NCBI RefSeq assembly: GCF_900104845.1
Contig: NZ_FNSR01000001.1
Location: 2,170,001-2,234,000, forward strand
Length of the DNA: 64,000 nt
Origin: Paraburkholderia caballeronis
GTDB taxonomy: Bacteria; Pseudomonadota; Gammaproteobacteria; Burkholderiales; Burkholderiaceae
Direction: 5' to 3'
Below are positions 1 to 64,000 of this stretch, one piece after another. The position numbers and the translations under genes were made by a program. The notes under the pieces were generated by a model. That model was not told where the DNA came from and searched no databases. It was given only the letters and a program-made list of their open reading frames with translations. Within the stretch, counting starts at the first letter, position 1, and every line of letters starts with the position of its first letter.

Positions 1-45
1 GCGCCGGCGTCGCATGCCGGATCGCCGGCGCCGGAATCCACCTGA
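1..45 (+). CDS. C-terminal tail of an upstream gene (partial)
   Basis: Reading from the first base gives an open frame (ending in Pro-Glu-Ser-Thr) that stops with TGA at 43-45, 16 bases before the next gene's start. It could be the end of a gene that begins outside the window. Only 14 residues are visible, rich in Ala, Pro and Ser, so no function can be assigned and chance is possible. Confidence 0.3.
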   Translation, partial: APASHAGSPAPEST

Positions 46-61
46 CTGGAGGGAGAAAAGC

Positions 62-409
62 GTGAAATATTTACCTCTTATCGCGATCACGGCGGCACTT
101 GCCGCGTGCGCAAACCAACCCATTCCGACGGGCGCACAATCGGTCGGCACGAGCCAGCAGGCGCCGACCGCGGTCGCGCAGTGCATCGCGCAGAAGTGGG
201 CCGACCGGTCGCAGCAGCAGGTCGTGTCGCAGACCATGCTGGCGAACAACCAGGCGGTCGATGTGTATGTGCCGGGCCAGCAGCCGCCGAACGGCGCGGC
301 CGCGATCGTGCGGCCCGCATGGTCCGCGAACGCGAAAACGTGGGTCGGCTTCCGCGCAGCCGGCGGTGCGGCCGGCGACGCGACGGGGGATATCGGCGCC
401 TGCCTGTGA
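62..409 (+). CDS. Small predicted lipoprotein, function unknown
   Basis: A 115-residue protein starting at GTG 62, chosen because a strong purine-rich ribosome site (GGAGGGAG) lies just upstream. An in-frame ATG at 14 would add a charged leader that spoils the signal. Residues 1-16 form a short hydrophobic signal ending in a lipobox LAAC, with the lipidated Cys at about residue 16, so the product is probably anchored to a membrane facing the periplasm. The mature part is hydrophilic, has two further Cys residues (one near the end, in GACL), and resembles no domain I recognise. It is followed at once by a shared terminator that separates it from convergent ppiD. Confidence 0.7.
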   Translation: MKYLPLIAITAALAACANQPIPTGAQSVGTSQQAPTAVAQCIAQKWADRSQQQVVSQTMLANNQAVDVYVPGQQPPNGAAAIVRPAWSANAKTWVGFRAAGGAAGDATGDIGACL

Positions 410-456
410 GAGTTCGCGATGGTTGCATCGCGCGGCGCATCGCAGACGCCGGATGT

Positions 457-485
457 GAAAAAGCCCCGCAAATGCGGGGCTTTTT
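457..485. terminator. Bidirectional intrinsic terminator
   Basis: An 8-bp GC stem (GCCCCGCA at 463-470 pairing with TGCGGGGC at 473-480) is flanked by an A run on the left and a T run on the right, so it can work for both the lipoprotein gene and convergent ppiD. Confidence 0.85.
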
Positions 486-521
486 CGTTGTTGCGCGCAT
501 GCGGCATACGCCGCGCGACGC

Positions 522-2468
522 TTACTGACCGTCGCCGCCGGCGTCGTTGCTGCCGGCCGGCCCGAGCGAGCCATACGTCTTGACCTTCGAGCGGTTGCGC
601 AGCGCGTCCATGTACGCCTGCACGTTCGCCTGGCCGGCGATCTGCCCGAGCTGCTGCTGCGCGGCCGCGAGACGCGGCGCATCGACCGCCGCGCCGCTGA
701 TCACCGCATTCACGCGATAGATCGCGAAACCGTCCGCGCCGAGGTCGACGCCGACATACGCGGGCAGATGCTGCGGATCGGCCTTGAACACGGCGCTCAA
801 TGCCGCGGGCGGCAGCCCTTGCGCATCGTCGCGCGACACCTTCAGCGCGGACGAGAAACCGTCGGTCGCTTTCGACTTCTGGAGCGCCGCGAGTTTCGCC
901 TGCCCTTCGGTGTGCGCCATGTCGGCGGCCTGCTGCGCGACGACCCGTTGACGCACCACGTCCTTCACCGCGTCGAACGCGGGCACCGCGGCCGGCTTGA
1001 AGTCGGTCACGCGCGCCGCGATCAGCGTGTTGTTGCCGACGTCGATCGCCTGCGTGTTGTTGTGCTGGTTCACCGAGTCGTTCGCGAACACCGCTTCGAG
1101 GAACTTCGGATGGTTCAGCGGGCTGTCCGGCGGCAGCGCGGGATTCGGCTTCGGCGTGACGGTCGCCGTGCGGATCTGCAGATGGAACTTGTCGGCGGCC
1201 GGCTGCAAGGTCTTCGACTGTTCGTACACGAGCGACGTGAAGCCATCGGTCGCCTCGGTGAACAGCTTCGACGCCTGCTGCGCCTTCACTTCCGCGACGA
1301 TCGTCGGCTTCACTTCGTCGAACGGCTTCGTGACCGCCGGCTTCAGGTCGGTCAGCTTGACGATGTGATAACCGAAGTCCGACTGGATCACGCCGCTGAT
1401 CTCGTCTTTCTTCAGCGCGAACACCGCGTTGTCGAACGCGTCGCCGCCGGCGATCATCCCGCGGCCGAAGTAACCGAGGTCGCCGCCCTTCGATGCGGAG
1501 CCCGGGTCCTGCGACGCGCGCTGCGCGATCTGCGCGAACTGGTCCGGATGCGCCTTCACTTCCGCGAGGATCGATTCGGCCTTCTGCTGCGCCGCCTTGC
1601 GGTCGGCCGCGTTCGCATCCTTCGGCACCGCGATCAGAATGTGGCTCGCGCGCACCTGCTCGTCGGTGCGGAAACGCTTGATGTTGTCGTTGTAGAACTT
1701 CTGCAGGTCCGCGTCGCCCGGCTGCACCGACGCGGCAACCGCGTCGGGAGACAACACGAGATACTGGATCTGCGCGGTCGCGGGCGTCGCGAAGTCGTTG
1801 CGATGCGCGTCGTAATACGACTGAAGCTGCGCGTCGGTCGGCTGCACCTTCGATGCGAAGTCCGACGCACGCAGCATCAACCCCTGCACCTCACGCTGCT
1901 GAACGGTCAGTTCAGCGAGATGCTGCGCGAGCGACTTCGGCGTAAACGCACTGCCGATCACCGCGGCCGGCAACTGCTGCAACGCGAGGTTGTAGCGCAC
2001 GCGCTCGTCGTACTGCTCGGGCGTCATGCCCTGCATCGCGAGCAGTTCCTTGTAGTGGTCGAGGTCGATCGTGCCGTCCGGCTTCTTCAGCGACGAGATC
2101 ACCGGGTCCGCGAGCAGCGAGCGGCGCACCGCGTCGTCCGACGCCGTCAGATGCAGGCGCTGCGTTTCGTCCGCGAGCACGCGCTGCTGGATCAATCCTT
2201 CGAGCACGTCCTGACGATGCTGCGGCGTATCGAAGATGCTGGCGTCGAAGCGCGCACCCAGCATCTGCCGCGCCTGATCGAGCTGCTGGCGCGCGGCGTT
2301 ATCGTATTCGGCGCGGGTGATCTTGTTGCCGTTGACGCTCGCGACATTCGCGCTCTCGTCGAAGAAGCCGCGGAAGCCCTGGATGCCGACGAAGCCTAGC
2401 CCCGGCACCACCAGCAGGAGCAGCATGAACATCATCAGCCGTTTATGATTGCGGAAAAAATCGAGCAT
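522..2468 (-). CDS. ppiD: Periplasmic folding chaperone / peptidyl-prolyl isomerase PpiD
   Basis: A 648-residue inner-membrane-anchored chaperone that helps newly exported proteins fold at the Sec exit. The start is the ATG at 2468 (MLDFFRNHKRLMM), the usual PpiD beginning; an ATG 27 bases upstream only adds low-complexity residues. One N-terminal membrane segment (about residues 12-34) is followed by a SurA_N-like region and a single parvulin domain at about 265-365, recognisable by RASHILIAVP, GGDLGYFGRG and DFGYHIVKL. The C-terminal third is Ala/Gln-rich. Its length is close to the family's usual 620-650. It is the last gene of the tig-clpP-clpX-lon-hupB block, and a terminator isolates it from the two upstream tRNAs. 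Confidence 0.95.
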   Translation of the reverse strand: MLDFFRNHKRLMMFMLLLLVVPGLGFVGIQGFRGFFDESANVASVNGNKITRAEYDNAARQQLDQARQMLGARFDASIFDTPQHRQDVLEGLIQQRVLADETQRLHLTASDDAVRRSLLADPVISSLKKPDGTIDLDHYKELLAMQGMTPEQYDERVRYNLALQQLPAAVIGSAFTPKSLAQHLAELTVQQREVQGLMLRASDFASKVQPTDAQLQSYYDAHRNDFATPATAQIQYLVLSPDAVAASVQPGDADLQKFYNDNIKRFRTDEQVRASHILIAVPKDANAADRKAAQQKAESILAEVKAHPDQFAQIAQRASQDPGSASKGGDLGYFGRGMIAGGDAFDNAVFALKKDEISGVIQSDFGYHIVKLTDLKPAVTKPFDEVKPTIVAEVKAQQASKLFTEATDGFTSLVYEQSKTLQPAADKFHLQIRTATVTPKPNPALPPDSPLNHPKFLEAVFANDSVNQHNNTQAIDVGNNTLIAARVTDFKPAAVPAFDAVKDVVRQRVVAQQAADMAHTEGQAKLAALQKSKATDGFSSALKVSRDDAQGLPPAALSAVFKADPQHLPAYVGVDLGADGFAIYRVNAVISGAAVDAPRLAAAQQQLGQIAGQANVQAYMDALRNRSKVKTYGSLGPAGSNDAGGDGQ

Positions 2469-2530
2469 GCCTGACAGACCGGATGGGGGCGCCAAAAAAC
2501 AGAACGCCCGATATTACAACAGCGGGCAAT

Positions 2531-2558
2531 AAAAAAGGCGAACCACTGGTTCGCCTTT
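2531..2558 (-). terminator. Intrinsic terminator after the tRNA pair
   Basis: An 11-bp stem (2534-2544 with 2548-2558) with a 3-base loop. On the minus strand it is followed by a T-rich run, so it ends the tRNA-Val/tRNA-Asp transcript before ppiD. Confidence 0.85.
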
Positions 2559-2601
2559 GCTTTCTTTTGCCGCAGTGCTGCGGCGCTTCGTCGTGAACGG
2601 C

Positions 2602-2678
2602 TGGCGGAGCGGACGGGGCTCGAACCCGCGACCCCCGGCGTGACAGGCCGGTATTCTGACCAACTGAACTACCGCTCC
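2602..2678 (-). tRNA. tRNA-Asp (GTC)
   Basis: A 77-base cloverleaf read on the minus strand: acceptor GGAGCGG/CCGCTCC, D-arm TTCAGTTGGT, anticodon loop with GTC, T-arm GGTTCGAGCC, and encoded CCA at 2602-2604. It forms a pair with tRNA-Val 30 bases upstream. Confidence 0.97.
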
Positions 2679-2708
2679 GTATTGCGCTGCATATGAACCG
2701 CAAAGCTG

Positions 2709-2784
2709 TGGTGGGTGCTGAGAGGCTCGAACTCCCGACCTACGCCTTGTAAGGGCGCCGCTCTACCAACTGAGCTAAGCACCC
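2709..2784 (-). tRNA. tRNA-Val (TAC)
   Basis: A 76-base cloverleaf on the minus strand: acceptor GGGTGCT/AGCACCC, D-arm AGCTCAGTTGGTAGAGC, anticodon loop CTTACAA giving TAC, T-arm GAGTTCGAGCC, and encoded CCA at 2709-2711. It lies between hupB and tRNA-Asp. Confidence 0.97.
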
Positions 2785-2932
2785 AGCTCGACGGTTCGTG
2801 TCGCTTGCATCGTTCTTTGCTCGTTCACGTCGTGAACACGATGGGCCTGAGTCACTCAACGGCCATCGCCGCGCTGCCTGATCGCCAGGCCATGCATCCG
2901 TATGGTTGCAAGCCCCTCAAGCAGCGAGCCCG

Positions 2933-3205
2933 CTAGTTTAGCGCATCCTTCAGCGCTTTACCAGGCCTGAATTTCGGGACCTTTGCAGCCTTGATCTTGA
3001 TCGCCGCGCCGGTGCGCGGGTTGCGGCCGGTGCGTGCGGTGCGCTTGCCGACGGCGAAGGTGCCGAAGCCGACCAGCGTGACCGTGCCGCCCTTCTTCAG
3101 CGTTCCCTTGACGCCGCCGATCACGGCGTCGAGTGCGCGCCCCGCTGCGGCTTTCGAGATGTCCGCTTGCTGCGCAATATGGTCGATCAATTCCGTTTTA
3201 TTCAT
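2933..3205 (-). CDS. hupB: DNA-binding protein HU-beta
   Basis: A 90-residue histone-like protein that bends DNA and helps compact the nucleoid. The start at 3205 ([11 protein letters not shown]) is the family's usual one and has a GGGGG ribosome site; an in-frame ATG 30 bases upstream is unlikely. The signature [18 protein letters not shown] and the C-terminal [16 protein letters not shown] arm region are intact. It sits downstream of lon, as in other betaproteobacteria, with its own gap of about 220 bases after the lon terminator, so it probably has its own promoter. Confidence 0.97.
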
Positions 3206-3428
3206 TCCAGCCCCCGAGAATGTGTGTTTGGGCAATCGTGATGGCGCAGTGCGCCGGGAAAAGACGGGTCCGACGCTACGTCGGGCCCGCTCATTAAACG
3301 AGGCCGAAAGACACGTGTCAAGCGGGGCAGAGCCTGATATAGCGCCGTTTTCGAGCGATTTACCGGATCGGCGGCGAGCCTGAGGCGGACCGTCGCCGTG
3401 TAATGATCCGTAACCGTTGCGAGGCCAA

Positions 3429-3460
3429 TAAAAAAACCCGCGGCGTTAAAGCCGCGGGTT
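3429..3460. terminator. Intrinsic terminator downstream of lon
   Basis: A 10-bp stem AACCCGCGGC (3435-3444) pairs with GCCGCGGGTT (3451-3460) around a GTTAAA loop, with an A run at 3429-3436 that becomes a U tract for the leftward lon transcript. Confidence 0.88.
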
Positions 3461-3504
3461 TTCGGGTCATGCGTGCCGCGCCGGAGCGCGGTCGACAACG
3501 ATCA

Positions 3505-5925
3505 TCAGTGCTTGACGACTTCGCCGGTAGCCGCGTCCTTCGCCGATTCGGCAACCGGCGCTTCGGCCTTCGCCTCTTCTTCCGGCAGCGCCTGCGGCAC
3601 CCGTTCGAGCGCCAGTTCGAGCACCTTGTCGATCCAGCGGACCGGCACGATTTCGATCGCGTTCTTCACGTTGTCCGGAATTTCCGTCAGGTCCTTCACG
3701 TTCTCTTCCGGGATCAGCACGAGCTTGATGCCGCCGCGATGCGCCGCGAGCAGTTTCTCCTTCAGCCCGCCGATCGGCAGCACTTCGCCGCGCAGCGTGA
3801 TTTCACCCGTCATCGCGACGTCGGCGCGCACCGGGATGCCGGTCAGCACGGACACCAGCGCCGTCGTCATCGCGATGCCGGCGGACGGACCGTCCTTCGG
3901 CGTCGCGCCTTCCGGCACGTGGATGTGGATGTCCTGCTTGTCGAACGCTTCGTCCTTGATGCCGAGACGACGCGAACGCGAACGCACCACCGAGCGCGCG
4001 GCTTCGACCGACTCCTTCATCACGTCGCCGAGCGAACCCGTGCGGATCACGTTGCCCTTGCCGGGCATCACCGCCGCTTCGATCGTCAACAGGTCGCCGC
4101 CGACTTCCGTCCACGCGAGGCCCGTGACCTGACCGATCTGGTTTTCCTTCGCGGCCAGGCCGAAGTCGTACTTGCGCACGCCGAGGAACGTGTCGAGGTT
4201 GCTGCCGTCGACCGTCACCGCACCATCCGCCTTCTTCAGCAGAAGCATCTTCACGACCTTGCGGCAGATCTTCGACACTTCGCGTTCCAGCGAGCGCACG
4301 CCCGCTTCACGCGTGTAGTAGCGAATGATGTCGCGGATCGCCTGCTCCGTGACCTCGATCTCGCCGGCCTTCAGGCCGTTGTTCTTCTTCTGCTTCGGCA
4401 GCAGGTAACGCAGCGCGATGCTGACCTTCTCGTCTTCCGTGTAACCCGACAGACGGATCACTTCCATCCGGTCGAGCAGCGGCGGCGGGATGTTCAGCGA
4501 GTTCGACGTCGCGACGAACATCACGTCCGACAGGTCGAAGTCCACTTCGATGTAGTGGTCCGCGAACGTGTGGTTCTGTTCCGGGTCCAGCACTTCGAGC
4601 AGCGCCGACGACGGATCGCCGCGGAAATCCATGCCCATCTTGTCGACTTCGTCGAGCAGGAAGAGCGGATTGCGCACGCCGACTTTCGTCAGGCTCTGCA
4701 GGATCTTGCCGGGCATCGACCCGATATACGTGCGCCGGTGGCCGCGAATCTCGGCCTCGTCACGCACGCCGCCGAGCGCCATGCGCACGAACTTGCGGTT
4801 CGTGGCGCGGGCGATCGACTGACCCAGCGACGTCTTGCCGACGCCGGGAGGCCCGACGAGGCACAGGATCGGCGCCTTCACCTTGTCCACGCGCTGTTGC
4901 ACCGCAAGATATTCGAGGATGCGTTCCTTCACCTTCTCAAGACCGTAGTGGTCTTCGTCGAGCACGCGTTCGGCGTTCGAGAGGTCGTTGTTGACCTTGC
5001 TCTTCTTGCGCCACGGCAGCCCGATCAGCGTGTCGATGTAGTTGCGCACGACCGTCGCTTCCGCCGACATCGGCGACATCAGCTTCAGCTTCTTCAGCTC
5101 CGCGTCGGCCTTCTTCTTCGCTTCCTTCGGCATGCGCGCGGCGGTGATGCGCTTCTCAAGCTCTTCGAGATCCGCGCCTTCTTCGCCTTCGCCCAGTTCC
5201 TTCTGGATCGCCTTGACCTGCTCGTTCAGGTAGTACTCGCGCTGGCTCTTCTCCATCTGACGCTTCACGCGTCCGCGGATGCGCTTCTCGACCTGAAGGA
5301 TGTCGATCTCCGCTTCGAGCTGCGCGAGCAGATGTTCGAGGCGCTCGATAACCGGGAACATCTCCAGGATGTGCTGCTTCTGGTCGAGCTTCAGCGGCAG
5401 ATGCGCGGCGATCGTATCGGCGAGACGCCCGGCTTCGTCGATACCCGACAGCGACGTCAGGATCTCCGGCGGGATCTTCTTGTTCAGCTTCACGTACTGG
5501 TCGAACTGCGACACGATCGCGCGACGCAGCGCTTCGGTTTCGGCGCTGTCCGCGTGGTCGGGTTCGAGCGGCAGCACTTCGCACGAGAACTGGGTTTCCT
5601 GTTCTTCGATCGAAAGCGTCTTCGCGCGCTGCAGCCCCTCGACCAGCACCTTCACGGTGCCGTCAGGCAGCTTCAGCATCTGCAGGATGTTCGCGATACA
5701 TCCCACTTCGTACATGTCTTTTTCGGTCGGCTCGTCCTTGGCGGCGGTTTTCTGCGCGACGAGCATGATGTGCTTGCCGCCCTCCATCGCCACTTCGAGC
5801 GCCTTGATCGACTTCGGCCGGCCCACGAAGAGCGGAATCACCATATGCGGGAAAACTACGACGTCACGCAGCGGGAGCAGCGGGAGCGTGGTGCGTTCCG
5901 GCGGGAGGAGTTGGGTTCCTGACAT
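3505..5925 (-). CDS. lon: ATP-dependent protease La (Lon)
   Basis: An 806-residue cytoplasmic AAA+ serine protease that degrades damaged and regulatory proteins. The N-terminal substrate domain opens with [16 protein letters not shown] coiled-coil middle leads to the ATPase with Walker [10 protein letters not shown] (about residue 358) and Walker [10 protein letters not shown]. The protease domain carries the catalytic Ser in KDGPSAG (about residue 681) and Lys in GGLKEKL (about 724), the family's Ser-Lys dyad. The last 30 residues are an Ala/Glu-rich tail. It is transcribed leftward with its own terminator on each side, so it is a separate unit within the quality-control block. Confidence 0.98.
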
Positions 5926-6053
5926 TTCATTTCCCCATGAGTGGAATCAATTCGTTCGGTAGGTGAGGCCTGCGACAACGATTGCAAGCCTCCAGCGTGT
6001 GGGAAAAGTTCAGTGACACCAAAAAAAGTACGCCATCGACCACAAGATAAACG

Positions 6054-6088
6054 AAAAAGCCGTTCATCAATTACATGAACGGCTTTTT
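6054..6088. terminator. Intrinsic terminator downstream of clpX
   Basis: A 9-bp stem GCCGTTCAT (6059-6067) pairs with ATGAACGGC (6075-6083), flanked by A5 and T5. It ends the leftward clpX transcript ahead of the lon promoter region. Confidence 0.88.
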
Positions 6089-6113
6089 CCCGGAACTCTT
6101 TAGCCGATCACGG

Positions 6114-7385
<1,272 letters not shown>

Positions 7386-7568
7386 GGATAGATGAGCCTC
7401 CGGACACTCTGTTACATGATACGCCGCTTTCCCCCGCCACACCGGGCGGGGATGCGCGAACCGCTTGCTGTGACGGCGTGTGGGCCGCAGGCCGCGAAGC
7501 GCTTATCGGGATTATTTCACAAGGCTCGCGCCGGGACTTCAACCGCTGTATCCGGTGAAAATACGGAT

Positions 7569-7590
7569 AAAAAACCGTGTCCGATCACGG
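7569..7590 (-). terminator. Weak terminator or attenuator at the clpP end
   Basis: On the minus strand a short CCGTG/CACGG stem (7586-7590 with 7575-7579) is followed by six T residues. It overlaps the clpP stop codon. The stem is only 5 bp, so it may give partial read-through into clpX rather than full termination. Confidence 0.4.
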
Positions 7591-8238
7591 ACGCTTGTGC
7601 AGGACCTGGTCGATCAGCCCGTAAGCCTGCGCGTCGTCGCCGGACATGAAGTTGTCGCGGTCCGTGTCGCGCGCGATGCGCTCGACCGGCTGGCCCGTAT
7701 GGTTCGCGAGCAGCTGGTTCAGGCGCTCCTTCAGGTACAGGATCTCGCGCGCCTGGATCTCGATGTCCGACGCCTGGCCGCGCGCGCCGCCGAGCGGCTG
7801 GTGGATCATCACGCGCGAATTCGGCAGCGCAAAACGCTTGCCCTTCGCGCCCGACGCGAGCAGGAACGCGCCCATGCTCGCCGCGAGGCCCATGCAAAGG
7901 GTCGAAACATCCGGCTTGATGAACTGCATCGTGTCGTAGATCGCCATGCCGGCCGACACCGACCCGCCCGGACTGTTGATGTACAGGCTGATGTCCTTGT
8001 CCGGGTTTTCGCTTTCGAGGAACAGCAACTGCGCGACCACCAGGTTCGCGGTCTGGTCGTTCACTTCGCCGACCAGGAACACCACGCGCTCCTTGAGCAG
8101 ACGCGAGTAGATATCGTACGAGCGTTCGCCGCGGCCGCTCGTCTCGACGACGATCGGCACGAGCCCGAGCGCCTGCGGCTCCAGATCCCGCGAAGCGTGA
8201 GACGTCAGCGTATCCAGCGATTGGGCGCGAATGGTCAT
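7585..8238 (-). CDS. clpP: ATP-dependent Clp protease proteolytic subunit
   Basis: A 217-residue serine protease subunit that forms the double-heptamer chamber used by ClpX. The triad is intact: Ser121 in [11 protein letters not shown], His146 in MIHQP and Asp195 in RDTDRDN, with the family's spacing. The N-terminal 20-25 residues before LVPIVVET probably act as a short propeptide. It lies between tig and clpX, in the order usual in proteobacteria. A tig terminator sits upstream, so clpP probably has its own promoter in 8239-8337. Confidence 0.98.
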
Positions 8239-8337
8239 GCGATGAATCCTTGTCTGGAAAAATTCTTCTGGTTAACCGGTATGGCGACGCGCCCCGCCGA
8301 TTCAACCATGCAGCCCGCAGGGTCGAATCCGCAGACG

Positions 8338-8382
8338 TAAAAACGGCGTGCAGGCCGTCGCTCCGACAGCCGGCACGCCGTT
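8338..8382 (-). terminator. Intrinsic terminator downstream of tig
   Basis: A 10-bp stem AACGGCGTGC (8342-8351) pairs with GCACGCCGTT (8373-8382), with a branched inner loop. The A run to its left gives a U tract on the minus strand. Confidence 0.8.
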
Positions 8383-8393
8383 CCGGCGGCGCC

Positions 8394-9740
8394 TTAAGCC
8401 TGCGCCGTTGCGCTTGCCAGTTCCTCGAAGCTCACCTGCTTGTCCGTCACCTTGGCCTTGCCGAGCACGAAATCGACGACGTTCGATTCGACGACGTACG
8501 CTTCCATTTCCGCAAGGCGCTGCTGGTTCGAATAATACCAGCGGACGACTTCCTTCGGGTCCTCGTAGCTTTTCGCGAATTCGTCCACTTCCGCGCGGAT
8601 CTGCTCGGGCTTCGCCTGCAGTTCGTTCGCCTTCACCAGCTCGGCCAGCACGAGGCCCAGCTTCACGCGGCGCTCGGCCTGCTCGCGGAACATCTCGGCC
8701 GGAATCGGCGCATCCTTCGCGTTCGGCACGCCGCGTTGCGCGAGGTCCTGGCGCGCCATTTCGACGAGGCGTTCCTGGTCCTGTTCGATCAGCGCGTTCG
8801 GCACGTCGAGTTCGGAGATCTTCAGCAGCGCGTCCATCACCTGGTTCTTCACGATCGCCTGGGTGCGGCGCTTCGCTTCGCGTTCGAGGTTGTCCTTGAT
8901 CTCGGCGCGCATCTTCGTCAGGTCGCCGTCGGCGATGCCGAGCGACTTCGCGAATTCAGCGTCGATTTCCGGCAGGTGCGGCCACTCGATCGTCTTCAGC
9001 GTGATCGTGAACTTCGCGGTCTTGCCGGCGACGTCCTTGCCGTGATAATCGTCCGGGAACTTCAGGTCGAATTCGCGTGATTCGCCGGCCTTCAGACCCA
9101 GCGCAGCCTGTTCGAACTCGGGCAGCATGCGCCCTTCGCCGAGCACGAACGCGAAGTCTTCCGCGCTGCCGCCCGGGAACGCGACGTCGTCGATCTTGCC
9201 GACGAAGTCGAGCGTCACGCGGTCGCCGTTCTGCGCCGCGGTGTCCGCGCCGCCGTCACCGTGGTCGCCGCCCTCGCCGCGCGCATGGAAATGCACGCGC
9301 TGCTTGCGCAGGATGTCCAGCGTGCGGTCGATCTCGGCTTCGGTGATCGTCGTGGTGGTGCGCTCGATTTCGGCGTCCGCAACGTCGCCGAGCTTCACTT
9401 CCGGATACACCTCGAACGTCGCGTCGAACGCGTATGCACCTTCGGCCGCTTCCGCCTTCGGGCTGAAGCTCGGCTGGCCCGCGACGCGCAGGTTTTCCGC
9501 GCGGCTGATGTCGAAGAATTCCTTGCCGACCTTGTCGCTCAGCACTTCGGCTTCCACTTGGCCCGAGTACTGCTGCGTGACCATCTTCAGCGGCACCTTG
9601 CCCGGGCGGAAACCCGGCATGCGCACGTTCTTCGCGAGCTGGCGAATGCGCGACTCCACTTCTTTCTGCACGGCGTCCTTCGGCAGGGAAATCGTCACGC
9701 GGCGTTCGAGCTTGCCGAGGTTTTCAACAACGTTAGCCAT
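8394..9740 (-). CDS. tig: Trigger factor (ribosome-associated folding chaperone)
   Basis: A 448-residue chaperone with peptidyl-prolyl isomerase activity that binds nascent chains at the ribosome exit. The start at 9740 ([15 protein letters not shown]) fits the family; 75 upstream in-frame codons are junk-like. The N-terminal ribosome-binding motif appears as [14 protein letters not shown]. The FKBP-type domain follows the [13 protein letters not shown] segment at about residues 160-250, and the rest is the helical arm region. An Ala-Thr-rich tail ends the protein. It is the first gene of the leftward tig-clpP-clpX series. Confidence 0.97.
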
Positions 9741-9936
9741 GGCTTCAATCGTCCTAAAATTATTCGAGCGAATCAGTAGTGTCTTTGCTGTGCCGCAGTT
9801 CGTTGGAGCAGTCCGTCTCGCGTGCGCGCCATGGCGCCGCACTTCAATTCTCGTGCGAGCCCGGGCTGCGCCAGCGCCTGCGTCCGTCCTGCCGCCGACC
9901 GTCCGGAGCGTCCGATGCAGCAGGTGCTGCCCACAT

Positions 9937-10001
9937 CGTCGATCCCGTCGATCCTGTCGTTCCAATCGTTCGGGGTCGTCCGGTTATTCCGGTTATTCCG
10001 G
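9937..10001. repeat. Degenerate 9-bp-period repeat in the tig/glycerate-kinase gap
   Basis: Seven consecutive 9-base units can be aligned (CGTCGATCC twice, TGTCGTTCC, AATCGTTCG, GGGTCGTCC, GGTTATTCC twice). It sits in the 504-base gene-free gap 9741-10244 between divergent tig and the glycerate kinase gene. The rest of that gap must hold both promoters; I see no gene in it. Confidence 0.6.
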
Positions 10002-10244
10002 GACCCTCCCGATCGACCGCCTGCGGCGCGGTTCCGTCAAAAGAGCCAAGTATTTTAGCAAACTATTTCCGCCGCCAAGCGGAATTGCCATGCGCGTGCC
10101 TCATGCACCCCCGTCGCAGGCGATACCGGCGATCGGAAAGCGCGCATCCAGCGCCGTACACCTTGCTGATAAGCTAGCGGGCGCACACGCTTCCCGCCCG
10201 CGCGGGCGACCCGCGCGAACAACAACTTCCCGTACCGAGACACC

Positions 10245-11402
10245 ATGCCCAACCCGTCGCCCGCCTCTTCCGCCGCGCCCGTCGTCGTGATCGCCCCGGA
10301 TTCGTTCAAAGGCTCGCTGAACGCCGAGCAGGTGGCCGATGCGATCGCCGCCGGCATCCGCCGCGCGCGCGCCGACGCGCAGATCCGCATCTGCCCGATG
10401 GCCGACGGCGGCGAAGGCACGCTCGACGCGATGCTGTCCGGCGGCGGCCGACGCCGCTCGCTGACGGTGCGCGGCGCGGCCGGCCCGACGCTCGACGCGG
10501 CGACCGGCCTGCTCGACGACGGCAGCGCGATCATCGAGACCGCCGAGATCGTCGGCATCACAGACTCCGTGGGGATGGCCGTGCCGGTGACCGCGCGCAG
10601 CACGCGCGGCATGGGCGAAGCGATCCGCGCGCTGCTGGACGACGGCGTGCGGCGCTTCTACGTCGCGCTCGGCGGCAGCAGCACCAACGATGGCGGCGCG
10701 GGTCTGCTCGCGGGCCTTGGGATGCAGCTTTACGACGCGCAGGACGCACCGCTCGAACCGACGCCCGAATCGCTCGCGCGCGTCGCCCGGGTCGATGTCT
10801 CCGCACTCGATGCGAGGCTCGCGCAGGCGTCGTTCGTTGCGATGTCCGACGTCGACAACCCGCTCACCGGCGAGCACGGCGCGACCGCCGTGTTCGGTCC
10901 GCAGAAAGGCGTGAGCGCGGATCAGGTCGCCGCCATCGACGCGGCGCTCGCACGTTTCGCAGACCTGCTCGAAGCGGCATTGCAGCGCCGCGAGCGCGAC
11001 CAGCCCGGTGCGGGCGCGGCCGGCGGCCTCGGCTTCGCGCTGCGGATGCTGGGCGCGAGCTTCGAGCCGGGCGCCGAAGTGGTCGCGCGGCAGATCGGCC
11101 TCGACGAAGCGCTTCGGGGTGCCGACTGGCTGATCACCGGCGAGGGCCGCTCGGACGTGCAGACGCTGCACGGCAAGGCGCCGTTCATTGCGTGCCGCCA
11201 TGCGACAGCGGCCGGCGTGCCGGCCACGCTGCTATCCGGCGCGGTCGATCCGGCCGCGCTGCCGAGGCTTGCGGAACACTTCAGCGGCTGCTTCTCGCCG
11301 GCTCCCGGCCCGATCACGCTCGACGTCGCGATCCGCGACGCGGCCGTGCTGCTCGCCAACGAAGCAGAGCAACTGACGCGCCTGAAATTCGGTCCGCGCT
11401 GA
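10245..11402 (+). CDS. glxK: Glycerate 2-kinase (GlxK/GckA family)
   Basis: A 385-residue cytoplasmic kinase that phosphorylates D-glycerate, feeding glyoxylate/glycerate carbon into glycolysis. Family signatures are APDSFKGSL near the start, MADGGEGT, LGGSSTNDGGAG and TGEGRSD. Length matches the family (about 380). The start ATG at 10245 is followed by about ten Ala/Ser/Pro-rich residues before the conserved core, so a slightly later start cannot be excluded. It is followed 181 bases later by a MarR-type regulator in the same direction; no glyoxylate carboligase or tartronate reductase is adjacent. Confidence 0.92.
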   Translation: MPNPSPASSAAPVVVIAPDSFKGSLNAEQVADAIAAGIRRARADAQIRICPMADGGEGTLDAMLSGGGRRRSLTVRGAAGPTLDAATGLLDDGSAIIETAEIVGITDSVGMAVPVTARSTRGMGEAIRALLDDGVRRFYVALGGSSTNDGGAGLLAGLGMQLYDAQDAPLEPTPESLARVARVDVSALDARLAQASFVAMSDVDNPLTGEHGATAVFGPQKGVSADQVAAIDAALARFADLLEAALQRRERDQPGAGAAGGLGFALRMLGASFEPGAEVVARQIGLDEALRGADWLITGEGRSDVQTLHGKAPFIACRHATAAGVPATLLSGAVDPAALPRLAEHFSGCFSPAPGPITLDVAIRDAAVLLANEAEQLTRLKFGPR

Positions 11403-11455
11403 CCGCTCACCGCACGACCGTACGATACGGTAAACCAGCCCAAAAACTCGCCTGC

Positions 11456-11488
11456 GTGCACTGCGCAGAACGAAACATCGCAGTGCAC
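11456..11488. promoter_or_regulatory. Perfect inverted repeat upstream of the MarR gene
   Basis: GTGCACTGCG at 11456-11465 and CGCAGTGCAC at 11479-11488 form 10-bp perfect arms around a 13-base spacer, in the gap between glxK and the MarR gene. There is no T run after it, so an operator is more likely than a terminator. Confidence 0.5.
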
Positions 11489-11583
11489 AACGCATGACGT
11501 GCGTTGACCAGCGGCGCGGATGCGGCAACAATCGCAACACGCGCAGCATCGACCGCGCGCACCCACACGCAACCAGGAAAACC

Positions 11584-12039
11584 ATGAAGGCACCTAGAAG
11601 GGCCGGGCTGGAGCAATTCTTGACCTACCGTCTGCACATATTGAACAAGCTGTCCGAACGAGGCAGTGGCGAACGTTATCAGGCCAAGCTCGGCATCACG
11701 TTGCCCGAAGCGCGTCTGATCGCGGCCGTCGGCGCGTTCGGACCGTTCTCGGTGATGGAGCTTGCCCGTCACGCGAATCTCGACAAGAGCCAGGCAAGCC
11801 GCGCCGCCGACGCATTGATGCGCCGTGGCTTGATGCGCCGCGACGCGAGCGAGGAAGATGGCCGCCTCGTGCTCGTATCGCTGACGCCGGAAGGCCGTGC
11901 GCTGTACCGGCGCGTGATGCCGATCGCTCGCAAGTGGAACGTCGATTTCTTCGCGTGCCTCGACGAGCGCGAGCGCAACACGCTGCATCAGGCGCTCGAC
12001 AAGCTGATCGAGCATGCGATCTCAATGCAGGATCGCTGA
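11584..12039 (+). CDS. MarR-family transcriptional regulator
   Basis: A 151-residue winged-helix regulator. The start ATG at 11584 is chosen because AGGA lies 5 bases upstream; an in-frame ATG at 11494 would add 30 atypical residues. The core fits MarR: a helical dimerisation region (EQFLTYRLHILNKLSER), the recognition helix in LDKSQASRAADALMRRGL, and the wing RRDASEEDGRLVLVSLTPEG. Ligand and targets are unknown. It may control itself or the adjacent glycerate kinase gene, since a perfect inverted repeat lies just upstream. Confidence 0.9.
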   Translation: MKAPRRAGLEQFLTYRLHILNKLSERGSGERYQAKLGITLPEARLIAAVGAFGPFSVMELARHANLDKSQASRAADALMRRGLMRRDASEEDGRLVLVSLTPEGRALYRRVMPIARKWNVDFFACLDERERNTLHQALDKLIEHAISMQDR

Positions 12040-12080
12040 CACCGCCTGCGCCGCTTACGCCGCTTGTACCACTTACGCGG
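12036..12080. repeat. Degenerate 9-bp-period repeat after the MarR gene
   Basis: Five 9-base units (CTGACACCG, CCTGCGCCG, CTTACGCCG, CTTGTACCA, CTTACGCGG) begin at the stop codon of the MarR gene. The rest of the 411-base gap 12040-12450 shows no gene, only the tRNA-Leu terminator at its right end. Confidence 0.5.
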
Positions 12081-12407
12081 CGTAACCCTGCACGGGCATC
12101 GGGTCCGCCGATGCCCGCTTCGATCCCATCCGGGACGAAGGCCCGCCGATCGCGGACAGCGCATCGATTCGATGCCGGTTTAGCGGCAAACGCAGGCGAA
12201 ATTCGATTCCGCATACGTTTGCGAGGGTTCGAAGTCCCGATTAATCCCGATCAACCCGAGCGGCGTCGATGCGATGCTTCGATGTTCGAACGACCTGTAG
12301 TCGCGATCATTTCGGACGGCTTGCGTTCCTGTCGACTGGCATTCATCGAGTGTGGCGAACGGCAACGCAGGCCTGTTATCAGCGAGGCCGGAGCAAGCCC
12401 AAAAGCG

Positions 12408-12444
12408 AAAAAGGCCGCGTACCTTCCGGTACGCGGCCTTTTTT
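12408..12444. terminator. Intrinsic terminator downstream of tRNA-Leu
   Basis: A 13-bp stem (12411-12423 with 12428-12440) with a TTCC loop, an A run to the left and a T run to the right. It serves the leftward tRNA-Leu and could also stop rightward MarR transcripts. Confidence 0.88.
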
Positions 12445-12450
12445 CTTTTG

Positions 12451-12537
12451 TGGTGCGTGAGGCCGGACTCGAACCGGCACACCCTTGCGGGCGTCAGGAC
12501 CTAAACCTGGTGCGTCTACCAATTTCGCCACTCACGC
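12451..12537 (-). tRNA. tRNA-Leu (TAG)
   Basis: An 87-base class II tRNA on the minus strand: acceptor GCGTGAG/CTCACGC, anticodon loop TTTAGGT giving TAG, a long variable arm (GCCCGCAAGGGTGT region), T-arm GGTTCGAGTCC, and encoded CCA at 12451-12453. Confidence 0.97.
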
Positions 12538-12727
12538 AGGCATCTCTTCGATTCGCGGGATCGACCGCAGCGGACTTGCGCCCGCCAGCCTACCGCGAGA
12601 CGTCGCCACCGCCCCCGAGCCATCGGAGCCGCGGCACCGCCTCCGTGCCCGCCGGGCGCTCGCGCGAGGCTTGTGGCCTCGCGTGTCTGCCGACTTTGCC
12701 GCTTCCCTGCGAGCCGCACGGCCCGCG

Positions 12728-12752
12728 CGCTATAACCGCTATAACCGATAAC
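12728..12752. repeat. Short 9-bp-period repeat in the tRNA-Leu upstream gap
   Basis: Two full copies of a TATAACCGC-like nonamer plus a partial third. It lies in the 413-base gene-free gap 12538-12950, which must contain the leftward tRNA-Leu promoter and the rightward promoter of the next gene. Nothing else is recognisable there. Confidence 0.45.
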
Positions 12753-12950
12753 GCGCCAGGCGACTCGCGGCTTCGGGCTCTGCTGTGCGAAGCCCGGTAC
12801 GGCGACCGCCGCGCCCCGGAAAGCGTGAGCGCGAGATTCTAACCGATTGCCCTGCGCTTGTCTGCATGCCCGGTCGCCATGCGATGCTAGAATCGCCCGT
12901 TCGGCGCGGCGCGCCAGTCCGGACGCCGCGCACCCCACGTCCAATCTGCC

Positions 12951-13784
12951 GTGAACTTCGACGACTACTGCCTGCAAAAGGCAGCCCCGCCCGGATCGAG
13001 CACCTACTACGCGCTGCGCCAGGCGAGCGCGGACCGTCAGCCGTTGATCGCCGCGCTGTTCGCGTTGCGGCGCGAATTCGAAGAGACCGCGAAAGAAACG
13101 CACGATCCAACGGTCGGCCGCACCAAGCTCGCATGGTGGCAAAAGGAACTCGCCGCGTTCGCGGAAGGCTCGCCGTCGCATCCCGTCACTCGTGCGCTCG
13201 CGCAGCGGCTAACCGACCCGCGCGCCGAATATCCGGCGTTGCAGACGCTGCTCGCCGGCTTCGAGATGGACCTCGACCAGGCGCGTTACCTCGACTTCGC
13301 GAATCTGCAGCGCTACATCGGCGGCGTCGGCGGCGCGTTCGCCGCGCTGCTCGCGCGTGTCAGCACCCGCGGGCCGGACGACACCGCGCGCTGGTCGGTG
13401 CCGCTCGGCAACGCGCTGATGCTCGCGCAACTCGTGCAGGAGATCGGCAACGATGCGCGTCACGGCCGCATCTACGTGCCGATCGACGAATTGCAGCGTT
13501 ACGACGTAACCGCCGCCGACCTGATCAACCGCCGCTACAGCGACGCGTTCACCGAGTTGATGCAGTTCCAGACGAATCGCGCACGCGAGGCGCTAACCGC
13601 GGCGCTCGCCGCGATCCCGGCCCCGGAGCGACGGGCGCAACGCACGTTGCGCGCACAGGCTGCGTTGTCGCTTGCGCTGCTCGACGAGGTCGAGCGCGAG
13701 CGTTTCCAGGTGCTGCATCAACAGATCGCGCTGACGCCGATCCGCAAACTGTGGATCGCATGGCGCGCGGCGCGACGCGCATAG
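12951..13784 (+). CDS. Squalene/phytoene-synthase-family protein, atypical metal motif
   Basis: A 277-residue protein starting at GTG 12951. It has the fold signatures of head-to-head prenyl synthases (MNFDDYCLQKAAPPGSSTYY; TKLAWWQKEL; YIGGVGGAFAALLAR; LVQEIGNDARHGRIYVP). The second, Arg-Gly-Arg-containing motif is recognisable, but the first aspartate-rich motif, normally rich in paired Asp, reads REFEETAKETHDP and has lost the canonical pair. It may therefore be a non-catalytic or altered homologue of presqualene diphosphate synthase. No hopanoid or carotenoid genes lie beside it. It converges with the DUF1501 gene 21 bases away. Confidence 0.8.
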   Translation: MNFDDYCLQKAAPPGSSTYYALRQASADRQPLIAALFALRREFEETAKETHDPTVGRTKLAWWQKELAAFAEGSPSHPVTRALAQRLTDPRAEYPALQTLLAGFEMDLDQARYLDFANLQRYIGGVGGAFAALLARVSTRGPDDTARWSVPLGNALMLAQLVQEIGNDARHGRIYVPIDELQRYDVTAADLINRRYSDAFTELMQFQTNRAREALTAALAAIPAPERRAQRTLRAQAALSLALLDEVERERFQVLHQQIALTPIRKLWIAWRAARRA

Positions 13785-13807
13785 ACGCCGGACAGGCGCG
13801 CGGCGTC
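13784..13807. terminator. Short hairpin between convergent genes
   Basis: GACGCCG (13784-13790) pairs with CGGCGTC (13801-13807), spanning the 21-base gap between the synthase-like gene and the convergent DUF1501 gene. There is no T run, so termination is only a guess. Confidence 0.35.
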
Positions 13808-15038
13808 AGACGCGCAGCAGCGGCAGCGGCTCGAAGCGCTGTTGCAGCACCGCCTGCGAATCCAGTCCCCACCACGGCCCGAGCACGGTCGCGTAGATCT
13901 GCCTGAAATCGATGCCAACGGGCAGATTGCCGTTGCCGTCGAGCCGCGCGAGTTGCGGCGCATCGCCATACAAGCCGCCGCGCACGCGGCCCCCGGCGAC
14001 GAAGTGCGCGGCCGCCGTCCCGTGATCGGTGCCGAGACTCTGGTTCTCGCGCACGCGCCGGCCGAATTCCGCGTACGTGACGATCAGCGTGCGGTCCCAG
14101 CGGCCGAGTTCGACGAGCGCGTCGCGCATCGCGATCATTCCCGCCGCCAGTTGCTTCAGCAACGCCGCATGACCGCCGGGCTGATTCTGGTGCGTATCGA
14201 AGCCGCTCAACGTGAGACGGATCGCGGCGACGCCCTGCCCCGCGATCGGCGCGCCTTGCGCGGTGTCGCCCGTTGCGAGCACCTCCATCGCGGTCTTGAT
14301 CGACGCGCCGAACGCGCCCGGCGGAAACGTCGTCTTCAGCGCGTATTGGCCGGGCCTCGGCCGCAGGCGCGCCGCCGCGCGCACGATGTCGTGCTCGACG
14401 TCGAGGATGTGCGCGAGCGCCGGATTGCGCTCGCGCAGCGCGACCGGCGTGACGAGCCGCGCCGCGCGCGCGAACTGCGCGGGATTCACGAGTGCGATCG
14501 CTTTCGCGCCGTTCGCGAGCGGCCCCATCTCCGCGCTGCCGAGCACGACGCCGTCGGCCGCGAAACCGGCCGGCACCGGGTTCTGCGCGAACGCGCGGGT
14601 GAGCCAGCCATCGCGCAGATATTGATCGGCGCGCGACGCGGTATCCCAGATCTCGATCGACCGGAAATGCGACAGGTTCGGCTGCGCATAACTGACGCCC
14701 TGGACGATCGCCAGTTGCTGCTCGCGCCACAGCGGCAGCAGCGGCGCGAGCGCCGGATGCAGCGCGGTGCGCTCGTCGAGTCCGATCGCCTCTTCGCGGC
14801 GCACCGCGAGATTCGGACGATAGCGGTAGTACAGCGGATCGAAAAAAGGCACGACCGTATTCAACCCGTCGTTGCCGCCCTTCAGTTCGACGAGGATCAG
14901 CAGGTTGTCGTAGCCGGCCGCGCGCGGCGCGTTCGCGGCCGGCGTCGCGGCAAGCGGCGGCTGCGCGCGGACCGCGCCGGGCAACCACCATGACGAGCCC
15001 GCCGCCGCCGCGGCCGTCAGAAATTCGCGTCGCTTCAT
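13806..15038 (-). CDS. DUF1501 family protein, Tat-exported
   Basis: A 410-residue protein beginning MKRREFLTAAAAAG, a twin-arginine signal, so it is probably exported folded to the periplasm. The body matches the DUF1501 (sulfatase/alkaline-phosphatase-fold-like) family: LLILVELKGGNDGLNTVVP near residue 45, the GFDTHQNQPGGHAALL segment, and TLIVTYAEFGRRVREN with NQSLGTDHGTAA. The family is usually encoded next to a DUF1800 gene, as here, with the DUF1800 gene upstream (89-base gap) in the same direction. The biochemical role is unknown. Confidence 0.9.
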   Translation of the reverse strand: MKRREFLTAAAAAGSSWWLPGAVRAQPPLAATPAANAPRAAGYDNLLILVELKGGNDGLNTVVPFFDPLYYRYRPNLAVRREEAIGLDERTALHPALAPLLPLWREQQLAIVQGVSYAQPNLSHFRSIEIWDTASRADQYLRDGWLTRAFAQNPVPAGFAADGVVLGSAEMGPLANGAKAIALVNPAQFARAARLVTPVALRERNPALAHILDVEHDIVRAAARLRPRPGQYALKTTFPPGAFGASIKTAMEVLATGDTAQGAPIAGQGVAAIRLTLSGFDTHQNQPGGHAALLKQLAAGMIAMRDALVELGRWDRTLIVTYAEFGRRVRENQSLGTDHGTAAAHFVAGGRVRGGLYGDAPQLARLDGNGNLPVGIDFRQIYATVLGPWWGLDSQAVLQQRFEPLPLLRV

Positions 15039-15126
15039 GCTTCACCTCGCGTTGTTATGCGACGGCATACGGGCAGCCGCTGGCTGCGCGCGCATCGCGT
15101 CTCCTCGCTTTGTGTCGTTTCCCGCG

Positions 15127-16683
15127 TCATTTCAACTGGTACACCGGGTCCATCAACAGGGCTTCGAGATACGCGCCGGCGCTCGCGCCGATCACGATCG
15201 CATCGGCCGGTTCAAGCGGCAATACTGCCCGTTGCATCTGCAATTGTGCGGACAGGTCGGGCTGCGCATCCGCGGTCAATCGATACGGCGCAAGCCACGC
15301 ATCGAGATCGAAGCGCAGACCGCGCGGCATCGCCCCGGCCGACACAGCGGCAGCGGCACGCCGCATGCCCGGCGCGGCGGACGGACTACCCGCCTCGGTC
15401 GCGCGAAACAGCCGTTCGACGAACTGCTTGCGCGCGAGCAGCGTCGCGCTGTTGATCCACGTGTCGCCGCCGGGCCAACCCTTCACGCCCGGCGGCGCGA
15501 AGAGCCGTTCACCGAGTTGCGCGGCGGTCCCCGCAAACGGTTCGGTGCCGCCGTACACGACGTCGAAGCGCCTCAGCGTGCCGACGACGAACTCGACCGG
15601 CGAACTGACGAGCACGCCGCGATTGCGCTCGTCCCAGAAAGTGGGCGACAGCAGCAGCGCGCGCAGCGCGACGCGAATGTCGTAGCCGCTCGTGCGAAAG
15701 CGCGTCGCGATCGCGTCGATCTGCGCGTCGTCCGGCGCGCCGGACACGAACTCGCCCCACAGCTTCATCACGATGAAACGCGCCGTCTGCGGTTGCGCGA
15801 GCAGCACGTCGAGCATCTGATCGCAGTCGAACGCGCCGCGCTGACCGAGGACGACCTTGTCGCCATCGTCATGCAGACCGGGTTTCGACACGAAGCGCCA
15901 CGTATCCGGATCGACGCTCCAGCCGGTGCATGCGCGAGCCGCCTCGGTCACGTCCTGCTGCGAGTAGCGGCCCTCGCCGAGCGTGAACAGCTCCATCGAC
16001 TCGCGCGCGAAGTTCTCGTTCGGCTTGCCCTTGCGGTTGCCCGTGCCGTCGAGATAAAGCAGCATCGCCGGGTCTTTCGCGACGTCGTGCAACAGCGTCG
16101 CGAAGCTGCCGAGCGCATCGCGTCGGAGCAGCGCGTTCTGCGCGGCCATCAGTTGCGGATCGCCGACCTTATCCTCGCCCGACGTGAAATGGTTGTGCCA
16201 GAAGAGCGTCATCCGCTCGGTCAACGGCGACGGCGTCACCAGCATCTCGCGAATCCACCACGCCCGCAGTTCGTCATAACGGCGACGCCTCTGCTGCTGC
16301 GCCTCGCGGCGCTGGTCCGGCGTCCAGGCGCTGCGCTCCGCCCGGTCCGGCGGCGATTCCGACGCCCATGCGGGCAACGGTGTGAGCGCGTCGGTGCGGG
16401 TCGTGTCGAGCAATCGCGTCACGGCCTGCTCGCGGGTCAAGCCGAGGTAGGGCGCAAGCTCCTGCGCGTCGGGCGCAAAACCGGTGCGGATAAGCAGATA
16501 ACGCACGTCGTCGGCGTCGAGCGGCGGTGCATCGCTCACGACGCGCGCCGGGCCGCTGCGATGCGAACCTCGCGCCGGCGTGGCAGCCACCGCGATGCTC
16601 GCGAACAGCGCCGCGGCCAGCACGGCGATCGCCATACGCGACGTGGCCGCGCGCCACGGCGCGACACGCGAAAACCGTCTCAT
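15127..16683 (-). CDS. DUF1800 family protein, secreted
   Basis: A 518-residue protein. The start at 16683 (MRRFSRVAPW) is preferred because a GGGGG ribosome site precedes it and the first 35 residues make a signal peptide ending near AVAATPARG. An upstream ATG at 16815 would hide that signal. DUF1800 features are the ADDVRYLLIRTGFAP opening, LTERMTLFWHNHF, MLLYLDGTGNRKGKPNENFA and REFMELFTLGEG-like RESMELFTLGEG. The partner DUF1501 gene follows. The function of the pair is not established; co-occurrence suggests a shared periplasmic process. Confidence 0.9.
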   Translation of the reverse strand: MRRFSRVAPWRAATSRMAIAVLAAALFASIAVAATPARGSHRSGPARVVSDAPPLDADDVRYLLIRTGFAPDAQELAPYLGLTREQAVTRLLDTTRTDALTPLPAWASESPPDRAERSAWTPDQRREAQQQRRRRYDELRAWWIREMLVTPSPLTERMTLFWHNHFTSGEDKVGDPQLMAAQNALLRRDALGSFATLLHDVAKDPAMLLYLDGTGNRKGKPNENFARESMELFTLGEGRYSQQDVTEAARACTGWSVDPDTWRFVSKPGLHDDGDKVVLGQRGAFDCDQMLDVLLAQPQTARFIVMKLWGEFVSGAPDDAQIDAIATRFRTSGYDIRVALRALLLSPTFWDERNRGVLVSSPVEFVVGTLRRFDVVYGGTEPFAGTAAQLGERLFAPPGVKGWPGGDTWINSATLLARKQFVERLFRATEAGSPSAAPGMRRAAAAVSAGAMPRGLRFDLDAWLAPYRLTADAQPDLSAQLQMQRAVLPLEPADAIVIGASAGAYLEALLMDPVYQLK

Positions 16684-16858
16684 GTTATCCCCCGTAACGG
16701 GCGGCGCAAATCGAAGCCGAAGCGGAATCCGCCGATGCCGCAAGCCAAGACTGTAGCCGTCGCGCGGCCGGACGAAAATAGACAGCGGGGTCGAACCTGC
16801 TACGGGATCTTTCACGCGGACAATGCGTGGAGGCAGACAGACGGCGCTGGCGCGGCGC

Positions 16859-17197
16859 CTAACGCTTGTAGAGTTCGCGGACCGCGTCCTCGATATGCTG
16901 GCGCAGCAGACGCCGCTCGTCGGGCGTCATGTGCCCGTCACGGCGGCGCTGGTCGAGGTCGGGGGGGACGGCGTTGCGCGACGCGGGGTCGGGCGCCGAG
17001 CGCGGGTCGGGCGGCACGTTGCCGCGCACGCGGTACATCGATCTTGCGCCGCTTCGCGACGGCATCCGCGGCAGATCGAGGCGGGAAGTGAAGGGCTGGG
17101 CGCGGGCTTCGACCGGCTCAAGAATCGCCGCAATCGCGCTGGCTACCGCCAACCCGATCATCACGCGGCGCATTCGCGGTCCGGCTCCTCCCTTCAT
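16859..17197 (-). CDS. Small secreted protein, function unknown
   Basis: A 112-residue protein. The start ATG at 17197 has AAGGGA at a good distance; a second ATG at 17173 with GGAGGAG is also possible. A signal peptide (RRVMIGLAVASAIAAILEPVEARA) is followed by a basic, Pro-rich linker and a C-terminal helical segment MTPDERRLLRQHIEDAVRELYKR. It lies divergent to ompR (237-base gap), so the two may share regulatory sequence. I recognise no catalytic motif. Confidence 0.7.
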   Translation of the reverse strand: MKGGAGPRMRRVMIGLAVASAIAAILEPVEARAQPFTSRLDLPRMPSRSGARSMYRVRGNVPPDPRSAPDPASRNAVPPDLDQRRRDGHMTPDERRLLRQHIEDAVRELYKR

Positions 17198-17433
17198 CTT
17201 GTTCCCTTCGTGACGCGCCAAACGGCTACCTCGAATGCATGTGCAGCCCCGGTTCGAAGCGGGCGCGAAAGTTTAAGTCGGTTGAAGTATCTACCGAACG
17301 GCGGCCTTCCGTAAAGGAGTCTAACGATGGGTGCTTTACGTCGTCGCACAGGCCGGGTAAATTTTGTAACTGACTGTAACCCGTAAAACCGGTGCGGACT
17401 CGCACCCCTTCCAATCGCGCTAAGATGCCGGGC

Positions 17434-18159
17434 ATGGAAACGAAGAACCCCTCCAAAATTCTTGTTGTCGACGACGATCCCCGCCTGCGCGATCTGCTGA
17501 GGCGTTATCTCGGCGAGCAAGGCTTCAACGTATACGTCGCCGAAAACGCGCCCGCAATGAACAAGCTGTGGGTCCGCGAACGGTTCGACCTGCTGGTGCT
17601 CGACCTGATGCTGCCGGGCGAGGACGGTCTGTCGATCTGCCGCCGCCTGCGCGGCAGCAACGACCGCACGCCGATCATCATGCTCACCGCGAAAGGCGAG
17701 GACGTGGACCGCATCGTCGGTCTCGAAATGGGCGCGGACGACTATCTGCCGAAGCCGTTCAACCCGCGCGAACTCGTCGCGCGCATCCACGCGGTGCTGC
17801 GCCGCCAGGCGCCGTCCGAACTGCCGGGCGCGCCGTCGGAAACCACCGAGGTGTTCGAGTTCGGCGAATTCGCGCTGAATCTCGCCACCCGCACGCTGAC
17901 CAAGGCCGGCCAGGAGATCCCGCTGACCACCGGCGAGTTCTCGGTGCTGAAGGTGTTCGCGCGCCATCCGCGCCAGCCGCTGTCGCGCGAAAAGCTGATG
18001 GAACTGGCGCGCGGCCGCGAATACGAAGTGTTCGACCGCAGCCTCGACGTGCAGATTTCCCGCCTGCGCAAGCTGATCGAACCCGATCCTGGTAGCCCGC
18101 GCTTCATCCAGACCGTCTGGGGCCTCGGCTACGTCTTCATCCCCGACGGCGCCGCGTGA
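17434..18159 (+). CDS. ompR: OmpR-type DNA-binding response regulator
   Basis: A 241-residue regulator. The start at 17434 (METKNPSKILVVDDDP) is preferred over an upstream in-frame ATG at 17392. The receiver domain has the acidic pocket VVDDD, phospho-acceptor Asp57 in LLVLDLMLPGEDGL, and Lys in LPKPF. The C-terminal OmpR/PhoB winged helix contains LSREKLMELARGREYEVFDR and SLDVQISRLRKLIE. The adjacent kinase gene, 52 bases downstream, is the cognate EnvZ-like sensor. In relatives this pair answers osmotic and envelope signals and controls porins. Confidence 0.95.
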   Translation: METKNPSKILVVDDDPRLRDLLRRYLGEQGFNVYVAENAPAMNKLWVRERFDLLVLDLMLPGEDGLSICRRLRGSNDRTPIIMLTAKGEDVDRIVGLEMGADDYLPKPFNPRELVARIHAVLRRQAPSELPGAPSETTEVFEFGEFALNLATRTLTKAGQEIPLTTGEFSVLKVFARHPRQPLSREKLMELARGREYEVFDRSLDVQISRLRKLIEPDPGSPRFIQTVWGLGYVFIPDGAA

Positions 18160-18211
18160 TCCGCACGCGTCCCTGCATTTCTCCGTTGTGGTTTTCTGAC
18201 AGGAAAGGTTC

Positions 18212-19564
18212 ATGCGGATCGACCGGCGTCTGCTGACGCTCGCATTCGGCGGCCTGTTCTGGCGAACCTTCCTGCTGATCGCGCTGCTGATCGCGGTCAG
18301 TCTCGCCGCATGGTTCCAGAGCTTCCGCGTGATCGAGCGCGAGCCGCGGGCGCAGCGCGTCGCGCTGCAACTGGTCGCGATCGTGAAGCTCACGCGCACC
18401 GCGCTCCTCTATTCCGATCCCGACCTGCGCCGCGCGCTGCTTCAGGATCTCGAAAGCAACGAGGGCGTGCGCGTGTATCCGCGCGAGGCGTCGGACAAAT
18501 ACAAGCTGCAGCCGGACGAGTCGCTGAACCGGCTGATCGAACACGACATCCGCGGCCGCCTCGGCGACGACACGGTGATCGCGCAGTCGGTCAACGACAT
18601 CCCCGGCGTGTGGATCAGCTTCAAGATCGACGACGACGACTACTGGGTCGCGCTCGACCGCGACCAGTTGGACAACGTGACCGGCCTGCAATGGGCCGGC
18701 TGGGGCCTGTTCGCGCTCGGGCTGTCGCTGTTCGGCGCGGCGTTCATCACGAGCCTCGTGAACCGCCCGTTCGCGCGGCTCGCGCTCGCCGCGCGGCGGG
18801 TCGGCTCCGGCCACGCGCCCGACCCGCTGCCGGAACGCGGGATGGGCGTCGCGGCCGAAACGAACCGCAGCTTCAACCAGATGGTGCGCGACCTCGCGCA
18901 ACTGGACGCGGACCGCGCGCTGATGCTCGCCGGCATCTCGCACGACCTGCGCACGCCGCTCGCGCGGCTGCGGCTCGAAACGGAGATGAGCCCGTCCGAC
19001 CAGGCGACGAAGGACGCCATGGTCGACGACATCGAACAGATGGACATGATCATCGGCCGCTTCCTCGACTACGCGCGGCCGGTGCAGCGGCTGGCGGAGC
19101 GCGTCGACCTGTCGGTGATCGCGAGCGAGATGGCCGCGCGGATGGCCGGCGAGGACGGGATGCGGCTCGTCACGCGGCTCGCGCCGTCCGCGATGATCGA
19201 GGCCGACGACACCGACATGCGCCGCGTCGTCGGCAACCTGATCGAGAACGCGCGCAAATACGGCATCAGCGCGAACGACGGGATTCCGCACATCATGCTG
19301 GAAACGCGCGTATCGCACTCGCGCGTCGAACTGTCGGTCGTCGACGAGGGGCCGGGCATCCCCGAGGATCAACTGGCGCTCGTCACCCGGCCGTTCTACC
19401 GGGTCGACACCGCGCGCACGCAGGCGAACGGCACCGGCCTCGGCATGGCGATCGTGCAGCGGCTGGTCAGCCGCTATCGCGGCGCGCTGAAGCTGCGCAA
19501 CCGCACGCCCGGCCCGGGTCTCGAAGTGACGATCGAGTTTCCGCTCGCGAAGGGCGGCGTCTGA
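18212..19564 (+). CDS. envZ: EnvZ-like sensor histidine kinase
   Basis: A 450-residue inner-membrane kinase. Transmembrane segments lie at about residues 15-35 and 162-184, enclosing a periplasmic loop of about 125 residues. A HAMP linker (RPFARLALAARRVGSG) leads to the H-box GISHDLRTPLARLR with phospho-acceptor His244. The ATP lid includes NLIENARKYG, VVDEGPGIPEDQL and GTGLGMAIVQRL. AGGAAAGG lies just before the ATG. It follows ompR by 52 bases in one operon. Confidence 0.94.
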   Translation: MRIDRRLLTLAFGGLFWRTFLLIALLIAVSLAAWFQSFRVIEREPRAQRVALQLVAIVKLTRTALLYSDPDLRRALLQDLESNEGVRVYPREASDKYKLQPDESLNRLIEHDIRGRLGDDTVIAQSVNDIPGVWISFKIDDDDYWVALDRDQLDNVTGLQWAGWGLFALGLSLFGAAFITSLVNRPFARLALAARRVGSGHAPDPLPERGMGVAAETNRSFNQMVRDLAQLDADRALMLAGISHDLRTPLARLRLETEMSPSDQATKDAMVDDIEQMDMIIGRFLDYARPVQRLAERVDLSVIASEMAARMAGEDGMRLVTRLAPSAMIEADDTDMRRVVGNLIENARKYGISANDGIPHIMLETRVSHSRVELSVVDEGPGIPEDQLALVTRPFYRVDTARTQANGTGLGMAIVQRLVSRYRGALKLRNRTPGPGLEVTIEFPLAKGGV

Positions 19565-19815
19565 CGCCGCGCGCCCTGCTTCGTTCGCCTTCTTTCCGCG
19601 CCGCGTGGAGCGGCGCTTGCTCGTTCGTTCCGGTCTGACACACGGCGGCCGCGTCACGCCACGCGGATCGCGGCGACAATCGACGGATTCGCGAAGCATC
19701 GCCAGCACCCGCGCCGTTTTTCGCGCGACGCAATGCGACGCGGCAACAACACCGTTATCGCATGCAGTCAGCACGAGCAACAGGTTCCCCGAACGAACGC
19801 ACTGGAGGTTTCCGC

Positions 19816-20364
19816 ATGAAAACCGTCGGCGACAAACTCGAAACTTTCACCGTCACCACCGCGAAGCCCGGCTTCAATCATTACGAGGAAAACGGCGAGT
19901 CGGCGTTCGAAGAGATCACCGAACAGTCGTTTCCGGGCAAGTGGAAAGTCATCTACTTCTATCCGAAGGACTTCACGTTCGTGTGCCCGACCGAGATCGT
20001 CGAGTTCGCGAAGCTGCAACGCGCGTTCGACGACCGCGACGCGGTGCTGATGGGCGGCAGCGTCGACAACGAATACGTGAAGCTCGCCTGGCGTCGCGAG
20101 CACAAGGACCTGGACCGGCTGAACCACTACGCCTTCGGCGACGTGAAAGGCGAGTTGATCGACCAGCTCGGCATCCGCGACAAGGACGCCGGCGTTGCCT
20201 TGCGCGCGACGTTCATCGTCGATCCGGACAACACGATCCAGCACGTGTCGGTAAACAGCCTGAACGTCGGCCGCAATCCGGAGGAAGTGCTGCGGATTCT
20301 CGACGGCCTGCAGACCGGCGAGTCGTGTCCGTGCAATCGCCCGGTCGGCGGCTCGACGCTTTGA
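19816..20364 (+). CDS. ahpC: AhpC-type 2-Cys peroxiredoxin
   Basis: A 182-residue thiol peroxidase that reduces peroxides in the cytoplasm. The start at 19816 is fixed by GGAGG 7 bases upstream; an in-frame ATG at 19762 is rejected. The peroxidatic Cys57 sits in DFTFVCPTE. The resolving region ends ESCPCNRPVGGSTL, with Cys171 and Cys173 as a CxC, unlike the single Cys of enterobacterial AhpC. This form resembles AhpC proteins regenerated by AhpD or other thiol partners rather than AhpF. Neither ahpD nor ahpF is adjacent. The gene stands alone between envZ and a convergent acyltransferase gene. Confidence 0.93.
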   Translation: MKTVGDKLETFTVTTAKPGFNHYEENGESAFEEITEQSFPGKWKVIYFYPKDFTFVCPTEIVEFAKLQRAFDDRDAVLMGGSVDNEYVKLAWRREHKDLDRLNHYAFGDVKGELIDQLGIRDKDAGVALRATFIVDPDNTIQHVSVNSLNVGRNPEEVLRILDGLQTGESCPCNRPVGGSTL

Positions 20365-20451
20365 CCGGCAGCGCGAGCGGCCGGCGCTTCGTCGGTCGCC
20401 GGCTGACAGGGGGTCTCCTCGCCGGCTGAAAAGGTCCGGCCGCTTTTTTTG

Positions 20452-21585
20452 TCAAGTCGGCCCGGCCGCCGCGCTCGCCGGCAGCCGGCTGCGGATCGCC
20501 GCTTCGGCCGGCTTTTTCCATTCGAGCATCCGCTTCTCCAGCAGTTGCCACGACAGATGCGCGAGCAGCACCGCCAGCGCGAACTGCATCGCGACGGGCA
20601 ACGCTTCCTGCACCAGCGGCGGAACGTCGAGCCGGTCGTACAGCGCCGGATCGACGCCGAGCCGCGACGGAATCAGGTTGTGGAACAGATAGAAGCCGTA
20701 ACTGATCGTGCCGAGATACGCGAGCATCCGCATGTCGAGCGCCGCGACGAGCGCGCTGTCCTGGCGATGGACGATCCACAGGAACACCGCATACAGCGAC
20801 ATCGCGAGCCCGACGTCGAGCACGGCCGGGACCGGCGACACCGGCGACCCGACGAAATCCGCGCGCAGCACCGCGAACGCCGCGATGCCGGCCAGCCCGC
20901 CGAGCAGCACCAGGCCGCTCGCGAGCGGCGATGGCTCGCGCGCCGGCGCGCCGGTCATCGCGGCCGTGCCGCCGAGCGCGATCATCGCGAAGTTCCACGG
21001 CGACAGCGCATACACGAGCGGTTCGCTCGCGCCGTCGCGCATCAGCGCGAGATGCGCGATCGCACTCGCGACGACGACCGCGACGCACAGCGCGAAGTGC
21101 CGCGATGCGCGCGTGAACACCAGCACGAACGGCGCGACCAGATAAAACTGCTGCTCGACCGCGAGGCTCCAGAAGTGGGACACGGTGCCGGCCCAGCCGT
21201 CGTGCACGACGCCGATCCACAGGTTCGACAGGAACGCGTAGTGCCAGACGAGGCCGAGGTTCACGTCGCGCTGGTAGAACGACGCGTGCGCGATCGTCAG
21301 CGCGATCAGCAGCAGGTAATAAACGGGAAAGATGCGCAGCGCGCGCTTCATGAAGAACACGTAGACGACCGCATCGCGCCGCGCGCCGCGCTGCTCGATG
21401 CGCACCCGGCTGCGATGCAGTTCGCCGATGATCAGATAACCGCTGATCAGGAAGAACAGCCACACGCCGAGCTTGCCGGCATCGATCGCGTCGACGTGGG
21501 CCTTGTGCGACAGGAACACGAGCACGACCGCCAGTGCGCGGAGGCCGTTGAGACCTTTCACATGCGTTGCAGCGCCAGTCATCAC
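20452..21585 (-). CDS. Acyltransferase-3 family membrane protein
   Basis: A 377-residue integral membrane protein with about ten hydrophobic segments. The N-terminal GLNGLRALAVVLVFLSHKAH carries the family's Arg and His, followed by GKLGVWLFFLISGYLI. Such OafA/NodX-type enzymes acylate polysaccharides or lipids on the envelope. No polysaccharide cluster is adjacent, so the substrate is unknown. It is convergent with ahpC. Confidence 0.88.
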   Translation of the reverse strand: MMTGAATHVKGLNGLRALAVVLVFLSHKAHVDAIDAGKLGVWLFFLISGYLIIGELHRSRVRIEQRGARRDAVVYVFFMKRALRIFPVYYLLLIALTIAHASFYQRDVNLGLVWHYAFLSNLWIGVVHDGWAGTVSHFWSLAVEQQFYLVAPFVLVFTRASRHFALCVAVVVASAIAHLALMRDGASEPLVYALSPWNFAMIALGGTAAMTGAPAREPSPLASGLVLLGGLAGIAAFAVLRADFVGSPVSPVPAVLDVGLAMSLYAVFLWIVHRQDSALVAALDMRMLAYLGTISYGFYLFHNLIPSRLGVDPALYDRLDVPPLVQEALPVAMQFALAVLLAHLSWQLLEKRMLEWKKPAEAAIRSRLPASAAAGPT

Positions 21586-21733
21586 CTCTCCTGCTTCCGG
21601 ATACCGGTTCAGTATGAGGCGTAAAAAACCGAAAATTTAATCGCCACAATTGCTCAAACGACAGGCACTCATCGCACCTGGCGCCGTCGTGGCAGCGGGC
21701 ACGCGGCGTGCGCGCCGCTGCGTTCCTACGGGG

Positions 21734-22213
21734 TCACGCGCGGATCAGCAGCACCGCCGCCTGCGCCTCGATCCCCTCGCCGCGGCCGAGATAACCGAGC
21801 TTCTCGTTGGTCTTCGCCTTCACGTTCACGCGGTCGAGCGGCAGGCTCAGGTCCTCCGCGATCGTCGCGCGCATCGCGTCGATGTGCGGCGCGAGTTTCG
21901 GCGCCTGCGCGATCACGGTGCTGTCGACGTTGCCGATCGTGAAACCCGCCTGTGCGACGCGCGCCGCGCATTCGCGCAGCAGCACGCGGCTGTTCGCGCC
22001 CGCGAAACGCGTGTCGGTGTCCGGGAAATGCCGGCCGATGTCGCCGAGCGCAGCCGCGCCGAACAGCGCATCGGTGATCGCGTGCAGCAGCACGTCCGCA
22101 TCCGAGTGGCCTAGCAGGCCGCGGTCGTAAGGCACCGTCACGCCGCCGATGACGAGCGGGCGTCCCGGCACCAGCGCGTGCACGTCGTAGCCTTGTCCGA
22201 TTCTGATGTCCAT
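21734..22213 (-). CDS. ispF: 2-C-methyl-D-erythritol 2,4-cyclodiphosphate synthase
   Basis: A 159-residue trimeric zinc enzyme of the MEP isoprenoid pathway. Metal ligands are visible in GQGYDVHAL (Asp9, His11) and the conserved [18 protein letters not shown] and [11 protein letters not shown] segments are intact, as is [15 protein letters not shown]. It lies 51 bases downstream of ispD on the same strand, supporting co-transcription. Confidence 0.97.
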
Positions 22214-22264
22214 GCCTGTGGGTTCCGTAGTGACGTAGTGAGAATATGCTGTTGCGCGGTGCGG

Positions 22265-22978
22265 TCAGCCCGCGGGCGGCCGGCCGAGAAACGCCTCCGC
22301 CAGATCGAAGTCTTCCGGATACGTGACCTTGAAGTTGCGCAGGCTGCCCTGCACGAGCTTCGGCGCATGGCCGAGCCACTCGATCGCGCTCGCCTCGTCG
22401 GTCAGGTCGTGGCCTTCCTGCTGCGCGCGCAGGATCGCGTCGCGCAGCATGCCGATGCGGAACATCTGCGGCGTCTGCGCCTGCCAGAGCCCGCCGCGCG
22501 ACTCGGTGCGCGCGATGCGGGCCGCGCCGCCGCCCGGCGCGATCCGCTTCAGCGTATCGGCGACCGGCAGCGCGACGATGCCGCCGACCTCGTCGTCCTT
22601 CACCGAGCCGATCAGCGCGCGGATCAGCGCCGGCGTGATGCCGGGGCGCGCGGCGTCGTGCACCAGCACCCAGTCGTCGTCGCGCGCGCCGAATTCCGCG
22701 AGCGCATTGAGTCCGTTGAACACCGACGCCTGCCGCGAGGCCCCGCCGCAGCGGCGCACCGCGAAGCGCAGGCCGCTGAAGCGGCGCGCGTCGAAATGGG
22801 AGTCGTCCGGCGCGATCACGACGAGCGTCTGCGCGAATTCGCTGCACGCGTCGAACGCCGCGAGCGAGTAATGCAGCAGGTCGCGGCCGGCGACGGTCCG
22901 GTATTGCTTCGGCATGGCCGAGCCCGAACGGCTGCCGGTGCCGGCGCACGGGATCAGGGCAAAAAGGCGGGAAGTCAC
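22265..22978 (-). CDS. ispD: 2-C-methyl-D-erythritol 4-phosphate cytidylyltransferase
   Basis: A 237-residue enzyme that attaches CMP to MEP in isoprenoid synthesis. The nucleotide-binding loop [17 protein letters not shown] is at the N-terminus. [16 protein letters not shown] and the C-terminal [15 protein letters not shown] complete the signature. It heads the ispD-ispF operon and is divergent from mfd across a 162-base gap that must hold both promoters. Confidence 0.97.
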
Positions 22979-23140
22979 GGTGATGCGAGGCGCCCAGGTG
23001 AAAGTAAAGGACGGATTTTATAATAGGTGCTTTGCCCGCATGCCGGACGCCCCCGCCGCTGCGTGTCGCCTCGTGCCGACCGCGCGCCGGAGGCCGTGCC
23101 GTTCCTGCGGATTCGAGCTTCACGGCCAGCCTGGTTTCCT

Positions 23141-26100
23141 ATGCCCGATATCGCCGCTTCATCGCAGTCCCCGTCTCCGGTCGCCGTCGTCAAGCCGGGG
23201 CAGCGCTTCGCGTTCGACGGCACGCACGGTTCGTCCGATGCGCTGCTGATCGCCCGTTACCGCGCCGCGTCGCGCCCGCAGGCGCCGCTCCTCGCGGTCG
23301 TCTGCGCGAGCGCGGTGGACGCCCAGCGGCTCGCGCAGGAGATCCCGTTCTTCGCGCCGGACGCGCGCGTGCGCCTGCTGCCCGACTGGGAGACGCTGCC
23401 GTACGATTCGTTCTCGCCGCATCAGGACCTCGTGTCCGAACGGCTCGCGACGCTGCACGACCTCGGCGAAGGCCGCTGCGACGTGCTGCTCGTGCCGGCG
23501 ACGACCGCGCTGTACCGGATGCCGCCCGCGTCGTTCCTCGCCGCGTACACGTTTTCGTTCAAGCAGGGCGAGCGGCTCGACGAGGCGAAGCTGAAGGCGC
23601 AGTTGACGCTGGCCGGCTACGAGCACGTGAGCCAGGTGGTGCGCCCCGGCGAATACTGCGTGCGCGGCTCGCTGATCGACCTGTATCCGATGGGCTCGCC
23701 GCTGCCGTACCGGATCGACCTGTTCGACGACCAGGTCGATTCGATCCGCGCGTTCGACCCGGACACGCAGCGCAGCCTGTATCCGGTGAAGGACGTGCGG
23801 CTGCTGCCCGGCCGCGAGTTTCCGTTCGACGAGGCGTCGCGCACCGCATTCCGCAGCCGCTGGCGCGAAGTGTTCGAAGGCGACCCGAGCCGCGCGACGA
23901 TCTATCGGGACATCGGCAACGGCGTACCGTCGGCGGGCATCGAATACTACCTGCCGCTGTTCTTCGACGACACCGCGACGCTGTTCCACTACCTGCCGTC
24001 CGACGCGCATCTGGTGTTCTGCGGCGACCTCGACGCGTCGATCCGGCGCTTCACCAACGACACGAAGCAGCGCTACAGCTTCCTGTCGCACGACCGCGAA
24101 CGGCCGATCCTCGACCCGCAGCGGCTGTTCCTGAGCGACCTCGACTTCTTCACGCTCGCGAAGCCGTTCGCGCGGCTCGTGCTGCCGTCCGGCGCGGGCG
24201 GCTGGGCGAACGTGCTGCCGAGCCTCGCGCTCGACCGCCACGCGGACGATCCGCTCGCGGCGCTGCGCGCGTATCTCGACACGACGCCGAACCGCGTGCT
24301 GTTCGCGGTCGAATCGGCGGGCCGCCGCGAGACCATCGCGCAACTGTTCGCGGAAAACCGGCTGCGCCCGGCTTCGGCCGACAGCTACGAGGACTGGCTG
24401 ACCGGCGACGAGCGCTTCACGCTCGGCGTCGCGCCGCTGTCGACCGGCTTCGCGCTGCCCGGCGAAGGACTCGCGATCGTCACCGAGACGGAACTGTACG
24501 GCCCGCTCGCGCGCCGCGCCGGCCGCCGCCGCCAGGAACAGGCGAGCAGCGTCGATTCGATGGTGCGCGACCTGTCCGAACTGAAGGTCGGCGACCCGGT
24601 CGTCCATGCGCAGCACGGCATCGGCCGCTATCACGGCCTCGTGACGATGGACCTCGGTGAAGGCGAAACCGAATTCCTGCACCTCGAATACGCGAACGGC
24701 AGCAAGCTCTACGTGCCGGTATCGCAATTGCACGTGATCTCGCGCTACAGCGGCGCGGACCCGGAGAGCGCGCCGCTGCACGCGCTCGGCTCGGGCCAGT
24801 GGGAAAAGGCGCGCCGCAAGGCCGCGCAGCAGATCCGCGACACCGCCGCCGAACTGCTGAACCTGTACGCGCGCCGCGCGGCGCGCGAAGGCCATGCGTT
24901 CAAGCTGGAACCGCGCGACTACGTGAAGTTCGCGGAGAGTTTCGGCTTCGAGGAAACGCCGGACCAGGCCGCCGCGATCGCGGCCGTGATCGGCGACATG
25001 ACGAGCGGCAAGCCGATGGACCGGCTGGTCTGCGGCGACGTCGGTTTCGGCAAGACCGAAGTCGCGCTGCGCGCGGCGTTCATCGCGGTGATGGGCGGCC
25101 GCCAGGTCGCGATCCTGTCGCCGACCACGCTGCTCGCGGAGCAGCACACGCAGACCTTCACCGACCGCTTCGCGGACTGGCCGGTGCGGATCGCCGAACT
25201 GTCGCGCTTCAAGTCGACCAGGGAAGTGAACGCGTCGATCCAGCAGATCAACGACGGCAGCGTCGACATCGTGATCGGCACGCACAAGCTGCTGTCGTCG
25301 GACGTGCAGTTCAAGCGGCTCGGGCTCGTCATCATCGACGAAGAGCACCGTTTCGGCGTGCGCCAGAAGGAGGCGCTGAAGGCGCTGCGCGCGGAAGTGG
25401 ACGTGCTGACGCTGACCGCGACGCCGATCCCGCGCACGCTCGGCATGGCGCTCGAAGGACTGCGCGACTTCTCGGTGATCGCGACCGCGCCGCAGAAGCG
25501 CCTCGCGATCAAGACGTTCGTGCGGCGCGAGGAGGACGGCGTGATCCGCGAGGCGATGCTGCGCGAACTGAAGCGCGGCGGCCAGGTGTACTTCCTGCAC
25601 AACGAGGTGGAGACGATCGAGAACCGCCGCGCGATGCTGGAGACGCTGGTGCCCGAGGCGCGCATCGCGGTCGCGCACGGCCAGATGCACGAGCGCGAAC
25701 TCGAAACGGTGATGCGCGACTTCGTTGCGCAGCGCGCGAACGTGCTGCTCTGTACGACGATCATCGAGACCGGCATCGACGTGCCGACCGCGAACACGAT
25801 CCTGATCCACCGCTCCGACAAGTTCGGCCTCGCGCAATTGCATCAACTGCGCGGACGCGTCGGCCGCTCGCATCACCAGGCGTATGCGTATCTGCTCGTG
25901 CACGATCCGCAGGGGCTCACGAAGCAGGCGCAACGGCGGCTCGAAGCGATCCAGCAGATGGAGGAACTCGGCTCGGGCTTCTATCTCGCGATGCACGACC
26001 TCGAAATCCGCGGCACCGGCGAAGTGCTCGGCGACAAGCAGTCCGGCGAGATCCAGGAGATCGGCTTCCAGTTGTACACGGACATGCTGAACGACGCGGT

Positions 26101-26614
26101 GAAGGCGCTGAAGGACGGCCGCGAGCCGGACCTGAACGCGCCGCTCGCGGCGACGACCGAAATCAACCTGCATGCGCCGGCGATCCTGCCGGCCGACTAC
26201 TGCGGCGACGTGCAGGAACGGCTGTCGCTGTACAAGCGGCTCGCGAACTGCGAGCACGACGATTCGATCGACGCGATCCAGGAAGAACTGATCGACCGCT
26301 TCGGCAAGCTGCCGCCGCAGGCGCAGGCGCTGATCGAAACGCACCGGCTGCGGCTCGCCGCGAAACCGCTCGGCATCTCGAAGATCGACGCGGGCGAAGC
26401 GGTGATCGGCTTGCAGTTCATTCCCAATCCGCCGATCGATGCGATGCGGATCATCGAGATGGTCCAGAAGCACAAGCACATCAAGCTTGCGGGCCAGGAC
26501 AAACTGCGCATCGAGACACGCAGCCCGGACCTGGCGGTACGCGTCGCGACGGTGAAGGAGACGCTGCGCGCGCTCGGCGCGCCGGCCCGCGCGACGGCGG
26601 GCGCCACGCGCTGA
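23141..26614 (+). CDS. mfd: Transcription-repair coupling factor Mfd
   Basis: A 1157-residue translocase that dislodges RNA polymerase stalled at DNA lesions and recruits UvrA. The start at 23141 (MPDIAASSQ) is preferred to an in-frame ATG at 23027, whose extra 38 residues are not family-like. The N-terminal UvrB-like region includes LPDWETLPYDSFSPHQDL. The RNA-polymerase interaction domain follows at about residues 480-560 (LKVGDPVVHAQHGIGRY). The motor has Walker A GDVGFGKTE (about 632), DEEH box IIDEEHRFG (about 731) and QLRGRVGRSHHQAYAYLL. Length agrees with E. coli Mfd (1148). It stands alone, divergent from ispD. Confidence 0.97.
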   Translation: MPDIAASSQSPSPVAVVKPGQRFAFDGTHGSSDALLIARYRAASRPQAPLLAVVCASAVDAQRLAQEIPFFAPDARVRLLPDWETLPYDSFSPHQDLVSERLATLHDLGEGRCDVLLVPATTALYRMPPASFLAAYTFSFKQGERLDEAKLKAQLTLAGYEHVSQVVRPGEYCVRGSLIDLYPMGSPLPYRIDLFDDQVDSIRAFDPDTQRSLYPVKDVRLLPGREFPFDEASRTAFRSRWREVFEGDPSRATIYRDIGNGVPSAGIEYYLPLFFDDTATLFHYLPSDAHLVFCGDLDASIRRFTNDTKQRYSFLSHDRERPILDPQRLFLSDLDFFTLAKPFARLVLPSGAGGWANVLPSLALDRHADDPLAALRAYLDTTPNRVLFAVESAGRRETIAQLFAENRLRPASADSYEDWLTGDERFTLGVAPLSTGFALPGEGLAIVTETELYGPLARRAGRRRQEQASSVDSMVRDLSELKVGDPVVHAQHGIGRYHGLVTMDLGEGETEFLHLEYANGSKLYVPVSQLHVISRYSGADPESAPLHALGSGQWEKARRKAAQQIRDTAAELLNLYARRAAREGHAFKLEPRDYVKFAESFGFEETPDQAAAIAAVIGDMTSGKPMDRLVCGDVGFGKTEVALRAAFIAVMGGRQVAILSPTTLLAEQHTQTFTDRFADWPVRIAELSRFKSTREVNASIQQINDGSVDIVIGTHKLLSSDVQFKRLGLVIIDEEHRFGVRQKEALKALRAEVDVLTLTATPIPRTLGMALEGLRDFSVIATAPQKRLAIKTFVRREEDGVIREAMLRELKRGGQVYFLHNEVETIENRRAMLETLVPEARIAVAHGQMHERELETVMRDFVAQRANVLLCTTIIETGIDVPTANTILIHRSDKFGLAQLHQLRGRVGRSHHQAYAYLLVHDPQGLTKQAQRRLEAIQQMEELGSGFYLAMHDLEIRGTGEVLGDKQSGEIQEIGFQLYTDMLNDAVKALKDGREPDLNAPLAATTEINLHAPAILPADYCGDVQERLSLYKRLANCEHDDSIDAIQEELIDRFGKLPPQAQALIETHRLRLAAKPLGISKIDAGEAVIGLQFIPNPPIDAMRIIEMVQKHKHIKLAGQDKLRIETRSPDLAVRVATVKETLRALGAPARATAGATR

Positions 26615-26853
26615 GCGCGCGGGAAAACGCGGACAAGCACGGCACGGGAAGCGCAACGGGCGGCGCGCGTTTGCCGCGCGCCGCCCCCCCTCCCGCGGAC
26701 CCGCGCTTCCCATGAACGCGCCCGTGGCCCGGCGCCGCGCGGCCCGTTTGCAGCACCGCGCAACAAGCCTCCATGCGGCTTTCGGCCCGGCTGCTTTCGC
26801 TCCGGAAATCTTTTTTGGGTAATATGAGATGACTTTCAGGCTGGAGTCCTCTC

Positions 26854-28086
26854 ATGTCCGTCGCCGCTGAACCAGCGCAATCGTCCGCCGCATCCGCCGC
26901 TTCCGCCCCCCTCCCCGCGTCGCTTCCGTGGGTCACCCGCCTCGTGTCGATGGACACGGTGAGCCGCAATCCGAATCTCGGCCTGATCGAAGTCGTCCGC
27001 GACGATCTGCGCGCGCGCGGCATCGAAGCGACGCTCACGCACAGCCCGGACGGCAAATGGGCAAACCTGTTCGCGACGCTGCCCGCGCACGACGGCTCGA
27101 CGGACGGCGGCATCGTGCTGTCCGGCCATACCGACGTCGTGCCGGTGGACGGCCAGCAGTGGGACAGCGACCCGTTCCGTCCGGAGATCCGCGACGGCCT
27201 GCTGTACGGCCGCGGCACCTGCGACATGAAGGGCTTCATCGGCGCGGCGCTGACGCTCGTGCCCGACATGCTGCAAACGAAGCTCGCGAAGCCGATCCAC
27301 TTCGCGCTGTCGTTCGACGAGGAAGTGGGTTGCGTCGGCGCGCCGCTGATGATCGAGGAACTGGTGAAGCGCGGCGTGAAGCCGGACGGCTGCATCGTCG
27401 GCGAGCCGACCAGCATGCGGCCGATCGTGGCGCACAAGGGCATCAACGCGTATCAGTGCTGCGTGCGCGGCCAGGCCGCGCATTCGTCGCTGACGCCGCG
27501 CGGCCTCAACGCGATCGAATACGCGGCGCGGCTCGTCTGCTACATCCGCGACATGGCCGACCAGTTCCGCGCCCAGGGGCCGTTCGACGAACAGTACGAC
27601 GTGCCGTTCACGACCGCGCAGACGAGCACGATCGAAGGCGGCAACGCGATCAACACGGTGCCGGCCGAATGCCGTTTCGTGTTCGAGTTCCGCAACCTGC
27701 CGGCGCTCGATCCGGACGCGATCTTCGCGCGCGTCGATCAATACGCGCGCGAAACGCTGCTGCCGAAGATGCAGCGCGAACATGCGTCGGCCGCGATCGA
27801 GTTCACGAAGCTCGCGGCCGCGCCTGGCCTCGAAGCGTCCGAGCAGGCCGCGATCACGCAACTCGTGCGCGCGCTGACCGCCGACCAGGACCGCCGCAAG
27901 GTCGCCTACGGCACCGAGGCGGGCCTGTTCGCGCGCGCCGGCATTCCGAGCGTCGTCTGCGGCCCCGGCGACATCCAGCAGGCGCACAAGGCGAACGAGT
28001 TCGTATCGCTCGACCAGTTGTCCGCGTGCGAGGCGTTCCTGCGCAAGCTGGTTCGCGGCCTGTCGGTCGAAGCGCAGGCCCGCTGA
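26854..28086 (+). CDS. argE: Acetylornithine deacetylase
   Basis: A 410-residue M20-family metallohydrolase of arginine synthesis that removes acetate from N2-acetylornithine. Metal-site motifs are VLSGHTDVVPVDG, YGRGTCDMKGF, SFDEEVGCVGAP and CGPGDIQQAHKANEFV. The dimerisation domain lies between about residues 190 and 300. The ATG at 26854 follows GGAG by 9 bases; the first 20 residues are an Ala/Ser-rich leader before the conserved core. A gap of 28 bases to the next gene suggests an operon. Confidence 0.93.
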   Translation: MSVAAEPAQSSAASAASAPLPASLPWVTRLVSMDTVSRNPNLGLIEVVRDDLRARGIEATLTHSPDGKWANLFATLPAHDGSTDGGIVLSGHTDVVPVDGQQWDSDPFRPEIRDGLLYGRGTCDMKGFIGAALTLVPDMLQTKLAKPIHFALSFDEEVGCVGAPLMIEELVKRGVKPDGCIVGEPTSMRPIVAHKGINAYQCCVRGQAAHSSLTPRGLNAIEYAARLVCYIRDMADQFRAQGPFDEQYDVPFTTAQTSTIEGGNAINTVPAECRFVFEFRNLPALDPDAIFARVDQYARETLLPKMQREHASAAIEFTKLAAAPGLEASEQAAITQLVRALTADQDRRKVAYGTEAGLFARAGIPSVVCGPGDIQQAHKANEFVSLDQLSACEAFLRKLVRGLSVEAQAR

Positions 28087-28114
28087 CCCGCAGCGCCCTT
28101 CGACACCGCTCGCC

Positions 28115-29137
28115 ATGTCCACCGGCACGCCGCAGCCCACGAACCACACGATCGACGGCGAGGCGATCCCGACGCTCGACGACATCGCCGCGCAGCACTT
28201 CGCGCTCGCGCCGTGGGTGCTGCGCACGCCGGTGTTCGACCGGCACGACCTGGGTTCGCTCGAAGGCACGCTGGTCAACTTCAAGTTCGAACTGCTGCAG
28301 GCGAGCGGCAGCTTCAAGGCGCGCGGCGCGTTCACGCATCTGCTGTCGCTCGACGCCGCGCAGCGCGCCGCCGGCGTCACCTGCGTGTCCGGCGGCAATC
28401 ATGCGATCGCGGTCGCGTATGCGGCGATGCGGCTCGGCATCGGCGCGAAGGTCGTGCTGTTGCGTACCGCCAGCGCCGCGTGCGTCGCGTTGTGCCGGCA
28501 CTATCGCGCGGACGTCGTGATGGCGCCGAATGCCCGCGAGGCGTTCGACCTCGTGCGCAGGATCGAGGCCGACGAAGGCCGCTACTTCGTGCATCCGTTC
28601 AACGGCTATCGCACCGTGCTCGGCACTGCGACGCTCGGCTACGAATGGGCGACCCAGGCGCCGGACCTCGAAGCGGTGATCGTGCCGGTCGGCGGCGGCG
28701 GACTCGCGGCCGGCGTGGCGACCGCGCTGCGTCTGGCGAACCCGAACCTGCACGTATTCGGCGTCGAGCCTGAAGGCGCGGACGTGATGAGCCGCAGCTT
28801 CGCGGCGAACCATACGGTGCAGATCGCCCATCAGCATTCGATCGCCGATTCGCTGGTGTCGCCGCATACCGAGCAGTACAGCTACGCGTTGTGCCGGCGT
28901 CATGTCGACCGGATCGTCACCGTCCCGGACGACGCATTGCGCCATGCGATGCGCGTGCTGTTCGACGAACTGAAACTCGCGGTCGAACCGGCCTGCGCGG
29001 CCGCGACCGCCGCGCTGCTCGGACCGCTGCGCGACACGCTGCAAGGCCGGCGCATCGGCGTGCTGCTGAGCGGGACCAACATCGATCCGGCGGGTTTCGC
29101 CGAACAGATCGCATTGGCTTATCCGATGCCGCGTTGA
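28115..29137 (+). CDS. PLP-dependent threonine/serine dehydratase-like protein
   Basis: A 340-residue fold-type II PLP enzyme. Lys68 in LQASGSFKARGA should bind PLP. VSGGNHAIAVAYA and the phosphate-binding loop VGGGGLAAGVATAL are intact. The overall pattern is that of a threonine dehydratase catalytic domain without the C-terminal ACT regulatory domain, so it is likely degradative or of altered specificity. It could be a threonine/serine ammonia-lyase or a related racemase. It sits 28 bases after argE, probably co-transcribed. Confidence 0.85.
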   Translation: MSTGTPQPTNHTIDGEAIPTLDDIAAQHFALAPWVLRTPVFDRHDLGSLEGTLVNFKFELLQASGSFKARGAFTHLLSLDAAQRAAGVTCVSGGNHAIAVAYAAMRLGIGAKVVLLRTASAACVALCRHYRADVVMAPNAREAFDLVRRIEADEGRYFVHPFNGYRTVLGTATLGYEWATQAPDLEAVIVPVGGGGLAAGVATALRLANPNLHVFGVEPEGADVMSRSFAANHTVQIAHQHSIADSLVSPHTEQYSYALCRRHVDRIVTVPDDALRHAMRVLFDELKLAVEPACAAATAALLGPLRDTLQGRRIGVLLSGTNIDPAGFAEQIALAYPMPR

Positions 29138-29302
29138 GCGGCCGATCTCCTTTCCCGCTCTGTCGGACTGAACCGTTTTTAACGCACGAAAGGTTCAGAA
29201 AAGGTCAAATTACTACCCGATCGGAACCGCGTTCGCTATCATTGCGCCATTGTACAAATCGCGCAGTTGCCCGCGCGTCAACCCTTTACGGAGAGCCCAC
29301 CC

Positions 29303-29749
29303 ATGAGCATGATCAAAGAATTCAAGGAATTCGCCGTCAAAGGCAATGTGATGGATCTGGCCGTCGGTGTGATCATCGGCGGCGCCTTTTCGAACATCGT
29401 GAACTCGGTCGTCAAAGACCTGATCATGCCGGTGATCGGCGTGATTACCGGCGGCCTCGACTTCTCGAACAAGTTCATCCGCCTCGGCGACATTCCGTCG
29501 ACTTTCCGCGGCAGCCCCGAGTCGTTCCGCGACCTGCAGACCGCCGGCGTCGCGGTGTTCGGCTACGGTTCGTTCATCACCGTGCTGATCAACTTCATCA
29601 TTCTCGCGTTCATCATCTTTCTGATGGTGAAGTTCATCAACAAGCTGCGCCGCCCTACCGCCGAGGAAGCCGCGGCCGCGCCGGCAACGCCGGAAGACGT
29701 GCTGCTGCTGCGCGAGATCCGCGACGAACTGAAGAAGCAGACGCCCTGA
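29303..29749 (+). CDS. mscL: Large-conductance mechanosensitive channel
   Basis: A 148-residue membrane channel that opens under hypo-osmotic stress. The start is the ATG at 29303 ([15 protein letters not shown]); the upstream in-frame start adds non-family residues. Two membrane helices are clear: the pore helix [20 protein letters not shown] and the second helix [20 protein letters not shown]. The C-terminal bundle ends ETREDELK-like with [13 protein letters not shown] strong terminator follows within 30 bases. Confidence 0.97.
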
Positions 29750-29770
29750 CCGCGACTGCGTCGAACCACA

Positions 29771-29805
29771 AAAAGCCCGCGCCGCTCACGCCGCGCGGGC
29801 TTTTT
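29771..29805. terminator. Bidirectional intrinsic terminator after mscL
   Basis: AGCCCGCG (29774-29781) pairs with CGCGGGCT (29794-29801), flanked by A and T runs. It separates mscL from the convergent hybrid-kinase gene. Confidence 0.85.
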
Positions 29806-29826
29806 GTTGATGCGTCTCCGCTCGCG

Positions 29827-31803
29827 TCACGACGCCGGGTCTGAATACTTCGCGACCAGCGCCTGCTCGATCATCCGCTCCAGTTGCGCGAAATCGACCG
29901 GCTTCGTCAGATGCGACGTGAACCCCGCATCGACGCAGCGGCGCACGTCCTCGTCGGTGCCGAAGCCGGTCAGCGCGATCGCCGGCGCGTCCGAATGCTC
30001 GCGAAACGCGCGGATGAAATCGAGCCCGGTGCCGTCCGGCAGACCGACGTCGCTGACGACGAGATCGAACGGCATCGTCTGCGTGAGCGCGAGCGCATCG
30101 GCGACGCGCCCCGCGACGGCCACCTCGTGGCCGAGGCTGCGGATCAGTTGCGCCATCACCTCGGCCGTGTCCTCGTGATCCTCGATCAGCAGGATGTTCA
30201 GCGCGCCCGCCTGATGCGGCCGCAGCGCGTCCGCCGGCGCGGGCGCGCCGCGTAGCGGCTCCGCGGTCGGCAGCACGATCGTGAAGGTCGCGCCGCAATG
30301 CGTGCCGGGGCTGTGCGCGCAGACCGCGCCGCCGTGCGCATCGGTCAGCGCCTTCGTCACCGCGAGGCCGAGACCCAGGCCGCCGAACTGCCGCGTCAGG
30401 TTGTGGCTGCCCTGCTCGAACGCGTTGAACAGCTTGCCGATGTGCTCGGACGGGATGCCGATGCCCGTGTCCTCGACGTCGATTCGCACCTGCATTCGCT
30501 CGTCGCGGGTGCGCACGTAGATGTGGCCGCCGTCCGGCGTGAACTTCGCCGCGTTGCGCACGAGGTTCCATAGCATCTGCTGAAGCCGCGCGCGGTCGCC
30601 ACGCACATGATGCTGGCGCGCATACAGTTCGACGTGCACGTCCTGCTGCTTCACCTGGATCTCGCTGTGGAACAGGTCGAGCACCGCGTCGATCACCTCG
30701 TGTACGTCGACGGTTTCGAGCGTCAGGTTCAGCTTGCCGTTCGCGACGCGCGTCAGATCGAGCAGATCGTCGATCAGCCGCGCCTCCAGTTCGATGTTGC
30801 GGCGGATCATCCGCACGCCGGAACGCGCGGCGTCCGGCAGGTCCGCCATCTGTTCGAGCAGGCGCGTACCGGCGAGCACTGGCGTCAGCGGCGTGCGCAG
30901 CTCGTGCGACAGCATCGCAAGAAAACGGTCCTTCGACCGGTTCGCTTCCTCCGCGGCCTGGCGCGCAGCCTGCTCCGACGCGAGCAGGCGTTCGTGCTCT
31001 TCGATCGCCTCGCGCTGCGCATGGATGTCCGTGCAACTGCCGAACCACTTGTTGACGCCGCCGTGCGGGTCGCGCATCGCGACGATGCGCACGTCGAACC
31101 AGCGATACGCGCCGTCGTGGCGGCGAATCCGCAACTCGTGCCGATAGTCGGTCGCGCCGCTGTTGACCGCCTTCAGCCACGTGCGGCGAATCTCCTCGCG
31201 ATCGTCCGGATGCACGGCGTCGAGCCACGCGAGGCCGTGCGATTGCCGCGCGTCGAGGCCCGTGTACGCGAGCCACTGCTTCGACAGGAAATCGCAGTCG
31301 CCGTCCGCGTTGCACGTGAGCACCAGATGCGGCAGCGCCTCGGATAGCGTCCGGTAGTGCTCCTCGCGATCGCGCAACAGCAGCGCCTCGTCCGACGCGC
31401 GTTGCAGGCGGACCTGCGCGAGCACGCGCGCGACCGCCTCCGGCAGATAGTCGAGATAGTCGCCGGCTTTCGGCACGACGTCGGACACGCCCGCGCGCAG
31501 CGCCTCGATCACGCGCGACTCGTCGGTGAAGCCGGTCACGAGGATCGCCGGCACGCGCACGTTCTGCGCGCGCAGCCGGCGGAAGAAGTCGAGGCCGGTT
31601 TCCGCGCTGTCGAGCTGATAGTCGAGCACGAGCACGTCCGGCGTCTGCGCGGCGAGCTGCGCGCCGGCGGCCGCGACGCCCGCGCAGGTCGTGACCCGCG
31701 CGCCGGCCCGTTCGAGCGATTTGCGCGCGAGACGCAGGATGCCGTCGTCGTCGTCGACGACCAGCACGTTCGCGCCCGCCAGCATCGTTGCGTCGTCACT
31801 CAT
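29827..31803 (-). CDS. Hybrid sensor histidine kinase (REC-PAS-HisKA-HATPase-REC)
   Basis: A 658-residue soluble hybrid kinase. A first receiver (Asp61 in VLVLDYQLD) is followed by a PAS domain at about residues 145-265 (HLVLTCNADGDCDFLSKQW ... WFGSCTDI), a short coiled coil, the H-box FLAMLSHELRTPL with His300, an ATPase with GTGIG-type loops (DTGIGIP, GGLGLGLAVTKAL), and a second receiver (VVSDVGLPDGTGLDF). No membrane segment or signal is seen, so it senses inside the cell. It is the third gene of a leftward cluster with a single-domain regulator and a membrane kinase. Confidence 0.92.
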   Translation of the reverse strand: MSDDATMLAGANVLVVDDDDGILRLARKSLERAGARVTTCAGVAAAGAQLAAQTPDVLVLDYQLDSAETGLDFFRRLRAQNVRVPAILVTGFTDESRVIEALRAGVSDVVPKAGDYLDYLPEAVARVLAQVRLQRASDEALLLRDREEHYRTLSEALPHLVLTCNADGDCDFLSKQWLAYTGLDARQSHGLAWLDAVHPDDREEIRRTWLKAVNSGATDYRHELRIRRHDGAYRWFDVRIVAMRDPHGGVNKWFGSCTDIHAQREAIEEHERLLASEQAARQAAEEANRSKDRFLAMLSHELRTPLTPVLAGTRLLEQMADLPDAARSGVRMIRRNIELEARLIDDLLDLTRVANGKLNLTLETVDVHEVIDAVLDLFHSEIQVKQQDVHVELYARQHHVRGDRARLQQMLWNLVRNAAKFTPDGGHIYVRTRDERMQVRIDVEDTGIGIPSEHIGKLFNAFEQGSHNLTRQFGGLGLGLAVTKALTDAHGGAVCAHSPGTHCGATFTIVLPTAEPLRGAPAPADALRPHQAGALNILLIEDHEDTAEVMAQLIRSLGHEVAVAGRVADALALTQTMPFDLVVSDVGLPDGTGLDFIRAFREHSDAPAIALTGFGTDEDVRRCVDAGFTSHLTKPVDFAQLERMIEQALVAKYSDPAS

Positions 31804-31893
31804 GCGCGTGCCGTTCCTTTGCTGCGTGATGGCCTCGGTGATGGGCTGCCTGATGGTCCGTGTGATCGCGCGGGCCGTTCCGCGCGCGCCCGT

Positions 31894-32367
31894 TCATGGC
31901 CGCGCAAGCCGGTGGCCCGGCGGCAGCTTGACGACCTGCAGAAAAAAGCCGAGCCGGCGCACGGCCTCGATGAACGCGTCGTACTCGACCGGCTTCGTGA
32001 TGTACACGTTGCAGCCGAGTTCGTAGCAGCGTTCGATCTCGCGCGGATCGTCGGTGGTCGTCAGCACGATCACCGGCACCGACGCGGTCGCCGGATCGGC
32101 CTTCAGCCGCCGCAGCACCTCGAAACCGTCGACGCGCGGCATCCGCAGATCGAGCAGGACGACGAAATTCGACAGTTCGTCGCGCGACGGATAACCGGCG
32201 TCCGTTCCCGCCGCCCCGCCGAAAAAATAGTCGAGCGCCTCCTGGCCGTCTCGAAAGCGCAGGAAGCCGTTCGAGATGCCCGAACGCCTCAGGTTCCGTT
32301 CGACGAGCGTCGCGTGGCCGTCGTCGTCCTCGACCAGCACGATGCTGACCTGTTCCCCGTCTGTCAT
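31894..32367 (-). CDS. Single-domain response regulator (Rcp1-like)
   Basis: A 157-residue receiver with no output domain. The start at 32367 (MTDGEQVSIVLVEDDDG) has GGAGGC 6 bases upstream, which settles it against upstream in-frame starts. Acidic pocket VEDDD, phospho-acceptor Asp73 in VVLLDLRMPRVDG, Thr-rich VLTTTDD and Lys in YITKPVEYD are present. The insert DYFFGGAAGTDAGYPSRDE is typical of the Rcp1 class that partners with bacteriophytochrome-like kinases. It lies between the two kinase genes and probably shuttles phosphate between them. Confidence 0.92.
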   Translation of the reverse strand: MTDGEQVSIVLVEDDDGHATLVERNLRRSGISNGFLRFRDGQEALDYFFGGAAGTDAGYPSRDELSNFVVLLDLRMPRVDGFEVLRRLKADPATASVPVIVLTTTDDPREIERCYELGCNVYITKPVEYDAFIEAVRRLGFFLQVVKLPPGHRLARP

Positions 32368-32419
32368 GTTGCCTCCGTATGGCGGTATTGCATGCATGGC
32401 GGTGAAACCGCACTGGCCG

Positions 32420-34096
32420 TCATGCCGCGAGCGACGAAGGCTCGGGCAGCGCCATGAAAAAAGTCGATCCCGCGCCGGCGTCGGCCGGCTCGCGCGGCGC
32501 GCCGGCCTGTCCTCCGACGCGCGATTCGAGCCACACCCGGCCGCCGTGCCGCTCGACGATCCGGCGCACGAGCGCGAGGCCGATGCCCTGCCCGCGCGCG
32601 TCGTCGCCGTGCAGCCGCTGGAACGCGTGAAACAGCTTGGGCAGATACGCAGCCGGAATCCCGACGCCATTGTCGCGTACATAATAAACATGCGTCCGCG
32701 ACGGATTGACGGCGGTTTCGGCGGCCGAATCGCCGCGCCCGGCGGACGTCGGGACCGGCCCGTCGAGCGCGCCGATCTCGATGCGCCCCGGCCGCGCGGG
32801 ATCGAGAAAATGCAGCGCGTTGTCGATCAGGCTCGCGAACGCCTGTTCGAGCGCGTTCGCATCGGCCCACGCGGGCGGCAACTCGTGCACGACGATCCGC
32901 ACGTCGCGCGCGGCCGCCGTGTCGCGCACGCCGTCGACGATCCTCGCGACGAGCGCGTTCACGTCCACCCGCTCCCACCGATATTCGACCCGCCCGGCGC
33001 GCGACACGCGCAGCAGCGCATCGATGATCGCGGCCGCGCGCAGGACCGCCTGCCGCAAAAACTGCAACGACTCGCTGACGTCGCCGTCGAGCACCTGCGC
33101 CATGCGTGCCCGTTCGCCGGCGGGCAGGCCCGCCGCGTCGACGTTCGCGCGCAGTTCATCGCAGGATACCTGTAGTTCCCTCGAAAAACCTTGCAGGTTC
33201 ACGAGCGGCGAGCGCAGGTCGTGCGACACGCTGTAGATGAACATCTCGTTATCCTGCGTTTGCTGCCGGAGATGCTCGTTCGCGCTCGCGAGATCCGCCG
33301 CGCGCGCTTCCAGTTGCGCCTTCAGCACGGCCTGCTCGCGCGCCGCGCGTTGGAGGCGTTCGCTCGTCTGATGCAGCACCGCGTCGAGCGCGGCGATCTC
33401 GTCGTCGCCGGGCAATGGCGGCGCAAGCGGCTGGCGGTCGCCGAAGCGCCGCGCGTTGGCGCCGAGCGCGGCGAGCCGCGTGCCGATGTTGCGCGAGAAC
33501 ACGGTGGCCGCCGCGGCCCAGACCAGCATCGACCCTACCACGGCAACGATCAGCGTGGTCTGCTGCCGTTCGCGCGTGCGCCGCGACGACGCGCTGCGCG
33601 CATCGCCGAGCTGCCGCTCGTCGGCGACGAACTGCGCCAGCTCGCTGCGCACGATCGCGATCTGCGGCGGCAGCGCGTCGCCAGCGGTGAGCAGGTCGTC
33701 GGGATGATGGCCCGCGCGCAGCGCATCGGCAATGTCCGCCACGCGCAGCCGCCAGCTGTTCGCGGCCTCGCGCATCCGCTCGACGCGCGCGCGCTGCACG
33801 GGATTGTCCGCGACGGCGCGCGACAGTTGCGTGAGCCGGTCGGAAAACTCGATCCACACCGCATGCCGGTCGATGAACGACGGATCGCCGAGCGCAATGC
33901 CGGTGCGCACGCGTGCCGCTTCGCGCATCAATGGATCGACGAGACTCGACGCCTGCCACAGCACCTGCTTGCTCGCGTCCGCGCGGCGCGCGGCCTGCGC
34001 GGCGTCCTGCTGCGTGCCGAAGACGGCGCCGAGCAACGCCAGTTCGATCGCGCCCGGCACGGCGATCAGCAACAGCCCCTTCGCGAACAGTTTCAT
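32420..34096 (-). CDS. Membrane sensor histidine kinase with CHASE3-like sensor
   Basis: A 558-residue kinase. Membrane segments at about residues 7-28 and 181-200 bracket a helical periplasmic domain resembling CHASE3 (VRTGIALGDPSFID; RLTQLSRAVADNPVQ). A HAMP-like linker and coiled coil follow. The H-box is FIYSVSHDLRSPLVNLQGFS with His292, the phytochrome-kinase type. The ATPase has SLIDNALHF, YVRDNGVGIP and GQGIGLALVRRIV. It is the first gene of the kinase-regulator-hybrid-kinase cluster, 52 bases before the regulator gene. Confidence 0.92.
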   Translation of the reverse strand: MKLFAKGLLLIAVPGAIELALLGAVFGTQQDAAQAARRADASKQVLWQASSLVDPLMREAARVRTGIALGDPSFIDRHAVWIEFSDRLTQLSRAVADNPVQRARVERMREAANSWRLRVADIADALRAGHHPDDLLTAGDALPPQIAIVRSELAQFVADERQLGDARSASSRRTRERQQTTLIVAVVGSMLVWAAAATVFSRNIGTRLAALGANARRFGDRQPLAPPLPGDDEIAALDAVLHQTSERLQRAAREQAVLKAQLEARAADLASANEHLRQQTQDNEMFIYSVSHDLRSPLVNLQGFSRELQVSCDELRANVDAAGLPAGERARMAQVLDGDVSESLQFLRQAVLRAAAIIDALLRVSRAGRVEYRWERVDVNALVARIVDGVRDTAAARDVRIVVHELPPAWADANALEQAFASLIDNALHFLDPARPGRIEIGALDGPVPTSAGRGDSAAETAVNPSRTHVYYVRDNGVGIPAAYLPKLFHAFQRLHGDDARGQGIGLALVRRIVERHGGRVWLESRVGGQAGAPREPADAGAGSTFFMALPEPSSLAA

Positions 34097-34493
34097 GTCG
34101 GTTTGACCGGAGGCGGAGGTCCGTGCGGCAGAGCCGCCACAACCGCAACATTATCGGCGCGAAATTCCGGGATGACAACGAATGTGGCTATGCGCACGGG
34201 CACGCGAGAAAACCGCGGTTTTTTACGATCGATCGGCCCACCATGCGCGCACTCAGGTCTATTATTGAGACCGGAGACAGAGCGAAAGAGCGCGGGGGAT
34301 ACTCACAGAGACGCGCAAGCCACCGGTCGTCGGGCATGCGACATGCGGAACAACCACGAAGGTCCGCGCCAGCGGATCGTCCGTGAATCCCGCGGATCCG
34401 TATGCTATAAAGGATCGACGTGCGGCGCGCCAAGCCGGGAGTGGTCGCATGGGAACGCTGCGTTTTTTGCAATCCTTTTTCAGGCGAGTTTTT
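34097..34493. other. Gene-free gap between divergent genes
   Basis: This 397-base stretch separates the leftward kinase operon from a rightward small gene and presumably holds both promoters. I see no gene, RNA or clear repeat. An alternative start of the small gene at ATG 34449 would shorten it slightly. Confidence 0.5.
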
Positions 34494-34949
34494 ATGTCCT
34501 ACCCGAAAAAGCGTAAGCGCATCAAGTCGGATGGCGACGAGTCGTTTCTCGCCGTGCTGACTCACTTCAAACCGTTCGGTCAACTGGATACCAAGATCGC
34601 CCGTGCGCGCGCGCAGGACGAACCGGTGCTGTACGCGCACGTACTGCCCGGTCTCGACGTCCTGCTGTGCAGCGTGCGCGGTGCGCAGCCGCCGTATCCG
34701 GCCACCGGCGAGTTGCGCCGACGCTGCATCGAATCCATTGCGCATGCGCTCGAACAGCCGCTCGAAGGGCTCGAAAACGGCGGCTACTGGTACGAGGCCG
34801 ACGGTTTCGGTTTCCTCGTGTTCGCGAGCCGCGCCCGCGCGCGCATCCTGCCCGAGTTCGGCGCGACCCGCCCGGGCATCACGCCCCCCCGCCGCGCGCC
34901 GCGCCGCCAGGGTACGCCTGGCGACACCGTCCCGCGTTCGCTGCGCTAG
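34494..34949 (+). CDS. Conserved-looking small protein, function unknown
   Basis: A 151-residue soluble protein starting at ATG 34494 (MSYPKKRKRIKSDGD) after an AGGCGAG site; ATG 34449 with GGGAG upstream is an alternative that adds 15 residues. A basic N-terminus is followed by a compact region (FLAVLTHFKPFGQLDTK; LYAHVLPGLDVLLCSVRG) and a tail rich in Pro and Arg. There is no signal peptide or membrane segment. I do not recognise a family. A hairpin terminator follows. Confidence 0.7.
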   Translation: MSYPKKRKRIKSDGDESFLAVLTHFKPFGQLDTKIARARAQDEPVLYAHVLPGLDVLLCSVRGAQPPYPATGELRRRCIESIAHALEQPLEGLENGGYWYEADGFGFLVFASRARARILPEFGATRPGITPPRRAPRRQGTPGDTVPRSLR

Positions 34950-34984
34950 GGTTTTCCCCTCTCCCGCCTGTTTTCCCCGACCAG

Positions 34985-35018
34985 GAACCCGGGCCGCCCA
35001 TCGGGCGCCCGGGTTCTT
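34985..35018 (+). terminator. Hairpin terminator after the small gene
   Basis: GAACCCGGGC (34985-34994) pairs with GCCCGGGTTC (35007-35016), extended by an inner GCCC/GGGC stem. The T run is short (TTCTT), so it may be Rho-assisted. It lies between convergent genes. Confidence 0.65.
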
Positions 35019-35052
35019 CGCATAGACGGCCCATGGCGCCTATGCGCGTACT

Positions 35053-37500
35053 TCAGCTTCCCTTGTAGAGATTCGACGGATTCGCCAGCGCCGGCGCGTT
35101 GCGCGTGCCGTCGTTCGCAGGCGCGCTGTCGCGCGGCTTTGTCGGCGCGGGTTTCGGCGTGCTGTCGGCCGGCGCGCGCATCTTCTGGCCCGGCGGCGGC
35201 GCGCTCGGCTGCCTGCGCATCTGCGCGAGCAGCGTATCGCACGGCAGCGGCTGGTTGTTGCTCGGCGCGATCAGCGGCAGCAGCGCCGCGAGCGGATTGA
35301 TCAGCCCGAGCCCGACCGCCGCGCCGCCGCGCAGTGCGAGCGCGGTCGCGTTCACGCCGACGTGCGGGTCCTTCAGCGTGCCCTTCACGTACAGCGGCGA
35401 GCGCAGCGAGAACACGCGGAAACCCTTCGTATGCGGATGGATGCTCAGGTCCAGCGACTCGTCGCGCAGGTTCACGTGGCCGTCGATGTTGATCACCGCG
35501 TCCTCCGTGTCGAGCGCGAACACGCGTGAATCGAGCACGCCGTCGGTGGCGACGAAGTGCGCGGCCGCGCAATTGATGTTCACGTCGCGATTGCCGAACA
35601 TCTTTTCGTACACGACGTTCGCGACGTTCAGGCCCGCGGCCTCCATCAACAGCCGGCTGACGGTCCCCTGCGTGACCAGCATCTTCAGTTCTCCGTTCGA
35701 CGTCGCCGCGAGCGCGGCCGGCGAATTGCCGGTCGCGGACAGCGACGCGTCGCCGTTGACCTCGCCGAGCGCGGACTGCATCGTCTTGAAGTTCGGGAAC
35801 AGTTGCTTGAGCTTAAGATGCCGGGCCTCCGCCGTGCCGCGCCCTTTCAGCGGCACCACGCTGCCGTCGAGGTTCAGCCGCGTCGCGAGCGTGCCGCCGG
35901 CGACGCCGAAGCGCAGCGGATCGAGCGACAGCACGCCGTCCGTCATCACCACGTGCGTGTACAGGTCGGAGATCGGCAGGCTGCCCTGCTTGACGATCCG
36001 GCGGCCGGTGAACTTCACGTCCGCGTCGATCGCCTTCCAGCGTTCGGTGCGGAACTGCTCGACCGGCAGCACGCGGCCCGCCGGCTGCTTCGCGGCGTCG
36101 CCGCGCGAGACCTTGCTCGCGTTGCTGTCCGCGCCGATGATCGGCGCGAGGTCCGAGAACTGCAGCAGGTTCGACACCAGTTCGCCGCTCAGCAGCGGAC
36201 GCGGATCGCGCTGCGTATAAACGAGCGTGCCGTTCAGGTCGCTGCCGCCGACGCGGCCGGTGAAGTTCTCGTAGCGGAACACGCTCGCGTTGCGGCGGAA
36301 CTGGCCGATCAGCCGGCCTTCGGTTGCATACGGCGGCGTCTCCGGCAGCGTGACGCCGGTGAGGCTGTACAGATGCGCCATGCTGCGGCCCTGGAGCCAC
36401 AGCCGCAGGTCGACCGCCGCGAGGTGCGCGGGATCGGTCAGCGTGCCGACGAGCGCGATGTGCATGTCCGCGACGCGCACGTCCGCCTGGATCGGGAACG
36501 GCCGGTTCGCGTCCTGCAATGCGAGCACGCCGCCCACCTTGCCGGTGCCGGACACCGGCGTGTTGTTGTACGTGCCTTTGATCGTCCAGCCGATCGCGTA
36601 ATACGGCTCCGCGCGCGCGGGCGGCTGCGCACCGCTGGCAGCCGCGCTGGCTGCCGCGGGCGAGGCAGCCGCTGCTCCCGACGCCGGCGTCAGCGCCGAA
36701 GCGCCAGCCGGTCCGCTCGCTTCCCCGGCCGCCCCGGACGCCCCCGGCGCACTCGCATCGCTTGCGGCGGCCGCTGCCGCTTCGGATGCCTGCTCCTTTT
36801 GCGCCTGCTGCGCGAGCCGGTTCGCGCCGGCCCGCCCGATCACCTGCGCGGAGCCGCTGCGCGACGCGCTCTCCTGCTGCTTCATCGCCTCGCCGATCGG
36901 GATCGGATGGCCGAGCGTGTCGATCGCCACCTGCACGTCGGTTTTCGTCTGCTGGTCGTTGACCGCGACGTTGCCTTTTTCGAACTCGATGTCGTGCAGA
37001 TCCAGCTTCCACGTGGACGGCCCCGACGACGCCGGCAGCTTGAAGGTCCAGTTGTTGCGGCCGTCCGCGAGCCGTTCGGCGTCGACCGACGGATTCACCA
37101 GATTGATCGACGGGATCACGATGTCGTGCGCGATCAACGGCAGGACCTTCACCTGGAAGTCGATCTCGTCGAGCGTCGCGAAATGCGGCGCTTTCGTCCA
37201 GTCGGGGTTCGCGACCGTGATGCGCGTCGCCGAAAAGCGCGGCCACGGCACCCAGCCGCGCCAGCCGGTTTCACCGACCGGATGCCGCCAGCCGACCTTC
37301 AGATCGCCCTCGATCGCGAACGGCCGGCCGATCGCTTCGCTGACCTTCTCGTTGACCCACGGTTTCGCGCGATTCCAGTCGAACGTCAGCAGCAGCACGA
37401 CCAGACCGACGACGAGAACGACGACAATCAGCACGAGCCATGCGAAGATCTTGCCGAGTGTGCGGCCGAACCCGCGAGCCTTCGGTTGCGTGGACTTCAT
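35053..37500 (-). CDS. AsmA-family envelope protein
   Basis: An 815-residue protein with one N-terminal membrane anchor (FAWLVLIVVVLVVGLVVLLL) and a large periplasmic part. The start at 37500 (MKSTQPKARGFG) is chosen over upstream codons that are not family-like. The AsmA N-terminal pattern (WNRAKPWVNEKVSEAIGRPFAIEGDLKV) and the C-terminal region (VINIDGHVNLRDESLDLSI) are clear. An Ala/Ser/Gly/Pro-rich insert of about 70 residues sits near residues 230-305. AsmA-like proteins are thought to move phospholipid between membranes. No partner is adjacent. Confidence 0.9.
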   Translation of the reverse strand: MKSTQPKARGFGRTLGKIFAWLVLIVVVLVVGLVVLLLTFDWNRAKPWVNEKVSEAIGRPFAIEGDLKVGWRHPVGETGWRGWVPWPRFSATRITVANPDWTKAPHFATLDEIDFQVKVLPLIAHDIVIPSINLVNPSVDAERLADGRNNWTFKLPASSGPSTWKLDLHDIEFEKGNVAVNDQQTKTDVQVAIDTLGHPIPIGEAMKQQESASRSGSAQVIGRAGANRLAQQAQKEQASEAAAAAASDASAPGASGAAGEASGPAGASALTPASGAAAASPAAASAAASGAQPPARAEPYYAIGWTIKGTYNNTPVSGTGKVGGVLALQDANRPFPIQADVRVADMHIALVGTLTDPAHLAAVDLRLWLQGRSMAHLYSLTGVTLPETPPYATEGRLIGQFRRNASVFRYENFTGRVGGSDLNGTLVYTQRDPRPLLSGELVSNLLQFSDLAPIIGADSNASKVSRGDAAKQPAGRVLPVEQFRTERWKAIDADVKFTGRRIVKQGSLPISDLYTHVVMTDGVLSLDPLRFGVAGGTLATRLNLDGSVVPLKGRGTAEARHLKLKQLFPNFKTMQSALGEVNGDASLSATGNSPAALAATSNGELKMLVTQGTVSRLLMEAAGLNVANVVYEKMFGNRDVNINCAAAHFVATDGVLDSRVFALDTEDAVINIDGHVNLRDESLDLSIHPHTKGFRVFSLRSPLYVKGTLKDPHVGVNATALALRGGAAVGLGLINPLAALLPLIAPSNNQPLPCDTLLAQMRRQPSAPPPGQKMRAPADSTPKPAPTKPRDSAPANDGTRNAPALANPSNLYKGS

Positions 37501-37669
37501 GCGCGCTCCATTGTTTTTCTCCAGCAATACGTTCCCCAAGCAGCCGGCATGCCCGGCGGACCGCCATGATGACGTATCGCAGCGCCGCGCGCATGTCGGC
37601 TGCCGTCGGCTGCCGTCGTCCGCCGTCGCAAGACCATTGCCAACCCTGGCCAATCCATCAACCCAGCCG

Positions 37670-38407
37670 ATGACCGATCAGCCTTCCGCCCCGCCGCTCG
37701 TCGCCGCGCAGCGCATCGCGCGCCGCGACGCGGCCCGTCAGCAGACGCTGCTGCAACCGACCGACTTCGCCCTCGCCGCCAGCGAGCGCGTCGCGCTGAC
37801 CGGGCCGTCCGGCTCCGGCAAGAGCGTGCTGCTGCGCGCGCTCGCGCTGCTCGATCCGCTTGACGGCGGGCGCATCGAATGGCGCGGCAGGCCGGTCACG
37901 CGCGCGCGGATTCCCACCTTCCGCCGCCACGTCGCGTATCTGCGGCAGCGGCCCGCGCTGCTCGACGGCACCGTCGAGGACAACCTGCGTTATCCGTATT
38001 CGCTCGCGGTCTATCGCGACGTGTCGTTCGACGCCGGACGCGCCCGCGCGCTGCTCGCGGGCGCGGGCCGCGGCGAGGCATTTCTCGCGCGCGACGCGTC
38101 CGAACTGTCCGGCGGCGAAGCGCAGATCGTCGCGCTCGTGCGCGTGCTGCAACTCGACCCGGACGTGCTGCTGCTCGACGAGCCGACCGCGTCGCTCGAC
38201 CCGGAGTCCGCGCGCGCGATCGAGGCGCTGGTCGCCGCGTGGTTCGAGCGCGACCGCGCCGCCCACGCGACCGTCTGGGTGTCGCACGACCCGGCGCAGG
38301 CGCTGCGCGTCGGCACGCGGCAGTGGACGATGCACGCGGGCGTGCTCGCTAACGCGTCGCCGTCCGGTCCGCCTGCGGCGACCGCGCCGAGGGAGGCCGC
38401 GCGATGA
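37670..38407 (+). CDS. fetA: ABC transporter ATPase FetA (iron export type)
   Basis: A 245-residue ATPase. Walker A GPSGSGKSVLLRAL, signature ELSGGEAQIVALVR, Walker B DVLLLDEPTASLDPES and switch His in WVSHDPAQ are all present. The start ATG at 37670 (MTDQPSAPPLV) has no strong ribosome site. Its stop overlaps the start of fetB by ATGA, so the two are translationally coupled. FetAB-type exporters are linked to iron homeostasis and oxidative-stress resistance. Confidence 0.9.
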   Translation: MTDQPSAPPLVAAQRIARRDAARQQTLLQPTDFALAASERVALTGPSGSGKSVLLRALALLDPLDGGRIEWRGRPVTRARIPTFRRHVAYLRQRPALLDGTVEDNLRYPYSLAVYRDVSFDAGRARALLAGAGRGEAFLARDASELSGGEAQIVALVRVLQLDPDVLLLDEPTASLDPESARAIEALVAAWFERDRAAHATVWVSHDPAQALRVGTRQWTMHAGVLANASPSGPPAATAPREAAR

Positions 38408-39222
38408 ACGGCGGACTGCAAAACCTCGGCCTCGGCGACATCGCGATCGCCGCGCTGCTCGTGTTCGTGAACGGCGCGGTGTCGGTGCTGCTGAAGCTCG
38501 ATCTCGAACGCAAGCTCGCGTGGGCGGCGGTGCGCACAGTCGTGCAGTTGCTCGCGATCGGCTACGTGCTCGGCTGGGTGTTCGCTTACGACCGCTGGTA
38601 CGTGGTGCTGCCGCTGATGGTGCTGATGACGCTGATCGCCGGTTTCGCGGGCTCGCAGCGCGGGCAGCGCACGTATGGCGGGCAGCGCGTCGACAGCATC
38701 GTGTCGATCTGGGTCAGCGCATGGCTCGTCGCGGCGGTCGGGTTGTTCCTCGTGATCCGCATCCGGCCGTGGTACGAGCCGCAATATGCGATTCCGATCC
38801 TCGGGATGATCCTCGGCAACACGCTGACCGGCGTGTCGCTCGGCATCGAGCGGATGACGACCGAACTGACCGCGCGCCGCGACCGCGTCGAGACCGCGCT
38901 CGCGCTTGGCGCGACGCGCTGGGAAGCCGCGCAGGCGCCGGCGCGCGAGGCGGTGCGCGCGGGGATGATCCCGACGCTGAACCAGATGGCGGTGGTCGGC
39001 GTCGTGAGCCTGCCCGGGATGATGACGGGCCAGGTGCTCGCCGGGCAGTCGCCGTTGCAGGCCGTCCGCTACCAGATCGTAATCATGTTCCTGATCGCCG
39101 CGTCGTCGGCGCTCGGCACGGTCGGCGCGGTGCTGCTCGCGTACCGGCGGCTCTTTTCGGCGGAGCATCGTTTTCTCGCGGCGCGGCTCGTGGAGCGCAC
39201 GAAGCGGCGCGCGGCGGGGTGA
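38404..39222 (+). CDS. fetB: FetB-type ABC transporter permease
   Basis: A 272-residue permease with about seven hydrophobic segments. Family signatures include VSVLLKLDLERKLAWAAVRT, VQLLAIGYVLGWVF, GMILGNTLTGVSLGIERM, and the coupling-helix region LGATRWEAAQAPAREAVRAG. MAVVGVVSLPGMMTGQVLAG matches the conserved C-terminal part. It overlaps fetA by 4 bases and the pair forms a complete half-transporter set. Confidence 0.92.
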   Translation: MNGGLQNLGLGDIAIAALLVFVNGAVSVLLKLDLERKLAWAAVRTVVQLLAIGYVLGWVFAYDRWYVVLPLMVLMTLIAGFAGSQRGQRTYGGQRVDSIVSIWVSAWLVAAVGLFLVIRIRPWYEPQYAIPILGMILGNTLTGVSLGIERMTTELTARRDRVETALALGATRWEAAQAPAREAVRAGMIPTLNQMAVVGVVSLPGMMTGQVLAGQSPLQAVRYQIVIMFLIAASSALGTVGAVLLAYRRLFSAEHRFLAARLVERTKRRAAG

Positions 39223-39506
39223 GGTCGCGGGATGCCGTAAGGCGTCGTCGGCAGGTGCGTGGAGACGCGCGGAAGGCGAGGTTTCGGCATCGGTCCGTAC
39301 GCAGCCACGCGGAGGCTGGCGAGGCCGGTTTCAGCGTCAGCACGCGTTGCCGACGCACGACGCCGGAAAGCGGCAAGACTGATTACGCAAGCCACCCATC
39401 GCGGAATCAAGCGTCGCGATGCGTCCATGCGCGCAACGCAACGCGTGGCGGACGGAAACCGTGCGACGCCGCGTTCGTCGTGGACTCGCTGCCCCCCGCC
39501 GCCCAC

Positions 39507-40064
39507 TCAACGCTGCGCGGAAATCGTGATCTGCGTGCCGTCCGCGAGCGTCAGCGTCTTCACCGTGCCGGTGGTCGGCATCGCGAACCGCAAGACCTCG
39601 CTATGCGCGGCCACGTCCGGGCATTTCAGCGGCTTGCCGCCGCTCGTCACCGTCGTCGTGCCGCGTGGCGCCTGCGCGCGGAAGCTCAACTGCACGTTCG
39701 CGGTGCCGTTCGACGCGACGATCGGCGCAAGGCGCAACTGCGTCTGACGGACCATCGCGCCGTTCGCGTCGAGCGGCAGCGACGCGTAATCGGGACAGCC
39801 GTCCGGCGTCGGCACCGGGCCGCCCGGCGGCGTCGTGCGCCACGTGAAGTCGTCGGTCTCGCCGGAGCGCAGCGTGCGCGTTTCCTGCGCGTTGCCGAAC
39901 TGCTTCGACGCGACTTTCACGGTGTAGCGGATCGGCCCGTCGGTGGCGGCTTTCGACGTGATCTTGATCGGCGGCGCCGCGTGCGCGTAGAGCGTCAGCA
40001 CGGACACGGCGGCGAGCAGCACGCCGCGAAGCGCCGTCGCGCGGCGAGGAGCGCAGAACAGCAT
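39507..40064 (-). CDS. Secreted protein, function unknown
   Basis: A 185-residue protein with an N-terminal signal peptide (RGVLLAAVSVLTLYAHAA) and a mature beta-rich part beginning PPIKITSKAATDGPIRYTVKV. It has two Cys residues (DGCPDY and KCPDVAAH) that could form a disulfide. The ATG at 40064 follows GGAGGTG. It may belong to a secreted family restricted to Burkholderia relatives, but I cannot name it. It stands alone between fetB and an oxidoreductase gene. Confidence 0.75.
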   Translation of the reverse strand: MLFCAPRRATALRGVLLAAVSVLTLYAHAAPPIKITSKAATDGPIRYTVKVASKQFGNAQETRTLRSGETDDFTWRTTPPGGPVPTPDGCPDYASLPLDANGAMVRQTQLRLAPIVASNGTANVQLSFRAQAPRGTTTVTSGGKPLKCPDVAAHSEVLRFAMPTTGTVKTLTLADGTQITISAQR

Positions 40065-40324
40065 ACGTCACCTCCTGGCTGGATCGGCCGTGCATCGTGC
40101 GGCAGCGGCGCCGCGCGCGGCCCTGGGACGAAGAGTCTGCTTTCAGTCTAGCAAGCGGCGCGCCGCGCGGCGCTGTTGCGCGGCCAGGTATTCCCCGGCT
40201 TGCGCGCGCGGCCGATCTGGCGGACGCCATGCGGATGCGGCGGCGCAACGCGGGTTTTGAGGGTTCGCGCTGCGCGTTGCGCTCACGGATGCCGCCGATC
40301 GACGAACAACCACCAAAGTCGCCA

Positions 40325-41341
40325 TCAGAAGCCGCTCAACACGAGCTTGCCGATCGCGCGCCCTTCTTCGAGCAGCTTGTGCGCGCGCCGCAGGTTCGCC
40401 GCGTCGATCGAGCCGAGCGTCTGGCCGACCGTCGTGCGCAGCGTGCCGGCGTCGACGAGGCGCGCGACCTCGTTCAGCAGCCGGTGCTGCTCGATCATGT
40501 CCGGCGTGCCGAACATCGCGCGCGTGAACATGAATTCCCAATGCAGCGCCGCGCTTTTCGACTTCAGCAGTTCGACCGCAACCGGCTTCGCGTTCTCGAC
40601 GATCGTCACGATGCCGCCCTGCGGCTTGATCGCGTCGGCGGCGGCCGGGAAGTTCGCGTCGGTGTCATTGAAGATCAGCACGTAATCGACGTTGTCGAAC
40701 CCGAGCGCCTTCAGTTGCGCGGGCACGTCGCCGTAGTGGTTCACGATGTGGTCCGCGCCGAGCGACTTCGCCCATTCGGCCGATTCCGGCCGCGACGCGG
40801 TCGCGATCACGGTCAGCTTCGCGAGTTGTTTCGCGAGCTGGATGCCGATCGAGCCGACACCGCCCGCGCCGCCGAAGATCAGCGCGGTCTTGCCCGCGTC
40901 CGCGCCCTGCGGCGACACGCGCAGCCGGTCGAACAGCGCCTCCCACGCGGTGATCGCGGTCAACGGCAGCGCGGCCGCGTGCGCGAAATCGAGCGACTGC
41001 GGCTTGCGGCCGACGATGCGCTCGTCGACCAGTTGGTATTCGCTGTTCGAGCCGGGCCGTGTGATGCTGCCCGCATAGAACACCGGGTCGCCGACCTTGA
41101 ACAGCGTGACGTCCGGGCCGACCGCGGCGACGGTCCCCGCCGCGTCCCAGCCGAGCACGCGCGGCGCGGTTTCGACAGCCGGCTTCGGCGAACGGACCTT
41201 GTAGTCGACCGGATTCACCGACACCGCCTCGACCTTCACGAGCAGGTCGCGGCCGGCGGCGACGGGTTGCGGGATCTCGACGTCGAGCAGCGCTTCGGGA
41301 TCGTCGATCGGCAGATAACGGTGGAGGCCAACGGCTTTCAT
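40325..41341 (-). CDS. Zinc-type alcohol dehydrogenase-like quinone oxidoreductase
   Basis: A 338-residue NADPH-dependent MDR-family enzyme. The N-terminal GroES-like domain includes VKVEAVSVNPVDYKVR and VLGWDAAGTVAAVG. The Rossmann fold carries ALIFGGAGGVGSIGIQLAK. Structural and catalytic zinc cysteines are absent, so it belongs with the quinone-reductase-like group rather than true alcohol dehydrogenases. The gene is single, with gaps of about 260-290 bases on each side. Confidence 0.88.
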   Translation of the reverse strand: MKAVGLHRYLPIDDPEALLDVEIPQPVAAGRDLLVKVEAVSVNPVDYKVRSPKPAVETAPRVLGWDAAGTVAAVGPDVTLFKVGDPVFYAGSITRPGSNSEYQLVDERIVGRKPQSLDFAHAAALPLTAITAWEALFDRLRVSPQGADAGKTALIFGGAGGVGSIGIQLAKQLAKLTVIATASRPESAEWAKSLGADHIVNHYGDVPAQLKALGFDNVDYVLIFNDTDANFPAAADAIKPQGGIVTIVENAKPVAVELLKSKSAALHWEFMFTRAMFGTPDMIEQHRLLNEVARLVDAGTLRTTVGQTLGSIDAANLRRAHKLLEEGRAIGKLVLSGF

Positions 41342-41630
41342 CTATTGCTCCTGATTCGGTGAGGGGGCGACGCTCGCCGGCCGGCGAGCGTGGTTCGGCG
41401 CATCGTAGACGCCGCGGTGTCGGTTGAAAAGCATCGTGACGGGCGAAACAGGGTTCGGCTTGATCTGTTCGTCGGCCTGTTTGAGATTCCGGCCAGCGGT
41501 CTGGGGCGCGCGTTCGTGCGGTCAACGGCGGCGTGCAGCGTTTGCCGGCTTACCCGCTTTGACGGCGTGCATCCCGCCGGGCCTGCCCATCCGTCCGGAC
41601 GCCGCGCCAATCAGGCGGGCATGCTCCACG

Positions 41631-42674
41631 CTACGGCGCGGCATCGCCCGCATCGCTTTCGAGCCGGGCCGTCAACGCCGCGCTCAACCGCTGCCGCACC
41701 CGGCCGTAGCCGGCCCACGGATCGGCGTCGCCGCAGTCCGCCAAGCGCGCATCGATGTTCGCGAGCGTCCATTGCGCGCCGCCGGTCGTCTGCGGAACCT
41801 CGCCCCACGTCAGCGGCACCGACACGCCCATCCCCGGCCGCGCGCGCACGCCATACGCGACCGCCGTGCTCGCGCCGCGCGCGTTGCGCAGATAGTCGAT
41901 GAACACCTTCTTGCGCCGGTGCTCCGCGCCCGCCGTCGCGCTGAACTGCGTCGGCCGGCTCGCCGCGAGATGATGCGCGAGCGCGCGCGAGAACGCCTTC
42001 GCGTCGTCCCAGCCGACCTCCGGCGTCAGCGGCACGACGACGTGCAGCCCCTTGCCGCCGCTCGTCTTGCAGAACGATTCGAGGCCGAGGTCCGCGAGCG
42101 TCGCGCGCGTCAGCAGCGCCGCCTCGATCATCCGGTCCCAGCCGAGTTCCGGGTCCGGGTCGAGATCGAATACGACGCGGTCGGGCCGCTCGATGTCGGT
42201 CGCGTGCGCGTTCCACGTATGCAGTTCGATCGCGTCCATCTGCGCGACGACGATCAGCGCTTCGAGCGTGTCGATCGTCAGCAGCGGCGGATGGCCCGGA
42301 TCGAGCCCCTCGTGCTGCGTGACGCCCGGAAACGGCACGCGGCCGATATGGCGCTGAAAGAAGGTCTCGCCGCCGACGCCCTGCGGCGCGCGCACGAGCG
42401 ACACCGGCCGGTCGCGCAACTGCGGCAGCAGCCACGGCGCGATGCGTTCGTAGTAGCGGACGAGGTCGAGCTTGCGGATGCCGCTTGCCGCGTCGATCAC
42501 GCGGCGCGCGCTGGTGATGCGGATGCCCGCGACTTCGGCCGTGGCGGCCCGGCCGCCGCGCGACGGGCGCGCAGCCGTGGGTGCCGCGGATGATGCGCCG
42601 GCGTTCGGGTGCGTGCCGCGCGAAGATCGGGCGGCGGCGGTCGTCGCCCGGGTTCCATTGGATCGATCGTGCAT
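41631..42674 (-). CDS. Stand-alone LigD-type primase/polymerase domain
   Basis: A 347-residue protein. The start at 42674 (MHDRSNGTRATT) has GAGGAGCG upstream. About 65 Ala/Arg/Ser-rich residues precede a polymerase domain of bacterial end-joining ligase D: RKLDLVRYYERIAPWLLPQL, RPVSLVRAPQGVGGETFFQRH, catalytic Asp pair in VVFDLDPDP, and SFCKTSGGKGLHVVVPL. The phosphoesterase and ligase domains usual in LigD are missing, and no Ku gene is in the window. The rich N-terminal stretch resembles a LigD interdomain linker, so this may be a split or trimmed LigD; alternatively it is a genuine single-domain polymerase. Confidence 0.85.
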   Translation of the reverse strand: MHDRSNGTRATTAAARSSRGTHPNAGASSAAPTAARPSRGGRAATAEVAGIRITSARRVIDAASGIRKLDLVRYYERIAPWLLPQLRDRPVSLVRAPQGVGGETFFQRHIGRVPFPGVTQHEGLDPGHPPLLTIDTLEALIVVAQMDAIELHTWNAHATDIERPDRVVFDLDPDPELGWDRMIEAALLTRATLADLGLESFCKTSGGKGLHVVVPLTPEVGWDDAKAFSRALAHHLAASRPTQFSATAGAEHRRKKVFIDYLRNARGASTAVAYGVRARPGMGVSVPLTWGEVPQTTGGAQWTLANIDARLADCGDADPWAGYGRVRQRLSAALTARLESDAGDAAP

Positions 42675-43192
42675 ACCGGTTCGCTCCTCATGCGCGCCGC
42701 ATACCGGATTGCGGTGCGTGCGGCGTCGGGTGGCTGACGGTACGCGGCGGCCGCTGTGGCGAACCACCGCGCGATTGTCGATATTGTGCCTTCGATGCGG
42801 GGATGGCGGGTAGGCGGCTCGTTGAAAGCGTCGGGCATGCGTGCAGATCGCCCGTACAGGCAGTGCGCTCGCGCCTCGTCGCGCCTCGCCTCGTCTTCGT
42901 TTCGCGATACGTCCATGCCAGCCTTGCTTCGGCATTCTTGCTGCGCGACATCGATAGCCGTTCGAGGCCGGCGGCGCAAGCGGGCCATACGCATGCTTTC
43001 GCTGTGTTCCCAGGCAAATCGACGCCCGACTATCCGTTCCCGCCCGACGGCCCACCACGGCCGCGGGATCGCTCACACGCTACAATAGCCGGATTTTCCG
43101 CGCGGTCCGCGGCCTCGCCGACGCCGTCGCGCGCCGTTTCCGCATCCCCGTTCGCCGTTTCGTCTGTGTCGCCTGCCGCGCCCCGTTCGCCC
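42675..43192. other. Gene-free gap between divergent polymerase and serB genes
   Basis: The 518 bases between the leftward polymerase-domain gene and rightward serB carry open but non-conserved-looking frames on both strands. I see no leftover of the LigD ligase or phosphoesterase domains. Both promoters must lie here. Confidence 0.5.
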
Positions 43193-44032
43193 ATGAATCT
43201 CGTCATCCAGAGTCCCGAGCCGCTCTCCTCCGTCCATCACAAGACGCTCGTCGCGCTCGCGCGCGGCAGCCGCATCGAGCCGATCGACGCGCACGCGATC
43301 CGCATCGAGAACGCCGCGGCCTCGCAGCGCGCGGACCTCGACGTGTACTGCGGCACTCACCGGCTCGACTACGCGTTCGTCGAACCGGGCCGCACGCTGG
43401 ACCAGTTCGGCCTCGTCGCGATGGACATGGACTCGACGCTCATCACGATCGAATGCATCGACGAGATCGCGGACTTCTGCGGGCTGAAGAGCGAAGTGGC
43501 CGCGATCACCGAGGCGTCGATGCGCGGCGAGATCAAGGACTTCAACGAAAGCCTGACGCGCCGCGTCGCGCTGCTCGAAGGGCTCGACGCGAGCGCGCTC
43601 GAACGCGTGTACGAGGAAAGGCTGCAACTGTCGCCGGGCGCAACGCAGATGCTCGCCGGCGCGAAGGCGGCCGGGCTCAAGACGCTGCTGGTGTCGGGCG
43701 GCTTCACGTTCTTCACCGAGCGGCTGAAGGCGCGGCTCGGCCTCGACTTCACGCGCGCGAACACGCTCGAAATCGTCGACGGCAAGCTGACCGGCCGCGT
43801 GAGCGGCGAGATCGTGAACGCGGATGTGAAGGCGCGCACGCTGGTCGAGACCTGCGCGCAGCTCGGCATCGAACCGCGCCGCGCGATTGCCATGGGCGAC
43901 GGCTCGAACGACCTGAAGATGATGGCGCAGGCGGGGTTGTCGGTGGCGTTCCGCGCCAAGCCGGTCGTGCGCGAGGCGGCGAGCGTCGCGTTCAATTACG
44001 TCGGGCTGGATGGGTTGTTGCGGCTTTTTTGA
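43193..44032 (+). CDS. serB: Phosphoserine phosphatase
   Basis: A 279-residue HAD-superfamily enzyme doing the last step of serine synthesis. The start at ATG 43193 (MNLVIQSPEPLSS) fits betaproteobacterial SerB; the frame stays open far upstream without family likeness. HAD motifs: DMDSTLI with Asp78/Asp80, LVSGGFTFFTERL with Ser, Lys in VNADVKART, and MGDGSNDLKMM. An N-terminal region of about 75 residues is the ACT-like part. Serine made here is also the substrate of the CysE encoded later in the window, though the genes are 15 kb apart. Confidence 0.96.
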   Translation: MNLVIQSPEPLSSVHHKTLVALARGSRIEPIDAHAIRIENAAASQRADLDVYCGTHRLDYAFVEPGRTLDQFGLVAMDMDSTLITIECIDEIADFCGLKSEVAAITEASMRGEIKDFNESLTRRVALLEGLDASALERVYEERLQLSPGATQMLAGAKAAGLKTLLVSGGFTFFTERLKARLGLDFTRANTLEIVDGKLTGRVSGEIVNADVKARTLVETCAQLGIEPRRAIAMGDGSNDLKMMAQAGLSVAFRAKPVVREAASVAFNYVGLDGLLRLF

Positions 44033-44253
44033 TCTGGCGGGGCATGGTCACGTTCGGGTGGCCGAGCGCGGTGGTCGATTTTCATTGCGCATGCCCCGGC
44101 TACGCGATTCGTCCCGGGTGCAGTTGAAACAGGCCGCGTTTCAACGGTCGCCATGACGTATTCGTTCGTGCGTACCCGCGCGAGCGACAGGCCCCGGGCA
44201 CGCACTTGCGAAGCGCCTTCATCCCCGCGCTTCATGCCCCCTATTTGCCCCCA

Positions 44254-44289
44254 ACGTGTCGCGCCGATCCATTCATCGGCGCGACACGT
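44254..44289. repeat. Long perfect hairpin between serB and the cystathionine lyase gene
   Basis: Fifteen perfect base pairs (44254-44268 with 44275-44289, core GTGTCGCGCCGAT) around a CCATTC loop. No T run follows on either strand. It sits in the 387-base gap 44033-44419 between convergent genes, which otherwise shows nothing. Confidence 0.7.
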
Positions 44290-44419
44290 GCAGGTCATGC
44301 ACGTTCGAGCCAATCCGAAGTCGGGCCTCGAATCAGCGCGCGCGGAACGCCCGAGTGGCCGCCCTGGGCAATCGCAAACGGCCTCCCTGCCCGAGCCGTT
44401 TGCGCGCTGCCCGGCGAAA

Positions 44420-45604
44420 TCACTTCAACACCGCAAGCGCCCGTTCGATATCCGCTTGCAGATCCGCCGCCTCTTCCAGCCCGACGTAGAACCGCACCAG
44501 CGTGCCGCGATGCGGCCAGTTCGCCGCGGTGCGCATCGACGCGACGTCGTACGGCATCACGAGACTATGCGCGCCGCCCCAGCTCCAGCCGAGCGCAAAA
44601 AGGTCCAACGCTTCGCAGAACGCGTCGATCTGCGCCGGGTTATAACGCCCATCGAACACAACCGAGAACAGGCCGCCCGCGCCGGTGAAATCGCGCTTGA
44701 AAAACGCGTGGCCCGGACAGTCCGGAAACGCCGGATGCAGCACCGCCGCAATCTCCGTTCGCCCCTTCAGCCACTGCGCGAGCGCGAGCGCATTGCGGTC
44801 ATGCGTGTCGAAGCGCGCCTTCATGCTCGGCAGGCCGCGCAACACGAGCGAGCAGTCGTCCGACGACACGCCGATTCCCATCCGCATCCGCGCGAGCTTC
44901 AGCTTCAGGTACAGCTCGCGGTCCACGGTGATCGTCGCGCCCATCAGCACGTCGCTGCCGCCCGATTGATACTTCGTCAGCGCCTGCACCGAGATATCGA
45001 CACCGTGATCGAACGGCCGGAACGCGAGGCCCGCGGACCATGTGTTGTCGATCGCGGTGACCACGTTGCGCGCGCGCGCAACCGCGGTGATCGCCGGCAC
45101 GTCGGGCACTTCCATCGTCACCGAGCCCGGCGCTTCCAGCCAGATCAGCCGCGTATTCGGCTGGATCAGGTCCGCGATGCCCGCGCCGATCATTGGATCG
45201 TAGTAACGCACGCCGATCCCGAAGTCGCGCGCGAGCCAGTCGCCGTGCTCGCGGTTCGGCGAATAGACGTTGTCCGGAATCAGCACGTCGTCGCCCGCCT
45301 TCACAAGCCCGAAATACACGTTCGAGATCGCGGACAAGCCGGACGGCTGCAGCAGCGTATGCTCGCCGCCCTCGATCGTCGCGAGGCGGTTCGCGAGCAT
45401 CGTCGAGGTCGGCGTCGCGTGCAGGCCGTAGCGCCACTGCGCGTCGTTGCGCCAGTCGAGCGAACGCACCGACGCGAGATCGGGGAACACGACGGTGGAC
45501 GCGCGCGTGACCGGTGCGGCGAACGATTCGAAGCCGGGCGTCAGGTCGTCCTGCGGATGCACGATGCGCGTCTGCAACGCGCGGCTGGAGTCGGATTTCT
45601 TCAT
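44420..45604 (-). CDS. metC: Cystathionine beta-lyase
   Basis: A 394-residue fold-type I PLP enzyme. The start at 45604 (MKKSDSSRALQTRIVHPQDD) is the family-like one; upstream codons in frame are not. Substrate/PLP features: YGLHATPTSTMLANRLATIE, QPSGLSAISNVYFGLVKAGD, Lys211 in ALTKYQSGGSD, and the C-terminal SWGGAHSLVMPYD. It cleaves cystathionine to homocysteine in methionine synthesis, but related enzymes split cystathionine the other way. The gene is preceded by a 366-base gap without a visible gene and is part of a leftward run. Confidence 0.92.
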   Translation of the reverse strand: MKKSDSSRALQTRIVHPQDDLTPGFESFAAPVTRASTVVFPDLASVRSLDWRNDAQWRYGLHATPTSTMLANRLATIEGGEHTLLQPSGLSAISNVYFGLVKAGDDVLIPDNVYSPNREHGDWLARDFGIGVRYYDPMIGAGIADLIQPNTRLIWLEAPGSVTMEVPDVPAITAVARARNVVTAIDNTWSAGLAFRPFDHGVDISVQALTKYQSGGSDVLMGATITVDRELYLKLKLARMRMGIGVSSDDCSLVLRGLPSMKARFDTHDRNALALAQWLKGRTEIAAVLHPAFPDCPGHAFFKRDFTGAGGLFSVVFDGRYNPAQIDAFCEALDLFALGWSWGGAHSLVMPYDVASMRTAANWPHRGTLVRFYVGLEEAADLQADIERALAVLK

Positions 45605-45970
45605 GTCGGAGTGAGGCTGGATGAGCGCTTGGCGAAGCGGCGCGCGATGCGCCGCACCCCGAAGATTAACCGAGGTTGGCGCGGCGCGCGTGAGACGCCG
45701 TGGCTGGTGGGCCGGCGGGAGTCGGGATATTTGGCGATGACGCCGCGATCGGCCCGTAGCGGACGAGATATCCGGCATACGGATTCGTTTCTTCACTCGC
45801 CGCGCACTGGATAACGGAGAGAAAGGCCGACAGGCGTCGAGGCTGCCGCACCGCCTATGCCGCCTGCCCGATATCCCGCTTCCGACGCTGCGCGCCTTCG
45901 TCACGCAATCATCCGCCAGCGGCGCGTTCGATGAACGGCTTCGCGCCACAACCCGCGACACACGCAACGA
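45605..45970. other. Gene-free gap upstream of metC
   Basis: Nothing gene-like is seen in these 366 bases. They should contain the metC promoter and the end of the transcript of the neighbouring secreted-protein gene. No clear terminator hairpin was found. Confidence 0.4.
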
Positions 45971-46603
45971 TCAATCGCCGGTCGTCAGATTGCTGACACC
46001 GCCGACCGGCTGCCCGCCTTGCCCCGCCTTCGCGGACGGCGCCGCCTGCTGCGTCTGCTGTGGCGACACGGCCGGCTGCGGATTCGCCGCCGCAGGCATG
46101 AGCGACGCCGGCGGCACCGCCTGCCCTGCCGCCAGCGGCTTCAGTTCGAACGGCTGGGGATTCGAGTCGTCGATGTTCATCCGGTCGCCGGCCACCGAGC
46201 CGTCCGCCGCGAACGTGCCGACCCAGTTGCCGACGATGTGCGTACCGTCGTTCGACTCCTCGATCTCCAGCGTGCTGCCGTCGCGGTCGCCCGCGACGAC
46301 GAGCACCTCGCCGGTGTCGGTGTACTGATACTCGCCGTGCACGCCCTGCGGATCGTCGGTCTTCGCGCCGAGGCGCAGCACGATCTGCCGGTTGCCGAGC
46401 ATGCCGACGTAACGCGGGAACTGCGCGAACCCGGGGTTCGGCTTCAGCGGCAACTGCGCCGACGGCGGCGCGGCCAGCTCCTTCACCGGATCGCCGGCAA
46501 ACTGAGCATGCGCGGCGAGCGGCGCGGCCAGCATGGCGGCAACGGCAAGCACCGCACCCGCGACCCGGCCATGCCGCGCGGCCATTCGTTGTATCGACGT
46601 CAT
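45971..46603 (-). CDS. Secreted protein with Gln/Pro-rich tail, function unknown
   Basis: A 210-residue protein. The start at 46603 (MTSIQRMAARHG) has AGAGGGA just upstream; other in-frame ATGs are close by. Its signal peptide is VAGAVLAVAAMLAAPLAAHA. The mature domain looks beta-rich (VLRLGAKTDDPQGVHGEYQY; EVLVVAGDRDGSTLEIEES; GNWVGTFAADGSVAGDRM) and the last 60 residues are Ala/Gln/Pro-rich and probably disordered. It follows the thiolase gene by 61 bases on the same strand. I do not recognise the family. Confidence 0.78.
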   Translation of the reverse strand: MTSIQRMAARHGRVAGAVLAVAAMLAAPLAAHAQFAGDPVKELAAPPSAQLPLKPNPGFAQFPRYVGMLGNRQIVLRLGAKTDDPQGVHGEYQYTDTGEVLVVAGDRDGSTLEIEESNDGTHIVGNWVGTFAADGSVAGDRMNIDDSNPQPFELKPLAAGQAVPPASLMPAAANPQPAVSPQQTQQAAPSAKAGQGGQPVGGVSNLTTGD

Positions 46604-46664
46604 CCCTTCCCTCTGCATGGTCCTTCGTGCGCGCCGCACGCAACGCGGCGTGCGGCGCGTGGGA

Positions 46665-47849
46665 TCAGATCCGCTCGAACACCGCGGCGATGCCCTGCCC
46701 GCCGCCGATGCACATCGTGACCAGCGCATAACGGCCGCCGGTCCGATGCAGTTCATAGAGCGCCTTCACGGTGATCAGCGCACCGGTCGCGCCGATCGGA
46801 TGGCCGAGCGAGATGCCCGAGCCGTTCGGATTCACCTTCGCCGGATCGAGGCCGAGTTCCTGCGTGACCGCGCACGCCTGCGCGGCGAACGCCTCGTTCG
46901 CCTCGATCACGTCGAGATCCGCGACCGACAGCCCCGCGCGCTTCAGCGCGCTGCGCGTTGCCGGCACCGGGCCGATGCCCATGTACGCAGGATCGACGCC
47001 CGCATGGGCGTACGACACGAGCCGTGCGAGCGGCTTCACGCCGCGCTCGCGCGCGGTGTCCGCGCTCATCAGCAGCACGGCCGCGGCCGCGTCGTTGATG
47101 CCGGACGCGTTGCCGGCCGTCACCGTGCCGTTCTCTTTCGCGAACACCGGACGCAGCTTCGAGAAGTCGCCCGCCGACGCGTCCGCGCGCACGTGCTCGT
47201 CGGTGTCGAACGTCACGTCGCCCTTCTTCGAGCGGATCACGACCGGCAGGATCTGCTCCGCGAAACGGCCTTCGGCGATCGCATGCGCCGCACGGCGATG
47301 CGATTCGAGCGCGAGCGCATCCTGCGCGTCGCGCGTGATGCCGTACTGCTTCGCGACGTTCTCGGCGGTCACGCCCATGTGGATCGTCTGGAACGGGTCG
47401 TGCAGCGCGCCGAGCATCATGTCGATCAGCGGCGCATCGCCCATCCGCTGGCCGAAGCGCGCGGCCGGCACCGTGTACGGCGCGCGGCTCATGCTTTCCG
47501 CGCCGCCGCCGATCGCGATGTCCGCGTCGCCGAGCAGGATGCCCTGCGCGGCCGACACGATCGCCTGCAGGCCCGACCCGCACAGCCGGTTCACCGTCAG
47601 CGCCGGCACGTGCTGCGCGACGCCGCCGTTCAGCGCGGCGACGCGCGCGAGGTACATGTCCTTCGGCTCCGTGTGCACGACGTTGCCGAACACCACATGA
47701 CCGACGTCGTCGCCGCTCACGTTCGCGCGCGACAGCACTTCGCGCACGACGCGCGCGCCGAGATCCGTCGGCGGGAAGTCCTTCAGGCCGCCGCCGAAAT
47801 CGCCAATCGCCGTGCGCACGCCGGCCGCCACCACCACTTCGCGTTGCAT
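46665..47849 (-). CDS. Acetyl-CoA acetyltransferase / beta-ketothiolase
   Basis: A 394-residue thiolase. The start at 47849 (MQREVVVAAGVRTAIG) matches the family. Catalytic residues: Cys90 in NRLCGSGLQ, His350 in LGHPIGATGA, Cys380 in TMCIGGGQG. The sequence pattern is that of PhaA/BktB-type enzymes that condense acyl-CoAs for polyhydroxyalkanoate or act in ketone degradation. No phaC or phaB is adjacent, so the exact role is open. It lies downstream of rimO and a sugar-kinase gene on the same strand. Confidence 0.93.
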   Translation of the reverse strand: MQREVVVAAGVRTAIGDFGGGLKDFPPTDLGARVVREVLSRANVSGDDVGHVVFGNVVHTEPKDMYLARVAALNGGVAQHVPALTVNRLCGSGLQAIVSAAQGILLGDADIAIGGGAESMSRAPYTVPAARFGQRMGDAPLIDMMLGALHDPFQTIHMGVTAENVAKQYGITRDAQDALALESHRRAAHAIAEGRFAEQILPVVIRSKKGDVTFDTDEHVRADASAGDFSKLRPVFAKENGTVTAGNASGINDAAAAVLLMSADTARERGVKPLARLVSYAHAGVDPAYMGIGPVPATRSALKRAGLSVADLDVIEANEAFAAQACAVTQELGLDPAKVNPNGSGISLGHPIGATGALITVKALYELHRTGGRYALVTMCIGGGQGIAAVFERI

Positions 47850-47934
47850 CTGCTGCTCCTCCGGTTCCCGGTTGAATGTGTTGTATGTGTTCTGTGTACT
47901 GCGATGGCGCGGCGGCGTCCGCGGCGCAGGCCGG

Positions 47935-48861
47935 TCAGCCGGCCAGCATCCGCTCGACCGCCTCGCGGCGCGGAATCGGCGCGACCGCGCCGAAACCCTG
48001 CGTCGATAGCGCCGCCGCCGCGTTCGCATAATGCGCGGCCGCGAACGGATCGTCGCCTTCGACGAGCCGCGCGATGAACGCACCGCCGAAGCAGTCGCCC
48101 GCGCCGGTCGCATCGACCGCCGCGACGACGCGGCCCGGCACGATGCGGCGCTCGTCCGGCGTCGCGACGTATGCGCCTTCCTTGCCGAGCTTCAGCGCGA
48201 CGATCCGCGCGCCGTGCGCGAGCAGCCAGTCGACGATCGCGTCGCGATCGTCGAGGCCGGTCAGCACCACGACGTCGTCCCAGCTCGGCAGGCAGATGTC
48301 GGTCTGCCGCAGCACTTCGGTCATCACCGCGCGGGCGCGCGCGAGCGGCCACAGCTTCAGCCGCAGGTTCGTGTCGAAACTCACGCGCACGCCGTTGCTG
48401 CGCGCGTGCGCGATCGCCTCGAACGCCGCGTCGCACGCGCTGCTGCTGATCGCGACGCTGATGCCCGACAGATGCAGCACGCGCGCGGCCGCGATCGCAT
48501 CGAGCGGCAGATCGCGCGGCGCATAACGGCTCGCCGCAGAACCCGCGCGCAGATAATCGAACGCATGCCCCTGCGGACCGTGCGACACGAAATACACGCC
48601 GGTCGGCGCGGCGGGATCAACCCGCACGCACGACGTATCGACGCCTTCGGCCGCCCACATGCCGAGCAGCAGCCGGCCGAAGTGATCGTCGCCGAGCGCG
48701 GATACGAAACCCGCGCTCACGCCTTGCCGCGCGGCCGCGACGCAGAAGTTCGACGTGTCGCCGCCGAAGCCTTGAAGATAGTCGGGCCGATCCTTCGACG
48801 CCTGGTTGAATTCGACCATCGCCTCGCCAAACGCGAGGACCTGAGGTGTTGCTGCCGCCAT
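47935..48861 (-). CDS. PfkB-family sugar kinase (KdgK-like)
   Basis: A 308-residue carbohydrate kinase. Signatures: FGEAMVEFNQ, GGDTSNFCVAAARQG, and the anion hole/catalytic loop DATGAGDCFGGAF with Asp256. The LKLWPLARARAVM and FDTNLR segments resemble 2-keto-3-deoxygluconate kinase. The start at 48861 lies 5 bases after the rimO stop, so the two genes are co-transcribed. No Entner-Doudoroff genes are adjacent, so substrate is inferred only. Confidence 0.88.
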   Translation of the reverse strand: MAAATPQVLAFGEAMVEFNQASKDRPDYLQGFGGDTSNFCVAAARQGVSAGFVSALGDDHFGRLLLGMWAAEGVDTSCVRVDPAAPTGVYFVSHGPQGHAFDYLRAGSAASRYAPRDLPLDAIAAARVLHLSGISVAISSSACDAAFEAIAHARSNGVRVSFDTNLRLKLWPLARARAVMTEVLRQTDICLPSWDDVVVLTGLDDRDAIVDWLLAHGARIVALKLGKEGAYVATPDERRIVPGRVVAAVDATGAGDCFGGAFIARLVEGDDPFAAAHYANAAAALSTQGFGAVAPIPRREAVERMLAG

Positions 48862-48866
48862 ACGGA

Positions 48867-50258
48867 TCAGACCTCGCCCCACAGATCGTGGCCGTCCGCG
48901 CCGGTGATCTTCACCGACACGAAGTCGCCGGCCTTGTAGCGTTTCGACGCCTTCGTCGCGGGCGCGACGTAGACGACGCCGTCGATCTCCGGCGCGTCCG
49001 CCGCCGTGCGGCCGATGCCGCCGTCCGCGTTCACTTCGTCGACGAGCACCTTCAGCGTCTTGCCAACCTTGCGCTGGATGCGCTTCGCGGACACCTGCTC
49101 GGCCACTTCCATGAAACGCGCGCGGCGCGCCTCGCGCACGTCGTCGGGCAGCGCGCCGTCGAGTTCGTTCGCCGTCGCACCCTCGACCGGCGAATACGCG
49201 AAGCAGCCGACGCGGTCGAGTTCCGCCTCGCGGATGAAGTCGAGCAGCGTTTCGAACTGCGCTTCCGTCTCGCCGGGGAAACCCGCGATGAACGTGCTGC
49301 GGATCGTCAGGTCCGGGCACGCGGCGCGCCATGCCTGCACGCGCTCCAGCACCTTCTCCGCGTTCGCGGGACGCTTCATCCGCTTCAGCACGTCCGGATG
49401 CGCGTGCTGGAACGGCACGTCGAGATACGGCAGCACGTGGCCCTTGAACGGACCTTCGGCCATCATCGGGATGATCTCGTCGACGTGCGGATACGGATAC
49501 ACGTAATGCAGACGCACCCACGCGCCGTACTGCGCGGCGAGTTCGCCGAGCGCGCCGACCAGTTCGGTCATCCGCGTCTTCAGCGGGCGGCCGTTCCAGA
49601 ACCCGGTGCGAAACTTCACGTCGACGCCGTACGCGCTCGTGTCCTGCGAGATCACCAGCAGTTCCTTCACGCCGGACTTGAACAGGTTTTCCGCTTCGAG
49701 CATCACTTCGGCGACCGGACGCGACACGAGGTCGCCGCGCATCGACGGGATGATGCAGAACGTGCAGCGGTGGTTGCAGCCTTCGGAGATCTTCAGGTAT
49801 GCATAGTGGCGCGGCGTGAGCTTCACGCCGGCGGCCGGCACGAGATCGACGAACGGATCGTGCGGCTTCGGCAGATGGCTGTGCACCGCCTGCATCACTT
49901 CGCCGACCGCGTGCGGACCGGTGACCGCGAGCACCTTCGGATGCACTTCCTCGATGAGGCCGGTGCCGCTCGCGCTCTTCTTCGCACCGAGACAGCCGGT
50001 CACGATCACCTTGCCGTTCTCGCTCAACGCCTCGCCGATCGCGTCGAGGCTTTCCTGCACCGCCTCGTCGATGAAGCCGCAGGTGTTCACGACGACGAGG
50101 TCCGCGCCGTCATACGTGCCGGAGATTTCGTAACCTTCGGCGCGGAGCTGGGTGATGATCTGTTCCGAATCGACCAACGCCTTCGGACAGCCGAGGCTGA
50201 CCATGCCGATCTTCGGCGCAGGATTCGTCTTGTCGATTGAATTTAAAGGGTTTTTCAC
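48867..50258 (-). CDS. rimO: Ribosomal protein S12 methylthiotransferase
   Basis: A 463-residue radical SAM enzyme that adds a methylthio group to an Asp of ribosomal protein S12. The N-terminal UPF0004 domain carries Cys24, Cys60 and Cys89 for the second cluster. The radical SAM cluster Cys161, Cys165 and Cys168 sits in [12 protein letters not shown]-terminal TRAM domain ends with [18 protein letters not shown]. It is the first gene of the leftward rimO-pfkB-thiolase series. Confidence 0.96.
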
Positions 50259-50357
50259 GGGGAATCTGTCTGATGTGGGGCGCGCAGGGGCTGGGGATGC
50301 CCGAGGACTTGAAGCCGGTCCGGTATTTTACCTGCCCGGCAGTGGCGATGGCTCAGG

Positions 50358-50648
50358 TCAGGCCGCTTTGCCGCCGTGCTGATCGAGCCACTGGCGCAGC
50401 GCGTCGTTCATCCGCGACTGCCAGCCGTCCCCCGTCGCGCGGAATTGCTCCACGATGTCCGCGTCGTAACGAACGGACAGCAGCACCTTCCGCTTCTCCA
50501 GCCTGGGGCGGCCCCGCGCTCCGACACGCTTCATCTTCGCGAAATCCCCGGCCGGCACTTCGTAGGTATCGGAATCGGCCGCAATGCCGCGGTTGATGGC
50601 GGCATCCTCCTCGTCCGTCGGCATGATGACTTTAGGCTTCGGCGACAT
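50358..50648 (-). CDS. brnA: BrnA-type antitoxin
   Basis: A 96-residue antitoxin. The N-terminal part (PTDEEDAAINRGIAADSDTYEV) and the C-terminal ribbon-helix-helix-like segment (KVLLSVRYDADIVEQFRATGDGWQSRMNDALRQWL) are typical of BrnA. It should bind and silence BrnT, and repress the shared promoter through its DNA-binding part. Its start overlaps the brnT end by 17 bases, giving the usual toxin-first order of this family. Confidence 0.92.
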   Translation of the reverse strand: MSPKPKVIMPTDEEDAAINRGIAADSDTYEVPAGDFAKMKRVGARGRPRLEKRKVLLSVRYDADIVEQFRATGDGWQSRMNDALRQWLDQHGGKAA

Positions 50649-50901
50649 AACTCGCTACCTCCCGCTTGTTGGCCTTTCGAAAACTGATCACGTGCATTGC
50701 GTCGCCCCGCTGGACGAACACAACGCAGTAAAGGCGCTCGCCGATCACGCCAAAACCCACTTCGCGTACTTCGCCGTAATCGCATCGCGCATCCACGTAG
50801 GCCATCACTTCCGGCCAGTCCAGTTCGGCCGCCATCGCCAACCCGACGCCGTGTTTGGCGAGGTTGCTCCGGTTCTTGACCGGATCGAAAGTGATTTCCA
50901 C
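50632..50901 (-). CDS. brnT: BrnT-type ribonuclease toxin
   Basis: An 89-residue RelE-fold-like toxin that in Brucella acts as a ribonuclease halting translation. The core EITFDPVKNRSNLAKHGVGLAMA and the C-terminal RLYCVVFVQRGDAMHVISFRKANKREV are typical. The GTG at 50901 is the only start that keeps the usual N-terminus; no good ribosome site precedes it, and a predicted -10 box lies 7 bases upstream, so the message may be almost leaderless. An in-frame start farther upstream (50979) would read through the promoter. Confidence 0.9.
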   Translation of the reverse strand: MEITFDPVKNRSNLAKHGVGLAMAAELDWPEVMAYVDARCDYGEVREVGFGVIGERLYCVVFVQRGDAMHVISFRKANKREVASYVAEA

Positions 50902-50908
50902 GGGAGTT

Positions 50909-50952
50909 ATTGTAGCTACGATATTAATGCGATGCAAATTTTTCGTAGCTAC
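50909..50952 (-). promoter_or_regulatory. brnTA promoter with two GTAGCTAC operators
   Basis: On the minus strand TTGCAT (50932-50937) and TACAAT (50909-50914) are separated by 17 bases. Perfect 8-bp palindromes GTAGCTAC lie at 50912-50919, overlapping the -10 box, and at 50945-50952, just upstream of the -35 box. Their centres are 33 bases apart, about three helical turns. This fits autorepression by BrnA. Confidence 0.65.
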
Positions 50953-51710
50953 TATAAAAAGGTCGGGCCGTCGTACCATTTTCGTGAGACCGTGTTGACC
51001 GGGCGATCAGCTTGCGTAGCCGATACCCCTGTTCGCCCGCACGACGACGAACCCTGTGCCGAAAGATCGTGTCGCGCGAGCCCCCGCGTTGCTCCAGAAC
51101 CACCGGCTGCGGCCCAGGCATCGCGAAGAGTTCGGCCGACGACCGCCTCATATGCGCATCGAGAAACTCGATGCTCCATCGATCGCCCGACCTGAACTGC
51201 AACCGCCTGCCTCGCCTTGCGTAGCGCCAGCGCACAAGAAGATCCCGCGCATTCACTCACGAGCCCGGTCGAATCCTTCTCGTAGAGAAACGACGGGAAG
51301 GTCCGGCACGCATGCTGCACGGAACGCGTACAGGTTTCGCGAGCCTTGAATGGCGCCGCGACGCCTTCGACCCACATCGTCGCGAGAAGGCGGCACCCGA
51401 ATCGTTCGAGCAGCGTCAGCGTATCGTCGATGAAGCGGAACGGCGTCTTCGCGCGGGTGCCGTGCTTCCGGATTGCACGGCGCACACCGGCCCGCTTGAT
51501 CTCCTGCCGTACGTCGTCGAGCCGATGCTTCGACGTGAACGCGCCCGGACAATAGCGGCGCTTGAGGGCGAGAAATTCGCGCGTGATGTACGGCGGAGCG
51601 TCCTCGTGCGCGATCAGGCCGGCGATCACGAGCAACGGCTGAACGTCCGATTTCGTCGCGGGCAGCGATGCGCTGCAGCCCGCCTCGTCGATATGGCAGA
51701 TGTACGACAC
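50952..51710 (-). pseudogene. DUF3800-like gene with an unrelated C-terminal half
   Basis: An open frame of 252 codons. Residues 1 to about 155 look like the DUF3800 family (MSYICHIDEAGCSASLPATK with the acidic HIDEAG motif; FLALKRRYCPGAF; HRLDDVRQEIKR; PSFLYEKDSTGLV). After that the expected Asp-Ser-Arg and LQLADL-type motifs are missing and the sequence becomes Cys/Arg/Ala-rich with no family likeness in any frame. The end of the frame touches the brnTA operator. Recombination or decay is likely. It starts 16 bases after a terminator and shows no promoter of its own. Confidence 0.5.
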
Positions 51711-51725
51711 GACCCTGACAACCTC

Positions 51726-51755
51726 AAAAATGAAAACAGCCGCTTAAGCGGCTGT
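51726..51755 (-). terminator. Terminator downstream of the tauABC-like operon
   Basis: A perfect 20-bp palindrome at 51736-51755 (ACAGCCGCTT/AAGCGGCTGT) has A-rich sequence to its left that becomes a U tract on the minus strand. It should end leftward transcripts from the sulfonate transporter genes. Confidence 0.78.
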
Positions 51756-51964
51756 CTGGCGGCCTGTGGCCGGATTTGTCGCCAAGGTTGCCCCGTTCGA
51801 CCCTCGATCCGACTTCAACCGATATCGTGTGACGATCGTAAAGGATGCCAAAGCGCGACGTCAACGCGTCCATCGAGTATGAACATCAAATTGCCTGAAC
51901 GTATGAGTGACCTACGGGCAAAGTCCTACAGATTCGTTGAAGTTGTCATCGATCGTCGCCCTGC

Positions 51965-52834
51965 TCACATCTTTCCTTTCCACGGCACCACCCTGCGCTC
52001 GACCGCCCGCATCCCGAGATCGAACAGCCACGCGATCAACCCGATCAGCACGATCCCCATCACGACGACATCCGTGCGCAGAAAACTCGACGCGTTCAGC
52101 ACCATCTGACCGAGGCCCGCGGTCGCGGCGACCATCTCGGCGGCCACGAGCGTCGTCCAGCCGAAGCCGATCGCGATACGCAAGCCGGTCAGGATTTCGG
52201 GCAGCGCGGCCGGCAGCACGACGAACCGCACGATCTGCCAGAACCCGCCGCCGAGCGAGCTTGCCGCGCGCAGTTGCTCCTCGGTCGCGCTGCGCGCGCC
52301 GGCCCGCGCGGCCATCGCGATCGGCGCGAAGCACGCGAGGTAGATCACGACGATCTTCGCGGTCTCGTCGATGCCGAACCAGATCACCACGAGCGGCAGA
52401 TACGCAAGCGGCGGCAGCGGCCGATAGAACTCCAGCGGCGGATCGAGCAGCCCGCGCGCGATCCGGCTGACGCCCATCAGGATGCCGACCGGCACCGCGG
52501 TCAGCGCCGCGAGCGCGAACGCGCCGAACACGCGCAGCGCGCTCCATCCCAGGTGCTCGGACAACGGCAGGCCGCCCTGGATGCGCCCGTGCCACGCATC
52601 GACGAATGCGGCCCAGACGGCCTCCGGCGTCGGCAGAAACAACGGCGGCAGCCAGTGCAGATGCGTCGCGAGCCACCACAGCAGCGCCAGCCCGGCAACC
52701 GACGCCAAACTCAACGCAGCGGTCGGCCCTTCTCCTGGCATGCGCCACACGCGCGCGCGGCGCGGGCCGGCATCGACAGCGCGGGTCTCAACTGCGTCGG
52801 CGGGTTTAACCAGCGACTCTCTCGGCACGCTCAC
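51965..52834 (-). CDS. tauC: Sulfonate/taurine ABC transporter permease
   Basis: A 289-residue permease with about six membrane segments. The GTG start at 52834 overlaps the tauB stop as GTGA, which decides the start. TauC/SsuC-like features are [43 protein letters not shown] and the coupling loop [31 protein letters not shown]. It is the last gene of tauA-tauB-tauC. It could serve taurine or other alkanesulfonates. Confidence 0.93.
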
Positions 52835-53628
52835 GTCAGCACCTCGTGCACGGCATCGTCGTGCAGGATGCGGATCAAACGCTCGCGCCATTCGATGAAT
52901 TCCGGCGACGACTTCACCGCGCGCGCATCGCGCGTCTCCAGATAACGTCGCGAGAACGGCAGCGCATAGGTCTGCGCGATCCGTCCGGGCCGCGGCGTCA
53001 TCACGACAAGCCGGGTCGCGAGAAACAGCGCCTCCTCGACGCCGTGCGTGATGAAGAACACCGTCTTGCGCGTGCGTCCCCATACGTCGAGCACGACTTC
53101 CTGCACCGCCTCGCGCGTCATCGCATCGAGCGCGCCCATCGGCTCGTCCATCAGCAGCATCCGCGGATCGCTCGCAAGCGCGCGCGCAATGCCGACACGC
53201 TGCTGCATGCCGCCCGACAGTTCGTACACGCGGGCCTGCGCGTGCGCATCGAGGCCGACCAGCGACAGCATCTGTAGCGCAACACGCTCGCGCTCCGCCT
53301 TCGGCACCCGCTGAAACCGCAGCCCGAGCGCGACGTTGTCGATAACGTTCAGCCACGGCATCAGCGCGTGCTTCTGGAACACGACGCCGCGATCCGCGCC
53401 CGGCCCCGTAACCACTTGCCCATCGATGCGCACGTCGCCGTCGGCCGGCTGGATAAAACCGGCGATGCAATTCAACAGCGTCGTTTTTCCACACCCGGAT
53501 GCACCGAGCGCGACGACGAACTCGCCGCTTTCAACGGACAGGTTGACGTCGGCGAGCGCGACGGTCGGCGAGCGGCCACGCCCGCCTTCATAAACGACGC
53601 TCAGCCCGCGAATCTCCAGCGCGCTCAT
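52831..53628 (-). CDS. tauB: Sulfonate/taurine ABC transporter ATPase
   Basis: A 265-residue ATPase. Walker [19 protein letters not shown]-loop [14 protein letters not shown], signature [16 protein letters not shown], Walker [13 protein letters not shown] and switch His in [11 protein letters not shown] are intact. The GADRGVVFQ and [18 protein letters not shown] segments are typical of TauB. Its stop overlaps the tauC start; tauA ends 25 bases upstream. Confidence 0.95.
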
Positions 53629-53653
53629 CGACGCATGCTCCGTGCGACGTCGC

Positions 53654-54706
53654 TCACTGCGCGGCCGCGCGCTGCACGTATTGCGGATCGACGCCGACCG
53701 AATAGTCGGACAGCACGTTCTGGATCGTCCCCTGCGTCTTCAGGAACGTGGCGGTCGCCGCAAGCGAACGCGCGGCGCCGGACTGCGCGCCGCCGCCGAG
53801 CCACGTGCCCGATGCCTGCTCGGCGAGCGTCGGGAACGCATAAAGCGCGAGGCTCGCGGGTACGTCCTGCGGATTCGCGCCGGACTCCTTCGCGACCGCC
53901 GCGGCCTTCGGCGACGCCGCGTTCCAGTCCGCGCGATGCGCGGCATAGTCGGCGTCCGTCGCCGCGAGCACCTTCACGAAACGGGTCAGGAATTCCGCGT
54001 TGTCCTTCGCGAAGCGGCGATCGACGACAAAACCGTCGAACGTCGCCTTGCCGCTTTCGCGCGCAACCTGGCCGGACGTGATCAGCACCTTGCCGTTCTT
54101 CTTCACCTGCGCGAGCACCGGGTCCCAGATGTACGTCGCGTCGATGTTGCCGCGCGCCCAAGCGGCCGCGACCTCGGGCGGACGCAGGTTCACGATCTTC
54201 ACGTCGGCCGGGTTCACGCCGGCGTCCTGCAACGCGACGAGCGTATGGAAATGCGATGTCGACACGTAAGGCACGCCGATCGTCTTGCCCTTCAGCCCCG
54301 CGAGGCTCGTGACGCCGGAGCCGTCGCGCACGACGAGCGCCTCCGCGTCGTTGATGTTGTCGAGAATCCAGAACAGCGAGATGTCGACGCCCTGCGACAA
54401 GCCCGCCGCAATCGGGCTCGACCCGGCCTCGCCGAGCTGCACCGAGCCCGACGCGAGCGCGCGGATCACGTCCGCCCCGCTCGCGAGCTTGCGATACGTG
54501 ACCTTGTAGCCGGTCGCTTTCTCGACCTCGCCGCTCGCCTGCGCGAAGCGCCACGGCACGACCATGTCCTGATACGCGATCACGACCTCGTGCGTGTCGG
54601 CCCGCGCGGGTCCGGCGACGAACGCGGCGGACAGCGCAGCGCATGCCGCGAGCGCGGCAGCCACGGGACGCAGACGACGTGCAAAGGAACGAGAGAAGCG
54701 ATTCAT
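53654..54706 (-). CDS. tauA: Taurine-type sulfonate-binding protein
   Basis: A 350-residue periplasmic binding protein. The ATG at 54706 has GGAG 7 bases upstream; a TTG one codon earlier is an alternative. Its signal peptide ends near AFVAGPARA, and the mature protein opens [18 protein letters not shown], then [24 protein letters not shown], as in TauA. It delivers sulfonate to TauBC. No tauD dioxygenase is nearby, so release of sulfite must occur through another enzyme or the substrate is not taurine. Confidence 0.93.
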
Positions 54707-54746
54707 CAACGGACTCCGGCAAGTAGGTCGAAACGGGAAGGCTCCG

Positions 54747-54796
54747 ACTATAGGAGGTCTTGCCGGCCGCGGTTCTAACTTATCCGCGATAGCTAA
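54747..54796 (-). promoter_or_regulatory. Candidate LysR-type-activated promoter of tauA
   Basis: On the minus strand a TATAGT -10 box (54747-54752) has only a poor -35. About 40 bases upstream lies TTA-N11-TAA (54780-54796), a T-N11-A arrangement typical of LysR-type activators such as CysB or SsuR. Its core GATTAGCTATCG recurs upstream of the second binding-protein gene. Confidence 0.5.
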
Positions 54797-54880
54797 TCAT
54801 GCCGCCTGGGCATTGCTATTTCCGCTGCGCCGGATCGCGGCGCAACGGTGACGGTGGAATCGTCGCGATAATTCGCGCGC

Positions 54881-54908
54881 AAAAAAAGAGCCGGCGCAAG
54901 GCCGGCTC
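54881..54908 (-). terminator. Terminator after the encapsulin/desulfurase operon
   Basis: GAGCCGGC (54888-54895) pairs with GCCGGCTC (54901-54908) around a GCAAG loop. Seven A residues on the left give a U7 tract on the minus strand. It separates the desulfurase gene from tauA. Confidence 0.9.
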
Positions 54909-54950
54909 CCGATGCTCAACGATCCGCAGCGATCGCCGGACGCGTGTTCG

Positions 54951-56996
54951 TCAGGCCCTTCGCGCCGCGAGCCTGCGCACCGTGTCGACCATCGCATCGA
55001 CTTCTTCGCACGTGTTGTAGAACGCGAGCGAAGGCCGCACCGTCGCTTCGAGGCCGAAGCGGCGCAGGATCGGCTGCGCGCAGTGATGCCCGGAGCGCAC
55101 CGCGATGCCGTCCTCGTTCAGCGCGCGCCCGACTTCCTCCGTCTCGTAGCCGCGCAGCACGAACGACAGCACGCTCGCCTTGTCCTTCGCGGTGCCGACC
55201 AGACGCACGCCCGGCACCGGCGCGAGCACGCTCGTCGCATACGCGAGCAGATCGTGCTCGTAGCGGGCGATGTTCTCGATGCCGATCCGGTTCACGTAGT
55301 CGAGCGCCGCGCCGAGCCCCACCGCGTCCGCGATGTTGCCGGTGCCCGCCTCGAAACGCGCGGGCGCGGGCTGGAACACCGTGCGCTCGAACGTGACGTC
55401 CGCGATCATGTTGCCGCCGCCCTGCCACGGCGGCATCGCATCGAGGATCTCGCGTTTGCCGTACACGACGCCGATCCCGGTCGGCCCGAAAATCTTGTGG
55501 CCGGAGAACACGAAGAAATCCGCGTCGAGCGCCTGTACGTCGACGCGCATGTGCGACACCGACTGCGCGCCGTCCACGAGCGCCTTCGCACCCGCGCGAT
55601 GCGCGAGATCGACGATCTCCGCGACCGGCACGACGGTGCCGAGCGCATTCGACACCTGCGTGACCGACACGATCTTCGTGCGCGCGTTCAGCAGCTTCCG
55701 ATATTCGTCGAGCAGCACCTGGCCCGAGTCGTCCACCGGAATCACGCGCAGCGTCGCGCCCTTCGCGGCCGCGAGCTGCTGCCACGGCACGATGTTCGCG
55801 TGATGCTCCAGATGCGACACGACGATCTCGTCGCCCGCGCCGATGTTCTGCTCGCCCCACGACTTCGCGATCAGGTTGATCGCCTCGGTCGTGCCGCGCA
55901 CGAACACGATCTCGTCCGCCGACGATGCGCCGACGAAACGCCGCACGGTCTCGCGCGCATGCTCGTAGGCATCCGTCGCGCGGCCCGCGAGCGTGTGCGC
56001 GGCGCGGTGGATGTTCGAGTTCTCGTGCTCGTAGAAATACGCGAGCCGGTCGATCACCGCCTGCGGCTTCTGCGTGGTCGCCGCGTTGTCGAACCAGATC
56101 AACGGCTTGCCGTTCACGCGCTCGCTGAGGATCGGGAAGTCGCGCCGCACCGCATGCACGTCGAACGGCGGATGCGCGGATGCGAACGGCGTCGCGCGCT
56201 GCGCATCGCGCGGATGCGCGGCGGCGCGGGCGTCGTCGAACGCGTACAGCGAGCCGGTGCGCGACGGCGTGCGGGCCGCATCATCCGGCGTGAAGCGATG
56301 CAGCGGCAGCAGCTCGCGCAGATCGTTTTGCGCGGGCAGGCCGAACGCGCGCGGATCGGCCGCGTTGCCGTGCAGCGAATGAGGCACCGCGATGTCGAGC
56401 GGCGCATCGACCGCGCTGCGCGCCGCGTCGTCGAGGAAATAGAACGGCGACCCCGTTGCGGGCGCCACGTGCGGACGCGCGAGCCCGCCTGCTTCCGGCA
56501 CGCCGAGCGCGACGCCGCCCGCGCGCGGCTCGAACGCCGGCGCGATTGACACCACGCTGTCCGGCAAGCCGTTCTGCGCGGCCGCATGCGGTGCGAGCGC
56601 GGGAATGCGGTTGCTGAGCGACAGCACGTGCGTCGGCGCGCCCGGCAGCAGATTCGCGCCCGGCACGCGCCCTTGCGGCAACGACAGCCCCGGCACGCCG
56701 GTGCCCGCGCCACCCGGCCCCGCGAGCGGCGAGCCCGGCGGCACCGGATTGCCGATCGACGACAGGATCGGCGCGGCGGCCGGCAGCGCGGACGGCACGC
56801 CACCCACCGCGCCGCTGCCCGCCGATACGTCCGGCACAGCGGCCCCGCCCGGCAACGCACTGAAGAACTCGGTGGCGAGCCGCGCGAGCATCGACGGGTC
56901 CGGCAAGCCGCCCGGCAGAGCCGGCGCGGGCAGGTCCGGCAGCGCGCCGCCCGCGGCCGGATTACCCGGATTACCGATAGGTGTCTGCATAGTCAT
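54951..56996 (-). CDS. SufS-type cysteine desulfurase with encapsulin cargo-loading extension
   Basis: A 681-residue PLP enzyme that removes sulfur from cysteine as a persulfide. The catalytic domain begins at about residue 278 (FDVHAVRRDFPIL), with Lys501 in SGHKIFGPTG binding PLP and Cys639 in SGHHCAQPIL, as in type II (SufS/CsdA) enzymes. Residues 1 to about 275 are Pro/Gly/Ala-rich and look disordered, with hydrophobic islands LPDPSMLARLATEFFSALPG, GSPFYFLDD and LPAQNDLRELLPLHRF. In family 2A encapsulins such an extension directs the enzyme into the shell. The start overlaps the shell gene by 26 bases; ATGs at 57020 and 56990 are alternatives. Confidence 0.93.
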   Translation of the reverse strand: MTMQTPIGNPGNPAAGGALPDLPAPALPGGLPDPSMLARLATEFFSALPGGAAVPDVSAGSGAVGGVPSALPAAAPILSSIGNPVPPGSPLAGPGGAGTGVPGLSLPQGRVPGANLLPGAPTHVLSLSNRIPALAPHAAAQNGLPDSVVSIAPAFEPRAGGVALGVPEAGGLARPHVAPATGSPFYFLDDAARSAVDAPLDIAVPHSLHGNAADPRAFGLPAQNDLRELLPLHRFTPDDAARTPSRTGSLYAFDDARAAAHPRDAQRATPFASAHPPFDVHAVRRDFPILSERVNGKPLIWFDNAATTQKPQAVIDRLAYFYEHENSNIHRAAHTLAGRATDAYEHARETVRRFVGASSADEIVFVRGTTEAINLIAKSWGEQNIGAGDEIVVSHLEHHANIVPWQQLAAAKGATLRVIPVDDSGQVLLDEYRKLLNARTKIVSVTQVSNALGTVVPVAEIVDLAHRAGAKALVDGAQSVSHMRVDVQALDADFFVFSGHKIFGPTGIGVVYGKREILDAMPPWQGGGNMIADVTFERTVFQPAPARFEAGTGNIADAVGLGAALDYVNRIGIENIARYEHDLLAYATSVLAPVPGVRLVGTAKDKASVLSFVLRGYETEEVGRALNEDGIAVRSGHHCAQPILRRFGLEATVRPSLAFYNTCEEVDAMVDTVRRLAARRA

Positions 56997-57903
56997 GGTA
57001 CTTGCCGATCTCCACGTCATCGAGCACCGCGAGCGCGTCCGGCGAATGAACCGCGAGCGAGCAGTACAGCGAGATCAGATACGACGCGATCGCCTGGTTG
57101 TTGATGCCCATGAACCGCACCGACAGCCCCGGCCCCTGTTCGCCGGCGACGCCCGGCTGATACAGGCCGACCACGCCCTGGCGCTTGTCGCCGACGCGCA
57201 GCAGCAGGATCTTGGTCTTGCCGTCCGCGACCGGCACCTTGTCCGACGGAATCAGCGGCAGGCCGCGCCACGTGAGGAACTGCGAGCCGAACAGGCTGAC
57301 CGTCGGCGGCGGCACGCCGCGCCGCGTGCATTCGCGGCCGAACGCGGCGATCGCGAGCGGATGCGTGAGGAAAAACGCCGGCTCCTTCCACACCCTCGTC
57401 AGCAGTTCGTCGAGATCGTCCGGCGTCGGCGCGCCGGTCAGCGGAAAGATGCGCTGATCTTCCTCGACGTTCGCGAGCAGGCCGTAGTCCGGGTTGTTGA
57501 TCAGCTGGCTTTCCTGAAGCTCCTTGATCGTCTCGATCGTCAGGCGCAACTGCTCCTTGATCTGGTCGTGCGGGCTGCTGTACAGGTCCGAGATCCGCGT
57601 ATGCACGTCGAGCACCGTGCTGACCGCGTTCAGGAAGTATTCGCGCGGCTGTTCTTCATACGGAACGAACGTGGTCGGCAGCGTGCCTTCGTCCTCGCGC
57701 GCGGTGCAGGCGGCGCGCACCGCTTCCGGGTCCTTCACGCGATTCAGCCGGTAGATGCCCGCCTCGACCGGCACCCATTGCAGCAGATGCGTGAGCCAGC
57801 GCGGCGTGATCGTGGAAAGCTGCGGGACGGTCTTGGTGGCATTGGCTAGTTGCCGGGCGGCGTTATCGCCGAGAGCGGTCTGGCCGCTCGCAGTCGTCGA
57901 CAT
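56971..57903 (-). CDS. srpI: Family 2A encapsulin shell protein (SrpI-like)
   Basis: A 310-residue HK97-fold shell protein that self-assembles into an icosahedral compartment. Recognition rests on long family blocks: AARQLANATKTVPQLSTITP, RWLTHLLQWVPVEAGIYR, DVHTRISDLYSSPHDQIKEQ, GAPTPDDLDELLTRVWKEP, AIAAFGRECTRRGVPPPTVS, and GLSVRFMGINNQAIASYLIS. Length equals the family's usual 305-320. The ATG at 57903 has GGAG 6 bases upstream. Its stop overlaps the desulfurase start, the shell-cargo arrangement known for this family. In Synechococcus the homologue SrpI is induced by sulfur starvation; an Acinetobacter homologue has been reported to sequester sulfur. Confidence 0.96.
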   Translation of the reverse strand: MSTTASGQTALGDNAARQLANATKTVPQLSTITPRWLTHLLQWVPVEAGIYRLNRVKDPEAVRAACTAREDEGTLPTTFVPYEEQPREYFLNAVSTVLDVHTRISDLYSSPHDQIKEQLRLTIETIKELQESQLINNPDYGLLANVEEDQRIFPLTGAPTPDDLDELLTRVWKEPAFFLTHPLAIAAFGRECTRRGVPPPTVSLFGSQFLTWRGLPLIPSDKVPVADGKTKILLLRVGDKRQGVVGLYQPGVAGEQGPGLSVRFMGINNQAIASYLISLYCSLAVHSPDALAVLDDVEIGKYHDYADTYR

Positions 57904-57954
57904 GGATGACTCCAGTTCTTTAGAAGAAAAACGGAAATGCTTATGACGAAAGCG

Positions 57955-57994
57955 ATTATCGGGAGCGGAAATCGGCGGCTCAACATGCTATAGC
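57955..57994 (-). promoter_or_regulatory. Candidate promoter of the encapsulin operon
   Basis: On the minus strand TTGAGC (57978-57983) and GATAAT (57955-57960) are separated by 17 bases. A perfect palindrome GCTATAGC lies just upstream at 57987-57994, a possible operator. The start codon is about 50 bases downstream. Confidence 0.5.
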
Positions 57995-58042
57995 CAGCAA
58001 CCCGCGTCCCAGCGAACGAAGTCGATCAAACGGATGCGATAT

Positions 58043-58069
58043 GCCGTGCCCGCGACGCGCAGGCACGGC
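58043..58069 (-). terminator. Hairpin between the XRE gene and the encapsulin gene
   Basis: GCCGTGCC (58043-58050) pairs with GGCACGGC (58062-58069) around an 11-base loop, 12 bases after the XRE stop. There is no U tract, so it may only reduce read-through or protect message ends. Confidence 0.4.
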
Positions 58070-58081
58070 GCAAAAGAATCG

Positions 58082-58366
58082 TCAGGAATGAACCGGCGAG
58101 CGCGGACACGACACGCCCGTCACCGGCGGCACTGCCGCTGCGTCCCGCGCGCCGGCCACATTCAGCAGCAGATCGGCGATCGATACGCCGAATGCGCGCG
58201 CAAGCTTTTCGACGGTGACGATCGAAGCGATCACGGTGCCGCGCTCGATCTCGCCGACATACGAGCGGTTCAGTCCCGCATGTTCGGCAAGCTGCTCCTG
58301 CGACCAGCCGCGCGCCTCGCGCAGCCGCCGCACGATCACGCCGAAATCGCGAACGAGCGCGTTCAT
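58082..58366 (-). CDS. Small XRE-family transcriptional regulator
   Basis: A 94-residue protein that is mostly a Cro/CI helix-turn-helix: FGVIVRRLREARGWSQEQLAEHAGLNRSYVGEIERG followed by KLARAFGVSIADLLL. No sensory domain is present apart from a short tail (VAGARDAAAVPPVTGVSCPRS) with one Cys. The start at 58366 overlaps the cysE stop as ATGA, so the two are translationally coupled. Its position between cysE and the shell gene suggests control of the encapsulin operon, but the operator is unproven. Confidence 0.9.
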   Translation of the reverse strand: MNALVRDFGVIVRRLREARGWSQEQLAEHAGLNRSYVGEIERGTVIASIVTVEKLARAFGVSIADLLLNVAGARDAAAVPPVTGVSCPRSPVHS

Positions 58367-59340
58367 CGCAGTGCGCCGGCCGCGGGTTCGACGGCCGGTT
58401 GATCCGCGGTGGCGAAGGTAGCGGCAACGGCCGGCGCCGGCCGCGTGTCGTGACGCGAGATCGCCTGGGTGACGTGCGCGCCCGGCGGCACGCTGTCGGT
58501 CAGCCATACGTTGCCGCCGATCACCGCGCCGCGCCCGAGCGTCACGCGGCCGAGGATCGTCGCGCCCGCGTAGATCACGACGTCGTCCTCGACGATCGGA
58601 TGGCGCGCGAGCCCCTTCTCCAGATGGCCGGCCGCATCGCGCGGAAAACGTTTTGCACCGAGCGTCACCGCCTGGTACACGCGCACGCGTTCGCCGATCA
58701 CCGACGTCTCGCCGATCACGACGCCAGTGCCATGGTCGATGAAAAACCCCGCGCCGATCTGCGCGCCCGGATGGATGTCGATGCCGGTCGCCGCATGCGC
58801 GAGTTCCGCGACGATCCGCGCGAGCAGCGGCAGGCCGAGCCGATACAGTTCGTGCGCGAGGCGATGGTGGATCATCGCGAGCACGCCCGGATAACACAGC
58901 AGCACCTCGTCGACGCTGCCCGCCGCCGGGTCGCCGTGGAACGCGGCGAGCACGTCGCTGTCGAGCAGCGAGCGGATCGCCGGCAGCCGCTGCGCGAACG
59001 CGTGCACGGCGGCGCTTGCGCGCGCATCGATGTCGGCGTCGTCGGGCCGGCCATGCCGCGCCTTGTATTGCAGTTCGAGCCGCGCCTGCGCGAGCAGCGC
59101 ATGCAGCGCGGCATCGAGCGCGTGGCCGACGTAGAAGTTTTCGCTTTCCTGACGCAGATCCGGCGGCCCGAGCCGCATCGGAAACAGCACGCCCTTCAGC
59201 GTATCGACGATGTCCGCGAGCGCCTCGCGCGCCGGCAGCTCGCGCCCGCCCGGTTCGAGCGAACGGCGCTGCTCCTCGCGCCACTGCTGGCGCACGGTCT
59301 GCAGTGCGCCGACGATTTCTGCGACATTGAATACGGTCAC
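58363..59340 (-). CDS. cysE: Serine O-acetyltransferase
   Basis: A 325-residue enzyme that makes O-acetylserine, the carbon skeleton for cysteine. The left-handed beta-helix region is clear: ATGIDIHPGAQIGAGFFIDHGTGVVIGET, GERVRVYQAVTLGAKRFP and HPIVEDDVVIYAGATILGRV. The N-terminal domain of about 180 residues is of the long EpsC type. The GTG at 59340 is preferred because GGGGAG lies 8 bases upstream; GTG 59349 overlaps that site. It stands between a rhodanese and an XRE gene, as in many family 2A encapsulin loci, where extra CysE supports cysteine supply for the desulfurase. Confidence 0.94.
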   Translation of the reverse strand: MTVFNVAEIVGALQTVRQQWREEQRRSLEPGGRELPAREALADIVDTLKGVLFPMRLGPPDLRQESENFYVGHALDAALHALLAQARLELQYKARHGRPDDADIDARASAAVHAFAQRLPAIRSLLDSDVLAAFHGDPAAGSVDEVLLCYPGVLAMIHHRLAHELYRLGLPLLARIVAELAHAATGIDIHPGAQIGAGFFIDHGTGVVIGETSVIGERVRVYQAVTLGAKRFPRDAAGHLEKGLARHPIVEDDVVIYAGATILGRVTLGRGAVIGGNVWLTDSVPPGAHVTQAISRHDTRPAPAVAATFATADQPAVEPAAGALR

Positions 59341-59418
59341 GTTACGCACTCCCCGGTATGCGAATACCCTTGAATCACATCAAGCTGTCGGGTGCGCGTC
59401 CCGCGACGCGACCCGCTT

Positions 59419-59886
59419 CTAGTCCTGCACCCACGGCAAACCGTGGAACCGCCAGCCGTTGCGCAGCCCGCGATGGCCGGCGTCGTCGAGGTCGCCCTCG
59501 AAACCCTCCTGCACGTTGAACACGTTCGTGAACCCCGCCTTCGCGGCGGCCTCGGCGGCCAGCGCCGAGCGGTTGCCGCTACGGCACAGCAGCACGACCA
59601 CCGCATCCTTGCCGGTCTTCGCCTCCAGCTCGCGCACGAAGCGCGGATTGCGCGTGAGGCTCGTGCCGGTCGCCCATGCGACGTGCAGCGTGTCCGGCAC
59701 GTGGCCGACGAACTTGCGCTCCTCGGCCGTGCGCACGTCGACCAGCACCGCGTCGCCGGCCGCGCGCAGCGCCCACGCCTGCTGCGGCGTGACGCTGCCC
59801 GCATACGGCAGCCCCGCTGCCTGCGCCGCGGCGCGCGCCGCTTCGAGATCCGCGTGCAGCGGCTTGTCCTGTACTTCCACCGTCAT
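59419..59886 (-). CDS. Single-domain rhodanese-like sulfurtransferase
   Basis: A 155-residue protein with one rhodanese fold: VTPQQAWALRAAGDAVLVDVRTAEERKFVGHVP and the active loop VVVLLCRSGNRSALAA with Cys101 able to carry a persulfide. The start at 59886 has GGAGG upstream. It lacks a signal peptide, so it is cytoplasmic. It sits 78 bases upstream of cysE on the same strand. Rhodaneses recur in family 2A encapsulin operons and may pass or accept sulfane sulfur from the desulfurase. Confidence 0.94.
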   Translation of the reverse strand: MTVEVQDKPLHADLEAARAAAQAAGLPYAGSVTPQQAWALRAAGDAVLVDVRTAEERKFVGHVPDTLHVAWATGTSLTRNPRFVRELEAKTGKDAVVVLLCRSGNRSALAAEAAAKAGFTNVFNVQEGFEGDLDDAGHRGLRNGWRFHGLPWVQD

Positions 59887-59940
59887 AAAGGCCTCCAGGG
59901 TCAGCGATCGCAGCGCGTGTCGTTGTCGTCGCGCTGCTGT

Positions 59941-60012
59941 CTATAGCCATCAGGAGGTCACTATGAAAGAGCCGCACGCGAACTCAAACCAATAAAAAAT
60001 GCTATCTAAATG
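59941..60012. promoter_or_regulatory. Upstream region of rhodanese with GCTAT motifs and a short + strand frame
   Basis: CTATAG at 59941-59946 and GCTATC at 60001-60006 resemble motifs at the other sulfur-gene promoters. On the + strand an AGGAGG (59952-59957) precedes a 10-codon frame at 59963-59995 (MKEPHANSNQ). The meaning is uncertain; the frame runs opposite to its neighbours and may be chance. Confidence 0.3.
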
Positions 60013-60050
60013 AGCCGCTTTTTCGGCGTCGCAGCGTCGTGCGCCATCGC

Positions 60051-61046
60051 TCACGCGGCCGCGATGTGCGTGTCGGAGATCGCGCGCACGTCGATGCGGC
60101 GCGGCAGGATCGCTTCGCGAAACGCGGTGTCGGCGACCTGCTGGAGCGCCGCGATGTCCGCGTCGGTCACGAAACGCTGCTTGAGGGCCGAACGCGCGGT
60201 GATCTGCTTCGCCGCTTCGGGCGGCGTGCGCGTCAGCGTCGCGTAGACCTGTGCATAGGCATCGGGATTCGCGAGCGCCCAGTCGCCCGCGCGCTGGAAC
60301 CGCACGAGCACGTCGGCGATCGCCGCGCGCTTGCGGGTGTCCGCGACGGCCGCGCCCGACGCGGTGATGAATCCGAGCCCGCTATTGATGCCGGTGCCGT
60401 CGCGCAGCACGCGGCCGCCGCGCTGCGCGGCGATGCCGTAATACGGATCGAACGTTGCCCATACCTCGATCGAGCCGGATGCGAACGCGGCGAACGCATC
60501 GACCGGCAGGATGAAGCGGACCGACACGTCGTCCTTCGACAACCCCGCTTCGGCCAGCGCGCCATACAGCTGATACTGCGAGATGCTGCCGCGTGCGGAC
60601 GACACGAACACGGTGCGCCCCTTCAGGTCCGCGACGCGGCGGATCGACGAATCGGACCGCACGAGGATGCCGAGTTGCGTCGGCACGCCGGCGCGCGTCG
60701 CGACGATCTTCATGTCCGGATCGCCGGCCGCCGCCGCGAGCACCGGCAGGTCGCCGGCCGGCGCGAGATCGACTGCGCCCGCCCGCTGCGCTTCGAACAG
60801 CGGCGCCGCGCCCTGGAAGTTCGCCCAGCGGAATCCATACGGCGCGCCGTCGAGCACCTTCGCGGCTTCGACGAGCGCGCGCAGGCCGCCGGCCTGATCG
60901 CCCAGCACGAGCATCGCGCCGGACAGATCCGCTGCATAGGCACGCTGCGAATGAAGCGCGGCGGCCGCCGCCGCGAGCGGCGCGGCAGCGGCGAAGCCAA
61001 GCACGCGACGCCGCGTGGTGAAGAACGTTCGAACCGGATCGGTCAT
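60051..61046 (-). CDS. Sulfonate-type ABC substrate-binding protein (SsuA-like)
   Basis: A 331-residue periplasmic binding protein. The start at 61046 (MTDPVRTFFTTRRRVLGF) has GGAG 7 bases upstream. The twin-arginine-like TTRRRVLGF with a hydrophobic stretch ending QRAYA suggests Tat export. The mature part shows the SsuA/THI5-like pattern (FQGAAPLFEAQRAGAVDLAPAGDLPVL; VPTQLGILVRSDSSIR; DLKGRTVFVSSARGSISQYQL; FASGSIEVWATFDPYYGIA). No permease or ATPase is adjacent, so it may work with TauBC or another transporter. It heads the leftward series that contains the encapsulin genes. Confidence 0.9.
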   Translation of the reverse strand: MTDPVRTFFTTRRRVLGFAAAAPLAAAAAALHSQRAYAADLSGAMLVLGDQAGGLRALVEAAKVLDGAPYGFRWANFQGAAPLFEAQRAGAVDLAPAGDLPVLAAAAGDPDMKIVATRAGVPTQLGILVRSDSSIRRVADLKGRTVFVSSARGSISQYQLYGALAEAGLSKDDVSVRFILPVDAFAAFASGSIEVWATFDPYYGIAAQRGGRVLRDGTGINSGLGFITASGAAVADTRKRAAIADVLVRFQRAGDWALANPDAYAQVYATLTRTPPEAAKQITARSALKQRFVTDADIAALQQVADTAFREAILPRRIDVRAISDTHIAAA

Positions 61047-61107
61047 GCGCAATCTCCTGCAATGTCGCTGCAAGCGTAGCGGCGAAGCGCATCGCGCGGA
61101 ATGATTC

Positions 61108-61120
61108 GATTCAGCTATCG
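61108..61120 (-). promoter_or_regulatory. Shared GATTCAGCTATCG motif upstream of the binding-protein gene
   Basis: GATTCAGCTATCG (read on the + strand) differs from the tauA-upstream motif GATTAGCTATCG by a single inserted base, and lies about 60 bases upstream of the start codon. It is a likely site for a shared sulfur regulator of the LysR type. Confidence 0.4.
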
Positions 61121-61311
61121 TTATGGTGATTCGTTCTTTATCGTCCGCGTGTTATGGACGACGTTTGCGCCGTAGCGCTCATAAGCATGGGAGAACAAAT
61201 CCGTTACTCGCGCAACGTGCCGGGCGTTATGCTTGATCCGCCGCGCGAGGCGCGTTTACCGCCGCGTTTTCCGCCGCGCTTTCACGTCCACGTTCATTCA
61301 CGGGGTTCACG

Positions 61312-61908
61312 ATGACCACTTCGAACGGCCGCCTTGCCGATCATCCGATCGACCGTCAATTCCTCGACCGCTGGTCGCCTCGCGCGTTCACCGCCGACGC
61401 GCTGCCCGAAGCGACATTGCTCACGTTTTTCGAAGCGGCGCGCTGGGCGCCTTCGTCGTACAACTCGCAGCCGTGGCGCTTCGTTTATGCGCGTCGCGAC
61501 ACCGAACACTGGGAACGCTTTCTCGGTTTTCTGAACGAGTTCAATCGCGGTTGGGCGACGCATGCGGCGGCCATCGTGATCGTGCTGTCGAAGACGACAT
61601 TCGTGCCGCCGGGCGGCGCGAGCGAAGTGCCGGCGGCGAGCCATTCGTTCGATACGGGCGCGGCGTGGGGTTATTTCGCGTTGCAGGCAAGCCTCGCAGG
61701 ATGGAAGGCGCACGGCCTCGCGGGCATCGAACGCGACCGTATCCGCAGCGAACTCGCGATTCCCGATACGTATGCGATCGAAGCGGGCATCGCGCTCGGC
61801 CGGCCCGGCGATCCGGAGCAGTTGCCCGAAGGACTGCGTGCGCGCGAAGTGCCGAGTCCGCGTAATGCGGTCGGCACGTTCGTGGCCGAAGGTGCGTTTA
61901 CGTTCTAG
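61312..61908 (+). CDS. Nitroreductase-family flavoprotein
   Basis: A 198-residue FMN enzyme. Signatures are FLDRWSPRAFTADALPEA near the start, FFEAARWAPSSYNSQPWRFVYA, and the mid-protein SFDTGAAWGYFALQASLAGWKAHGLAG. Length fits the family. It could reduce flavin or a quinone/nitro compound. It is divergent from the sulfonate-binding-protein gene (265-base gap) and convergent with an FMN-dependent monooxygenase gene; a role in supplying reduced flavin to that enzyme is possible but unproven. Confidence 0.88.
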   Translation: MTTSNGRLADHPIDRQFLDRWSPRAFTADALPEATLLTFFEAARWAPSSYNSQPWRFVYARRDTEHWERFLGFLNEFNRGWATHAAAIVIVLSKTTFVPPGGASEVPAASHSFDTGAAWGYFALQASLAGWKAHGLAGIERDRIRSELAIPDTYAIEAGIALGRPGDPEQLPEGLRAREVPSPRNAVGTFVAEGAFTF

Positions 61909-61972
61909 AACGGTTCATCGCAGCGTTACGACGCCCTGCGTAGATCAACGGGCGGCGTAACGCGCACTGCCG

Positions 61973-63349
61973 TCACGCGATTGCTTCCGCGCGCTGCCGG
62001 AACGACGCGCCCGCGTGCCGCAAGGGCAGCGTGTCGCCCTCGCCGAACAGCTTCTGACGCAGCGAGCCCGGCGCATAAGCCGTCTTGTACAGCCCGCGAT
62101 TCTGCAGTTCCGGCACGACCAGATCGACGAAATCCTCGTAGCTCTCCGGCACCACGGTGCGGCTCAGGTTGAAGCCATCGACGCCCGCCTCGTCCACCCA
62201 CGCCTGCAACTCGTCCGCAACGTGCGCGGCGGTGCCGACGATCGCCGGATAACGTCCGCCGAGTTCGAACATTTCCAGCAGCCTGCGGCGCGTCCAGCCG
62301 TGCTGCTTCGCGGTGCGCGTCGCCGATTCGATCGCGTTGCCCGGCGCGTAATCGACCGGCGCGTCGAGGTCGTACTGCGCGTAGTCGATGCCGGTGCTCG
62401 CGGCGAAATGCGCGAGGCCGGCCTCGCGGCTCGCGTAGTGCAGATAATCCGCGTATTTCTCGCGCGCTTGTGCTTCGGTCGCGCCCGGCACCACCGCCGC
62501 GCCGACGAACACCTTCACGTCGTCCGGACGCCGGCCCGCGCGCACCAGTTCCTCGCGCAGCGTGCGTACCGTTTCGCGGCCGACCTGGCGGTTCGGCGGC
62601 GAGATGAACACGCACTCCGCGTGACGCGCGGCGAACCGCTGCCCGCGTCCCGAACTGCCCGCCTGGAACAGCACCGGCGTGCGCTGCGGCGACGGCTCCG
62701 CGAGGTGATAACCGTCCACGTTGTAATAGCGGCCCGCGTGCTGCACGCGATGCACCTTCGCCGGGTCCGCGAACACGCGCGCGGCCTTGTCGCGGCGCAC
62801 GGCGTCCGGCTCCCAGCTGCCCTCCCACAGCTTGTACAGCACGTCGAGATATTCGTCCGCGCGATCGTAGCGTTCGTCGTGCGGCAACTGTTCGGTGAGA
62901 CCCATCGCGCGCGCGGCGCTGTCGAGGTAGCCGGTCACGATGTTCCAGCCGATGCGCCCCTGCGTCAGATGATCGAGCGTCGAGAAACGCCGCGCGAGCA
63001 GATACGGCTGCTCGTAGGTGAGATTCACCGTGACGCCGAAACCGAGGTGTTCGGTGACCGCGGCCATCGCGGACACCAGCAGCGTCGGGTCGTTGACCGG
63101 CAACTGGATCGACTCGCGCAGCGTCACGTCGACGTTGTGCTGGTACACGTCGTACACGCCGACGATGTCCGCGAGAAAGAGCCCGTCGAACAGCCCGCGT
63201 TCGAGCGTGCGCGCGAGGTTGGTCCAGTACGGCAGCAGCCGGTAGTCGGTCGAGCGGTCGCGCGGATGCGTCCACAGCCCATGATTGATGTGGCCCACGC
63301 AGTTCATGTTGAACGCGTTGAGCAGGATCGGTTTGTTCGTGTTCGCCAT
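61973..63349 (-). CDS. FMN-dependent (LLM class) monooxygenase, NtaA/SnaA/DszA type
   Basis: A 458-residue bacterial luciferase-like enzyme. Family blocks: LNAFNMNCVGHINHGLWTHP, WTNLARTLERGLFDGLFLAD, FGVTVNLTYEQPYLLARRFSTLDHLTQGRIGWNIVTGY, VLFQAGSSGRGQRFAARHAE, and GVDGFNLSRTVVPESYEDFVDLVVPEL. This group needs reduced FMN from a partner reductase and includes enzymes splitting dimethyl sulfide, dibenzothiophene sulfone and nitrilotriacetate. Its position next to sulfur-import genes suggests an organosulfur substrate. Confidence 0.92.
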   Translation of the reverse strand: MANTNKPILLNAFNMNCVGHINHGLWTHPRDRSTDYRLLPYWTNLARTLERGLFDGLFLADIVGVYDVYQHNVDVTLRESIQLPVNDPTLLVSAMAAVTEHLGFGVTVNLTYEQPYLLARRFSTLDHLTQGRIGWNIVTGYLDSAARAMGLTEQLPHDERYDRADEYLDVLYKLWEGSWEPDAVRRDKAARVFADPAKVHRVQHAGRYYNVDGYHLAEPSPQRTPVLFQAGSSGRGQRFAARHAECVFISPPNRQVGRETVRTLREELVRAGRRPDDVKVFVGAAVVPGATEAQAREKYADYLHYASREAGLAHFAASTGIDYAQYDLDAPVDYAPGNAIESATRTAKQHGWTRRRLLEMFELGGRYPAIVGTAAHVADELQAWVDEAGVDGFNLSRTVVPESYEDFVDLVVPELQNRGLYKTAYAPGSLRQKLFGEGDTLPLRHAGASFRQRAEAIA

Positions 63350-63583
63350 CGTGAGGCCTCGTGCTGCGGCGGCCTCGCATCGCTGTCACGAACGGGCCGG
63401 CCCGATACGCCCGCCGCGTCGGTACGTATCGCACGTCTTGAAACGGCGACGGCCGATACGGCGGACAGGTCAATCGCTCATTGAACCAGCGTCGCGCGCG
63501 CGAGGCCACCAACTATCCGTAACTTGCATATGACGTTTGAGGCTATGCGCGGTGCGGTAACGCACGGCGGCGCGTGCGACGGT

Positions 63584-64000
63584 TCACGCGGCGGCGGCGG
63601 CCTGCGGCTCGCCATGAGACAGCGCATAGTCCTCGCCGTCGATGTCGTAACCGGACGGCTCCCAGCGGATCGCGAGCAGCACGACGAGCGACGTGAGCGG
63701 CGCGAGCGCGATCACCCAGAACACCTTCGTGCCGAGCGCGGCCGCGAGGATCGGGAACAGGAACAGCGACACCGTCGATGCGGAGCGCACGAGCGTCTGG
63801 TTGAAGCCGACGCCGATGCCGCGCAGCGACGTCGGATAGCTGAGCGACGCATACGTCATCGAATGCGAACCCGGTCCGAAACCCTGCCCGAACAGATAAC
63901 CGCCGAGCAGCAGGATCGCGAGCGCGACGAACGCGCCGCTGCCCGGATGGCCGATCAACGCGAGGCCGATCAGCGACACGAACTGCAGCGTGTGGCCGAG
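63584..64000 (-). CDS. MFS transporter, C-terminal part (cut by window end)
   Basis: At least 138 residues are visible; the frame stays open to the window edge. Hydrophobic segments and the motif SLSYPTSLRGIGVGFNQTLVRSAS are typical of the C-terminal half of sugar-porter/aromatic-acid-type MFS transporters. The tail is hydrophilic and Ala-rich. The start lies beyond the window. It is on the same strand as the monooxygenase, 234 bases downstream of no shared start, so it may carry that enzyme's substrate. Confidence 0.88.
   Translation of the reverse strand, partial: LGHTLQFVSLIGLALIGHPGSGAFVALAILLLGGYLFGQGFGPGSHSMTYASLSYPTSLRGIGVGFNQTLVRSASTVSLFLFPILAAALGTKVFWVIALAPLTSLVVLLAIRWEPSGYDIDGEDYALSHGEPQAAAAA

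Follow-up and report, generated by a model that had tools for sequence, protein, structure and literature searches.

A family 2A desulfurase encapsulin cassette in Paraburkholderia caballeronis with a putative dedicated XRE regulator and two predicted operators

In a 64,000-nucleotide window of the Paraburkholderia caballeronis genome, the stretch of DNA analyzed here, the genes for a rhodanese, a serine acetyltransferase (cysE), an XRE-family regulator, an encapsulin shell, and a cysteine desulfurase (CyD) all lie on the minus strand (Table 1). The best explanation of the whole, to which we assign a probability of about 0.77, is a family 2A encapsulin with CyD, plus the XRE protein as its dedicated regulator acting through two operators. 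The family 2A desulfurase encapsulin is itself a known system, reported from Burkholderia, and what we add is its regulation. Family membership, conservation of the cassette, the operators, and their co-occurrence with XRE were all computed here.

Table 1. Predicted genes and DNA elements of the cassette and its surroundings, in window positions.
Feature	Position	Strand	Evidence or remark
TauC-like permease (neighbor)	51965..52831	-	best model PRK10160 TauC, 285 bits, below cut-off 342
TauB-like ABC ATPase (neighbor)	52831..53628	-	PF00005; Tau name by position
TauA-like taurine/sulfonate binding protein (neighbor, not core)	53654..54709	-	TIGR01729, 341 bits (cut-off 304)
Terminator-like hairpin after CyD	54886..54910	-	10 pairs, then T run; such sites near chance in number
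CyD, SufS-type cysteine desulfurase cargo, 681 aa	54951..56996	-	NF041166; start 56990 also possible
Family 2A (SrpI-type) encapsulin shell protein, 310 aa	56971..57903	-	NF041162, PF19307, PDB relatives
Predicted sigma-70 promoter of shell-CyD, TTGAGC-17-GATAAT	57955..57983	-	sole promoter-like site in 53600-61200; shuffles give 0.5 (near chance)
Operator 1 (predicted, shell promoter), TGCTGGCTATAGCA	57986..57999	-	pattern and co-occurrence with XRE
XRE-family helix-turn-helix regulator, 94 aa	58082..58366	-	HTH_3, E 1.4e-17
Serine O-acetyltransferase (EpsC/SrpH-like), 328 aa, GTG start	58363..59349	-	EpsC NF041874
Single-domain rhodanese, 155 aa	59419..59886	-	PF00581, E 9.4e-16; active-site loop CRSGNRS (Cys101)
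Operator 2 (predicted, rhodanese-cysE-XRE promoter), TGATGGCTATAGAC	59939..59952	-	pattern and co-occurrence with XRE
Predicted rhodanese-cysE-XRE promoter, TTGAGT-16-CATAGT	59960..59987	-	read by eye, weak; -10 box conserved
Conserved AT-rich box TTTAGATAGCATTTTTTATTGGTT, upstream of rhodanese-side promoter	59987..60010	-	consensus TTtnGAAAtgA..tTTnATTgGTT, 110 aligned loci
SsuA-family binding protein (neighbor)	60051..61073	-	TIGR01728, 152.5 bits, below cut-off 163.5
NtaA/DmoA-family FMN monooxygenase (neighbor)	61973..63349	-	TIGR03860, 561 bits (cut-off 279.7)

The first-pass annotation had placed all five genes correctly, with the serine acetyltransferase, rhodanese, and XRE genes upstream of the shell gene, and had described them as one leftward cluster; the common strand stands, but a single transcription unit is probably not what the cluster represents. 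The sequence suggests two transcription units, rhodanese-cysE-XRE and shell-CyD, each with a GGCTATAGCC-like site, and a single five-gene operon was set aside for this reading on operator placement, a promoter and terminator scan, and the spacing of the promoter boxes. The 178-bp gap between XRE and the shell gene contains a promoter-like site, and the XRE start overlaps the cysE stop in the sequence ATGA, XRE probably being translated together with the serine acetyltransferase. Terminator-like sites around the cassette were near chance in number (5 against 4.6 in shuffles).

Homology identifies the 310-residue protein as an encapsulin shell of family 2A (SrpI type). A profile search against the encapsulin families, proposed beforehand as a check, gave the family 2A shell model NF041162 at 524 bits (cut-off 380), with residues 11-305 aligned to all 295 positions of the model, and the SrpI-like PF19307 (E 2.5e-100) was the sole Pfam match. 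The protein also passes the cut-off of 400 for the 2B model NF041163, with 414 bits in two stretches, and no cyclic-nucleotide-binding domain, which separates 2A from 2B, was found in its 310 residues. The HK97 fold that had been anticipated is supported by homology to two solved shells, the best PDB match 8t6r (E 9.4e-167, 306 residues aligned), which we take to be the shell of Acinetobacter baumannii, and SrpI 6x8m (E 3.5e-146, 301 residues aligned); an AlphaFold model from 18 close relatives had a mean pLDDT of 31 and speaks neither for nor against the fold. The pore residues G194 and P196 and the near-cargo residues F262 and Y273 of SrpI (PMC8049743) are identical in the shell, as G196, P198, F264, and Y275 by manual count on the PDB alignment, and are invariant in 18 shells. 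A phage capsid identity was set aside, given the matches to the curated models for encapsulin shell and cargo.

The gene overlapping the shell gene is predicted to encode the cargo of the shell, a cysteine desulfurase of the SufS type that carries both loading motifs. Its product scores 955 bits with the family 2A cargo model NF041166 (cut-off 800), bearing out the earlier assignment. A start at ATG 56996 or 56990 is likelier than the mechanical one at 57020, and the overlap between the two genes, already noticed before, therefore measures 26 or 20 bp. In the catalytic domain (approximately residues 278-676), Cys639 of HHCAQP and Lys501 of GHK, presumably the catalytic cysteine and the PLP lysine, were aligned to 8kg1 and CsdB. 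Residues 1 to approximately 270 form a Pro/Ala/Gly-rich N-terminus (16% Pro, 19% Ala, and 12% Gly in the first 270 residues, with Lys, Cys, and Trp absent), and this composition together with both loading motifs agrees with the long N-terminal region previously described, which is probably disordered. The motifs are LARLATEFFS (from residue 37) and ATGSPFYFLDD (SPFYFLDD from 183), to be compared with LARLANEFFS and AASPYYFLDG in the disordered N-terminal domain of family 2A cargo (PMC8049743). Regular expressions for the two motifs matched in 131/153 and 119/153 relatives, counts too loose to rely on.

The serine acetyltransferase passes the EpsC model NF041874 (155.9 bits, cut-off 150), scores 166.9 bits with the cysE model TIGR01172, under its cut-off of 210.65, and is 60.3% identical to the acetyltransferase adjoining srpI on pANL, which we assume to be SrpH. 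Both this gene and the rhodanese gene are present, as expected of family 2A desulfurase accessories, and the two are given as the most enriched accessories of such operons in the main text of PMC8346489.

The five genes form a conserved unit, which was found in 115 of the 144 complete unique loci among the loci listed. Paraburkholderia xenovorans LB400 carries a cassette on chromosome 2 and another on chromosome 3 (L198 and L209), and P. sacchari LMG 19450 also has one (L178). There were 176 loci in total, 157 of them unique by shell DNA, of which 13 were too short for the gene-set count. Because the named loci are the closest 80 of 589, close relatives are overrepresented in the set, and the counts include related loci, with kinship left in. 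XRE was scored as absent where a tblastn search with the XRE of the window gave nothing at 40 bits or more on the shell strand within 4.5 kb, a definition that a far-diverged regulator could escape; L078, whose region lay between two shells, was left out.

The XRE protein shows no evident sensor domain, and its residues 33-43, NRSYVGEIERG, show 85-100% conservation across 127 aligned sequences. When up to two mismatches were allowed in the 250 bp upstream of a gene, a test that shuffles match in 6-10%, the shell-side operator was present in 124/126 of the listed loci with XRE and in 0/30 without it (one locus, too near a contig end, was left out), and the rhodanese-side operator in 110/123 and 2/11, respectively, so that by the same test it was not found in 13/123 loci with XRE. 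The presence of the operator at both promoters where XRE is encoded, and its absence where XRE is not, is thus a strong tendency with exceptions. The core word GGCTATAGCC was picked after viewing common words and then ranked in the same loci against all 1024 palindromes; with 2 mismatches it came first in both regions with XRE and 947th and 259th without XRE. The same two-mismatch test also matches where no site is proposed, upstream of cysE (20/123 with XRE, 7/23 without) and of CyD (7/123 and 8/30), and single operator matches therefore mean little.

The strict operator pattern matches three times in the window, at the two operators, against 0 in 100 shuffles, and occurs at three places in the 7.1-Mb genome, two of them inside the cassette. 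The third, C1:501242, is surrounded by mechanical open reading frames of 97-134 residues and was taken as chance. Among the 57 same-genus loci with XRE, 8 have one strict site and 7 have none. Same-genus genomes that were scanned gave a mean of 3.32 matches in the 53 with a shell and 1.26 in the 88 without. Since the strict pattern is no commoner genome-wide than its reversed control (4 matches against 3 in the P. caballeronis genome, the control being mostly higher in same-genus genomes), the case for the operators rests on their place and co-occurrence and not on their number.

Both boxes of the shell promoter stand at a fixed distance from the operator in 61/124 loci, compared with no more than 1 locus for each of 20 shifts, and the -10 box matches at 4 or more of its 6 positions in only 62/124 loci. 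The rhodanese-cysE-XRE promoter was not picked up by the scanner in 53600-61200. If the transcription start is taken to lie 7 nt downstream of the -10 box, the dyad of operator 1 would be centered at approximately -42, and operator 2 would extend from approximately +2 to +15, just past the -10 box; these positions fit an activator place and a repressor place, respectively. As a guess, the AT-rich box TTTAGATAGCATTTTTTATTGGTT is a candidate site for a LysR-type sulfur regulator. An operator overlapping a -35 region can also serve a repressor.

In the mechanism that we propose, in which XRE binding, the sign of control, the signal, and the storage function are inferred, SrpI-like subunits would form the shell and CyD would be taken up through its two N-terminal motifs. 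Inside, CyD would strip sulfur from cysteine, and the freed sulfur would be held in the shell or passed on by the rhodanese, with the serine acetyltransferase supplying the carbon skeleton for cysteine synthesis. XRE would bind two copies of one near-palindromic operator, repressing its own operon from the rhodanese-cysE-XRE promoter and occupying at the shell-CyD promoter a placement that fits activation. With XRE on both promoters, shell building would be coupled to the cysteine-supply operon and come after its expression. Judged on these predicted sites, XRE is most likely a dedicated switch that restrains its own operon and turns on the shell. We give slightly better than even odds to the wider proposal that sulfur encapsulins of Burkholderiales have a dedicated XRE switch that represses its own cysteine-supply operon, activates the shell-cargo operon, uses one operator present in two copies, and has few or no other targets in the genome.

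XRE might instead repress both promoters, with the cassette off until some signal releases it. The shell-side operator abuts the -35 TTGA and the rhodanese-side operator occupies the usual repressor place, but we consider this somewhat unlikely, as the shell-side dyad lies where polymerase-touching activators usually bind, at fixed promoter spacing, and in L068, a second copy without XRE, TTGGGC-17-TATAAT stands without an operator (by eye, one example), which is what a promoter in no need of an activator would show. That the GGCTATAG element is the site of another regulator or part of the promoter, with XRE merely present in the same lineages, seems improbable to us. XRE-positive loci do cluster in one region of the shell tree (138 proteins, with L172 and L098 left out and 17 identical proteins merged), all in the order of the window or its named relatives, and independent contrasts are few: XRE presence gives 4 supported ones, across which the operator agrees with XRE in 3.7 on average and goes against it in 0, and n=4 cannot reach significance. 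Against it, the element takes two different places relative to two promoters and has few copies elsewhere in the genome, and in four genomes carrying both kinds of locus the XRE-less second copies (L068, L070, L098, and L099) have no element, even though both copies share the remaining regulators of their cell.

Other alternatives concern the role of the compartment. The earlier interpretation holds for the family 2A encapsulin, its desulfurase cargo, and the serine acetyltransferase and rhodanese accessories, and it listed the XRE gene without giving it a role. It also takes the shell to be a step dedicated to sulfonate use, filled with sulfur from imported taurine or other sulfonates, a reading that is possible but on balance doubtful. 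The cassette has TauABC, SsuA-like, and NtaA/DmoA-like neighbors on its two sides, in the Caballeronia loci L217 and L218 TauABC genes closely related to these (70-85% identity) occupy the opposite side of the cassette, and within ~10 kb of 57 same-genus cassettes (four short loci, L071, L090, L102, and L109, left out) there is enrichment over 20 control windows from 16 of the genomes for a sulfonate-type permease (20/57 versus 0/20), an NtaA/DmoA-type monooxygenase (28/57 versus 0/20), a sulfonate-type binding protein (16/57 versus 0/20), and an ATPase (24/57 versus 3/20). However, a nearby permease is absent in 37/57 cassettes and the monooxygenase in 29/57, the sulfonate genes vary in identity, place, and direction between loci and fall outside the conserved five-gene unit and both proposed XRE-controlled units, and on pANL the neighbors are cysK and others. 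Less probable still is a compartment whose main task, instead of sulfur storage, is protection from excess cysteine or the making of persulfides as a redox defense: a cysteine desulfurase and a rhodanese could do so, but the paired serine acetyltransferase serves cysteine synthesis and not its removal, and a relative reportedly stores elemental sulfur, going by the title of a 2024 report by Benisch. Sulfur utilization and redox homeostasis are proposed in the main text of PMC8346489. Service of CyD in iron-sulfur cluster assembly like SufS is hardly credible despite its SufS-type domain (565 bits with TIGR01979): no SufB or SufE family match was found in the genome (SufB was found in 14/14 and SufE in 5/14 control genomes), which argues against SUF assembly, a role that we rejected, and fits sulfur storage or release; four other desulfurase-like matches, distant and partial (26-31% identity), lie elsewhere in the genome.

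Knockouts of srpI and cyd in Synechococcus elongatus had no growth phenotype (PMC8049743). For the role of family 2A encapsulins in the cell, a dedicated regulator with two defined operators would offer a direct handle, giving access to the timing of shell production and filling and to the sulfur source that these depend on.

The SrpI-CyD system of S. elongatus PCC 7942 (pANL; PMC8049743, PDB 6x8m/6x8t) has a SrpI 72.9% identical to the shell of the window, a CyD annotated as family 2A cargo with the same two loading motifs, and an adjacent rhodanese. Its order is cysK-SAT-srpI-cyd-rhodanese, whereas in the window the rhodanese comes first and XRE lies between the acetyltransferase and the shell; no XRE gene is among the 18 annotated features of that 12.9-kb pANL stretch, which also has no GKCTATAGCM match. 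The family 2A desulfurase encapsulin of A. baumannii has a shell 79% identical and an acetyltransferase 61.6% identical to ours, the latter 285 bp away. The main text of PMC8346489 describes family 2A desulfurase operons with the same cargo, acetyltransferase, and rhodanese, names systems in Burkholderia cepacia and B. pseudomallei, and on a word search mentions neither XRE, helix-turn-helix, sulfonate, nor taurine. Searches of openly available papers, including word searches of the main texts of PMC8346489 and PMC8049743, turned up none that connects a desulfurase encapsulin with a regulator of the XRE or helix-turn-helix kind. If our reading is true, the XRE protein would be a transcription factor that serves an encapsulin specifically and sets an order of supply first and shell second. 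Small autoregulating XRE regulators include restriction-modification controllers and antitoxin-type proteins. Like them, the XRE of the window is an HTH_3 protein of fewer than 100 residues encoded beside its putative target genes, with near-palindromic operators at repressor-like and activator-like places; unlike them, it stands among five genes with no restriction or toxin gene and is tied to a metabolic nanocompartment.

The shell gene on contig C1 of this three-contig, 7.1-Mb genome had been annotated at first pass as an SrpI-type encapsulin with a desulfurase cargo, and the curated models bear out both identities, against the first refuting outcome named at that pass, a shell product with no encapsulin match. 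The 310-residue shell protein scored 524 bits against the family 2A model (cut-off, 380) and the SufS-type desulfurase (CyD) scored 955 bits against the family 2A cargo model (cut-off, 800), with SrpI of S. elongatus sharing 72.9% identity with the shell. In the PDB, the shell comes closest to 8t6r, followed by the SrpI entries 6x8m and 6x8t, and its predicted HK97 fold rests on homology to these solved structures. Among the best 80 of 589 named matches, where the genome's own record may be absent, the nearest shells belong to Paraburkholderia and Burkholderia, with P. sacchari at 98%. PMC8049743 names two motifs in the N-terminus of the encapsulin desulfurase, and both are found in the window desulfurase (LARLATEFFS and SPFYFLDD). 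The residues that the paper assigns to the fivefold pore and to the surroundings of the cargo density are matched by identical ones in the window shell, as counted on the alignment, and are unchanged across 18 shells. We file the compartment, from its sequence, as a family 2A member.

Features of the window and of the Variovorax plasmid record (L282)
Feature	Position	Strand	Remark
Window	C1 2170001-2234000		
SsuA-like binding protein, rhodanese, serine acetyltransferase, XRE regulator, shell, desulfurase, TauABC		-	listed in direction of transcription
BrnT/BrnA toxin-antitoxin pair	window 50358-50979	-	PF04365, PF14384; between rimO and tau genes
ORF beside BrnT/BrnA	window 50952-51710		no Pfam match; may be a remnant
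Conserved AT-rich box	window 59987-60010	-	about -57 to -34, upstream of rhodanese promoter
Regulator gene	L282 4667-4936		
Shell-side site	L282 4917-4930		inside 3' end of regulator gene

For comparison we assembled 176 shell loci from same-genus, same-order, and same-phylum genomes and the best 80 of 589 named loci; 157 were left once identical shell DNA was removed, and 144 were long enough for their gene sets to be judged. In 115 of these 144, a set that includes the named loci, rhodanese, cysE, XRE, and desulfurase genes surround the shell, and the window's gene order is seen by eye in the locus map of its relatives. The remainder comprises 10 loci lacking only XRE, 11 with cysE and desulfurase, 6 with desulfurase only, and 2 with other combinations. 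Genes outside this cassette differ between loci. One locus (L105, G143) carries two tandem XRE matches between cysE and the shell, each 78% identical to the window XRE, and six same-genus genomes (G060, G061, G073, G101, G008, and G142) have two or three family 2A shells. Four further loci (L132 to L135, in G286, G294, G171, and G414) have longer shell frames of 471 to 520 residues in which the 2A-model match starts at 50 to 52 after a separate N-terminal piece; with an adjoining desulfurase and a distant CysE, they resemble family 2B systems that carry a desulfurase as cargo.

The words most frequent upstream of the shell are those found upstream of the rhodanese, GGCTATAG plus flanks. Counting a site as at most two mismatches to GGCTATAGCC within 250 bp upstream, a test with a background of 6 to 10% in shuffled sequences, we found it before the shell in 124/126 loci with XRE and 0/30 without (no tblastn match of at least 40 bits on the shell's strand within 4.5 kb), and before the rhodanese in 110/123 and 2/11, respectively, the named best 80 of 589 being included. 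The two XRE loci that failed at the shell, L168 and L203, have three-mismatch forms 78 and 94 bases upstream. The test was also positive ahead of two genes that have no proposed site, in 20/123 loci with XRE and 7/23 without for cysE and in 7/123 and 8/30 for the desulfurase. Among all 1024 ten-base palindromes, with two mismatches allowed, this one ranked first in both regions at loci with XRE vs 947th (shell) and 259th (rhodanese) at loci without. In a tree built from 138 shells, the regulator gene comes or goes at least 7 times, 4 of them forced by supported branches, and the site tracks the regulator (107/109 with XRE vs 0/29 without). Among the 4 independent contrasts that have support, the site agrees with XRE 3.7 times on average and never opposes it, a number of contrasts too small for significance. 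In four of the six multi-shell genomes, which hold copies of both kinds, the second shell copies (L098, L068, L070, and L099 in G008, G061, G073, and G101) have neither XRE nor site; these copies also lack rhodanese and cysE. Within XRE, the stretch NRSYVGEIERG, conserved at 85 to 100% per residue, is the inferred recognition helix.

In the window, the strict pattern TGNYGKCTATAGNM matches at the two operators only, with 0 matches in 100 shuffles. It occurs at three places in the whole genome and, since a reversed control pattern has 3 matches, this total is background and the location carries the weight. Across 141 same-genus genomes, strict matches averaged 3.32 in the 53 with a shell vs 1.26 in the 88 without, an excess of about 2. 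Of 57 XRE loci from the same genus, 42 had at least two strict sites in the 3.2 kb preceding the shell, 8 had one, and 7 had none.

The two operators sit differently relative to their promoters. At the shell, TTGAGC-17-GATAAT is the sole promoter-like site that the promoter scanner found in 7.6 kb (shuffles, 0.5), and in relatives both boxes match at least 4 of 6 positions at a constant operator distance in 61/124 loci, vs no more than 1 locus at each of 20 shifted places. With a transcription start assumed 7 nt beyond the -10 box, the centre of the dyad would fall near -42, an activator-like place. The rhodanese-side operator lies directly beyond a conserved CATAGT box, a position that is repressor-like. 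In the Variovorax plasmid record, the strict site was not found at the rhodanese. The XRE-less copy L068 has TTGGGC-17-TATAAT upstream of its shell (by eye), with a -10 box nearer consensus than that of the window.

Sulfonate-related genes recur around the same-genus cassettes. Compared with 20 control windows drawn from 16 of the same-genus genomes, and with kinship of loci left in the counts, we found a sulfonate-type permease near 20/57 cassettes vs 0/20, a binding protein near 16/57 vs 0/20, and an NtaA/DmoA-type monooxygenase near 28/57 vs 0/20. The ATPase is less telling (24/57 vs 3/20) and nitroreductase is not enriched (3/57 vs 0/20). In L217 and L218, TauABC, at 70 to 85% identity, flanks the cassette on the opposite side, and in the window it is probably a separate transcription unit because a terminator-like hairpin follows the desulfurase. 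Given this enrichment and the varying outer genes, the data support a tie to organosulfur supply that is a tendency and not a fixed part.

We propose, as the likeliest mode of working, that sulfur status would control the rhodanese-cysE-XRE unit, with the AT-rich box as a possible candidate site of a sulfur regulator. Once on, the unit would provide O-acetylserine for cysteine, with XRE made alongside, and XRE would then restrain its own operon and switch on shell and desulfurase. The desulfurase would enter the shell via its N-terminus and split cysteine, and the sulfur would be stored or handed to rhodanese; elemental sulfur is reportedly stored by a relative (Benisch 2024). Neither SufB nor SufE was found in the genome, and the desulfurase is therefore without a SUF partner there; other desulfurase-like matches in the genome are distant (26 to 31%). 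Encapsulation raises CyD activity about sevenfold according to PMC8049743.

Family 2A desulfurase encapsulins with serine acetyltransferase and rhodanese, Burkholderia included, are described in PMC8346489, and the RefSeq annotation of the Variovorax plasmid already names shell and cargo, with a helix-turn-helix regulator at the same place. In the accessible text of PMC8987985, XRE and encapsulins both appear, in separate contexts, and a second paper retrieved for the regulator does not contain the word encapsulin. Since the compartment is published and an XRE regulator-operator pair of a desulfurase encapsulin was not found in the literature searched, we file the XRE-controlled arrangement as the new part, a variant on the published family 2A compartment.
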